Source: an uncultured Bacilli bacterium
Lineage (GTDB): Bacteria; Bacillota_I; Bacilli_A; RF39; UBA660
Length of the DNA stretch: 32,293 nt
Direction: 5' to 3'
NCBI GenBank assembly: GCA_947632455.1
Contig: CANRPK010000015.1
Coordinates: 1-32,293 of the forward strand
Positions 1-32,293 of this stretch are shown in pieces. Every line of letters starts with the position of its first letter. Within the stretch, counting starts at the first letter, position 1. The position numbers and the translations under genes are program-made. Below the pieces are notes generated by a model, which was not told where the DNA came from, ran no database searches, and saw only the letters and a list, made by a program, of their open reading frames with translations.

Positions 1-92
1 ATAATTTATAATTGATTATTTTTCAACAACTTATTGCACTGGTTATAAAAATCGGGAACTTTTAATTATAATTAATTGTATTTTAGATTAAT

Positions 93-121
93 TTGACAAA
101 TTAAATAAATTATGGTATCAT
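93..121 (+). promoter_or_regulatory. Sigma-A promoter of the 152-517 gene
   Basis: TTGACA (93-98) and TATCAT (116-121) are separated by 17 bp. A purine-rich ribosome site (GAGGGGG) lies just before the ATG at 152. Nothing else is recognisable in positions 1-92. Confidence 0.7.
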
Positions 122-151
122 ATATCCCATATTTGAGAGGGGGAATAGGTT

Positions 152-517
152 ATGCCAGATGATCAAAAATTAGAAATAGTTAGAAATTATGTTTCTTTAA
201 ATCTAAAAGATGTAGTTTTATATGGTATTGAAAATGGTGATGATGAAGAAAAGCGTATTTTAAATATTGTTAAGAATGAATTTTTATCTAATCCAATATA
301 TGTAAATCGTTTAGTAACTATTATTGTTTATCGTCTTTGTGAATCAAATGCTTTAAGATATAAAACTTGTTCAATATATGAATTATCTTCAATATTATGT
401 GACACAGTTACTCCAGATTTACTTTATAAATACGTAGCTATGTATCATCCTTTTGCGTATAGTCATTTAATGAATATTCGTCAAAGAGAAATTGAACAAA
501 CTGGAATAATAAGATAG
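152..517 (+). CDS. Hypothetical protein, 121 aa, unknown function
   Basis: This is a 121-residue predicted cytosolic protein with no signal peptide or membrane segment. I do not recognise the family. It is mainly helical in appearance, rich in Ile, Leu and Tyr, with a weakly acidic N-terminal half (EIVRNYVS, GDDEEKR). The ATG at 152 is supported by a GAGGGGG ribosome site and a good promoter at 93-121. It is a single-gene transcription unit: its own stop codon sits inside the loop region of a strong terminator (494-531). Codon use is AT-rich like its neighbours, so there is no sign of transfer. Confidence 0.8.
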   Translation: MPDDQKLEIVRNYVSLNLKDVVLYGIENGDDEEKRILNIVKNEFLSNPIYVNRLVTIIVYRLCESNALRYKTCSIYELSSILCDTVTPDLLYKYVAMYHPFAYSHLMNIRQREIEQTGIIR

Positions 518-531
518 TTTGTTCTTTTTTT
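494..531 (+). terminator. Rho-independent terminator overlapping the end of the 152-517 gene
   Basis: The arms GAACAAACT / AGTTTGTTC are followed by a run of seven T. The hairpin spans the stop codon. Confidence 0.8.
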
Positions 532-554
532 GTAAAAAAATAAGAATTATAAAT

Positions 555-601
555 AAAAATCATTTTATAGTATTGTGTAAAATGATTTTTTTTGCTACAA
601 T
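555..601 (+). promoter_or_regulatory. Terminator-like hairpin overlapping the promoter of the 624 gene
   Basis: An inverted repeat (AAAATCATTTTA / TAAAATGATTTT, about 555-593) is flanked by A and T runs and may terminate in either direction. A plausible promoter is embedded in it: TTGTGT (573-578), 17 bp, TACAAT (596-601). The ribosome site AGGGTGAT lies just before the ATG at 624. The overlap means the promoter DNA is also hairpin-forming. Confidence 0.5.
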
Positions 602-623
602 TAATACAGAATAGGGTGATAAT

Positions 624-1292
624 ATGGAAAACACTAAAAATGTTATGAGATATAATGTGTTAGGTGCACTTATGCTTACAGTAGCGGTTATTATTATAGC
701 TATTAGTGGTTCTTATGCGTTTTTCGTCAATAAAATATATAAAGTAAATGAGGGAAATAACGGAGTAACTATTACAAGTGGTAATTTATTAATGTCTTTT
801 AATACTTCTAATGAGTTTAAAGCATCTAGTCCTAATACTTTAGGAGGATTAATTGATGTTGTTGCGGATACAAGTGATACTGATACGGATTTTACTTTAG
901 ATGCGACTTCATTAACTGTATTAAAAGAAAAAGCTAAACATACAGATTTTAGTATTGGTATAGATAGTAAAAGTGGAATAAAGAATGCTAAATACTCTTT
1001 ATCTTTACAAGATATTAGTATTTCTGATGGTTTTAAAAACAAATATGTAAAGTATGCGTTATATGAAGGAGAAACTTTAAGAGCACATGGTAGCTTTGCT
1101 AATTATACAACTGGAGACAAAGTATTACTTAGTGAAGTAGTGGCCTCAACATCACCAACTAATTATGTATTATATGTATGGCTTGAAAATGATTTAGGAG
1201 TTAATCAAGCAGATCCAAGTGGAATTGATTTACGAGATGGTAGTTTAAGTTTCAAAGTAGGATTTGAAGCTAAGACTGTTGCAGAAACTTAA
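624..1292 (+). CDS. SipW-type (TasA/camelysin-like) secreted surface protein
   Basis: This 222-residue protein is probably exported and cell-surface located. The N-terminus (residues 1-36) has a short basic start and a long hydrophobic stretch ending in GSYAFFVN. That form of signal is typical of proteins processed by SipW-like peptidases, comparable to GATFAYFTA and GYSFAYFTA in the other family members of this window. The rest looks like a beta-rich domain. The C-terminus has a VNQADPSGI segment, placed like the NQ..DQG motif of the cluster at 17-24 kb. It stands alone between terminators, far from the sipW-like gene at 24731. No Cys pair is present, unlike the cassette proteins. The family call is by signal type and layout, not by search. 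Confidence 0.65.
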   Translation: MENTKNVMRYNVLGALMLTVAVIIIAISGSYAFFVNKIYKVNEGNNGVTITSGNLLMSFNTSNEFKASSPNTLGGLIDVVADTSDTDTDFTLDATSLTVLKEKAKHTDFSIGIDSKSGIKNAKYSLSLQDISISDGFKNKYVKYALYEGETLRAHGSFANYTTGDKVLLSEVVASTSPTNYVLYVWLENDLGVNQADPSGIDLRDGSLSFKVGFEAKTVAET

Positions 1293-1313
1293 GGAAACTT
1301 AAGTTTTTTCTTT
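1286..1313 (+). terminator. Terminator of the 624-1292 gene
   Basis: AACTTAAG, a GAAA tetraloop, then CTTAAGTT followed by a T-rich run. The stop codon lies in the left arm. Confidence 0.85.
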
Positions 1314-1384
1314 TCCTTTTTTTGGTATTTAAATAAATTATAATATATGATATAATTAAAATAGTATGGTTGTGGAGGTAAGAT

Positions 1385-2086
1385 ATGAAGTTTATTAGAA
1401 TAAAGAATTGCTATAAAGTATATAAAAATGGTGTAGCGGCGATTGCAGATCTTACTTTAGATATAGATAAGGGCGAATTTGTTTTTGTAATTGGAGCGTC
1501 TGGATCCGGTAAGTCTACATTAATTAAAATGTTATATAGAGAAGAAAAACCAACTAAAGGAATTGTTGAAATTGGGGGAATAAATGTAAGTAAACTAAGA
1601 AATAGAACGGTATATAAATTAAGAAGAAAACTAGGAATAGTATTTCAAGATTTTAAATTATTACCTAAACTTACTGTTTACGAAAATGTTGCTTTTGCTT
1701 TAGAATGCATTGGTATGAAGGGTAGTGAAATTAGACCTAAGGTGTTAAAAGCTTTAGAGCATGTTGGGTTAAAAGACAAAACTAGAAGTTTTCCAAATGA
1801 ATTATCAGGAGGAGAACAACAAAGAGTATGTATAGCTAGAGCGATTGTAAATGATCCTAAATTACTTATTTGTGATGAACCGACTGGTAACTTAGATCCA
1901 AATACTTCTAAAGAAATAATGACAGTATTAGATACTATAAATAAAGATTTAGGAACGACAATTATTATGGCAACCCATGATAAAGATATTGTTAATAGAA
2001 TGAAGAAGAGAGTTATTGTTCTTGATAATGGAGTATTAGCTCAAGACCATATGAAAGGAAGTTTTAAGATTAGTGAAACCGTTTAG
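1385..2086 (+). CDS. ftsE: Cell-division ABC ATPase FtsE
   Basis: FtsE is the cytoplasmic ATPase of the FtsEX complex, which links the divisome to activation of peptidoglycan hydrolases. The 233-residue protein has all ABC motifs: Walker A GASGSGKST (about 37-45), signature LSGGEQQR (about 141-148), Walker B LLICDEPTGNLD (about 159-170), and the H-loop in MATHD. Length is normal for FtsE. The ATG at 1385 follows TGTGGAGGTAAG. A weak promoter (TTTAAA-N17-TATAAT) lies upstream at about 1328-1356. The 3' end overlaps ftsX by 14 bp, so translation is probably coupled. It is the first gene of the ftsE-ftsX-M23 operon ending at the terminator near 4176. Confidence 0.95.
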   Translation: MKFIRIKNCYKVYKNGVAAIADLTLDIDKGEFVFVIGASGSGKSTLIKMLYREEKPTKGIVEIGGINVSKLRNRTVYKLRRKLGIVFQDFKLLPKLTVYENVAFALECIGMKGSEIRPKVLKALEHVGLKDKTRSFPNELSGGEQQRVCIARAIVNDPKLLICDEPTGNLDPNTSKEIMTVLDTINKDLGTTIIMATHDKDIVNRMKKRVIVLDNGVLAQDHMKGSFKISETV

Positions 2087-2966
2087 AATTATATGTCGAA
2101 GTTTTAGAGATTCCTTTAAAAGTATTCTTAGAAATTTAAGTTTAAGTATGGCCAGTATTATTTGTACGACTATTACTTTAATATTAGTAGCGTTAGCAAT
2201 AATTGTGACAGTTAATGTTAATCATGTGACTAAATCAATGGAAGAAGAATTAACGATTGTAGTATATGCTAAAAAAGATGCGACTGAAGAAGAAATAGAA
2301 GAAATTAAATCAAGAATTGATAGAATACCTGAAAAAAAAGAGGTAGTATATAAAAGTAAAGATGAATGGCGTTTAGAAATGATGAATTATTCCGAAACGT
2401 TAGAAGTTACTTTAAATTATTTAGAAAATAACCCTTTACTAGATTCCTTTATAGTTACAGTAAATGATGTTGAAGATTTAGCGCCAGTAGCAAGAGAAAT
2501 AAGAGGTATAGATGCGGTAGAAAGTGCTAATTATGGTGAAGGAATGGTTGAAGAAATTATTTCTGTATTTAATGTAATTAAGACAGCGACAATTATAATT
2601 GTTATTGCTTTAATTGTAGTAACAGCCTTCTTAATTAGTAATACTATTAAATTAACTATTTTTTCAAGAAGAAGTGAAATAGAAATTATGAGATTAGTAG
2701 GTAGTAGTAATACATCTATTAAATTGCCATTTGTTATTGAAGGTTTCTTATTAGGTTTAGTCGGGGCTTTAGTACCAATTATTTTAACTATATATGGTTA
2801 TATTTTTGCTTATGAAAAATTAGGAGGATCTTTATCTTTCGGAGTTTTAGAATTAGTTAAACCTATGCCATTTGTATTAATAACTTCATTATTACTTGTT
2901 ATTATTGGCTCAGTAGTTGGTATGTTTGGTTCAGCTAGAGCAGTTAGGAAGTATTTAAAGATATGA
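2073..2966 (+). CDS. ftsX: Cell-division membrane protein FtsX
   Basis: FtsX is the membrane partner of FtsE and passes its ATPase cycle to an extracellular wall hydrolase. The 297-residue protein has the usual plan: an N-terminal membrane segment (about 20-50), a large extracellular domain (about 55-165), then three membrane segments in the C-terminal half. The start is a GTG at 2073 inside ftsE, in the expected frame (KPFRIICRSF), with AAGGAAG upstream. The stop is TGA and overlaps the ATG of the next gene by 4 bp. This TGA also shows that the standard bacterial code is used. The family assignment is strong because of the ftsE neighbour and the topology. Confidence 0.93.
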   Translation: MKPFRIICRSFRDSFKSILRNLSLSMASIICTTITLILVALAIIVTVNVNHVTKSMEEELTIVVYAKKDATEEEIEEIKSRIDRIPEKKEVVYKSKDEWRLEMMNYSETLEVTLNYLENNPLLDSFIVTVNDVEDLAPVAREIRGIDAVESANYGEGMVEEIISVFNVIKTATIIIVIALIVVTAFLISNTIKLTIFSRRSEIEIMRLVGSSNTSIKLPFVIEGFLLGLVGALVPIILTIYGYIFAYEKLGGSLSFGVLELVKPMPFVLITSLLLVIIGSVVGMFGSARAVRKYLKI

Positions 2967-4177
2967 TGAAGAAGTTAGGAATATTATTATTTTTAGTATT
3001 ATGTATTAATATACCTAATGTTATGGCTAAAGAAGCTGAGACTTTAGGTGATTTAAGACGAGAATATCAAAATGTTTTAAACAAACAAAAAGATTATAAT
3101 AATAAAAGTGAACAAGCGAAAAATGAAATAAAAAATAAAGAAGCAGCTATATCTAAAGCTCAAGAAGAGCTTACAATAGCTGAGCATGAAGAAGAAGAAA
3201 CTAAACTAGCTATAGAAGAGTCTAATGAAAGAATTGAACAATTAAAACTTGAAAGTGAAAAAGTATTACAATACATGCAACAAATGCAAAGTAAGAATGC
3301 TTATGTAGAGTATGTTACTGGTTCTTCTAGTATGACAGAATTAATTACAAGATTAGAAGCAGTTAAACAAGTTAGTGGTTATATTCAAGATACGTTAGAT
3401 GCCTTAGAAGAAGAAATTAAAAGAAATGAAGAGTTAGTTATAGAATTAAAAGCTAAACAAGTAGCTTTAGAGAAAAAAATAGCTAATTATCAAGCAGCTA
3501 TATCTAAGCTTAATGCCCAAGCTGAAGAATACAATGAATTTGCTCTTAGTTTAGATGAAGAAGTAGCCGCGGCAAAAGAATTATTAGATGCCAATGTGAA
3601 GATATGTAAAGAAACAATCGGTAAAACTGATGATAGTGTAAAGCTTGCAGATTGTTCAAAAATGCCTATTAATGGAGGATGGCTTAAGCCTTTAAAAAGT
3701 GGAGTAGTTACTAGTCCACAAGGATACAGAACTCATCCCGTAACAGGGCAAAAATACAAATTTCATGATGGTATAGATATTGGAGTATCAGAAGGTACAC
3801 CAGTATATGCGGCAGCTAGTGGACAAGTGGTAGCAAAGGTTAGTCGTTCTAGTTGTGGTGGTAACAAATTATTTATTAATGTTAATATTGGAGGAGTTCA
3901 ATATACGACTTGGTATTACCATTTATTAAGATTTAATGTTGAGGTTGGAGATATTGTTACGACTGATACGATTATTGGGTATGTTGGTGGTTATTCAACT
4001 TCTTCAAGCCATGGAGGATATGATACTTGCACAACAGGGGCCCATCTACACTTTGGAGTTCAAAAAGGTTACTATTTAACTAATGGAGGAGTAAAAACAT
4101 CTAGTGTAATTGTACCTCCAGGATTTAGAAATGAAGTTGGCTATCGTTTTACAAGCCGAACTGATTTTTATAGATAA
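2963..4177 (+). CDS. FtsEX-linked M23 (LytM) peptidoglycan hydrolase, EnvC-like
   Basis: This 404-residue protein has a signal peptide (about 1-22, ending near NVMAKEA), a long charged coiled coil (about 25-210) and a C-terminal M23 domain (about 245-390). The coiled coil plus M23 plan matches EnvC-type partners of FtsEX. The zinc-site motifs look intact: H in FHDGIDIG (about 268) and HLHFG (about 360). It may therefore be an active endopeptidase, whereas E. coli EnvC is degenerate and only an activator. The gene overlaps ftsX by 4 bp, so stoichiometric production is likely. Firmicute FtsEX partners described best (PcsB, CwlO) carry CHAP or NlpC/P60 domains instead. Partnership with FtsEX is inferred from operon and architecture. 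Confidence 0.88.
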   Translation: MMKKLGILLFLVLCINIPNVMAKEAETLGDLRREYQNVLNKQKDYNNKSEQAKNEIKNKEAAISKAQEELTIAEHEEEETKLAIEESNERIEQLKLESEKVLQYMQQMQSKNAYVEYVTGSSSMTELITRLEAVKQVSGYIQDTLDALEEEIKRNEELVIELKAKQVALEKKIANYQAAISKLNAQAEEYNEFALSLDEEVAAAKELLDANVKICKETIGKTDDSVKLADCSKMPINGGWLKPLKSGVVTSPQGYRTHPVTGQKYKFHDGIDIGVSEGTPVYAAASGQVVAKVSRSSCGGNKLFINVNIGGVQYTTWYYHLLRFNVEVGDIVTTDTIIGYVGGYSTSSSHGGYDTCTTGAHLHFGVQKGYYLTNGGVKTSSVIVPPGFRNEVGYRFTSRTDFYR

Positions 4178-4199
4178 ACATTCGTTTGAATGTTTTTTT
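4176..4199 (+). terminator. Terminator of the ftsEX operon
   Basis: AAACATTC, loop GTTT, GAATGTTT, followed by T residues. It begins in the stop codon. Confidence 0.85.
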
Positions 4200-4247
4200 C
4201 TGTACAAAATAAAAAAAATAATATATAATTTAGATAATGGTGAGTAA

Positions 4248-4646
4248 ATGATATGGAAGAAAAAAGCTAAAAAATGGGATAGATTATTATTACTTGATTA
4301 TAAATTAAAAACTATAGTTCCTTTTATTAATGACAAAGAAGAACAATTAAAAAGTATTTTATATATTAATAATTATATAAAAGATAATTATAATAAGGGT
4401 TATATTATATATAATAATTTTAAAAAAGTTGGAGCTTATATAATAGATGATGATTATTTAGATTTATTATATATAGAAGAGAAATATCGTAATAAAAAAA
4501 TTGGAAGTAAGATTTTAAAGAGATTAAAGAATTTTAACTATGTAAAGGTGAGAAATAATAATAAATTAGCTTTAAAGTTTTATCAAAATAATGGTTTTAT
4601 AAAGAAGTCTCAAAATAAAAATACCATTATTTTAAAGAAGGGTTGA
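4248..4646 (+). CDS. GNAT-family N-acetyltransferase
   Basis: This 132-residue protein is small for the GNAT fold but has its core. Motif A is seen as RNKKIGSKILKRL (about 83-95; acetyl-CoA pyrophosphate binding, after strand LDLLYIEEKY), and motif B as NNKLALKFYQNNGF. The N-terminal third is basic (IWKKKAKKWD) and shortened. The substrate cannot be told. The ATG at 4248 overlaps a GGTGAG ribosome site region, and an alternative start a few codons later cannot be excluded. It is followed after 4 bp by the next gene, so the two are probably cotranscribed. Codon use is extremely AT-rich, with many AAT/ATA codons. Confidence 0.75.
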   Translation: MIWKKKAKKWDRLLLLDYKLKTIVPFINDKEEQLKSILYINNYIKDNYNKGYIIYNNFKKVGAYIIDDDYLDLLYIEEKYRNKKIGSKILKRLKNFNYVKVRNNNKLALKFYQNNGFIKKSQNKNTIILKKG

Positions 4647-4650
4647 TAAT

Positions 4651-5409
4651 ATGAGTATTAATGATTTTTTAAAAAAGATTGCCGTGGATATAAAAGTTAA
4701 TAATAGGGTATATGATAAAGAAGATTTTTATTATTTACTTAAATATTGGGGTATTAAAAAAGATAATAGTTTAATGTTAGATATTGAGAATTTTTATGAA
4801 GAATTTTTAAATAATCTTAGTAATTCATTAGTTAAATATGAAACTAGAAAAGTTAAAGATGGAGAGAATGCGACATATTATATTGGTTTTTATGTAGATA
4901 AAAAAGCTAATTATGAAGAAGCTCTTAAAGTATATTTTCCAGTAAAATACGAATATTTAACTAGTGCTTTAAAGACAGTATTTTTATATTTAATTCGCAA
5001 TAATATTCAAGCGACTGTTAAGTTTAATGTAAAAGCAACTAATGAAGGAATAGTTATTAGATTTTATAATAAAGATGATGCTTTACCATTCATTAATTAT
5101 TGCAATAATAATTTTATTTTAAAAGATCTATTAGAGAATGTAGAACCATTTATTGCGACTATTTTTGGAATTGGTTTAGTTCAAGATGATAATATAGTTA
5201 ATACTTATAGTGGAACATTAAGTGAAGTATTAGAAGAATATTTTAAAAAAGCTTATGAAGATGGAACATTAAATAAAGTAGGAGATACTGATTTTTTAGA
5301 GTTTATAACTAATAAGAGTAGATTAGAGGAAGACAACATAAAACGCTTTAATTTAAAAGCTATAGTAAATAATATTACAGCAATATTAGAACATGCTAGT
5401 CCTATTTAA
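4651..5409 (+). CDS. Conserved-looking protein of unknown function, possibly HopA1-like
   Basis: This 252-residue predicted cytosolic protein has no signal or membrane segment. I do not firmly recognise it. The central part (about 75-180: a YYIGFYV strand, VYFPVKYEYLTSALKTV, a strand ending in IRFYNKDDALPFI, then EPFIATIFGIGLVQD) recalls the core of the HopA1 family, where a KVYFN..P segment and a P.F..... .GLGLAEDP segment are conserved. That family includes a plant-pathogen effector and proteins of some RiPP clusters. This is a weak, memory-based likeness and no other RiPP gene is nearby. It follows the GNAT gene by 4 bp with a GGGTTGATAAT ribosome site and precedes the tilS promoter. Confidence 0.6.
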   Translation: MSINDFLKKIAVDIKVNNRVYDKEDFYYLLKYWGIKKDNSLMLDIENFYEEFLNNLSNSLVKYETRKVKDGENATYYIGFYVDKKANYEEALKVYFPVKYEYLTSALKTVFLYLIRNNIQATVKFNVKATNEGIVIRFYNKDDALPFINYCNNNFILKDLLENVEPFIATIFGIGLVQDDNIVNTYSGTLSEVLEEYFKKAYEDGTLNKVGDTDFLEFITNKSRLEEDNIKRFNLKAIVNNITAILEHASPI

Positions 5410-5415
5410 AAATAC

Positions 5416-5444
5416 TTGATATAAAGTTAATAGTGCGATAAAAT
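5416..5444 (+). promoter_or_regulatory. Promoter of the tilS-ftsH operon
   Basis: TTGATA (5416-5421), 17 bp, TAAAAT (5439-5444), about 20 bp before the tilS ATG. Confidence 0.65.
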
Positions 5445-5463
5445 AGTAGAGCATGGTGGTGCT

Positions 5464-6798
5464 ATGGAAGAAGTACTTGGAAAATTAGATAAGTTACTTA
5501 AAGATAAAGATATAATTATCGCGGCAATATCGGGAGGACCGGATTCAATGGCCCTTTTAGATTTATTATGTAAGATTAAAGAAAAAAAAGATATTACAAT
5601 CGTAGTGGCTCATGTTAATCATAAATTAAGAAAAGAAAGTGAAGAAGAAAAAGATTTTGTTTGTGATTATGCGACTAAAAGAAAATTAATTTATGAATAT
5701 ATGGAAATAAAAGAATATCAACATGATAATTTAGAGAATGAAGCCAGAAATAAAAGATATGAATTTTTTAAGGAATTAGTGCAAAAGTACAAAGCTAATT
5801 ATTTAATGACTGCCCATCATGGTGATGATTTAATAGAAACAATACTTATGCGCTTAGTTAGAGGAAGCAGTATTAAAGGTTATAGTGGGTTTAGAGAAAT
5901 GTTAGATATGGGAACATATAAGTTAGTTAGACCTTTAATTAGTGTGACTAAAGAAGATATTTTAAATTATTTAGATAAAAACAATTTAAAATATTATTTA
6001 GATAAAAGTAATAATTCTATGATTTATACAAGAAATCGTTATCGAAAAAAAGTTCTACCTTTTTTAAAAGAAGAAAACAAAAATGTTCATTTAAAATTTT
6101 TAAAATTTAGTGAAGAATTAGAACAAGTTAATAATTTTATAGATAATTATATTAAAGATATATTAAATGATATTAAAAATAATAAAGGAATTAATATAGA
6201 TAAATTACTTAAGTATGATGATTTTATTATAAAAAAAGTTATAGAATATGAATTATCTTTAATTTATACAAATGATTTATTTAGAGTAAGTGATAGTAAT
6301 ACTATAGCGATTATGAATTTAATAAAATTAAAGAAAAGTAATGGAATAATTAATTTACCTAATGGATATGTAGCAATTAAAGACTATAATAATTTTAAAA
6401 TAGAATATAATAAAAATATAGATGAATATTATTATATTTTAGATAAAGAAGTATGTTTACCTAATGGAGTAATTAGAGTAATTCAAAAAAGTAATATTAA
6501 AAGTAATTATGTATTAAGATTAAATAGTAAAGATATTACTTTACCAATTATTATACGTTCTAAAAAAGATGGCGATAAAATGAGTGTTAAGAATATGAAA
6601 GGAAGTAAGAAAATTAAAGATATATTTATAGATGAAAAAGTAAGTGTTTTAAAAAGAAAGAATTATCCAATAGTTATGGATAGCGATAATAATATTTTAT
6701 GGCTACCGGGAGTAAAAAAATCAAAATTTGATGTGGAAACTAATGGAATATATGATATAATACTTGCATATGAGGAGGATTATAATGAATACAAATAA
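5464..6798 (+). CDS. tilS: tRNA(Ile)-lysidine synthase TilS
   Basis: TilS uses ATP and lysine to convert C34 of the CAU tRNA-Ile to lysidine, which lets it read AUA. The 444-residue protein has the PP-loop SGGPDS (about 23-28), the family segment AHVNHKLR (about 49-56), MTAHHGDD (about 117-124), and a C-terminal TilS domain (about 350-440). AUA codons are very common in this window, so the enzyme should be essential. The ATG at 5464 follows a GGTGGTGC ribosome region. Its 3' end overlaps ftsH by 14 bp; the tilS-ftsH order (often with hpt) is classic in Firmicutes, though hpt is absent here. Confidence 0.95.
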
Positions 6799-8755
6799 TA
6801 TAAAAAGAAATAATGCATTTAAAAATTTTTTCCCTTATTTAATTTTATTTATTATTATTGGCGCTACTTTATTAATACTTAATATGGGTTCTAATAAAGT
6901 ACATGAATTAAAGACAGGTGAATTATTAAAAGCTTTAAAAAATGAAGAAGTAGTAGAAATTGCAATAACACCAAAAAGCAATGAATCTATATATATTGTT
7001 GAAGGTAAATTAAAAGATTATAAAGATAATGAATCTTTTTCTTCAAAAGTTGTAGAAGCGGAAATTGATGATATTACAGCTTATGCATCAGAAAATGATA
7101 TAGAAGAATATATAACTAATAGTGATCCAGGATCAAGTCCAGTTTTATATATAATTGTTCAAGTTTTACCAATCGTATTATTAGCAATTATGGCTTATGT
7201 TTTATTTTCAAAATTAGCTAATTCTAATAAAGGATCAATGGATTTTGGAAAAAGCAGAGCTAAACTTAGTGATGATAAACATCAAGCAAAATTTAGTGAT
7301 GTAGCTGGTTTAAAAGAAGAAAAAGAAGAAGTTAAAGAATTAATTGATTTCTTAAAAAATCCTAAAAGATTTCAAAAATTGGGAGCAAGAATACCAAAAG
7401 GTGTTTTATTAGTTGGGCCTCCCGGTACTGGTAAAACTTTACTTGCTAGAGCAGTAGCTGGAGAAGCTAATGTACCATTTTTCTATATTAGTGGTTCTGA
7501 TTTCGTAGAATTATTCGTCGGAGTTGGAGCTAGTCGAGTTAGAGAAATGTTTAAAGATGCCAAGAGAAGTGCTCCATGTTTAGTATTTATTGATGAAATA
7601 GATGCAGTAGGACGCCAAAGAGGAACAGGTCTTGGTGGAGGACATGACGAAAGAGAACAAACTCTTAACCAATTATTAACGGAAATGGATGGATTTGGCG
7701 AAAATGAAGGTATAATCATCATGGCAGCGACTAACAGACCTGATGTATTAGATCCAGCCTTACTTCGTCCAGGAAGATTTGATAGACAAGTAACTGTAAG
7801 TTTACCGGATGCTAATGAAAGAGAAGCTATTTTAAAAGTTCATGCGCGTAATAAGATTTTAGCCCCTGATGTAAACATTAAAAACTTAAGTTTAAGAACT
7901 CCAGGTTTTAGTGGAGCAGACTTAGAGAATTTACTTAATGAAGCAGCTTTACTGGCAGTAAGAAGAGATAAAAATGCAATTACTATGGATGAAATTGATG
8001 AAGCTACAGACAGAGTATTAATGGGTCCAGCTAAAGTTAGTCGAAAAATAACTGACAAAGAAAAAAGATTAGTAGCAATTCATGAATCTGGACATGCAGT
8101 AATTGGTATTAAATTAGAAGATGCAAATGAAGTTCATAAAATTACGATTATTCCAAGAGGCGTTGCGGGTGGATATACCATGATGCTTCCTCGTGAAGAA
8201 AAAATAGCGATAATGACTAAGAAAGAACTTGAAGCTCAAATAATTGGTCTTCTTGGTGGTCGTGTTAGTGAAGAAATGTTCTTAGGAGAAATAACTACGG
8301 GAGCTTCTGATGACTTTAAAAAAGCCACTAATATTGCGAGAGCAATGGTTACTGAATATGGAATGAGTGATTTAGGTCCTGTTCAATATGAACAAAAAAC
8401 GGAAGGAGTATTCTTAGGTAGAGATTATGGAAAAACTAAGAATTTCTCTGATAAAGTTGCTCATGAAATAGATGAAGAAGTAAGAAAGATTGTGGGAGAA
8501 TGTTATGCAAAAGCCCAAAAGATCTTAAAAGAAAACAAAGATTTAGTTAATTTACTTGCTGATGCTTTAGTAGAAAGAGAAACTTTAACTAAAGAACAAA
8601 TTGATTCTTTAGTAAAAACAGGAAAAATAGTTGAAGAAAATCCGGAATATAATTTAGATGAATTAAAAGAACAAGCTAAAGAAGCTGGAGTTAAAGGTTA
8701 TAGTAAAATGAATAAAGAAGAGCTTGAAGAAGCTTTAAAGGAAAATAAGTCTTAG
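6785..8755 (+). CDS. ftsH: ATP-dependent membrane zinc protease FtsH
   Basis: FtsH degrades damaged membrane proteins and short-lived regulators. The start is the ATG at 6785 (MNTNNIKR), because GAGGAGG lies 7 bp upstream; a frame extending to 6764 has no such site. This gives 656 residues. Membrane segments are at about 14-36 and 118-140. Walker A GPPGTGKT is near 212, followed by Walker B LVFIDEID and the second region of homology [20 protein letters not shown]. The zinc motif is HESGH (about 433-437) rather than the commoner HEAGH, and the third ligand is in GASDDF. After the protease domain a tail (about 620-655) ends in [20 protein letters not shown], which resembles a SAP/Rho_N motif and is not usual for FtsH. 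The gene overlaps tilS. Confidence 0.95.
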
Positions 8756-8767
8756 ACTTATTTTTTT
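8743..8767 (+). terminator. Terminator of ftsH
   Basis: AAATAAGTC, TTA, GACTTATTT and a T run. The hairpin contains the stop codon. Confidence 0.85.
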
Positions 8768-8800
8768 CAAAAAAAATAAGCCATTAGGCTTTTATTTTTG
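8768..8800 (-). terminator. Terminator of the RHH gene
   Basis: On the minus strand AATAAAAGCC, TAAT, GGCTTATT is followed by a long T run. It faces the ftsH terminator. Confidence 0.75.
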
Positions 8801-8978
8801 ATTTCTTTTTTTGTTCTTCTAAATCTTTAAGTGCATATTCACAAGCTTGAATAACAAATTTAGAAAATGAAACGTTATTTTCTAAAACAACTTTTTCAAT
8901 TTCATTAATAATATCAACGGGAAATCTAACACATTTATTTATGGATTCTTTACGTTCGATATTTAGATTAAATGCCAT
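8784..8978 (-). CDS. Small ribbon-helix-helix DNA-binding protein
   Basis: This 64-residue protein has the pattern of a CopG/Arc ribbon-helix-helix regulator. A short strand (NKCVRFPVD, about 14-22) is followed by helix A (IINEIEKVVLENN) and helix B beginning at SFSKFVIQACEYAL. The tail is highly basic (KKKSKIKA). RHH proteins bind DNA as dimers through the strand pair. The ATG at 8978 follows AAAGAGGTAGT. No toxin partner is encoded next to it, so it is more likely a lone regulator than an antitoxin. It lies between ftsH and a surface-protein gene that points away from it. The target is unknown. Confidence 0.75.
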   Translation of the reverse strand: MAFNLNIERKESINKCVRFPVDIINEIEKVVLENNVSFSKFVIQACEYALKDLEEQKKKSKIKA

Positions 8979-9140
8979 TTTACTACCTCTTTCTAATTAC
9001 ATTTTATATTATTATTAACATTATTAAAATATTAGAAAAAGTTATATTATTTGTATTACTTAAAAAATAAAACTAAAATATGGTAGCAATATTTTGAAAA
9101 ACGTGTTAATATTATGATATATTGATAATAGGGTGATAAT

Positions 9141-10823
9141 ATGGCAAAGAAAAAAAGGTTTATATTTGATGAAAATTATATAAAGAGATATGCTAAAAAA
9201 GATAAAACTAAGTGGCTTATAATTGGAGTGTGCAGTTTATTTTTAATATTAGCTATTATTATGGTAGTTCTTGCAACGAGAAATCATAGTACTAAAAAGC
9301 CACAAGAGAAATTACCTAGTTATGAGGTTAAAGAAGAATTAGTAATTGAATCTGGTAGTTCTATTCCGGAATATGCAGATTATTTTAATAAATTAGAAAA
9401 TGTATCTTCTAAAGATATTAAATTAATATATCCAGAAGAATTTGAAATTAATTATGATTTAAATAGTTGTTCTGATGAAGATATGGAGAAGATTAATGAA
9501 AGTGATGCTAATTTAGATGATTTTGATTGTGTAGTTAAAACTTTAAAAAATCCGGTTATTTATGGTATTACAGTTAATGTTTTAGGTAAAGATTATGTAG
9601 TTAATTTAAAAGTTGTAGATACTGTAGCCCCAATGGTTTTAACAAAAGATATTGAAATATTTGCCGATGATCCTTATGCCCCTAGTGATTTTGTGGAATT
9701 ATGTTCAGATATAAGTGATGTTTGTAAAGTAAGTTTTGTAGTTGATGATGTAGATGAAGAAGGAAATCCAATTAATTACGCGGATTTTAAAGAACCAGGA
9801 ACTTATACAGTTAATTTGGTAGCAACAGATTTATATGATAATGCAACAGAAAAATTTAGTGCAGAACTTACAATTATTCAACCAGAAAGATTGGTATATT
9901 TAGTTTCATTTAATAGTGATGGTGGAACTTCAGTTAAGAGTATAAAAGTACAAGAAGGAGATAAGATTGAAGAACCTGAAGAACCAGTTAAAGATGGTTA
10001 TATATTTGATGGTTGGTATTATGGTTCAAAGAAATTTGATTTTTCTACTCCAATAAGTACAAATATGAATTTAAAAGCCCATTGGAATAAAATTCCAACT
10101 GAACCTGAAAATCCTTCAGGAGGTAATCCTTCTGGTGGTAATCCTTCAGGTGGAGGTAGTGGTACTACAACTCCAAGCGGTCCAATAAATGTTTCAAGTG
10201 TAACTTTAAATTATAAAACTATGTATATTAAAGTAGGAGAAAGTAAAACAGTTAGTGCGACAGTAAAACCAGATAATGCCACAAACAAGGCGGTTACATG
10301 GAGCAGTAGTGATACAAGTATTGCAACAGTAAATAATGGAGTTATTACGGGAGTTAAAGCAGGAACGGTAACTATAACGGCAACAGCTCAAGGTAAGAGT
10401 GGCAGTGTTCAAGTTGTAATAAAAGATAATACAACAACTACATGTCAATATGGTGATACTAACTATAATACTAATTTATATATCTTATCAGTTGATTTAA
10501 CTAAGAATGGATGTGCGTTAAATCCTAATAGTAGTCCTGAAGAAAATCTATCTACAAGTGATTATTCACGAGTAAGAAGAGAATTAGAAGCTATGGGTAT
10601 TAAGTTTGCTAGTAGTAGTGATTTTAAACATCAAGTATCAAGAATAGCAGTTAGAAATACTTCTGGTTTAGGTTTAGTTGGTTATCAAATAGTTATTAAC
10701 ATTGAATTAATAGATGCTGATAATCCATACTTTGTAATGAGTGCAGAATATGTGTTAAAACCTGATGGTTCAAGAGTAATAAGAAAAAGTAATATAGCTA
10801 AAAATGGAGTTAAATTTCAATAA
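9141..10823 (+). CDS. Cell-surface protein with InlB-type repeat and Big2 domain
   Basis: This 560-residue protein is anchored by one N-terminal membrane segment (about 25-46) after a very basic start (AKKKRFIF). Extracellular parts in order: an Ig-like pair (about 65-250), one InlB B-repeat/Listeria-Bacteroides repeat (about 252-314, ending DGWYYGSKKFDFST...LKAHW), a Gly/Ser/Pro linker (SGGNPSGGNPSGGG), one Big2 domain (about 349-425, VTWSSSDTSIATV...GTVTITA), and an unrecognised C-terminal domain (about 430-560) with two Cys. Such modules usually mediate adhesion or wall contact. The ribosome site AGGGTGATAAT is the same as that of the 624 gene. There is no sortase motif. It converges on typA and shares its terminator. 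Confidence 0.85.
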   Translation: MAKKKRFIFDENYIKRYAKKDKTKWLIIGVCSLFLILAIIMVVLATRNHSTKKPQEKLPSYEVKEELVIESGSSIPEYADYFNKLENVSSKDIKLIYPEEFEINYDLNSCSDEDMEKINESDANLDDFDCVVKTLKNPVIYGITVNVLGKDYVVNLKVVDTVAPMVLTKDIEIFADDPYAPSDFVELCSDISDVCKVSFVVDDVDEEGNPINYADFKEPGTYTVNLVATDLYDNATEKFSAELTIIQPERLVYLVSFNSDGGTSVKSIKVQEGDKIEEPEEPVKDGYIFDGWYYGSKKFDFSTPISTNMNLKAHWNKIPTEPENPSGGNPSGGNPSGGGSGTTTPSGPINVSSVTLNYKTMYIKVGESKTVSATVKPDNATNKAVTWSSSDTSIATVNNGVITGVKAGTVTITATAQGKSGSVQVVIKDNTTTTCQYGDTNYNTNLYILSVDLTKNGCALNPNSSPEENLSTSDYSRVRRELEAMGIKFASSSDFKHQVSRIAVRNTSGLGLVGYQIVINIELIDADNPYFVMSAEYVLKPDGSRVIRKSNIAKNGVKFQ

Positions 10824-10849
10824 AAAAAAGAGTTTAACTCTTTTTTTTA
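10822..10849. terminator. Shared bidirectional terminator
   Basis: AAAAAAAGAGTT / AACTCTTTTTTT forms a symmetrical A/T-flanked hairpin between the convergent surface-protein gene and typA. Confidence 0.85.
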
Positions 10850-12649
10850 ACGATTTTCTCTAAAACGATCTTTAGGATCTAAGATTTTTTTACGTAAACG
10901 TAAAGCATCAGGAGTTATTTCAACGTATTCATCATCTTCAATAAATTCTAAGGCTTCTTCTAAAGTAAAAGTTTTAGGTTTAGTTAAGTTAATAGCTTCA
11001 TCAGAACCACTAGCTCGAGTATTAGTTAAGTTTTTATTTTTACAGGGATTAACATCTAAATCATTATCACGATTATTAATACCGATAATCATTCCTACAT
11101 ATACATCAGTTGCGGGTTCAATAATTAATGTACCACGATCTTGAAGGTTCCATAAAGAATAACCTAGAGCTTTACCATTTTCCATAGAAACTAAAACACC
11201 ATTTTTACGACGAGATATAGGACCAACATAAGGCTTATAGGTATCAAAAGAACGAACCATAACACCTTCACCTTTAGTATTAGTAATAAAACTACTACGA
11301 TAACCAATTAATCCACGAGTTGGAGCGCTAAATTCTAGATGAACATAATTATCATCACCATTATTAATTAATTCTAAAGTTCCTTTTCTTTCTTGTAAAT
11401 CACTAATTACTGTACCAGAATATTCACTAGGAACATTAATAATAACTTTTTCAAATGGTTCACATTTAACCCCATTAATTTCTTCTAATAATACTTCAGG
11501 TTTAGATACAGATAATTCATAACCTTCACGACGCATATTTTCAAGAAGAATAGATAAGTGTAATTCCCCACGACCACTTACTTTATATCCATCAGCGCCA
11601 GGAATTTCTTCGACTAGTAAACCAACATTAGTTTCAAGTTCTTTTTCTAATCTTTCTTTAATATGACGAGTAGTTAAGAATTTACCACTTTGACCAGCAA
11701 AAGGGGAGTTATTAACTAAAAAATTCATAGATAGGGTAGGGCGTTCAATAATAATTGGTGGTAAAGGATCAACAGTTCCATGTTCACATATAGTATCACC
11801 AATAGAAATATCAGAACAACCAGCGATGGTTACGATATCACCATAATAGGCAACATCTTTTTCAATCTTTTTAATTCCTTCATTAACAAATAATTTACTA
11901 ATACGGAAAGATTCCACTTTACCATCATTTTTAACTAAAGTAACCATTTCACCATTTTTAATTTTGCCTTTATTAATACGACCAACACCTAAACGACCAA
12001 TATAATCATCATAGCCTAAATTAGATATTTGTAATTGTAAAGGATCATTTTCATTACCTTTAAATGGTTCAACTAAATTTATAATTGTTTCTAAAAGAGG
12101 AGATATATCTTTACCTTCTTCATCTAAACTAGTAGAACATGTACCATTTTTAGCAATACCATAGATTATTGGGAAATCTAATTGTTCATCAGTGGCATTT
12201 AATTCCATGAATAGATTAAAAGTCATATCTACAACTTCGGCAGGACGAGCATCTTTTTTATCTATTTTATTAATAAATAGAATAGGTTTTAAATTTTGTT
12301 CTAAAGCTTTATTTAAAACAAAACGGGTTTGAGGCATAGGGCCCTCTGCGGAATCAACTAATAAAACAACAGTATCAACGGTTTTGATAACTCTTTCTAC
12401 TTCACTAGAAAAGTCAGCATGTCCGGGAGTATCAACAATATTTATTTTATAATCTTTATAACGAATAGCACAGTTTTTAGAATAAATAGTGATACCTCTT
12501 TCTTTTTCAAGATCATTGGAATCCATAACTCTTTCAACAATATTTTCATGTTCACTATAAACTCCATTTTGTTCTAATAAGGCATCAACTAAAGTACTTT
12601 TACCAGCATCAACATGGGCAACCACGGCTATATTTATGATTTTTTCCAT
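10847..12649 (-). CDS. typA: Ribosome-associated GTPase TypA/BipA
   Basis: TypA (BipA) is a translational GTPase of the EF-G/LepA group that helps 50S assembly and growth under stress. The 600-residue protein has normal length. G1 is AHVDAGKSTL (about 11-20), G2 lies in KERGITI, G3 is DTPGHADF (about 74-81) and G4 is NKID (about 128-131). Domains II, III and V and the BipA-specific C-terminal domain (about 480-600) follow. The ATG at 12649 has AAAGAAGTTGAG upstream. It is transcribed alone from a promoter at 12684-12712 and ends at the shared terminator near 10822-10849. Confidence 0.96.
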   Translation of the reverse strand: MEKIINIAVVAHVDAGKSTLVDALLEQNGVYSEHENIVERVMDSNDLEKERGITIYSKNCAIRYKDYKINIVDTPGHADFSSEVERVIKTVDTVVLLVDSAEGPMPQTRFVLNKALEQNLKPILFINKIDKKDARPAEVVDMTFNLFMELNATDEQLDFPIIYGIAKNGTCSTSLDEEGKDISPLLETIINLVEPFKGNENDPLQLQISNLGYDDYIGRLGVGRINKGKIKNGEMVTLVKNDGKVESFRISKLFVNEGIKKIEKDVAYYGDIVTIAGCSDISIGDTICEHGTVDPLPPIIIERPTLSMNFLVNNSPFAGQSGKFLTTRHIKERLEKELETNVGLLVEEIPGADGYKVSGRGELHLSILLENMRREGYELSVSKPEVLLEEINGVKCEPFEKVIINVPSEYSGTVISDLQERKGTLELINNGDDNYVHLEFSAPTRGLIGYRSSFITNTKGEGVMVRSFDTYKPYVGPISRRKNGVLVSMENGKALGYSLWNLQDRGTLIIEPATDVYVGMIIGINNRDNDLDVNPCKNKNLTNTRASGSDEAINLTKPKTFTLEEALEFIEDDEYVEITPDALRLRKKILDPKDRFRENR

Positions 12650-12683
12650 AAACTCAACTTCTTTCTTTTTTCAAAACTAATAT

Positions 12684-12712
12684 AGTTTACCACAAAAGAA
12701 GATGTTTGACAA
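12684..12712 (-). promoter_or_regulatory. Promoter of typA
   Basis: Reading the minus strand, TTGTCA (12712-12707), 17 bp, TAAACT (12689-12684). It overlaps the terminator tail of the gene behind it. Confidence 0.6.
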
Positions 12713-12747
12713 GAAAAAAGAACATTATCTTTGGATATTATGTTCTT
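12712..12747 (-). terminator. Terminator of the 12725-13972 gene
   Basis: On the minus strand AAGAACAT ... ATGTTCTT is followed by TTTTCTTG. The stem includes the final codons of the gene. Confidence 0.75.
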
Positions 12748-13972
12748 TGGAAAAAATTATATTATTAATTATAGATATAGTTTCACTATAATATGCTGGT
12801 AAAGAATAATATCTACTATTTTTAATAACATTTATAATATCATTTTTATAGTTATCATTAAGAGATAATTCTAAGAAACATTTAATAAATAAAGAGTTTA
12901 ATATTAATTTAGTTTCAAGATAAGAATTTTTAGCAATATCATCATTAGAATAATCTAAATCCATAGCGCATTCAAATACTCTTTCAAGTAATACTTCAAA
13001 AGATGTAATAGATATTATTTCGGGATCTAAAAGGGGAAAAGGCAAATTATCGATGGTATAATTATTTAAAAAATAAGTTTCGGCTTCTTGTAATTCCGGC
13101 ATAGATAATAATAAATATTTTTTAATTATTAAATGTTCTTTTAATTTAGGATCAGTAACATCTTTTAAATAATTATTAAGATATATTAGATAATAAGTTA
13201 AAAAGATAGACATTTCACTAGTATAACTAACATTTATTGGTTCTTCATCATCTTCCATTAATTCATCCATAGAAAAGCGATAATCTAAAAGACTAGATGC
13301 ATATTCTAAGCGTTCATATTTTAATTTTTGCATTTGGGTAGGATTTTCAGAAAATAGAGCAATATTCCATCCCGAATTAGTAAAATAACCATCACTATCT
13401 AATAAACAAGTATTAGCGTTAGCTAAACACATTTTTAATTTTAATAACATATCACTATCAAATTCATTTAAGGCGTTATTAAATTTAGTTATAGTATCTT
13501 GCAAATAAATAGTAAGAAAGGGAATTAATTTAGTATTTCCTTCATATTCTTTTCTAGCAATTTTTAAATATATTTGCATAATTAAATTACAATAGTTAAA
13601 GTATTCTTTATTTTCATCTATGGGAATACTTAAGCCTAAGGCATTATAAATATTAACATTATGAATATATTCATCAATAGTAAAATCTAAATCATCCATG
13701 TTAATATCTTGAGTTAATTCGGTAAAAAGTTCCTCTAAATCATTAATTACTAAATCTTCATCATCCATAGTTAAGCAATTACTATATTTTTCACATAAAT
13801 TATATAAAATTAAATCAAAATTAAAATTTAAGGTAATATCTTCCATCATAATAAATTTTAAAGTTAATAATTCAAAAGCTTCTTTTAAATTAACAATATT
13901 TATTCTATCTTCATTACTTATAGTAACATATAAATCTAATAAGCTAAAAATCATAAATTCTGGATGTAACAT
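12725..13972 (-). CDS. Large acidic protein of unknown function, 415 aa
   Basis: This 415-residue protein has no signal peptide or membrane segment and is not one I recognise. It is strongly acidic, with clusters such as MEDDEEPIN (about 240-248) and a DLEELFTELTQDINMDDLDF stretch (about 79-98). It looks almost wholly alpha-helical, with regularly spaced Leu/Ile/Tyr, so a helical repeat or scaffold fold is possible. The ATG at 13972 has AGGGGGA upstream and a good promoter (13996-14024). It is a single-gene unit with its own terminator. Codon use matches the core genes around it, so it is probably a lineage-specific chromosomal gene rather than an import. Confidence 0.75.
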   Translation of the reverse strand: MLHPEFMIFSLLDLYVTISNEDRINIVNLKEAFELLTLKFIMMEDITLNFNFDLILYNLCEKYSNCLTMDDEDLVINDLEELFTELTQDINMDDLDFTIDEYIHNVNIYNALGLSIPIDENKEYFNYCNLIMQIYLKIARKEYEGNTKLIPFLTIYLQDTITKFNNALNEFDSDMLLKLKMCLANANTCLLDSDGYFTNSGWNIALFSENPTQMQKLKYERLEYASSLLDYRFSMDELMEDDEEPINVSYTSEMSIFLTYYLIYLNNYLKDVTDPKLKEHLIIKKYLLLSMPELQEAETYFLNNYTIDNLPFPLLDPEIISITSFEVLLERVFECAMDLDYSNDDIAKNSYLETKLILNSLFIKCFLELSLNDNYKNDIINVIKNSRYYSLPAYYSETISIINNIIFSKEHNIQR

Positions 13973-13995
13973 AATTTTTCCCCCTAATGGGTTTT

Positions 13996-14062
13996 ATTAT
14001 AAACAGAAAAAAAAGATAATGCAAGTAGTTTAAAAGAAATAATTTCTTTAAACGTCATTATC
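13996..14062 (-). promoter_or_regulatory. Promoter of the 12725-13972 gene with overlapping inverted repeat
   Basis: Minus-strand TTGCAT (14024-14019), 17 bp, TATAAT (14001-13996). A large imperfect inverted repeat (14015-14062) overlaps the -35. Its outer arms are GATAATG / CATTATC and its inner arms GTTTAAAAGAAAT / ATTTCTTTAAAC. The position suits an operator, but the binding protein is unknown. Confidence 0.6.
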
Positions 14063-14086
14063 ATATATTTAGAATATAATTCTAGG

Positions 14087-14151
14087 AATTAAACTGGTTT
14101 TCTTAAATTAAGAAAATATAAGAGGGGTGAGGTTTAATTAATCCTCTTTTT
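14087..14151 (+). promoter_or_regulatory. Leader-like region with alternative hairpins and a terminator
   Basis: This lies in the 328-bp gap before the 14301 gene. A perfect hairpin (TTTTCTTAA A TTAAGAAAA, 14098-14116) is followed by a terminator-like hairpin (AAGAGG ... CCTCTT then T, 14120-14151). The loop of the latter holds GTTTAATT (14132-14139), which is complementary to AATTAAAC (14087-14094). The two pairings compete, as in an attenuator or riboswitch. It matches no riboswitch class I know, and the upstream promoter (TATAAT near 14075-14080) has no clear -35. Confidence 0.4.
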
Positions 14152-14265
14152 AGTGTGAAGTTTTATTTAATCCCTTATTATAATTATAGCGTATATAAGT
14201 AAAAAATTCGACAAAAAATATATTTTTAGGTATATATTATGCCAATTATTTACATACTATAAACA

Positions 14266-14282
14266 GAGATAAATGGTATCTC
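14266..14282 (+). promoter_or_regulatory. Small hairpin just before the RBS of the 14301 gene
   Basis: GAGATA, loop AATGG, TATCTC sits 7 nt before AAGGAGG. A candidate promoter upstream is TCGACA-N17-TATATA near 14208-14236. The hairpin may protect the 5' end or modulate translation. Confidence 0.35.
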
Positions 14283-14300
14283 AAGAAAAGGAGGATAAAA

Positions 14301-15017
14301 ATGAAGAAGTTATTTTTGATATTAACATTATTTTTAATGGTGATGGTTCCTCAAGTTTATGCCTTAGCTTATGAAAATGTGGCAGTATTAAATAATAATG
14401 ATTCTTTTAAGGGTGGTACTCCTAAAATTGTGGGAAATGGAACAAGTAATGTAACAATTACGTATGATGCAGCCCAATTAAAAATGGTTGGTGCAGATCG
14501 TGATATTGGTAGAACTATTGATGCAGCATGGGTTGGAGTTAAAGTCGTGGCACCTAAGGATGTAGCTATAGATACTTTAAGAAACGCTACTTATATAAAT
14601 GGGTCAGATGATACTAAAAAATCATTTTGGAATAACCAAGATAGTTTTAAAAGTGATCAAGCAAGTGATGAACATTATATAAATGTTTTTGGAGCGGTTA
14701 CAAAAGATATTTTAACTAAAGCGGCTAGTACAGGAACAAATATAAAATATACTTGGAAGTTTGATTGGAATAATGATAATACTTATGATCAAACGGTGAC
14801 TTTAATAATTAATCCAGAAGGAGTAGTACTTACAGCTAAAGATACTGATAATGTAATATGGAATGAAGAAACTTATGAAGAATATAAAAAAGATGAAACT
14901 ATTAATGAGGGACCAAAAACAGGTGATGAATTACCATTAGATTTAGGAATAATGTTTATAAGTTTAATATCAGAAGTATATGCGATTAAAAAATTTAAGT
15001 TATTAGAAAGTAGATAA
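14301..15017 (+). CDS. Secreted surface protein with PKTGD sorting-like tail
   Basis: This 238-residue protein has a classical Sec signal peptide (about 1-22, MKKLFLILTLFLMVMVPQVYA, cleavage after A). A beta-rich extracellular domain follows (about 23-195; AWVGVKV, KYTWKFDWNNDNTYDQTVTL). The C-terminus has GPKTGDELPLD (about 202-212), a moderately hydrophobic stretch and the basic end KKFKLLESR. PKTGD followed by a hydrophobic span and Lys/Arg is the layout of LPXTG-type sortase signals, though the hydrophobic span here is short and contains E and D, so function is uncertain. No sortase gene is in the window. The RBS AAGGAGG and ATG at 14301 are clear. I do not recognise the main domain. Confidence 0.8.
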   Translation: MKKLFLILTLFLMVMVPQVYALAYENVAVLNNNDSFKGGTPKIVGNGTSNVTITYDAAQLKMVGADRDIGRTIDAAWVGVKVVAPKDVAIDTLRNATYINGSDDTKKSFWNNQDSFKSDQASDEHYINVFGAVTKDILTKAASTGTNIKYTWKFDWNNDNTYDQTVTLIINPEGVVLTAKDTDNVIWNEETYEEYKKDETINEGPKTGDELPLDLGIMFISLISEVYAIKKFKLLESR

Positions 15018-15032
15018 TTCTACTTTTTTTTT
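15007..15032 (+). terminator. Terminator of the 14301-15017 gene
   Basis: AAAGTAGA, TAAT, TCTACTTT plus a T run. The loop holds the stop codon. Confidence 0.85.
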
Positions 15033-15070
15033 AATTACTTAATTGTTATAATTAAAAAAGGGAGATTATC

Positions 15071-17221
15071 ATGAATGAAGAAATTATTAAAAATATAAGT
15101 TTAGAACTTAATATAAAAGAAATACAAGTAAAAAATACACTTAATTTATTAGAAAATGGCGCGACTATTCCATTTATTGCCAGATATCGAAAAGAAGCAA
15201 CGGGTTCATTAGATGAAAATCAAATAAGTAAAATAAATGAAGTATATACTTATCAAGTAAATTTAGAAAAAAGGAAATTAGATGTTATTAGATTAATAGA
15301 GGAAAAGGGTTTATTAACTGAAGATTTAGAAAAGAAAATAAAAGACGCAACTAAATTAGTAGAGGTAGAAGATCTATATCGACCTTTTAAGGAAAAGAAA
15401 AAAACTAAAGCAACGGAAGCTATAAAATTAGGTTTAGAACCACTTGCTAAAGAAATATTAAATGAAAATAAAAATATATATATGATTGCTTCTAAATTTA
15501 TTAATGATAAAGTTAAAAATATAGATATGGCTATAGAACAAGCTTTATATATAGTCGCAGAGAATATAAGTGATAATGCAAGTTTTAGAAAATATATACG
15601 TAATAATATGGAAAAATATGGAATATTAAAAGTTAATAAAAAGAAAAATAAAGAAGATAATAATAAAATATATGAAATGTATTATGATTATAATGAAAAA
15701 GTTGAATATATTAAACCTCATAGAATACTAGCTATAAATAGAGGAGAAAAAGAAGATATATTAAATGTTAATATTGAAGTAAATAAAGATTATATACAGA
15801 ATTATCTTAAAAATAAATTAATTCATAAAATAGATTATCCTACAGCTAAATTATTAGAACTAGCAATAAATGATGCTTTAAAAAGATTGATAATACCAAG
15901 CATTGAAAGAGAAGTTAGAACATCTTTAACTGAAAAAGCTGAAGATGCCGCGATTGTAAATTTTAGTAAAAATTTACATAATATTTTACTTCAACCACCA
16001 ATTAAAGATAAAAAAGTTTTAGGGTTTGATCCCGCATTTAGAACTGGTTGTAAACTTGCCGTGGTAAATGAAGTAGGAGATTTATTACATATTGATTTAG
16101 TAAATCCTCATACATCGGTAAATAAAATAAATGAAGAAAAACAAAAAATATTAGCTTTAATTGATAAATATGATATTGATATTATTGCTATAGGTAATGG
16201 TACAGCTTCAAGAGAAAGTGAAGCATTTATTGCAAGTACAATAAAAGAAGCTAAAAAACAAGTTAATTATATAATTGTAAATGAAGCAGGAGCTAGTGTT
16301 TATTCGGCTTCTAAATTAGCTCAAGAAGAATTTCCAGATTTACATGTAGAACAAAGAAGTGCGGTTTCGATTGCCAGAAGATTAATAGATCCTTTAAGTG
16401 AATTAGTAAAAATTGATCCTAAAAGTATTGGAGTGGGGATGTATCAACATGATGTAACAGAAAAAAAGTTAGAAAAAGAACTTACTTTTGTAGTAGAAAC
16501 AGCGGTTAATAGTGTAGGAGTAAATGTTAATACAGCTTCTTTAGAATTATTAAGCTATATATCTGGTTTAAATAAAAAAATGGCTCAAAAATTAATTGAT
16601 TATAAAAGAAAAGTGGGAAAAATAAAAAATAGAGAAGAATTAAAAAAAGTTTTTTCACCAAAAGTTTATGAACAAGCAATAGGTTTTTTAAGAATTCCAG
16701 ATGCTTATGATTATTTTGATAAAACGGCTATTCATCCCGAAAGTTATAATATTGCTTTAAATATTTTAAATAAATATAATTTAACTAAAGATGATATGGG
16801 AACGGATAAAATAAAAAAAGTTTTAAATAATATTGATGTTACTAGTTTAAGTAATGAAGTAAATAGTGATGTATATACCGTTACAGATATTATTAAAAGT
16901 TTAACTTTTCCCCTTAGAGATCCAAGAGATGAGATAGCTGCGCCAGTTTTAAGAAGTGATGTTTTAACTATTGATGATTTAAAAGTAGGGATGGAATTAG
17001 AAGGGGTAGTAAGAAATGTCATTGATTTTGGAGCATTTATTGATGTAGGTTTACATGATGATGCTCTAGTACATATTTCCCAAATTAGTGATGATTATAT
17101 AAAACACCCTAGTGATGTTTTGAGTGTTGGAGACATTGTTAAGGCTTATGTTTTAGATGTCGATAAAGAACGACAAAGGGTTTCTTTGACACTTAAAACT
17201 AGTTCTTTGATAAATTTATAG
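15071..17221 (+). CDS. tex: Tex family RNA-binding S1-domain protein
   Basis: This 716-residue protein is a full-length Tex/YhgF, a conserved nucleic-acid-binding protein linked to transcription and RNA handling. Visible parts in order: the Tex N-terminal helical region with GATIPFIARYRKEATG (about 30-45), a YqgF/RuvC-like domain around VLGFDPAFRTGCKLAVV (about 316-332), helix-hairpin-helix segments (about 485-560, NTASLELL and GKIKNREELKKV), and a C-terminal S1 domain (about 640-716, GVVRNVIDFGAFIDVG ... SLTLK). The ATG at 15071 follows AAAGGGAG. It appears to be a single gene with a TATAAT just upstream. No clear terminator is seen before the 17253 promoter. Confidence 0.95.
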   Translation: MNEEIIKNISLELNIKEIQVKNTLNLLENGATIPFIARYRKEATGSLDENQISKINEVYTYQVNLEKRKLDVIRLIEEKGLLTEDLEKKIKDATKLVEVEDLYRPFKEKKKTKATEAIKLGLEPLAKEILNENKNIYMIASKFINDKVKNIDMAIEQALYIVAENISDNASFRKYIRNNMEKYGILKVNKKKNKEDNNKIYEMYYDYNEKVEYIKPHRILAINRGEKEDILNVNIEVNKDYIQNYLKNKLIHKIDYPTAKLLELAINDALKRLIIPSIEREVRTSLTEKAEDAAIVNFSKNLHNILLQPPIKDKKVLGFDPAFRTGCKLAVVNEVGDLLHIDLVNPHTSVNKINEEKQKILALIDKYDIDIIAIGNGTASRESEAFIASTIKEAKKQVNYIIVNEAGASVYSASKLAQEEFPDLHVEQRSAVSIARRLIDPLSELVKIDPKSIGVGMYQHDVTEKKLEKELTFVVETAVNSVGVNVNTASLELLSYISGLNKKMAQKLIDYKRKVGKIKNREELKKVFSPKVYEQAIGFLRIPDAYDYFDKTAIHPESYNIALNILNKYNLTKDDMGTDKIKKVLNNIDVTSLSNEVNSDVYTVTDIIKSLTFPLRDPRDEIAAPVLRSDVLTIDDLKVGMELEGVVRNVIDFGAFIDVGLHDDALVHISQISDDYIKHPSDVLSVGDIVKAYVLDVDKERQRVSLTLKTSSLINL

Positions 17222-17252
17222 TAAATTTTTTTGAAAAATATGTAAAAAAGGG

Positions 17253-17300
17253 TTGCAATAATAAAAATTATTTGATATGATTTTTTATAGTAAAGGAGGT
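17253..17300 (+). promoter_or_regulatory. Promoter and RBS of the expressed cassette gene
   Basis: TTGCAA (17253-17258), 17 bp, TATGAT (17276-17281), then AAAGGAGGT (17292-17300) 7 bp before the ATG. This is the only complete promoter-RBS-ATG set attached to the three related cassette bodies. Confidence 0.75.
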
Positions 17301-17307
17301 ATTTCAA

Positions 17308-18003
17308 ATGGAAAGGAAAAATACAGTTTTATTAACAGTAATCGCTGTGGCAACTCTTTTAGTTGCAGTCGTTGGTGCAACTTTCGCATATTTCACTGCT
17401 ACTAGTACTAATGACGATAATAGTGCTGGAACAGCCGCTGCTACTACTGCAAAAGTTGCACAAGTTAAACTAAGTGCTTCTGCTATTGAAGGATCTAAAG
17501 AGGCTATTTGGCCTGGTACTTCTAATTATATTGGAACTAGTGTATCTGCTAGTGTAGAGGAAGAAGGATCTAACAGCGAAGCTACATATGAGGTAAATTA
17601 TACATTAACAGGTTCTGTAACTCCTAGTGCTGCTTTCTCTCAAGGTAAAATTGATTGGAAATTATATAAAGTAACTGAAGAAGTTAAGACACCAGTTACT
17701 TGTACTCCAGTTTCTGATGGAGGAGAAAATAAATTTTCACAAACTTGTACTTTAGATACGAAGTTAACCGGAGATACTGCTGTTGAAGCTGCTAGTGGAA
17801 GTATTGAAGTTGGTTCAAGTGATGCTGAGACTGTTACATATACTGGAACTATAAAAACTGGTGCTGCGACTGAGTATTTTTACTTAGTTTATACTTATGA
17901 AAGTAAACCTGAAACTGATCAAAGTGCTGATGCTGGAGGCACTAAAACTGTTACAGCTGCTATAACTGATGTTACAAGCAATAGTGTTAAAGTTGCTTCA
18001 TAA
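17308..18003 (+). CDS. Expressed SipW-type surface protein (TasA/camelysin-like), cassette 1
   Basis: This 231-residue protein has a SipW-type signal (1-31: basic start MERKN, long hydrophobic core, GATFAYFTA) and a Thr/Ser/Ala-rich beta domain. Two Cys (about 131 and 148, VTCTP and SQTCTL) could form a disulfide, and the same pair occurs in cassettes 2 and 3. A conserved turn is seen as WPGTSNYIGTSVSASV (cassette 2: YPGTMNYVGTSVSASI). The C-terminal motif TDQSADAGG corresponds to NQ..DQG in relatives. It should be exported, processed by the SipW-like enzyme at 24731, and form surface fibres or a matrix as TasA does; that role is inferred. Bases 17312-17402 recur, inverted and identical, at 20532-20622, and 17360-17412 recur directly at 19038-19090, so this is the likely expression site of a variable locus. 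Confidence 0.85.
   Translation: MERKNTVLLTVIAVATLLVAVVGATFAYFTATSTNDDNSAGTAAATTAKVAQVKLSASAIEGSKEAIWPGTSNYIGTSVSASVEEEGSNSEATYEVNYTLTGSVTPSAAFSQGKIDWKLYKVTEEVKTPVTCTPVSDGGENKFSQTCTLDTKLTGDTAVEAASGSIEVGSSDAETVTYTGTIKTGAATEYFYLVYTYESKPETDQSADAGGTKTVTAAITDVTSNSVKVAS
17312..17402 (+). repeat. 91-bp repeat, copy A (inverted partner at 20532-20622)
   Basis: These bases encode residues 2-31 of the surface protein. Read base by base they are identical to the reverse complement of 20532-20622. Identity stops at once on both sides (GAA versus TAA upstream, TAGTACT versus CGCAACC downstream). The last 43 bp plus the next 10 are also found directly repeated at 19038-19090. Confidence 0.95.
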
Positions 18004-18023
18004 TTATAATTTAAAATTGAATG

Positions 18024-18049
18024 AAACTATCCTGAGTGATAGTTTTTTT
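18024..18049 (+). terminator. Terminator of cassette 1
   Basis: AAACTATC, loop CTGAGT, GATAGTTT, T run. The stem sequence AAACTATC is shared with the cassette 3 terminator. Confidence 0.85.
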
Positions 18050-18081
18050 GATAAAAAATATTTTTTTATAATATTTAGTTA

Positions 18082-18124
18082 AATAAAAAAAGTAGATAGT
18101 TATTAATTTCTATCTGCTTCTTTT
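18082..18124 (-). terminator. Hairpin, probable minus-strand terminator
   Basis: AAGTAGATAG / CTATCTGCTT (18090-18119) has a T run only on the minus strand. It would end transcription coming from the dinJ/yafQ remnant. Confidence 0.55.
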
Positions 18125-18165
18125 AATATTATTCCATAATTTTTTTATCATAATAAATTTTAATA

Positions 18166-18436
18166 ATATTAAAATTTATAATTTTTATCATATATAAAAA
18201 TCTTATTAATCAAATATATACCATATGCAAATTTTATTAATTTTTTTGTTACAAATATTTCTCTATATTTTTGAAATATTCAATATATAAATTATACAAA
18301 ATATATTTTAGGTTTTTTATTATTTTTTTTACTAAAGTTTCAATCACTTTATATAATTTATTTAAATCTTTATGTTGATTTTTAATTTTTTATATCTTAC
18401 TTAAGAACTCAAAAAAATTAAATATTTATATTTCAT
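18166..18436 (-). pseudogene. Decayed YafQ/RelE-type toxin remnant
   Basis: This AT-rich stretch directly follows the DinJ-like antitoxin on the same strand. An ATG at 18436, 2 bp past the antitoxin stop, begins MKYKYLIFLSS, then a stop, then VRYKKLK. After a one-base frame change the text continues KIKNQHKDLNKLYKVIETLV. The combined pattern matches the N-terminal half of YafQ-like toxins (MKYKI.F...FKKDYKK.KK.GKD.NKL..VI..L), the normal partners of DinJ. Beyond that the sequence is unrecognisable and full of stops. The 3' limit given is only the expected family length (about 90 codons). A real RNase is not encoded here. Confidence 0.5.
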
Positions 18437-18438
18437 AT

Positions 18439-18723
18439 TTAATCTTCATTTAAAGCTTTAATTAAATCAGACATATTATTATAATCTTTTAGTTCTTTTT
18501 TGCCATTTTCAATATCTTCTAATTCTTCCATTGCTTCTACCATTCTTTTAGTAGGTTTATAATTACTTACTTTAAAAGGAATTCCATCTTTTTTAATTAC
18601 TTGTTTGATAGCAATATTAATAAATGTAGTCATATTTAAGCCTAAATCTTTTAATATTCTTGTTGCTTCCTCTTTATCTTTGGCATCAACTTGAACATTT
18701 ATTACGCTTGTTAAAGATTTCAT
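18439..18723 (-). CDS. DinJ/RelB-family antitoxin
   Basis: This 94-residue protein has the RHH pattern of DinJ/RelB antitoxins: strand SVINVQVDAKDKEEATRIL, then DLGLNMTTFINIAIKQVIKKDGIPFKV, the hallmark segment of the family (LGLN.TTAIN.F.K......GIPF). The C-terminal part (about 58-94) is the acidic toxin-neutralising arm. RBS GAGG and the ATG at 18723 are clear. The promoter (18755-18783) contains repeated TATGTAGTA-like motifs upstream, suiting autoregulation. Its toxin gene appears decayed, so it is now probably a lone DNA-binding protein. It sits between the arms of the 91-bp inverted repeat, on the strand opposite cassettes 1 and 2. Confidence 0.85.
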   Translation of the reverse strand: MKSLTSVINVQVDAKDKEEATRILKDLGLNMTTFINIAIKQVIKKDGIPFKVSNYKPTKRMVEAMEELEDIENGKKELKDYNNMSDLIKALNED

Positions 18724-18754
18724 ATTTATTTATACCTCACTTTTTAATAGTTAA

Positions 18755-18783
18755 ATTTTAACATATAAACTACTATATATCAA
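18755..18783 (-). promoter_or_regulatory. Promoter of the dinJ-like gene
   Basis: Minus-strand TTGATA (18783-18778), 17 bp, TAAAAT (18760-18755). Just upstream are direct repeats of TATGTAGTA (two copies) and TATAGTAGT, possible operator half-sites. Confidence 0.6.
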
Positions 18784-18875
18784 TTTATATACTACATATT
18801 TACTACATAATAACCACAATATTAATACATATTAAAAAGTAAAAAATATTAAAAAAGTCAAAAAACAATATTTTC

Positions 18876-18904
18876 TTGACTAATAAAAGTAAAGTATATA
18901 TACT
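18876..18904 (+). promoter_or_regulatory. Promoter P1, ahead of a 56-bp palindrome
   Basis: TTGACT (18876-18881), 17 bp, TATACT (18899-18904). The palindrome starts at the last base of the -10, so transcripts would begin within or at its left arm. The next body downstream is the silent cassette 2. Confidence 0.65.
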
Positions 18905-18959
18905 AGATAAATAAAATTTAAAAGGATAACTGGTTGTACTTTTAAATTTTATTTATCTA
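18904..18959 (+). repeat. Palindrome 1 (21-bp perfect arms)
   Basis: Left arm 18904-18924 and right arm 18939-18959 are perfect reverse complements. The 14-bp centre (GATAACTGGTTGTA) is itself partly symmetrical (ATAAC / GTTGT). The left arm ends in AAAAGGA, an RBS-like string that the hairpin would mask. No long T run follows at once, so it is not a standard terminator. Confidence 0.9.
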
Positions 18960-19006
18960 TAACATTTTTTCTTCTTTTTCAAATTTTTGTTTTTTTATTT
19001 TTCAAT

Positions 19007-19035
19007 ATGTATACCACTTGTTAAGTGGTATACAT
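19007..19035 (+). repeat. Palindrome 2 at the cassette 2 junction
   Basis: ATGTATACCACTT, GTT, AAGTGGTATACAT: perfect 13-bp arms. It ends 2 bp before the block shared with cassette 1 (from 19038). Confidence 0.9.
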
Positions 19036-19037
19036 TA

Positions 19038-19711
19038 TAGTTGCAGTCGTTGGTGCAACTTTCGCATATTTCACTGCTACTAGTACTAATCCTGAAGAAG
19101 GAAAAGGAAGTGCTACTATACAAACTGCTAAGGTTGATAATATTAAGTTAAATGCAACTGCAATGGAACAAAGTAATAACAAACCAATATATCCAGGCAC
19201 TATGAATTATGTTGGAACTTCTGTAAGTGCAAGCATCGATGGTGCCAGTGGAAGTGGAAAAAATTATGATGTCACTTTCAAAATAACTGGAAAAATTGAA
19301 GTTAAAACTACTGATCATGAACCTGCGGCTAGTACTTTAGCACAAGATGTTACTTGGACAGCATATAAAGTTACTAAAGCAGAGAAAACTGCTCTTTCAG
19401 ATAAGCAAGTAGTTAGTTGTGATCCTGTGACACCTGTAAGTGATGGTGTAACTGTTAAATATTCTCAAAGTTGTAAAACTGATGAAACAATTACTACAGA
19501 AGTCGGAAGTGGTACATTATCAGCTGGATCAGGAAGTGAAACTATTGAGATTACTGACCAAAAAGTAACTACTGGGGCTGATGAAGTATACTATTATATT
19601 GTATATCAATATAAAAATGTTGAGTCACCTCAAAATGAAGACCAAGGAAAAAATATTATTGTAAGTATAGATGCTATCGAAGGCACTAAAACTGAAGAAG
19701 CAGTTGGATAA
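19038..19711 (+). pseudogene. Silent surface-protein cassette 2 (no start codon)
   Basis: This open frame encodes about 224 residues of the same family as cassette 1, but it begins inside the signal peptide (VAVVGATFAYFTA). Its first 53 bp are identical to 17360-17412. There is no ATG or RBS. A GTG at 19025 is inside palindrome 2, has no RBS and is preceded by an in-frame TAA (19022-19024). The body is intact: YPGTMNYVGTSVSASI, two Cys (VSCDP and SQSCKT), and the tail NEDQGKN. An intact body without a start fits a donor cassette rather than a decaying gene. P1 at 18876 could transcribe it. Restoration would need recombination with the 17308 expression site. Confidence 0.75.
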
Positions 19712-19717
19712 TATTTT

Positions 19718-19743
19718 AAATCTATCATTCGATAGATTTTTTT
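19718..19743 (+). terminator. Terminator of cassette 2
   Basis: AAATCTATC, ATTC, GATAGATTT and a T run. Presence of a terminator after a startless body suggests it is a whole former or reserve gene end. Confidence 0.85.
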
Positions 19744-19745
19744 GT

Positions 19746-19774
19746 TTGACAAAATAATAAGTATGCTATATATT
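19746..19774 (+). promoter_or_regulatory. Promoter P2, ahead of a 52-bp palindrome
   Basis: TTGACA (19746-19751), 17 bp, TATATT (19769-19774). Transcription would run through palindrome 3 and then antisense into cassette 3, with no plus-strand terminator seen before it. Confidence 0.65.
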
Positions 19775-19777
19775 AGG

Positions 19778-19829
19778 TGGATAAAAAATTAAAAAGGAGA
19801 ATATATTTTCCTTTTTAATTTTTTATCCA
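19778..19829 (+). repeat. Palindrome 3 (52 bp, 25 of 26 pairs)
   Basis: Arms 19778-19798 and 19809-19829 are perfect, and the centre AATATATT is itself palindromic; only one opposed pair (G/T) breaks symmetry. As in palindrome 1 the left arm ends in an RBS-like AAAAAGGAG. The two units (P1 plus palindrome 1, P2 plus palindrome 3) look like diverged copies. Confidence 0.9.
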
Positions 19830-19843
19830 TATTATATTGGGCC

Positions 19844-19897
19844 AGGAAAAAATTTTAGCATTTTATGCTAAAATAAAAAACTATCTATCGATAGTTT
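19844..19897 (-). terminator. Tandem terminators of cassette 3
   Basis: On the minus strand AAACTATC, GATA, GATAGTTTTTT (19873-19897) is followed by ATTTTAGCAT, AAA, ATGCTAAAAT and TTTTT (19852-19874). Confidence 0.8.
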
Positions 19898-19900
19898 CTA

Positions 19901-20622
19901 TTAGGATTTAAGACTAACTTTTGTTCCGGTTACTCCAGATAATTGAAGCTTAATATCTTTTCCTTGATCAGTCGTAGCTTGATTTGAACCAGGATCATTA
20001 GCATATTTAAGTATTAAATAATAATGAACACCTGCAGCTCCAATCTCTTCAACATCAAGTTCTAATCCTTCTTTTGTTATCTCAAATTTACCATCAGAAT
20101 CGGTAGTGATATCAAGTGTTTGATCAGTTTCAAATAATTTATTTGTATCTTTAAGGTTAGTGTCAAGAGCACAACTATTTACTGACATTTCTAAACCAGA
20201 TGTACCTGAAGTACTCACAGCGCAATCAGTTACAGGTTCGGTAACAGCATCTCCAGTCACTTTATAAATATTATAAGTAAATGAAGAAGTAGAATTTTTT
20301 TGTTTAAGCGCTGATAAATCAATAGAACCATTTAGAGTATAAGTAACTTTATAATCATTATCATGGTCACCTTCATATTCAGCTTTTACTCCAACACCAG
20401 CAGCTAACCAAACACCAGGATAAATAGTTTCAAAGTTAGTTATGCTTTCAGGTGAAGCGGTAACATTTACATTACTTACCTTAGCAGTACCAACACTTAC
20501 TTCACTTCCGCCTTTATCTCCACCGGTTGCGGTAGCAGTGAAATATGCGAAAGTTGCACCAACGACTGCAACTAAAAGAGTTGCCACAGCGATTACTGTT
20601 AATAAAACTGTATTTTTCCTTT
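19901..20622 (-). pseudogene. Silent surface-protein cassette 3, inverted
   Basis: This minus-strand open body encodes about 240 residues of the same family. It includes the full signal block from codon 3 of the expressed gene (RKNTVLL...GATFAYFTA) and then a different mature part (TATGGDKGGSEV). It has YPGVW, two Cys (VTDCAV and VNSCAL), and the tail TDQGKD. The first 91 bp equal 17312-17402. Just before, the codon that is GAA in the expressed gene reads TAA, and no ATG or RBS precedes it. A GTG in the frame (at 20587) lies inside the hydrophobic core and is not a credible start. Inversion across the 91-bp repeats would place this body in frame behind the 17253 promoter and ATG. Confidence 0.8.
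20532..20622 (-). repeat. 91-bp repeat, copy B (inverted partner of 17312-17402)
   Basis: It is identical over all 91 positions to 17312-17402 when reverse complemented. The pair encloses about 3.1 kb containing cassette 2, the dinJ gene, P1, P2 and three palindromes. Confidence 0.95.
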
Positions 20623-20625
20623 ATA

Positions 20626-20657
20626 TATGAATATGATATAGCTATATCATATTCATA
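20626..20657 (+). repeat. Palindrome 4 (32 bp, perfect) at the cassette 3 junction
   Basis: TATGAATATGATATAG / CTATATCATATTCATA has perfect 16-bp arms and no spacer. It starts 4 bp beyond the 91-bp repeat and ends 6 bp before the promoter of the second dinJ gene, so it could be an operator or a recombination-related site. Confidence 0.9.
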
Positions 20658-20662
20658 ATTAG

Positions 20663-20691
20663 TTGATGATATCATTGCAATGTGATAATAT
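20663..20691 (+). promoter_or_regulatory. Promoter of the second dinJ gene
   Basis: TTGATG (20663-20668), 17 bp, TAATAT (20686-20691). The spacer holds the 10-bp palindrome CATTGCAATG, a likely autoregulatory operator. Confidence 0.6.
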
Positions 20692-20710
20692 TATTATGGA
20701 GGATAAAATT

Positions 20711-20983
20711 ATGTCTACTATTAATGTAAATGTACCTTCAGATATTAAAGATAAAGCTAATCTTTTATTTGAAGAATTGGGTTTAAATATGACTACAGCA
20801 ATAAATATGTTTTTAAGAAAATCGATTGATGAATGGGCAATACCTTTTAATGTTAGTGCAAAAAGACCTAATAGAGAATTATCAGAAGCATTACAAGAAG
20901 GGGAAGGTATTTTAAATGGTAAGATACAATCTAAAAGTTATAATAATGTTGATAAAATGTTTGATGATATATTAAGTAAGTAG
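20711..20983 (+). CDS. Orphan DinJ/RelB-family antitoxin
   Basis: This 90-residue RHH protein has the DinJ hallmarks: STINVNVPSDIKDKANLLF as strand and first helix, then ELGLNMTTAINMFLRKSIDEWAIPF and an acidic C-terminal arm. The start is the ATG at 20711, 8 bp after GGAGG; an open frame reaching back to 20663 runs through the promoter and has no RBS. No toxin gene follows: the stop codon is immediately succeeded by palindrome 5, then by a promoter for the next surface gene. It is similar to, but clearly diverged from, the 18439 protein, so this is not a recent duplication. It lies just outside the 91-bp inverted repeat. A regulatory role on the adjacent palindromes is possible but unproven. 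Confidence 0.85.
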   Translation: MSTINVNVPSDIKDKANLLFEELGLNMTTAINMFLRKSIDEWAIPFNVSAKRPNRELSEALQEGEGILNGKIQSKSYNNVDKMFDDILSK

Positions 20984-21009
20984 TATGTAATATATAAATA
21001 TATTACATA
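20984..21009 (+). repeat. Palindrome 5, right after the orphan dinJ stop
   Basis: TATGTAATATAT, AA, ATATATTACATA: perfect 12-bp arms beginning at the base after the TAG stop. No T run follows directly, so it is a poor terminator. Confidence 0.85.
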
Positions 21010-21042
21010 GGTAAAATTTTTGTAGATTAAAAGGAAATTATG

Positions 21043-21071
21043 TTGAAAAATTGGTAATTTTTTGATATATT
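21043..21071 (+). promoter_or_regulatory. Promoter of the 21097 surface gene
   Basis: TTGAAA (21043-21048), 17 bp, TATATT (21066-21071), with GGAGG at 21085-21089. Confidence 0.6.
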
Positions 21072-21096
21072 ATATTTAAGCTATGGAGGCTTGCGT

Positions 21097-21681
21097 ATGA
21101 AATTTGATTTAAAGGAACAGAAGAGGAATATTCTTTTGGGAACTATTTTATGTGCGTTAGTGGCATGTATTGGATATTCATTTGCTTATTTTACAGCGGG
21201 AGTTAAAACTACTACTGAAGGATTAGAGAATGGAGTTACAGTTCAGACAGCTAAATTTTTAAAGATTACTTATGATGCAGGAGATAGCGCATCAATAAAC
21301 ATTAATAATGCTTATCCTGGAATGAGAGATGTAAAAAAAGAATTTAGTGTAAATGTTGAACCTTATGGTAATCAACAAGTAGCAATGTATGATGTTTTAA
21401 TTAATATTAGTAAAAATACTTTTACTGATACAAATAATGATTTAAAATATACTTTAAAAGGTGTAAATAGTAAAGGTGAAAGTGTACTAGATCAATCTGG
21501 AACTTTAACTAATGTTACTGGAAAAGTTGGACCATTTCAGGTTACACATGAAGCTAAAGAAGGTAAAGCTGAAAAATGTACTTATACATTAACGATTTCT
21601 TATCCGGATAATGGAAAAAATCAAAATCATGAAGGCAACTTTGAATTTATTGGAACTATAGATGTTCAGTTACATAAATAG
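21097..21681 (+). CDS. SipW-type surface protein (TasA-like), 194 aa
   Basis: The start is the ATG at 21097 (MKFDLKEQKR), 7 bp after GGAGG; a TTG two codons earlier is too close to the RBS. The signal is SipW-type: basic start, hydrophobic core about 13-30, ending in GYSFAYFTAG. The mature part has NNAYPGMRDVKKEFSVNVEP, matching the YPGT segment of the cassettes, a beta-rich core, and the C-terminal motif NGKNQNHEGNF that parallels NQ..DQG. A similar fold appears in the tail of the rod protein that follows. It is in the same orientation as the rod gene and the sipW-like gene but has its own terminator. It is probably a constant, non-switching member of the locus. Confidence 0.8.
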   Translation: MKFDLKEQKRNILLGTILCALVACIGYSFAYFTAGVKTTTEGLENGVTVQTAKFLKITYDAGDSASININNAYPGMRDVKKEFSVNVEPYGNQQVAMYDVLINISKNTFTDTNNDLKYTLKGVNSKGESVLDQSGTLTNVTGKVGPFQVTHEAKEGKAEKCTYTLTISYPDNGKNQNHEGNFEFIGTIDVQLHK

Positions 21682-21706
21682 AAGTAAGTTAAAAACTTAC
21701 TTTTTT
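21682..21706 (+). terminator. Terminator of the 21097 gene
   Basis: AAGTAAGTT, AAA, AACTTACTT and T run, immediately followed by the promoter of the rod gene. Confidence 0.8.
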
Positions 21707-21710
21707 GATA

Positions 21711-21739
21711 TTGCGAATAATTAAAGATTATGTTATACT
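21711..21739 (+). promoter_or_regulatory. Promoter of the rod-protein gene
   Basis: TTGCGA (21711-21716), 17 bp, TATACT (21734-21739). AGGGAG lies at about 21749-21754. Confidence 0.6.
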
Positions 21740-21764
21740 TTTTGATAGTAGGGAGTGTATAGTT

Positions 21765-24629
21765 ATGGAAGAAAATAATTTACAAGAACAATACGCTTTA
21801 TTGGAAAAGGAAAAAGAAGAAGATAGAAAGAAAACGATAATAATTATTATTTTATGTATATTGATTATTATTGTTACATTATTAGGGTTATTTTTTGCTT
21901 ATTCTAATGTAGGAAAGTTTTGTACTGTAAACTGTGATATTAACAAAGATGGCAAATGTGATTTAAATTGTGATATTGATGGAGATGGTATTCCGGATAT
22001 TAACATCGATACTGATGGAGATGGAAAGCCTGATATAAATCTTGATTATAAGGGAGATGGCAAAGCTCATTTTAATATCGATACAGATGGAGACAGAAAA
22101 CCTGATACTAATGTAGTTGGCAAAGATACAAATGGTGATGGTGTTTGTGATTACAACTGTGATACTGATGGTGATGGTATTCCGGATATAAATCTTGATT
22201 TTGACAATTCTAATACTTGTCATATTAATTGTGATATTAATGGAGATAATAAACCAGATATAAATCTTGATACTAGTGGAGATGGAAAGCCTGATTTAAA
22301 CGTTGATGTTAATGGAGATAGAAAACCTGATCTAAATGTAGATACTACTGGAGATGGAAAGCCTGATCTAAATGTAGATACTACTGGAGATGGAAAGCCT
22401 GATTTAAACGTTGATGTTGATGGAGATAGAAAACCTGATATAAATATTGATACTACGGGAAATGGAAAACCTGATTTAAATGTTGATGATGATGGAGATA
22501 ATATTCCAGATAAAGGTCTTGATTATGATAATGATGGTAAATGTGATTTTAATTGTAGTAAAGATGACGGAACTTTTGATAAAGATGTAAATCTTGATAC
22601 AAATGGTGATGGTGTATGTGATGTAAACTGTGATACTAATAAAGATGGTATTCCAGATTTAAATGTTGATTTTGATGGAGATAAGAAACCTGATGTAAAC
22701 GTTGATACTGATGGAGATGGAAAACCTGATTTAAATTTAGATGTTAACAGAGATAAAGATCCAAATGTAAATGTAGATACTACAGGAGATGGAAAACCTG
22801 ATAAAAACGTTACTAATCAAGATACTGATGGTGATGGTGTATGTGATTTAAACTGTGATACTAATGGTGATGGTATTCCGGATAAAAATGTAGATATTAC
22901 TGGTTCTGGTACTTGTGATTTAAACTGTGATACTAACAAAGATGGTGTATGTGATAAGAACTGTGATACTAATGGAGATGGAAAACCTGATAATAACATA
23001 GTTGATGAAGAAACTGGTAAATGTAAATTAAATTGTGATACTAGTGGAAATGGTACACCTAATGTAAATGTAGATACGAATAATGATGGTAAATGTGATG
23101 TAAATTGTGATACTGATGGTGATGGTATTCCTGATACTAATTTAGATTATCATGGTAATCAAATTCCACAATTTGATATTGATACAGATGGAGATGGAAA
23201 GCCTGACAAGAACGTTACTAATCAAGATACGAATAATGATGGTAAATGTGATTTAAACTGTGATACAGATGGAGATGGACTTCCTGATGTAAATGTTGAT
23301 TTAAGTGGAAATGGTAAACCTGATGTAAATGTTGATAAAGATGGAGATGGAGTTCCTGATATCAATATTGATTCCAGTGGAAATGGAAAGCCAGATACAA
23401 ATGTGGATACAGATGGAGATGGAAAACCTGATAAGAACGTTACTAATCAAGATACAGATGGTGATGGTAAATGTGATGTAAACTGTGATACAACTGGAAA
23501 TGGTATTCCTGATACTAACATTGATAGTGATGGTGATGGTTCATGTGACCTTAACTGTGATACTAATAAAGATGGTAAGTGTGATGTTAACTGTGATATT
23601 GATGGAGATAAAATTCCAGATACAAATGTAGATACTACTGGAGATGGAAAACCTGATTTAAATGTTGATAATGGTACAGGTAAATGTGAATTAAACTGTG
23701 ATATAAATGGTGATGGAGAGCCTGATACGAATGTGGATACAACTGGTGATGGAATTCCTGATACTAACATTGATAAAACTGGCGATGGCAAATGTGATGT
23801 TAACTGTGATACAACTGGAAGTGGAACTTGTACTTTAAACTGTGATACAGATGGAGACGGAGTTCCTGATACAAATGTGGATACAACTGGTGATGGTAAG
23901 TGTAATGTTAATTGTGATGGTGAAATTAGTAATGATGCTAACTTAAAAGATTTAAGTGTTGGTAATTATATTTTAACGCCAAAGTTTAGTCCTAATGTAA
24001 CAAGTTATACAATTACAGTTGGTAAAGATGTTAAATCAGTTAATGTTAGTGCTACAGCAAATAATCCTAAATCTAAAGTAAGTGGTCTTGGATCATTTAA
24101 TGTATCAAATGGTACAGTATTAAATGTTGTTGTTACCGCTGAAGATGGCACTACTAAGACATATAAGATAACTGTTAAAGTTGGAGATGGATCTTCAGTT
24201 GGTGATGATGGTGAAGGCAAGACTGAAATAGAGCCTAGTGATACTACACTTTTAGTAACATATACTAAAGGTATAAATGTTGAAAATATTGAGCCTGGTT
24301 GGCATGGTAGACAAACATTTACTTTAACTAATAATGTACCTAAATCTGTTGTTTATAGAATTAATTTAATAGATGTAACTAATACCTTTAAATCTCGTAA
24401 TTTTAAATATGTTTTAAGAAAAGATGGAGATGTTATTGTTTCTAGTACTGTAGCTCCAAAAACTACTGATAGAGAGACTATTACAGAAGATTTAATAATA
24501 GCTGCAGATGAAAAAGCAGAATTTATATTAGAGTATGAATTTGTAGAAACTAATAGGGAACAAAATGAAGATCAAGGTGTTAGATATTCAGCTAAAGTAG
24601 AAATTGAAGTTGTTTCAATAGTACAATAA
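21765..24629 (+). CDS. Giant calcium-binding-repeat surface rod with TasA-like tail
   Basis: Start is the ATG at 21765 (MEENNLQEQY) after AGGGAGTG; an upstream extension to 21705 crosses the promoter. This gives 954 residues. Order: cytosolic charged start; hydrophobic segment (about 24-47) ending in LLGLFFAYSN, close to a SipW-type signal; about 55 twelve-residue repeats (about 53-718) of the form D-T-D-G-D-G-K-P-D-x-N-V; a cadherin-like beta-sandwich domain (about 724-808, LKDLSVGNYILTPKFSPNVTSY); and a C-terminal domain (about 825-954) like the TasA-type proteins, with NREQNEDQG. The DxDGDG loops should bind calcium, as in thrombospondin type 3 repeats. Many repeats carry a C-D-x-N-C-D pair, unusual for such rods. 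It is probably a long calcium-stiffened spacer tied to surface fibres. Repeat number may vary between strains. Confidence 0.88.
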   Translation: MEENNLQEQYALLEKEKEEDRKKTIIIIILCILIIIVTLLGLFFAYSNVGKFCTVNCDINKDGKCDLNCDIDGDGIPDINIDTDGDGKPDINLDYKGDGKAHFNIDTDGDRKPDTNVVGKDTNGDGVCDYNCDTDGDGIPDINLDFDNSNTCHINCDINGDNKPDINLDTSGDGKPDLNVDVNGDRKPDLNVDTTGDGKPDLNVDTTGDGKPDLNVDVDGDRKPDINIDTTGNGKPDLNVDDDGDNIPDKGLDYDNDGKCDFNCSKDDGTFDKDVNLDTNGDGVCDVNCDTNKDGIPDLNVDFDGDKKPDVNVDTDGDGKPDLNLDVNRDKDPNVNVDTTGDGKPDKNVTNQDTDGDGVCDLNCDTNGDGIPDKNVDITGSGTCDLNCDTNKDGVCDKNCDTNGDGKPDNNIVDEETGKCKLNCDTSGNGTPNVNVDTNNDGKCDVNCDTDGDGIPDTNLDYHGNQIPQFDIDTDGDGKPDKNVTNQDTNNDGKCDLNCDTDGDGLPDVNVDLSGNGKPDVNVDKDGDGVPDINIDSSGNGKPDTNVDTDGDGKPDKNVTNQDTDGDGKCDVNCDTTGNGIPDTNIDSDGDGSCDLNCDTNKDGKCDVNCDIDGDKIPDTNVDTTGDGKPDLNVDNGTGKCELNCDINGDGEPDTNVDTTGDGIPDTNIDKTGDGKCDVNCDTTGSGTCTLNCDTDGDGVPDTNVDTTGDGKCNVNCDGEISNDANLKDLSVGNYILTPKFSPNVTSYTITVGKDVKSVNVSATANNPKSKVSGLGSFNVSNGTVLNVVVTAEDGTTKTYKITVKVGDGSSVGDDGEGKTEIEPSDTTLLVTYTKGINVENIEPGWHGRQTFTLTNNVPKSVVYRINLIDVTNTFKSRNFKYVLRKDGDVIVSSTVAPKTTDRETITEDLIIAADEKAEFILEYEFVETNREQNEDQGVRYSAKVEIEVVSIVQ
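21922..23920 (+). repeat. Coding tandem repeats, 36-bp period
   Basis: About 55 units, period 36 bp (12 codons) around GGAGATGG..., many near-identical over 36-72 bp (for example 22317-22376). Two classes alternate: Lys-Pro-Asp units and Cys-Asp-x-Asn-Cys-Asp units. The repeats invite slippage or unequal crossing-over in frame. Confidence 0.9.
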
Positions 24630-24655
24630 AGAATATAGAAATATATTCTTTTTTT
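24628..24655 (+). terminator. Terminator of the rod gene
   Basis: AAAGAATATA, GAAA tetraloop, TATATTCTTT and T run, starting in the stop codon. Confidence 0.85.
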
Positions 24656-24677
24656 AATGGAAAAAATATAAATTATC

Positions 24678-24706
24678 TTGTATTTTAAAAAATAATAGGC
24701 TATAAT
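24678..24706 (+). promoter_or_regulatory. Promoter of the sipW-like gene
   Basis: TTGTAT (24678-24683), 17 bp, TATAAT (24701-24706). RBS AGGAGGGG is just before the ATG at 24731. Confidence 0.65.
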
Positions 24707-24730
24707 AATTTTAGAATAGGAGGGGTTCCT

Positions 24731-25483
24731 ATGAATAATAAAAAAAGCAGTTTTATGAATATTACTAAAATTATTAGTAAGATTATTTCTTGGGCCCTAT
24801 TTGTATTACTATTAATGGCTGCGGCTTTTTTAATTTATTATTATATTGCAACTAGAATATATGCTAAAAAAGGTCCTGGTTATGAGCCATATTTTTCTAT
24901 TTATACGATTGTTAGTCCATCTATGACACCAAATATTAATGTTTATGATGCGATAATAAATATTAAAGTTAAAGATCCTTATGATATTAAAGAAGGGGAT
25001 GTAATTACCTTTATTTCAACTAGTTTAATATCTCCAGGAACAACTATTACACACCGGGTAAAAGAAGTAATAAAAGATGAAGATGGTAATGTTTGTTATA
25101 AGACTAAAGGAGATTACAATAAAGTTGAAGATCAAGCTTGTGCTAAATATAATAACGTTATTGGTAAAGTTGTATTAAAAATTCCACAATTAGGAAGATT
25201 ACAATTTTTCTTAGCTTCAAGATTGGGTTGGTTATTATGTATTTTATTACCGGCTTTAATAATAATTATTAAAGATATATTAAGAATAGTTACACTTTCT
25301 AATATTAAAAAAACTACAAGTGATATGTCAAATAAGAAAGTGGATCCAGAAAAAGCTAAGAGGGAAGAAGAAAGAAAAAAAGAACTTAAAAGAAGATTAA
25401 TTAAAGAAAATAAAAGTGATAATTATTATGTAGAACCATCAGTAAAAACTGTTGATAAAAGAAATAAGAAAAAGGGGACATAG
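24731..25483 (+). CDS. sipW: SipW-like type I signal peptidase (ER type)
   Basis: This membrane serine protease cleaves signal peptides of TasA/camelysin-type proteins. In the 250-residue protein the catalytic Ser is S64 in VSPSMTP (62-67 region), and the second residue is His (H108 in TITHRVKEV) instead of the Lys of ordinary bacterial LepB. Ser-His marks the ER/archaeal type (MEROPS S26B), to which B. subtilis SipW belongs. Membrane segments are at about 17-40 and 160-190. A highly charged cytosolic tail (about 200-250, rich in K/E/R) follows and is longer than I expect. Position right after three kinds of candidate substrates supports the pairing, as in tapA-sipW-tasA. The symbol is by function; orthology is not proven. 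Confidence 0.9.
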   Translation: MNNKKSSFMNITKIISKIISWALFVLLLMAAAFLIYYYIATRIYAKKGPGYEPYFSIYTIVSPSMTPNINVYDAIINIKVKDPYDIKEGDVITFISTSLISPGTTITHRVKEVIKDEDGNVCYKTKGDYNKVEDQACAKYNNVIGKVVLKIPQLGRLQFFLASRLGWLLCILLPALIIIIKDILRIVTLSNIKKTTSDMSNKKVDPEKAKREEERKKELKRRLIKENKSDNYYVEPSVKTVDKRNKKKGT

Positions 25484-25496
25484 TCTCCTTTTTTAG
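25470..25496. terminator. Shared terminator of sipW-like and FemAB genes
   Basis: AAAAGGGGAC, ATA, GTCTCCTTTT, with A and T runs on both sides so that it can serve both convergent genes. Confidence 0.75.
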
Positions 25497-26719
25497 TGAT
25501 TAAATACTTTTGCTAAAGTACCATTTTTATTTAATTGATGATATATTTTATTATTTAAAATTAAATCAAATTCACCAATAAATTCATAGATATTAGGATT
25601 AAATCCAATTTTAAAATCATTTAAGCCTTTATAGGGATTAGTTGGATTAAAATCACCAGTTAAACCATTTAAATCTAAGTATTTATAATTGGTTTTATAA
25701 AATTCTATTAAACGATAATGAAGATAATAATTAGCATTAAAATTACGATATTTAGGATCAATACCACTTATGATGATATTTACACGATTTTTATATTTAA
25801 TTGTTAAAGCTCCAGCAATGTATACTTCTTTTTTTTCTCTTAGGCCTTTAGTAGCAATTTCAATATCATTTTTATAAGATAATAAAGTACGATCAGAATT
25901 CATTTTTTCATTAATTATTAAAGTATCATTATTATTGATTAATTTTTCAGAAAGTTCATTATTTTTAATTAATTCTTGATCATATAACTCTTTACTATTT
26001 AAAAGATATTTTTCATAATCTATTTTAACTAGAAATAAATCACAAGCATCTTTACGACTGAAAACATTATAATAATTTTTATAATAATAGTTAGTTATAT
26101 CTTTTTTTCTTTTAACAAATTCATATAAAGTATCTAAATCTTTACGTTCCTTTTTTTCAAATACTAAACCTTTTTTACTAGCTTTACGAATTTTATTTTT
26201 AGTATTTTTAGATAAATCATTAAAATTATATTCTTTTAAATTAATAATGCCATTATAACGGGGAATTAAAGATTCAAAATAGATATTATCTTTTAATTTA
26301 ATATAACCTAAATCTTTTAAATTAGATCTAATAACTATATTTTGATTATAATTAACTAGTTTAGATTTTTTATTTACTTCTCCTATAGCTAATTCAGGGT
26401 TAATTTTGATAAAAACTAATTTTTTTTCATAATATTTTTTTAGGGTTTCAGTAAAAGATTTTAATAAATTTTGATTAAAATAATCTATTAAGAAACCTTT
26501 AGGGGAATAACCATATTTATAATGAAAATTTAATTTTTTAATTAATATTAAAGCCGCGGCTTTTATAATACCTAATTCATCTACATAGCCAATTAAATCA
26601 TAATCATAGCCATTTTCAGCCATAAATAAAGCATAATCAGAACTTTGATGGTATGAGCCTAGGGAATGAAGAGAAGCAAAAGCATCAAATTCAGCCATAG
26701 TTAATTCTTTTATGTGCAT
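25493..26719 (-). CDS. FemABX/MurM-type peptidoglycan aminoacyltransferase
   Basis: FemABX enzymes use aminoacyl-tRNA to add the first or later residues of the peptidoglycan cross-bridge on lipid II, at the inner face of the membrane. The 408-residue protein has typical length. The start (FASLHSLGSYHQSSDYALFM, about 12-31) matches the family FxQS-like opening, and KYGYSPKGFLIDY (about 68-80) its acceptor-side region. It has two GNAT-like halves separated by a coiled-coil arm (about 235-285, YDQELIKNNELSEKL) that contacts tRNA, and ends with YLDLNGLTGDFNPTNPYKGLNDFKIGF, a strong family signature. The ATG at 26719 follows AAAGGGG. The residue added cannot be told. Confidence 0.9.
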   Translation of the reverse strand: MHIKELTMAEFDAFASLHSLGSYHQSSDYALFMAENGYDYDLIGYVDELGIIKAAALILIKKLNFHYKYGYSPKGFLIDYFNQNLLKSFTETLKKYYEKKLVFIKINPELAIGEVNKKSKLVNYNQNIVIRSNLKDLGYIKLKDNIYFESLIPRYNGIINLKEYNFNDLSKNTKNKIRKASKKGLVFEKKERKDLDTLYEFVKRKKDITNYYYKNYYNVFSRKDACDLFLVKIDYEKYLLNSKELYDQELIKNNELSEKLINNNDTLIINEKMNSDRTLLSYKNDIEIATKGLREKKEVYIAGALTIKYKNRVNIIISGIDPKYRNFNANYYLHYRLIEFYKTNYKYLDLNGLTGDFNPTNPYKGLNDFKIGFNPNIYEFIGEFDLILNNKIYHQLNKNGTLAKVFNH

Positions 26720-26785
26720 TTTAACACCCCTTTCAAAATTGGATGATATTATACCATATTATCGTAATTTTGTCTATAGTTTGGA

Positions 26786-26813
26786 TTGACTAGAAAATAA
26801 AATATAGTATAAT
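26786..26813 (+). promoter_or_regulatory. Promoter of the DUF308 gene
   Basis: TTGACT (26786-26791), 16 bp, TATAAT (26808-26813). AGGAGG is at about 26820-26825. Confidence 0.65.
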
Positions 26814-26831
26814 ATTGATTAGGAGGAAATT

Positions 26832-27434
26832 ATGACAAAGAAAAAGAAAAATGAAACATTATTGGATAAAATTAAATTTAGTTTTGATAAAGTAATGCTT
26901 GGAAATATAATTTTAGAAATATTGTTTTTAGTTTTAGGGGTAGTTTTGTATTTTAATCCATATATGGCTATACATACAGCGGGAATAGTACTAGGAATTG
27001 TTTTCATATTATTTGGAATATTTAATATTTATGAATTTTTACTTAGAGGAGAAACACCACTTTTTACTTGGGATATAGTACTTGGTATTTTAACAATTAT
27101 TTTAGGTATCTTAACAATAGCAGATCCGTTTAAAATTGCAAAATTCTTAACTTTATTCTTAGGTATTTATTTAATTGTATCTGCGTTATTTAGAGTAGTT
27201 ACAGCCTTTAAATTAAAGAAATATGGTTTTGATGGTTGGAAATTAATTTTAGTAGTAAGTATTTTAATTTTAATATTTGGAGTATTTATCGCGATTAATC
27301 CAATGGCTTATGTAGAAATAGTTGAAGCGGCTGGTATATTTATTGTTTTAGCTAGTATTTTAGAGCTATGTGAATTAATTATGTTATATTCTCGAGCTAA
27401 AGATATTATGAAGCTTATTAAAGAAAATATTTAG
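26832..27434 (+). CDS. DUF308/HdeD-like membrane protein
   Basis: This 200-residue integral membrane protein has about six hydrophobic segments in three repeated pairs (about 24-45, 50-68, 78-96, 103-122, 137-156, 162-182). The pattern G(I/V)(V/L)L-(F/Y)-NP repeats: VLYFNPYMA, ILTIADPFKI and VFIAINPMAY. This triple hairpin is the mark of the HdeD/DUF308 family, tied to acid resistance in E. coli but of unknown role in Firmicutes. The ATG at 26832 follows AGGAGGAAATT. A short hairpin (TTAGT / ACTAA) with a T run ends the unit near 27431-27460. It precedes, but is not cotranscribed with, the heat-shock gene. Confidence 0.8.
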   Translation: MTKKKKNETLLDKIKFSFDKVMLGNIILEILFLVLGVVLYFNPYMAIHTAGIVLGIVFILFGIFNIYEFLLRGETPLFTWDIVLGILTIILGILTIADPFKIAKFLTLFLGIYLIVSALFRVVTAFKLKKYGFDGWKLILVVSILILIFGVFIAINPMAYVEIVEAAGIFIVLASILELCELIMLYSRAKDIMKLIKENI

Positions 27435-27464
27435 TTTACACTAAGTATTTTTTTTAGAATAATT

Positions 27465-27491
27465 TTAGCACTTACTATTGACAAGTGCTAA
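27465..27491 (+). promoter_or_regulatory. CIRCE operator (HrcA site)
   Basis: TTAGCACTT, 9 bp, AAGTGCTAA. The consensus is TTAGCACTC-N9-GAGTGCTAA, so only the innermost base of each arm differs, symmetrically. The -35 box lies inside it. Confidence 0.88.
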
Positions 27492-27506
27492 TAAGAGAGA
27501 TATAAT
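27478..27506 (+). promoter_or_regulatory. Promoter of hsp20
   Basis: TTGACA (27478-27483), 17 bp, TATAAT (27501-27506): a consensus sigma-A promoter overlapped by the CIRCE element, so HrcA should block it. Confidence 0.85.
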
Positions 27507-27533
27507 GAAAATATGAAAGGAAGATGATTGGTA

Positions 27534-27917
27534 ATGTTACCAAGAAAAATGTTTTTAGATGATATGTTCGATAGTTTCTTAGACAGTGAACCTGTTAAAA
27601 TGAAATGTGATATTTATGAGGAAGATGGGGCATATAATTTAGAATTAGATATGCCTGGATTTACAAAAGATGATATAGTGTTAGAATATAATAAAGGTAC
27701 TCTTACAATAAGTGCTGAGAAAAAAGGAAGTACAGAAGAAAAAGACAGTAAGAAGTACATTAGAAGAGAAAGATTTTACGGAAAAGTATCACGTTCATTC
27801 TATTTAGGAGATATTGAAGAAGAAGCTATAAAAGCAGAATTTAAAGATGGTACATTAAAAGTTATTGCTCCTAAAAAACAAGAAGATATCTCTAAAAAAA
27901 TAATTAATATTGATTAA
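27534..27917 (+). CDS. Small heat-shock protein Hsp20
   Basis: This 127-residue alpha-crystallin chaperone holds unfolding proteins until ATP-dependent chaperones act. The crystallin domain (about 22-112) shows VKMKCDIYEEDGAYNLELDMPGF, the conserved RRERFYGKVSRSFYLG and the A-x-x-x-n-G-h-L motif as AEFKDGTLKV. The C-terminal ISKKIINID offers an I-x-I-like anchor for oligomers. The N-terminal arm is short. The ATG at 27534 (MLPRKMF) is chosen; GAAAGGAAG lies about 11-19 bp upstream, a slightly long spacing, and a TTG two codons earlier in the same frame is possible. The CIRCE operator shows HrcA control; hrcA itself is not in the window. Confidence 0.92.
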   Translation: MLPRKMFLDDMFDSFLDSEPVKMKCDIYEEDGAYNLELDMPGFTKDDIVLEYNKGTLTISAEKKGSTEEKDSKKYIRRERFYGKVSRSFYLGDIEEEAIKAEFKDGTLKVIAPKKQEDISKKIINID

Positions 27918-27942
27918 GCAAGTTTAGACTTGCTTTTTTTAT
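27916..27942 (+). terminator. Terminator of hsp20
   Basis: AAGCAAGT, TTAG, ACTTGCTT and a T run. Confidence 0.85.
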
Positions 27943-27987
27943 ATATTATAGGAGTTTGATGCATAAATTTTTATGAGTAATTTATTA

Positions 27988-28016
27988 TTTACAAAATACT
28001 TTTTTTAAGATATAAT
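27988..28016 (+). promoter_or_regulatory. Promoter of rpsF-ssb-rpsR
   Basis: TTTACA (27988-27993), 17 bp, TATAAT (28011-28016). The transcript should begin near 28021-28024. Confidence 0.7.
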
Positions 28017-28020
28017 ATAC

Positions 28021-28087
28021 CCGAGTATTAAATTACTCCTTGCTTATAGCGGGACTATAAGCCAATAGACCATAAGGAGGTGGAAAT
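28021..28087 (+). promoter_or_regulatory. Structured rpsF leader, candidate S6:S18 autoregulatory site
   Basis: The leader can fold as GCTTATA, GCGGGAC, TATAAGC (28042-28062), extended by CTCCTT (28036-28041) pairing with AAGGAG (28074-28079), the Shine-Dalgarno. In the alternative, TACTC (28034-28038) pairs with GAGTA (28023-28027) and frees the SD. An S6:S18-binding leader is known in many bacteria, with a CCG in a bulge. Here CCG occurs only at the 5' end (28021-28023), where it could pair with the CGGG loop, so the match to that motif is incomplete. Confidence 0.5.
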
Positions 28088-28378
28088 ATGAATAATTACG
28101 AAATCATGTTTATTGTTAAAACTACTGATGGTGAAGAAAAAATTAAAGATACTATCGATAATATGAAAAAAGTTATTACTGATGGTAAAGGTAAAGTAGT
28201 GGAAACAAAAGAAATGGGTGAAAGAAAATTAGCTTATCCGATTAAAAAAGAACTTAATGGTTTTTATGTAGTTTTAAAAGTAGAAGCTAATAAAGATGTT
28301 ATTGGAGAATTTGATCGTAAAGCCCAAATTTCTGAAGCTATTTTAAGACATTTAATTATTAAATTAGATGAGGAGTAG
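28088..28378 (+). CDS. rpsF: Ribosomal protein S6
   Basis: S6 binds the platform of the 30S subunit with S18. The 96-residue protein has the family start NNYEIMFIVKTT, the central KGKVVETKEMGERKLAYPIKKELNGFY (a hallmark of S6), and DRKAQISEAILRHLIIKL near the end. Length is normal for Firmicutes. The SD AAGGAGGT at 28074-28081 lies 6 bp before the ATG. It is the first gene of the classic rpsF-ssb-rpsR operon, with 3 bp between its stop and ssb. Regulation by its own S6:S18 product through the leader is plausible. Confidence 0.96.
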   Translation: MNNYEIMFIVKTTDGEEKIKDTIDNMKKVITDGKGKVVETKEMGERKLAYPIKKELNGFYVVLKVEANKDVIGEFDRKAQISEAILRHLIIKLDEE

Positions 28379-28381
28379 AAA

Positions 28382-28873
28382 ATGAATAAAGTAATTTTGA
28401 TTGGAAGACTAGCTAGAGATCCAGAACTTAGAACTACACCATCTAATTTAAGTGTAGCGACTTTTTCTATTGCTGTTTCAAGACCTTTTACACCTCAAGG
28501 GGGAAGTCAAGAAACAGACTTTATTAATTGTGTAGTTTGGAGAAGACAAGCTGAAAATTTAGCTAGGTATTGTCATAAAGGAAGTCAAATTGCCATAGAG
28601 GGTAGAATCCAAACAAGAAATTATCAAGCACAAGATGGTTCTAAACGTTATGTAACTGAAGTTATGTGTGATAATATTACTTTTCTAGGAACTAAAGATA
28701 GTAATGGAGTACCAGATAGTAGTGCAAATGAACAAAGTGGGGGATATCAAGCTCCAGCCGAGCCAACATATACACCAGATGTTCAAAGTATGCCTACGAC
28801 TGATATATCAGAAGATCCATTTAAAGACTTTGGGGATGAAATTACTTTAAGTGATGATGACTTACCATTTTAA
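28382..28873 (+). CDS. ssb: Single-stranded DNA-binding protein
   Basis: SSB coats single-stranded DNA in replication, repair and recombination. The 163-residue protein has the OB-fold (about 1-108): MNKVILIGRLARDPELR, the TDFINCVVWRRQAENLARY segment, KGSQIAIEGRIQTRNYQAQDG and VTEVMCDNITFL. A flexible Gln/Pro-rich linker follows. The tail ends in SDDDLPF, the acidic tip that recruits partner proteins. The ATG is 4 bp after rpsF, and the SD GAGGAG overlaps the rpsF stop. Conserved position between rpsF and rpsR confirms it as the main replicative SSB. Confidence 0.96.
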   Translation: MNKVILIGRLARDPELRTTPSNLSVATFSIAVSRPFTPQGGSQETDFINCVVWRRQAENLARYCHKGSQIAIEGRIQTRNYQAQDGSKRYVTEVMCDNITFLGTKDSNGVPDSSANEQSGGYQAPAEPTYTPDVQSMPTTDISEDPFKDFGDEITLSDDDLPF

Positions 28874-28887
28874 AAGGAGGATTATAG

Positions 28888-29103
28888 ATGGCAGAATTTT
28901 ATCGTAAAAAGAAAAAAATATGTCAAATGTGTGCTGGAAAAAGCGTAGATTATAAAGATGTTATGATTATTAATAAATATATTAATGATAGAGGAAAAAT
29001 CATGCCAAGACGTATGACTGGGGCATGTGCTAAACATCAAAGACATATTGCTCAACAAGTTAAATATGCAAGATTTATGGCTTTAATACCATTTGTTAAA
29101 TAA
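28888..29103 (+). CDS. rpsR: Ribosomal protein S18
   Basis: S18 is the S6 partner on the 30S platform. The 71-residue protein has FYRKKKKICQMCAGKSVDYKDV, INDRGKIMPRRMTGACAKHQR and the usual end ALIPFV. Cys residues at CQMC (about 12-15) and in GACAKHQR form the zinc-binding (C+) pattern, so this is the zinc-dependent paralogue type. It follows ssb by 14 bp with its own strong AAAAGGAGG. The operon ends at the terminator straight after its stop. Confidence 0.96.
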   Translation: MAEFYRKKKKICQMCAGKSVDYKDVMIINKYINDRGKIMPRRMTGACAKHQRHIAQQVKYARFMALIPFVK

Positions 29104-29124
29104 GCACTTAGTGCTTTTTTTTAT
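29102..29124 (+). terminator. Terminator of the rpsF operon
   Basis: AAGCAC, TTA, GTGCTT followed by a T run. It begins in the stop codon of rpsR. Confidence 0.8.
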
Positions 29125-29242
29125 GCTTTAAAGTTTCTTTACAGTTTTACACAAGCGAAAAATGGTAAACTTTGATAACCTTTGTCGAACGTGTTTAAAA
29201 AATTTTTAAATTGCTCTATATTAAAGTAGCAAAGGTGATATT

Positions 29243-29575
29243 ATGTTAAAAGTGGAAATGGAGTACGAAAAAGGTATATTATATGTAAGACTTAAAGGAA
29301 TATTAGAAAGAAAGGTATGTTATAAAGTTAATAATTATATTGTACCTACAGTTTTAAAGCATAAAATTAAATATTTAGTATTTAATTTATTTGAACTTAA
29401 AGATATTGATGAAGCGGGATTAGATGCTTTATTAAATACGAAATGTGCGATTAGAACTAATAAAGGTAAAATTTGCTTATGTGAAGTAAGTGATGAACTT
29501 AGAATGAAAATGAAAAGATTAAGAATTAGTGTGGCTTCTAATGAACTTGCAGCAAACAGGTTAATTAATATATAA
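29243..29575 (+). CDS. STAS-domain protein, SpoIIAA/RsbV-like, without the phosphorylated Ser
   Basis: The 110-residue protein is a single STAS domain, like anti-anti-sigma factors SpoIIAA and RsbV, which free a sigma factor by binding its anti-sigma kinase. The strand-loop-helix is YLVFNLFELKDIDEAGLDALLN (about 44-65). In SpoIIAA the loop reads D-S-S-G, with Ser58 phosphorylated by SpoIIAB; here it is D56-E57-A58-G59, with no Ser or Thr at either place. Control by phosphorylation therefore seems impossible. The gene overlaps the sigma gene by one base (TAATG) and no kinase gene lies between. RBS AAAGGTGAT. A weak promoter (TTTAAA-N17-TATATT) lies at about 29198-29226. Confidence 0.85.
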   Translation: MLKVEMEYEKGILYVRLKGILERKVCYKVNNYIVPTVLKHKIKYLVFNLFELKDIDEAGLDALLNTKCAIRTNKGKICLCEVSDELRMKMKRLRISVASNELAANRLINI

Positions 29576-30216
29576 TGACAACAAAAGAATTAGTAGAATT
29601 ACATATGGGATTAATTAAAAAAATTGCTAGCAAATTTTACAATGTAGAAAAAGAAGATTTAATTCAGGTTGGAGTAATTGGGTTAATTAAAGCTGCGCAA
29701 AATTATAAAGCTAAAGATCAAACTAGTTTTAGTACTTATGCTTATTATTATATTTATGGGGAAATGTATAATTTAGCTAGGGCTTCTCGGAATATTAAAA
29801 TAAGTAAAGATTTACTAAAAATATATAAATTAGTAGAGAAAACCAGATATAATTTAGCTCAAAAGATGGGAAGAATACCTTCTAATGAAGAAGTAGCTTT
29901 ATTTTTAGAATTAGATGTAAATGTAGTATGTGATGCGATGATTAGTGCGCAAGCTATTATGAGTTTGGATGCGGAAGATAATGATGTAAATTTACATGAA
30001 GTTATTGGTAATGAAAGAGAAGTGGATGTAGATTTAAGAATAGCTTTGGATGATAGTTTTAAGGTTTTATCTGATTGTGAAAAAGAAATCATAAAATCTA
30101 GGTACTATGAAGATCTAACTCAAATGGAAGTAGCAAAAAAGCTTAATTTAACACAAGTTATGGTTTCAAGATATGAAAAGAAGGGGTTAGAAAAAATGCG
30201 GATGATGATGGAATAA
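29575..30216 (+). CDS. Sigma-70 family factor of the SigF/SigB/SigG type
   Basis: This 213-residue RNA polymerase sigma factor is of the short sporulation/stress group. Region 2 is clear: EKEDLIQVGVIGLIKAAQNY (2.1-2.2) and FSTYAYYYIYGEMYNLAR (2.3-2.4, -10 recognition). Region 3 is LAQKMGRIPSNEEVALFLEL. Region 4 is LSDCEKEIIKSRYYEDLTQMEVAKKLNLTQVMVSRYEKKGLEKM, with a helix-turn-helix for the -35. The ATG overlaps the STAS stop, so expression is coupled. In spoIIA and sigB operons an anti-sigma kinase gene sits between these two; it is missing here. Whether this lineage sporulates cannot be judged from the window, and no spore gene is seen. Confidence 0.88.
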   Translation: MTTKELVELHMGLIKKIASKFYNVEKEDLIQVGVIGLIKAAQNYKAKDQTSFSTYAYYYIYGEMYNLARASRNIKISKDLLKIYKLVEKTRYNLAQKMGRIPSNEEVALFLELDVNVVCDAMISAQAIMSLDAEDNDVNLHEVIGNEREVDVDLRIALDDSFKVLSDCEKEIIKSRYYEDLTQMEVAKKLNLTQVMVSRYEKKGLEKMRMMME

Positions 30217-30240
30217 TACTTTAATAAAGTATTTTTTCTT
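30215..30240 (+). terminator. Terminator of the STAS-sigma operon
   Basis: AATACTTTA, A, TAAAGTATT followed by TTTTCTTTT. Confidence 0.75.
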
Positions 30241-30269
30241 TTGGGTTTATGTGTTATAATTTATTTGTT

Positions 30270-30345
30270 GCTGAAATAGCTCAGTCGGTAGAGCAACGCA
30301 CTCGTAATGCGTAGGTCGCAAGTTCGATTCTTGTTTTCAGCACCA
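30270..30345 (+). tRNA. tRNA-Thr (anticodon CGT)
   Basis: Full cloverleaf, 76 nt with encoded CCA. Acceptor GCTGAAA / TTTCAGC, D-arm GCTC-AGTCGGTA-GAGC, anticodon stem ACGCA / TGCGT with loop CTCGTAA (anticodon CGT, codon ACG), T-arm GCAAG-TTCGATT-CTTGT (one G-T pair), discriminator A. A TATAAT lies 9 bp upstream (30255-30260). Confidence 0.96.
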
Positions 30346-30384
30346 GTGACGTTTCTGTTCGAACTTTTTCGAACTTTTATATAG

Positions 30385-30408
30385 AGAACTTGCAAAAAGT
30401 TCTTTTTT
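30385..30408 (+). terminator. Terminator after tRNA-Thr
   Basis: AGAACTT, GCAAA, AAGTTCT and T run. It overlaps the -35 of the antisense RNA promoter. Between tRNA and terminator is a 10-bp direct repeat of TCGAACTTTT. Confidence 0.75.
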
Positions 30409-30418
30409 ATGTTATGAT
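30390..30418 (+). promoter_or_regulatory. Promoter of the candidate antitoxin RNA
   Basis: TTGCAA (30390-30395), 17 bp, TATGAT (30413-30418). Confidence 0.6.
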
Positions 30419-30424
30419 GAATAT

Positions 30425-30538
30425 GTCAAGGAAACTTGCATAAAATAAAAAAGAGGAACATTTGAGTCGCAAGTGAATGTCGCCTCTAAGAATTTAGATT
30501 TGACACTCTATCAATGCTGATTGAGTGTCATATTTTTA
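30425..30538 (+). ncRNA. Candidate antisense antitoxin RNA
   Basis: From the promoter at 30390-30418 a transcript of about 110 nt would contain a stem-loop (GAGGAACATT ... AATGTCGCCTC, 30453-30486) and end at a terminator (TGACACTC ... GAGTGTCA, 30501-30530, then TATTTTT). It runs against the 3' part of the minus-strand peptide mRNA and overlaps it by roughly 100 nt, including the stop codon. That convergent 3' overlap is the layout of TxpA/RatA and BsrG/SR4. The RNA is predicted only. Confidence 0.55.
30453..30486 (-). terminator. Terminator of the toxin mRNA / stem of the antisense RNA
   Basis: Minus strand GAGGCGACATT ... AATGTTCCTC followed by TTTTTTATTTT. The same DNA read on the plus strand forms the 5' stem-loop of the antisense RNA. 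It is similar to the reverse complement of the toxin leader (30649-30676). Confidence 0.6.
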
Positions 30539-30620
30539 TTGCTATTACCAATAAGGTAAGGAGTAATAAAATGATAGCAACAAGCCGAAGGACTTTTACA
30601 ATAAAAGTTCTTTTTTTCAT
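30528..30620 (-). CDS. Small hydrophobic peptide, candidate type I toxin (30 aa)
   Basis: ATG at 30620 follows a strong AAAGGAGGG. The peptide MKKRTFIVKVLRLVAIILLL... has a basic head (K2, K3, R4, K9, R12), one hydrophobic span (about 13-28, LVAII to VIAI) and the end KI. This is the form of membrane-active type I toxins. The TGA stop lies inside a hairpin. The mRNA would start near 30676 (promoter 30683-30711); its leader has GCCTCC (30648-30653, minus strand), which can pair with the GGAGG of the RBS and hold it closed. Leader and 3' end also carry complementary sequences. The peptide is too short and too hydrophobic to assign to a named family by eye. Confidence 0.6.
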   Translation of the reverse strand: MKKRTFIVKVLRLVAIILLLLTLLVIAIKI

Positions 30621-30682
30621 TGTATCCCTCCTTTCTTTCTCAAGATTGGAGGCAGACACTCACATCAAATGTTCCTACAAAT

Positions 30683-30711
30683 ATTATACTATAACTGATA
30701 TTATAAAACAA
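30683..30711 (-). promoter_or_regulatory. Promoter of the candidate toxin mRNA
   Basis: Minus strand TTGTTT (30711-30706), 17 bp, TATAAT (30688-30683). Start near 30676, at the first base of the GGAACATTT leader motif. Confidence 0.65.
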
Positions 30712-30746
30712 TCGAACATTAATTAATTTTATTGCTTTTCAATAAA

Positions 30747-30805
30747 GTATTTTGATACACTTGTCAAAATACCTAGGGGGTTAATTATTTTGTCAAAGAC
30801 AAAAT
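30747..30805. repeat. Two AT-rich hairpins upstream of the toxin unit
   Basis: GTATTTTGA / TCAAAATAC (30747-30772) and ATTTTGTC, AAA, GACAAAAT (30787-30805). They lie between the HAD gene and the toxin promoter; the second may weakly end HAD transcription. Nothing else is seen in 30727-30860. Confidence 0.5.
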
Positions 30806-30860
30806 ATCAAAAAATAATTTAAACTAATTTTTATAATCTTTTTCTATAACATTTTTGCTT

Positions 30861-31373
30861 TTATTCCATACTATTTAATAGTGATTCAACTTCATCTGGC
30901 AATAAAGAATGAACACCGATATCTTTTAATCTGATAATATTTTCTTCTACATCATCAACAAACAATATCTCATTCATACTGCAATTATGAATACGACTAA
31001 TAATTTTTACAGCATCTACTTTAGTTTCTTGATTTTTAGCTGAAATAACCTCTATATCATCACCATAATATTTATTAACAAAGTTTTGCTTTGCTTTTAA
31101 ATGAAATGAAAATCTCATTCCAGATAAACAATATAATTTAACACCTTTATTTTTTAAAGCAGTAATTAATTTATATAATTTATCTGATTTAGTACATGGC
31201 TCAATATCTTCATAGAAAGAGTTTGGATTTAAATATGCTTTTAAATAATAATTCAAAAAATTATCTTCACTTTCTCGACGATGTTTTAGAAAATCTTTAT
31301 CTTTATGAATAGCTAATGTATTATCAAAATCAAAGATTGCTACTTTAATGTTATCTAAATTTATATTGTTCAT
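30861..31373 (-). CDS. HAD-superfamily hydrolase
   Basis: This 170-residue soluble phosphatase-like protein has the HAD motifs: motif I DFDNT (D15, D17; nucleophile and acid/base), motif II as LSG in LYCLSGM (about 100), a Lys in QETKVDAVK (about 124), and motif IV VDDVEENI (about 149, with the DD pair that binds magnesium). The cap between motifs I and II is small and helical. The substrate is unknown; the LFVDD..NI....  form resembles subclass members acting on phosphorylated small molecules. The ATG at 31373 has no strong RBS in view. It sits in the accessory stretch after tRNA-Thr. Confidence 0.82.
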   Translation of the reverse strand: MNNINLDNIKVAIFDFDNTLAIHKDKDFLKHRRESEDNFLNYYLKAYLNPNSFYEDIEPCTKSDKLYKLITALKNKGVKLYCLSGMRFSFHLKAKQNFVNKYYGDDIEVISAKNQETKVDAVKIISRIHNCSMNEILFVDDVEENIIRLKDIGVHSLLPDEVESLLNSME

Positions 31374-31627
31374 TATTAATCACCTAATATAATTTTATCA
31401 TAAAAATACATATTTTTCGATGCATGCAGGAAAATTTGCACTAAAGGATTACTAATGATTACTATATTTATACAATAAAATCATTAACATTACAAAAAGT
31501 TGTAGATTACTACGTCACTCGCACTAGATTGATACTAAACTCGGACTTTTTAAAACATTTAATAAGTTCGAGTTTTAATATTCAATAATTTATGATAAAA
31601 TGATATTAGTAATTAAGGGGGAAAAAT
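31374..31627. other. Intergenic region before the KilA-N gene
   Basis: 254 bp without a gene. It holds a hairpin (AAACTCGGACTT ... AAGTTCGAGTTT, about 31539-31575) followed by TTAATA on the plus strand, and a weak promoter (TTTTAA-N17-TAAAAT, ending about 31602) for the KilA-N gene. Confidence 0.4.
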
Positions 31628-32293
31628 ATGAATAAAGAGTTAATTAAAACAGAAATAAATGTTAATAACAATAAAATAGGTATTTTAAGAATTGGTGATA
31701 CCGATTATGTATCTTTAACTGACTTAGCAAAATATTCTAATCCTGAAAATCCTGCTAATGTTATAATACATTGGATGAGCAATAAAGGAACGTTTGATTA
31801 TATAGGATTATGGGAACAATTAAATAATGAAAATTTTAATTTCACGGAATTCCGTGAAATTAAAAATAATGAAGTTGGATATTCATCATTTACTTTAAGC
31901 CCCAAAAGATGGATTGATAGGACAAATGCCATAGGAATATATTCTAAAGGAGGAAAATATAGCATAGGAACATTTGCTCATCCTGATATAGCATTTGAAT
32001 TTGCAAGTTGGTTAAGTCCTACTTTTAAATTATATCTGATTAAAGAATTTGAAAGGTTAAAAAAGAATGAAGCATATCAAGAGAAAATTGAATGGCATGC
32101 AAATAGAGTTTTAGCTAAAACAAATTATTTAATTCATACAAATGCCATAAAAAATTATATTGTACCATTATTAACTGAAAAGCAAAAACAATGTGCATAT
32201 GCAGAAGAGGCTGATGTATTAAATGTTGCATTATTTGGTATGACAGCAAAAGAATGGAGAGAAATTAATCCAGAATTGGCTAAAGAAGGAAAT
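31628..32293 (+). CDS. KilA-N domain protein, C-terminus beyond the window
   Basis: The first 222 codons are present and open to the window edge. The KilA-N domain (about 10-120) shows VSLTDLAKYSNPENPANVI, WMSNKGTFDYIGLWEQLN, FTLSPKRWIDRTNAIGIYSKGGKYSIGTFAHPDIAFEFASWLSP. This domain is found in phage antirepressor-like and other mobile-element DNA-binding proteins. The region after it (about 135-222, EAYQEKIEWHANRVLAKTNYLIHTNAI...) is a common companion segment. RBS AAGGGGG precedes the ATG at 31628. A 32-bp perfect palindrome lies in the coding sequence. Such genes often sit in defence or mobile islands; the tRNA-Thr upstream agrees with that. Confidence 0.88.
   Translation, partial: MNKELIKTEINVNNNKIGILRIGDTDYVSLTDLAKYSNPENPANVIIHWMSNKGTFDYIGLWEQLNNENFNFTEFREIKNNEVGYSSFTLSPKRWIDRTNAIGIYSKGGKYSIGTFAHPDIAFEFASWLSPTFKLYLIKEFERLKKNEAYQEKIEWHANRVLAKTNYLIHTNAIKNYIVPLLTEKQKQCAYAEEADVLNVALFGMTAKEWREINPELAKEGN
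31834..31865 (+). repeat. 32-bp perfect palindrome inside the KilA-N gene
   Basis: TTTTAATTTCACGGAA and its exact reverse complement abut with no spacer. It codes for the segment NFNFTEFREIKN. The GC-richer core CACGGAATTCCGTG stands out from the AT-rich surroundings. Confidence 0.92.

Follow-up and report, generated by a model that had tools for sequence, protein, structure and literature searches.

Organization of the cassette locus

We analyzed a 32,293-nucleotide stretch of DNA (hereafter, the window) from an uncultured Bacilli bacterium of the RF39 lineage (GCA_947632455.1, contig CANRPK010000015.1, positions 1 to 32,293, forward strand). Downstream of tex, the window carries three intact and divergent bodies of one surface-protein family, which share the DNA encoding the signal peptide, together with the following features:

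15071-17221 (+), tex, encoding an S1-domain RNA-binding protein, a fixed anchor beside the expression slot in relatives
17253-17281 (+), promoter of the expression slot, TTGCAA-17-TATGAT
17303-17402 (+), shared block of slot 1 (signal-peptide code), left arm of the inverted repeat, of which the inner 17312-17402 is perfect
17308-18003 (+), cassette 1, expressed, 231 aa, with a SipW-type signal and an all-beta mature part
18439-18723 (-), RelB/DinJ-type antitoxin without an adjacent toxin, a spacer gene (TIGR02384, 68.6 bits; PF04221)
18904-18959, long AT-rich palindrome upstream of slot 2, also found in the sister species
19007-19035, palindrome ATGTATACCACTTGTTAAGTGGTATACAT directly 5' of slot 2, which in the sister species keeps its symmetry with paired changes
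19025-19711 (+), cassette 2, silent (no RBS, no ATG), intact frame, with the GTG at 19025 as the only listed in-frame start
19038-19090 (+), shared block of slot 2, perfect direct repeat of 17360-17412
19901-20622 (-), cassette 3, silent, intact frame, whose orthologue (58% aa identity) is the expressed body in the sister species
20532-20631 (-), shared block of slot 3, right arm of the inverted repeat
20626-20657, perfect palindrome directly 5' of slot 3
20711-20983 (+), second RelB/DinJ-type antitoxin without toxin, in the slot 3 flank (TIGR02384, 71.9 bits)
21097-21681 (+), neighbouring exported protein, right-hand anchor of the array
21765-24629 (+), large acidic-repeat surface protein with a Cadherin-like domain (PF12733), syntenic in relatives
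24731-25483 (+), SipW-type signal peptidase, the likely processing enzyme (TIGR02228, 89.1 bits; cut-off 51.85)

The repeats described in the first-pass annotation were confirmed to the base. Positions 17312-17402 equal the reverse complement of 20532-20622 over all 91 bp, and 17360-17412 equal 19038-19090 over all 53 bp, lengths that are far beyond chance. The inverted arms extend to 17303-17402 and 20532-20631 at 97% identity, and these are the only three copies in the 1.54-Mb assembly. Divergence begins right after the block: the bodies share 42%, 32% and 30% amino-acid identity in pairs, and the best local DNA match between bodies is at most 47 nt. All three frames are open to a stop, and the shared sequence is in register with the reading frame. 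Only cassette 1 has AAGGAGG and ATG, behind a promoter that was identified by pattern scan and matches 9 of 12 consensus bases; the same hexamers lie next to tex in the sister species (genome G001), with close variants in two further related genomes, G004 and G019. In contrast, cassette 2 could begin only at a GTG inside a palindrome and cassette 3 only at a GTG without RBS.

Export signal and protein family

To test if the cassettes encode SipW substrates, we compared their N-termini with TIGR04088 and found that 8 of 8 matched at E<=1 (best E 1.5e-5), although cassette 1, at 18.3 bits, falls just under the 19-bit cut-off. Together with the SipW-type peptidase nearby, this supports the SipW-type signal. 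The proposed relationship of the mature part to TasA/camelysin rests on one weak fold match: the top Foldseek hit of cassette 3 in the PDB was the TasA fibre 8aur (E 2.7e-4, TM-score only 0.33), whereas the cassette 1 model gave no significant hit. The mature domain had no Pfam or other family-level sequence match, and a search of PDB sequences with the family profile gave nothing, observations that neither establish nor exclude homology to TasA/camelysin. No Lactobacillus S-layer family was hit in the family searches, which did not include Rfam, and a scan of IMG/VR with cassette 3 found no relative, so that no phage origin is indicated.

Bodies are exchanged between conserved slots in related genomes

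To examine if the bodies move between slots, we compared the window with related genomes, which include MAGs recovered from rabbits. One clade of the genus carries arrays of 3 to at least 9 cassettes. In these array genomes the slot next to tex has promoter, RBS and ATG, while most other slots have lost RBS and/or ATG; a few slots not seen next to tex also carry both (G001 slot 3, G015 C39, G019 C61 and G012 C86, where C numbers denote contigs), so more than one body may be expressed in some species. Orientation alternates in the longest arrays, G004 and G019. In addition, we found that the spacers between cassettes are rich in toxin-antitoxin genes.

The first-pass annotation had stated in advance that its reading would be refuted by a lack of inverted or recombinant junctions in deep read data from many samples, together with the same body always at 17308 in all related genomes. 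The second of these conditions does not hold: in G001 the segment corresponding to 17303-20631 lies inverted between exactly these arms, and the orthologue of silent cassette 3 sits in the expression slot beside tex. This is exactly the layout produced by one inversion between the 91-bp arms, and one of four layouts reachable by inversion from that of the window. Between species, slots keep their flanks (80-95% DNA identity) up to the block, but all 10 comparable slots, from two independent species pairs, hold non-orthologous bodies, and the three body orthologues found sit in different slots. In the G004/G019 pair, with Tex 93% identical, seven orthologous slots have upstream flanks of 80-95% DNA identity over 412-598 nt, with collinearity ending at or near the block, yet their bodies are only 30-42% identical; the two clear body orthologues (67%) sit in non-orthologous slots. 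All array genomes are fragmented MAGs of 71-99% completeness. Correlation of the expression-slot body with Tex distance was near zero in array species (-0.06), which, with few species, is only supporting. Taken together, these results strongly support the proposed inversion.

We next asked how the shared block and the silent bodies evolve. A 54-nt core of the block is 99.0% identical within genomes against 77.5% between genomes, synonymous sites included. Furthermore, all silent bodies are intact (211-279 codons), and five orthologous pairs with both members start-less or silent-slot have dN/dS of 0.21-0.36, indicating purifying selection. Palindromes beyond shuffles at P<0.05 were found upstream of 9 of 29 silent against 3 of 24 expressed-type slots; they are striking in the window and G001 but not general, and therefore were not made part of the mechanism.

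Candidate recombination machinery

RecA is present. The window's genome has 8 tyrosine and 6 serine recombinase hits, but no recombinase was recognized among the ORFs of the window or of the array spacers. In scans of the genus, no serine recombinase was found in G001, G004, G012 or G025, and G001, G015, G019 and G025 have just two tyrosine-recombinase hits each, of about 300 aa where listed; pairs of such size are common in single-copy species too. The window copy of the block contains AGTTGCA-8-TGCAACT, which looks like a tyrosine-recombinase site, but this possible core was rejected because other species do not keep it: the block drifts at synonymous sites between species and has no conserved core. 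The length of the shared tract also varies (53, 91 and 109 bp). These observations make RecA-type recombination the likeliest engine.

A model of cassette switching and its alternatives

The interpretation offered in the first-pass annotation, inversion between the 91-bp arms or gene conversion through the common 5' block that attaches a new mature domain to the same start, is supported by our analysis. We propose that this is a cassette-switching locus for a SipW-exported, fibre-like surface protein, a reading to which we assign a probability of about 0.85. In this view, one expression slot beside tex supplies promoter, RBS, start codon and signal peptide, and the other slots hold start-less bodies behind an identical copy of the signal-peptide DNA. 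Reciprocal recombination between two oppositely oriented blocks would invert the DNA between them and exchange the body at the expression slot in frame for a silent one; in the three-slot layout of the window, successive inversions could bring all three bodies to the promoter, while gene conversion across the same block would keep its copies identical. Our comparisons show the repeats, the intact silent bodies and the purifying selection on them, an inversion between two species at these arms, the shuffling of bodies between conserved slots and the homogenization of the block. That switching occurs now within a strain, for which neither reads nor second genomes of the same species were examined, that RecA-type homologous recombination drives it, and that it serves to vary surface antigens or phage/host contacts are inferences from these data. 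Arrays in direct orientation (G015 C50, G017 C53) cannot switch by simple inversion in their present layout, a point that counts against the model, as do the fragmentation of the array genomes and the RBS and ATG of a few slots not seen next to tex.

Among the alternatives, unidirectional gene conversion of silent bodies into the expression slot in the manner of pilS or vls, with only occasional inversions, is unlikely. It would fit the homogenization of all copies of the block, including that of cassette 2 in direct orientation, the arrays that are wholly in direct orientation, and the third-position GC of the block, which is raised in array genomes relative to tex (difference 0.20 against 0.03, Mann-Whitney P-value 0.002) as GC-biased conversion would give. 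However, the window has no shared 3' homology to end a body-length conversion tract, G001 shows the reciprocal inverted layout, and no body was found twice in one array genome, as one-way copying would give; the near-identical pair in genome G002 both have RBS and ATG. We consider it somewhat less likely still that a dedicated site-specific recombinase, an Xer-like tyrosine recombinase or a serine invertase, acts on a core site within the block, as Xer1 or HvsR are thought to do in mycoplasmas. The exchange points do lie in a short fixed block, and the recombinase hits of the window's genome and the AGTTGCA-8-TGCAACT motif of the window copy also speak for this possibility, but it is opposed by the lack of a recognized recombinase among the ORFs of the window or the array spacers, the few recombinase hits in the related genomes, the drift of the block and the variable tract length described above.

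Two further explanations are very unlikely. Static paralogues, in which the block is conserved by selection on the protein and the silent copies are decaying pseudogenes or are expressed from unusual starts, would agree with the nearly invariant protein sequence of the block across the genus, but identity at synonymous sites holds only within genomes, the silent bodies are intact with low dN/dS, and the movement of bodies between conserved slots already refutes this view unless the swaps are assembly errors. Wrong joins at repeats in metagenome assemblies are suggested by the many contigs that end at the block (for example, G005 C65 and C49, G013 C64 and G017 C53), so assemblers do stumble there. 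Nevertheless, the repeats are only 53-109 bp and lie in unbroken 32-40-kb contigs (G000 C15, G001 C5), conserved flanks with a different body were seen in 10 of 10 comparable slots, and misjoins cannot explain homogenized synonymous sites or start-less intact bodies.

Relation to known switching systems

In Lactobacillus acidophilus, a chromosomal inversion exchanges the active and silent S-layer genes slpA and slpB (Boot et al. 1996, cited in PMC7858073), likewise in a gut Firmicute; there is one silent gene there and up to at least eight other cassettes here, the cargo here is a SipW-exported protein rather than an S-layer protein, and the spacers here carry toxin-antitoxin genes. In the Mycoplasma pulmonis vsa locus, one expression site supplies promoter, RBS and 5' code by DNA inversion to the 3' parts of silent genes, which lack a functional 5' end (Bhugra et al. 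1995; described in PMC2268961, PMC4534519). Site-specific recombination is proposed for vsa, with 714 nt of fixed 5' code and lipoproteins, whereas here the fixed 5' code is about 95 nt, no dedicated recombinase is apparent and the block is free to drift. A single promoter is also joined to silent surface-protein genes by inversion in Mycoplasma agalactiae vpma and M. bovis vsp (Xer1) (PMC2268961), but the xer1 gene is adjacent to the vpma locus and no recombinase is seen here. Borrelia vlsE has one expression site plus silent, promoterless cassettes, and uses segmental one-way conversion between cassettes of about 90% identity (PMC11499132), while here whole bodies of about 30-40% identity move with homology on one side only. 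Neisseria pilE/pilS likewise has one expression site and silent, promoterless cassettes. Bacillus subtilis TasA and C. perfringens BsaA are SipW-dependent matrix fibre proteins that share with the cassettes the SipW-type signal and a nearby SipW peptidase; in our literature search, no cassette switching was found described for those proteins.

It is possible, though more tentative than the model above, that a gut clade of Bacilli has built, once, a shufflon-like array of TasA-like fibre genes that needs no dedicated recombinase. Identical signal-peptide blocks would recombine by general homologous recombination, and toxin-antitoxin modules in the spacers would select against cells that lose spacer DNA by recombination between direct repeats, so that the array could keep shuffling without shrinking.

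Cassette switching of surface proteins is known mainly from pathogens and a few lactobacilli. Here it appears as a clade-level trait of uncultured gut commensals, applied to a SipW-exported and possibly TasA-like protein family for which no switching was found described, and it would let the bacterium change its surface. The toxin-antitoxin load of the spacers makes a testable case for addiction modules guarding a recombining array. Because slots and bodies can be told apart by comparison, the locus shows signal-peptide DNA serving both as secretion signal and as recombination handle.

A proposed switching array whose shared block was found in one genus only among the genomes searched

To test if the repeats proposed in the first-pass annotation are genuine, we compared the window with itself and with the rest of the 1.54-Mb assembly. 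The observation held to the base: a perfect 91-bp inverted repeat and a perfect 53-bp direct repeat are present, and only these three copies of the shared block exist in the assembly. The features needed for what follows are:

17303-17402 and 20532-20631, the longer inverted arms, 97% identical
17312-17402, perfect reverse complement of 20532-20622 (91 bp)
17360-17412, identical to 19038-19090 (53 bp)
17308-18003, cassette 1, with TTGCAA-17-TATGAT, AAGGAGG and ATG
18439-18723 and 20711-20983, the two RelB genes of the window
19007-19035 and 20626-20657, palindromes directly 5' of the silent blocks
21765-24629, large acidic protein
24731-25483, SipW-type peptidase

Cassettes 2 and 3 have open bodies but neither an RBS nor an ATG. 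The three bodies differ strongly, with 42%, 32% and 30% amino-acid identity in pairs and no extended DNA match after the block. The slot 2 palindrome keeps its symmetry through paired changes in the homologue from the sister species G001 (locus L032, 5154-5182), and these palindromes could be transcription insulators or recombination-stimulating structures.

We next examined how widely the block is distributed. A DNA search found it in 18 of 35 other same-genus genomes (19 with the window's own) and in none of 24 genomes outside the genus, and a profile of the N-terminus found matches in 32 of 36 genus genomes, some of them only distant SipW-type proteins. The named records are uncultured Bacilli MAGs whose isolate names begin "Lapin", and the rabbit source is read from that name. 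Three of the contigs (C) in our numbering of genomes (G) were matched to CANQYU010000005.1 (G001 C5), CANRIB010000034.1 (G004 C34) and CANRBQ010000072.1 (G019 C72). Wherever tex and a cassette were seen together, the expression slot lies directly downstream of tex. In a Tex tree the genomes with three or more cassettes fall in one group of nine rows (support 94/89), together with G027, whose contig breaks soon after the block, whereas the remaining species have one copy, or two in G002 and G035. Array sizes range from 3 (window, G001) to at least 9 bodies (G004). Contigs of several genomes (G005 C65/C49, G013 C64, G017 C53/C103, G025 C124, G027 C76) end at or close to the block, suggesting unassembled further copies or mixed junctions in the population. 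The large acidic protein, which is built of 36-nt repeat units (DGDGxxD-like) and has a Cadherin-like domain, is conserved beside the array in relatives.

Bodies are exchanged between conserved slots

The first-pass annotation had proposed that inversion between the 91-bp arms, or gene conversion using the common 5' block, would attach a new body in frame to the same start, and had named a search for swapped bodies in related genomes as a way to check this. We aligned the window with G001. Tex, promoter and block are collinear up to 17402; the match then continues in G001 into the homologue of window cassette 3, while the middle part with the RelB gene and slot 2 is in the opposite orientation relative to the flanks. 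This is one of the four layouts that serial inversion between opposite blocks can make from the window, and in G001 the two arms are identical over 109 bp, including the RBS. Slots 1, 2 and 3 of the two species have flank identities of 85% (591 nt), 90% (564 nt) and 83% (151 nt), but the bodies in those slots are only 29%, 33% and 27% identical, and the one orthologous pair is window slot 3 with G001 slot 1, at 58%. The interpretation in terms of inversion is thus supported, as a difference between species; the comparison rests on one genome per species and on fragmented MAGs, and no reads were examined.

A second species pair is G004 and G019, whose Tex proteins are 93% identical. Seven slots can be matched by their flanks (80-95% DNA identity over 412-598 nt), and in all seven the bodies are only distantly related (30-42%). 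The two clear body orthologues (67%) sit in different slots: G004 a with G019 d, and G004 d with G019 g2. Collinear stretches end at or near the block, for example G004 C56 1-1453 with G019 C61 4332-5783 at 92%. Taken together, ten of ten comparable slots across the two species pairs are discordant; the slot is inherited with its flank and the body is exchanged, with the join at the signal-peptide block. Two single-copy bodies, L017 870-1541 (G023) and L007 1554-2225 (G029), are 84% identical in amino acids with dN/dS 0.89 although their Tex proteins are only 80% identical; this looks like recent transfer plus fast change.

The block is homogenised and silent bodies are kept intact

A 54-nt core of the block is on average 99.0% identical between cassettes of one genome but 77.5% between genomes, with species-specific synonymous bases shared by the cassettes of a genome. 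Because bodies in the same genomes are often only 30-40% identical, this is not recent duplication, and it points to continuing exchange of the block. In array genomes the block is also richer in G+C at third positions (0.17-0.47) than tex of the same genomes (0.08-0.18), the difference being 0.20 against 0.03 in single-copy genomes (P = 0.002). GC-biased conversion would explain this, but with 30 codons and related species the result is only suggestive.

To examine if the silent bodies are decaying, we analyzed all 32 bodies that fail a simple RBS-plus-start pattern, a set that includes one ambiguous case, G029, which starts with GTG. All are open over 211-279 codons. Five orthologous pairs in which both members belong to this set have dN/dS of 0.21-0.36, and a simple neutral simulation put about 3-5 stops into each. 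In G004 and G019 several silent copies retain upstream sequence but have the start ATG changed to AAG. Although no expression data were included, purifying selection on genes that cannot be translated in place is best explained by expression after recombination.

Recombination machinery and comparison with known systems

RecA is present. No serine recombinase was detectable in G001, G004, G012 or G025, and G015, G019 and G025 have only two tyrosine recombinases each, all about 300 aa like XerC/XerD; G001 also has two hits, one of 313 aa and one too weak to be listed. Pairs of this size are common across the genus, single-copy species included. Furthermore, no recombinase was recognised among the ORFs of the window or the array spacers, and the block has no base-level core conserved between species. 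General homologous recombination is therefore the simplest reading, although a role of XerC/D is not excluded and MAG incompleteness tempers the negative results. The repeats, the inverted layout, the discordant slots and the homogenised block are observed directly, while the engine that moves the bodies is inferred.

The locus works like the slpA/slpB inversion of Lactobacillus acidophilus (PMC7858073) and the vsa locus of Mycoplasma pulmonis (PMC2268961, PMC4534519). We do not class it as a recombinase-driven system, because a locus-borne recombinase and a conserved core site were both looked for and neither was found. Among the open-licence papers searched, none describes switching of SipW substrates.

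Cargo and spacer genes

All eight N-termini tested match the SipW-dependent signal model TIGR04088 (best E 1.5e-5; cassette 1 is 0.7 bits under the cut-off), and a SipW-type peptidase lies nearby. Structural models of cassettes 1 and 3 are largely confident beta folds (mean pLDDT 84 and 80). A fold search with cassette 3 returned the TasA fibre (8aur) as the best PDB match, with E 2.7e-4 but a TM-score of 0.33, whereas cassette 1 returned nothing significant. TasA subunits join by an N-terminal donor strand near the start of the mature protein (PMC9674648); a similar arrangement here is possible, but we did not examine it.

The DNA between cassettes carries RelB/YafQ, MazE/MazF-like, AbiEi/AbiEii and Fic genes and AAA_14/DUF4143 ATPases. 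Toxin-antitoxin genes are concentrated in the following array spacers (L, loci of relatives):

L033: 177-756, 1662-2259, 3277-3848
L036: 3254-3833, 4831-6248, 7148-7719
L106: 7663-9095
L107: 8970-10509
L050: 8377-8948
Window: 18439-18723 and 20711-20983

In nine array-bearing genomes 10 of 20 RelB hits lie in array loci, including both in the window's genome, all three in G015 and the only ones in G001 and G033. Even if arrays made up 5% of a genome, the binomial probability would be about 1e-8, a figure that treats related genomes as independent. The window's two RelB genes have no adjacent toxin ORF. As a hypothesis for the function of these genes, direct repeats such as the block should cause deletions, and addiction modules in the spacers would select against them.

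Follow-up and report, generated by a model that had tools for sequence, protein, structure and literature searches.

A long repeat protein that ends in a TasA-type domain, encoded between a small secreted TasA-like protein and a SipW-like signal peptidase, raises the question of what such a rod does beside the parts of a fibre. In TasA fibres, according to the excerpts of PMC9674648 used here, the N-terminal strand of one subunit (residues 28–38) completes the sandwich of the next subunit, and the monomer self-complements with residues 48–61. The first strand of the TasA fibre is believed to come from TapA (PMC9674648, PMC10151520, both in excerpt).

Organization of the locus

The window, by which we mean the whole stretch of 32,293 nucleotides analysed, corresponds to contig 15 of a genome of 1.54 Mb that comprises 126 contigs. 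In the window three TasA-like cassettes precede the 21097 gene, the rod gene and the peptidase gene. The order TasA-like protein, 954-residue repeat rod and SipW-like peptidase, proposed in the initial annotation, was recovered with the same coordinates and sizes. The features are as follows:

17303–17402, + strand: left arm of an inverted repeat (100 nt, 97% complementary) that spans the cassette signal region
17308–18003, + strand: cassette 1, TasA-like subunit, start and signal complete, presumably the expressed copy
19025–19711, + strand: cassette 2, signal truncated, upstream stop codon, presumably silent
19901–20587, − strand: cassette 3, inverted and without its start codon, presumably silent
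20532–20631, − strand: right arm of the 100-nt inverted repeat
21097–21681, + strand: TasA-like secreted protein (the 21097 protein), 194 aa, accessory 'constant' subunit
21765–24629, + strand: rod, 954 aa from its ATG, single transmembrane segment, no LPxTG
21765–21833, + strand: N-tail of the rod, residues 1–23, NLQEQYALLE type, charged, presumably cytoplasmic
21834–21905, + strand: transmembrane segment of the rod, residues 24–47, resembling the SipW-type signal of the cassettes (hhalign)
21936–23915, + strand: 49 twelve-residue DxDGDG units (by pattern), residues 58–717, presumed calcium sites
23946–24176, + strand: cadherin-like beta-sandwich domain, rod residues 728–804 (PF12733, 39.5 bits, cut-off 24.2)
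24210–24626, + strand: TasA-type C-terminal domain, rod residues 816–954 (PF12389, predicted fold)
24731–25483, + strand: SipW-like signal peptidase I, 250 aa, with a conserved charged cytoplasmic tail

A scan of positions 20950–25600 for promoters and terminators gave sites no more numerous than in shuffled sequences. Two small genes, one RelB/DinJ antitoxin-like (20705–20983, + strand) and the other at 18442–18723 (− strand), sit between cassettes. Relatives of these two genes in G001 and G004 precede an ORF of about 100 aa, a possible toxin; none was noticed after the two genes in the window.

The SipW-like peptidase

The peptidase scored 89.1 bits on TIGR02228 (ER-type signal peptidase I), above the cut-off of 51.85. 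On the Bacillus SipW model NF046067 it scored 85.7 bits, below the cut-off of 190, so it is called SipW-like here and placed outside that model. It had been described as a Ser/His peptidase, and Ser64 and His108 were indeed invariant, in 20 of 20 sequences of the genus and in 14 of 14 wider sequences. No second match to the peptidase was found in its own genome. After the last membrane segment follows a charged tail of about 60 residues. This C-terminal tail (window positions 25301–25480) is conserved, with the motifs RK.ELKRKLLKE and YY..P, and could pair with the N-tail of the rod.

The rod

The N-tail and the transmembrane segment are the best conserved parts of the rod, with mean pairwise identities in the genus of 72% and 77%, respectively; the corresponding values are 46% for the TasA-type tail and 47% for the signal of the 21097 family. 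The segment is the sole membrane segment of the rod. Compared by hhalign with the cassette signal it gave 95.3% (E 2.3e-8, 29 columns), the unrelated controls giving 0.1–2.2%. The likeness to a SipW-type signal is clearest in other genera, where the segment ends in GATYSY. At position −3 of the putative cut, rods of the window's genus have F, Y, I or V and not a small residue.

The repetitive character of the rod, also claimed initially, is plain from the spacing of the units: in the window rod 39 of the 48 spacings between the 49 units are exactly 12 residues, and 680 unit spacings of 12 were counted across 30 rods, a set made up of the window rod and 29 relatives, a few of them cut by contig ends. 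Unit positions 8 and 12 are mostly occupied by Cys/Cys or by Pro and a hydrophobic residue. Among the 957 units of the 30 rods, 363 have Cys at both positions, 494 have Pro plus a hydrophobic residue, and two have a lone Cys. We take Cys8 and Cys12 to form a putative intra-unit disulfide, alternating with the Pro/hydrophobic pair. The rods are very cysteine-rich surface proteins, with up to 115 Cys in the rod of locus L152.

To judge only from their DxDGDG pattern, the repeats would bind calcium. Thrombospondin type 3 repeats have calcium sites of the DxDGDG pattern, with Cys or Pro at fixed positions; the rod repeats share DxDGDG with them and differ by their regular 12-residue lattice. Searched against PDB sequences, the rod repeats gave no match at E 0.001. 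The cadherin-like domain that follows the repeats has dozens of matches in a single open frame of 5643 residues on another contig (G035:C8). No LPxTG-type C-terminal signal was found in the window rod or in the 29 other rods, and a sortase-anchored adhesin was rejected on this ground.

The C-terminal domain of the rod and the small subunits

The rod tail alone passed the Pfam camelysin model PF12389 with 24.0 bits (cut-off 22.5); taken together with the cadherin-like domain it scored 22.1 bits. Six of 20 rod tails matched PF12389 at E up to 0.1. Against the profile of the 21097 family the rod tail gave 98.4% (E 6.4e-15), and 97.7% in another comparison, with unrelated controls again at 0.1–2.2%.

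The AlphaFold model of the rod tail, made with 30 sequences, had a pLDDT of 87.7. Structure prediction of this tail alone had been proposed as a check on the initial annotation, and it did not yield a fold unlike the TasA type: in VIA-align the TasA monomer 5of2 came first (Z 9.4, rmsd 3.1, 130 aligned residues), residues 91–229 of the model lying on TasA residues 40–234, and 5of1 came third (Z 8.8). The lead of TasA is small, as unrelated folds reach Z 8.2 on this domain where TasA reaches 9.4, and Foldseek placed 5of2 only at rank 22; the fold result therefore leans on the profile evidence. On the profile matches and the predicted fold together, we classify the rod tail as a domain of the TasA/camelysin family.

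The 21097 protein alone had no Pfam or NCBIfam family match, so that its kinship to TasA rests on relatives and profiles. In the 21097 alignment, four of 17 members matched PF12389 at E up to 0.1, and seven of the 17, the window's own protein not included, matched TIGR04088 (SipW-type signal) at the same threshold. The AlphaFold model of the 21097 protein (pLDDT 80.6) consists of a signal helix (residues 7–30), a low-confidence stretch (28–50) and nine strands (56–192), and the nine strands of the rod tail match these nine in order. Foldseek placed a TasA fibre (8aur) at rank 18 with E 6.8e-4 for the 21097 model, and TasA was absent among the 50 best rows of VIA-align. SIDT1, GOLD domains and other jelly-rolls returned by VIA-align (Z 9.3 and below) were not read as kin of the 21097 protein. 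Residues 28–50, right after the signal helix, are a candidate donor strand; their low confidence in the model is what a free strand would give.

Against the cassette profile the 21097 protein gave 98.9%. Between cassettes and rod tail the match was limited to the final strands with the tail motif (42.7% over 33 columns, 85.3% over 35 columns). The common TasA-like fold suggested initially for all these proteins thus stands, by profile, between the rod tail and the 21097 protein and between the latter and the cassettes; between cassettes and rod tail it is weaker, confined to the last 33–35 columns. PDB sequence searches at E up to 1 returned 11 sequences with the rod-tail profile and 12 with the 21097 profile, neither set including TasA, and no sequence with the cassette profile.

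A common tail motif had been noted in the rod, the 21097 protein and cassettes 2 and 3. It is present in all four, as EQNEDQG, NQNHEGN, PQNEDQG and NQATTDQG, respectively, and a degenerate form, DQSADAGG, occurs also in cassette 1. The motif falls within the stretch that matches PF12389. Its Q is kept in every one of the 30 rod tails and in all 17 members of the 21097 alignment, which makes the motif more than chance.

The rod tail and the subunits differ in what precedes the fold. The segment before the rod tail is an acidic linker, with 24% D/E and 17% large hydrophobic residues in 24 rods, whereas the donor region in the 17 members of the 21097 alignment has 7% D/E and 30% large hydrophobic residues. 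The TasA match of the rod tail begins at TasA residue 40. From composition and model, the rod tail looks like an acceptor fold without a donor. The missing donor strand suggests an end-piece rather than a further subunit, and since the tail starts where the TasA donor strand ends, we read the rod as a putative membrane-anchored stalk with an acceptor-only docking domain.

In G080, G092, G167 and others of the order the same TasA-type domain recurs in numerous large proteins, with up to 16 matches per genome, hinting at a wide set of possible fibre-docked surface proteins.

The cassettes

With TIGR04088, 23 of 30 cassettes matched at E up to 0.1; cassette 1 stayed under the cut-off (13.8 of 19 bits). 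Similar inverted cassette copies were found in three of the four other genus loci searched, the best pairs being 95–100% identical over 70–118 nt. The fourth, L131, had no inverted cassette repeat and only one cassette in range. Cassette 3 of the window and the cassette that occupies the expressed slot of G001 share 61% identity. The inverted copies in other loci and this identity support exchange between slots, and we infer from the sequences that the cassettes may switch and the subunits be exchanged.

Three contigs of other genomes (L125, L126 and L127 on G004:C34, G019:C61 and G012:C42) hold three to five cassettes that face both ways and mostly lack a start codon. These cassettes lie apart from the rod, or the contig ends before a rod is reached.

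Conservation and distribution

Among 35 genomes of the same genus a close SipW (E below 1e-85) was found in 31 and a rod tail (E below 1e-15) in 28, the latter count excluding G018, whose rod is cut by a contig end. Four genomes (G006, G012, G014 and G030) had no close SipW, and no rod tail among the matches listed. After exclusion of rods truncated at a contig end, the 30 rod loci gave 27 testable for SipW, 22 for the 21097-type gene and 17 for the cassettes. SipW lay within 2 kb downstream of the rod in all 27 testable loci of the genus, a 21097-type gene upstream in 20 of the 22, and a cassette upstream in 15 of the 17. The interval between rod and SipW holds another gene in G010; in G015 and G017 (loci L093 and L092) it holds a second SipW-like peptidase, 57–58% identical to that of the window over about 150 residues.

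No 21097-type gene stands beside the rod in G013 and G021, nor in L166, L168 and L173 of other genera. The core set is therefore cassette subunit, rod and SipW, with the 21097 protein as an accessory. The gene set proposed at first is thus co-conserved, and one of its members, the 21097 protein, is not essential to it.

In G002 two cassettes and SipW are present, and neither a rod nor a 21097-type gene. At the place of the rod beside SipW this genome keeps a 50-residue frame (L132:9715–9867) consisting of N-tail and membrane segment only, which may be a remnant or an N-tail with a job of its own. In G031 the contig starts 155 bp before SipW.

The SipW profile, run over the named genomes, picked out 49 loci; almost all of them belong to metagenome bins whose titles read uncultured Bacilli, Mycoplasmatota or Tenericutes. 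In four loci apparently of other genera (L166, L168, L169 and L173) a rod of this kind, without the cadherin-like domain, lies beside SipW, and three of the four have cassettes. In eight further loci SipW stands in another context with no rod.

An evenly drawn sample of the order comprised 241 genomes. The tail profile matched in 85 of them, belonging to 35 of 92 genera (some of these matches being small proteins or other large proteins, not rods), and the SipW profile in 165. Both were present in 82 genomes, only the tail in 3, only SipW in 83 and neither in 73, an odds ratio of 24 that is uncorrected for shared ancestry. SipW without the tail in 83 of 165 genomes indicates that SipW has other partners. 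In 30 genomes a tail, in some cases that of a small TasA-like protein, lay 35–219 bp before a SipW gene on the same strand; these distances cover the stronger matches only, the genome counts all matches. Direct inspection of loci from several further genera showed rods with both repeats and tail. Genus synteny and order sample together answer the objection that the genes might not be co-conserved. In a class sample of 198 genomes the tail profile matched nine, all in the window's family.

The TapA family model TIGR04087 matched in none of 40 genomes, and the B. subtilis control was found. From genome titles (uncultured Bacilli, Mycoplasmatota, Tenericutes, Mycoplasma, one Ruminococcus) and sample names such as Lapin and chick, our guess is that the carriers live in animal guts and that the family is part of the order RF39.

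Discussion

The reading that we propose starts from the gene set, its co-conservation, the domain homology, the predicted fold and the missing donor-like segment: the locus builds a TasA/camelysin-type surface fibre, in which the rod is a membrane-anchored stalk with an acceptor-only TasA-type end domain. We give this reading about an even chance. SipW would cut the signals of the small TasA-like subunits, that is, of the expressed cassette and, where present, the 21097 protein, and this cleavage would free their N-terminal donor strands. The rod would be retained in the membrane by its single N-terminal segment, and its repeats, stiffened by calcium, would carry the C-terminal TasA-type domain outward through the wall. 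As a TasA core without a preceding donor strand, this domain could only accept an inserted strand; it would sit at one end of the fibre and act as its anchor and its start or end point. Cassette switching would exchange the subunits. Since the TasA monomer self-complements, an acceptor-only start is not obviously favoured.

The resemblance of the membrane segment to a SipW signal means that the segment may be cut, and the rod would then be released and sit at the distal tip of the fibre as a two-domain adhesin. FimH of type 1 pili is built in this way, with a long binding part in front and a subunit-like acceptor domain behind. The SipW-type motif at the end of the rod segment fits such a role, an acceptor-only C-terminal domain suits a tip as well as an anchor, and the cadherin-like domain could bind ligands. 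We nevertheless regard a tip adhesin as unlikely. A conserved cytoplasmic tail of 20 residues is unexpected for a discarded signal, and position −3 of the putative cut is not a small residue in the window's genus. That the N-tail is conserved far better than the C-terminal tail and, with the membrane segment, is all that survives of the rod in G002 speaks for a standing role inside the cell.

Alternatively, the rod could be a stand-alone membrane-anchored surface protein, its TasA-type domain self-complemented and outside any fibre, and the gene neighbourhood could reflect shared regulation. TasA-type domains do end many other large proteins of the family (up to 16 matches per genome), and self-complementation is known for TasA monomers (PMC9674648, in excerpt). 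The immediate linkage to SipW across genera (35–219 bp in 30 genomes, small TasA-like proteins included) and the tail motif common to rod and subunits argue against it, and make it in our judgement rather improbable. That the proteins are camelysin-type metalloproteases and not fibre parts, as the Pfam name of PF12389 might suggest, was rejected as highly improbable, since there is no HExxH in the rod, the 21097 protein, the three cassettes or the 29 other rods, and TasA itself is a structural fibre protein (PMC9674648, in excerpt).

As a TasA-type fibre with the rod as its stalk, the proposed structure can be compared with known systems, each known to us from excerpts of the sources. Like this locus, the B. 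subtilis TapA-SipW-TasA operon has a SipW-type peptidase beside TasA-family subunits; the SipW-type signals of these subunits, their fold and the donor strand directly after the signal have putative counterparts here. TapA, in contrast, donates a strand and its Ig fold is complete; the rod would accept a strand instead, so that the polarity would be opposite, and no TapA was found here. For the long repeat stalk, the cadherin-like domain, the conserved cytoplasmic tail and the cassette copies we found no TapA-SipW-TasA counterpart in the excerpts of PMC9674648 and PMC10151520.

In design the rod resembles F-Anchor of the F-ENA spore fibres of B. thuringiensis, which is proposed to combine N-terminal attachment, a semi-flexible stalk and a C-terminal domain with the subunit fold on which the first subunit docks (PMC11952670, in excerpt). 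F-Anchor differs in its collagen stalk, DUF4183 trimers and exosporium attachment (PMC11952670), and the families are unrelated; DUF4183 is absent from the Pfam matches listed for the rod, and the two were compared by design only. TasA-CalY-CapP of B. cereus (PMC13082335) and SipW-BsaA of C. perfringens (PMC7395162) are likewise filament systems of the SipW or TasA family and include a second subunit or secreted accessory proteins. B. cereus is without tapA, and its CapP consists of DUF4047 and disordered repeats and is not TasA-type (PMC13082335). No stalk with a subunit domain was found described for either system in the excerpts of these two papers.

The part families are known; the arrangement, a stalk that ends in the subunit fold, is new for the known SipW/TasA fibre family within the open-licence PMC literature. 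In that literature no TasA/rod/SipW locus in these Bacilli was found, and searching by RF39 was uninformative.

More broadly, the locus may exemplify an antigenically variable class of donor-strand fibres in uncultured Bacilli, with a fixed acceptor-only stalk, a polarity opposite to that of TapA and a docking subunit exchanged among silent cassettes, throughout the family. We hold this wider claim tentatively, as possible and somewhat short of probable.

TasA-type fibres are known from Bacillus biofilms, and a stalk with a subunit domain at its end, in the absence of TapA and together with variable subunit copies, would show a second way of fixing such fibres to the cell. The model predicts a fibre polarity that can be tested by complex prediction. 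For bacteria known mainly as metagenome bins it would provide a defined surface organelle, and it names the constant part (the rod) and the variable part (the cassette) of a surface structure probably exposed to host and phage.
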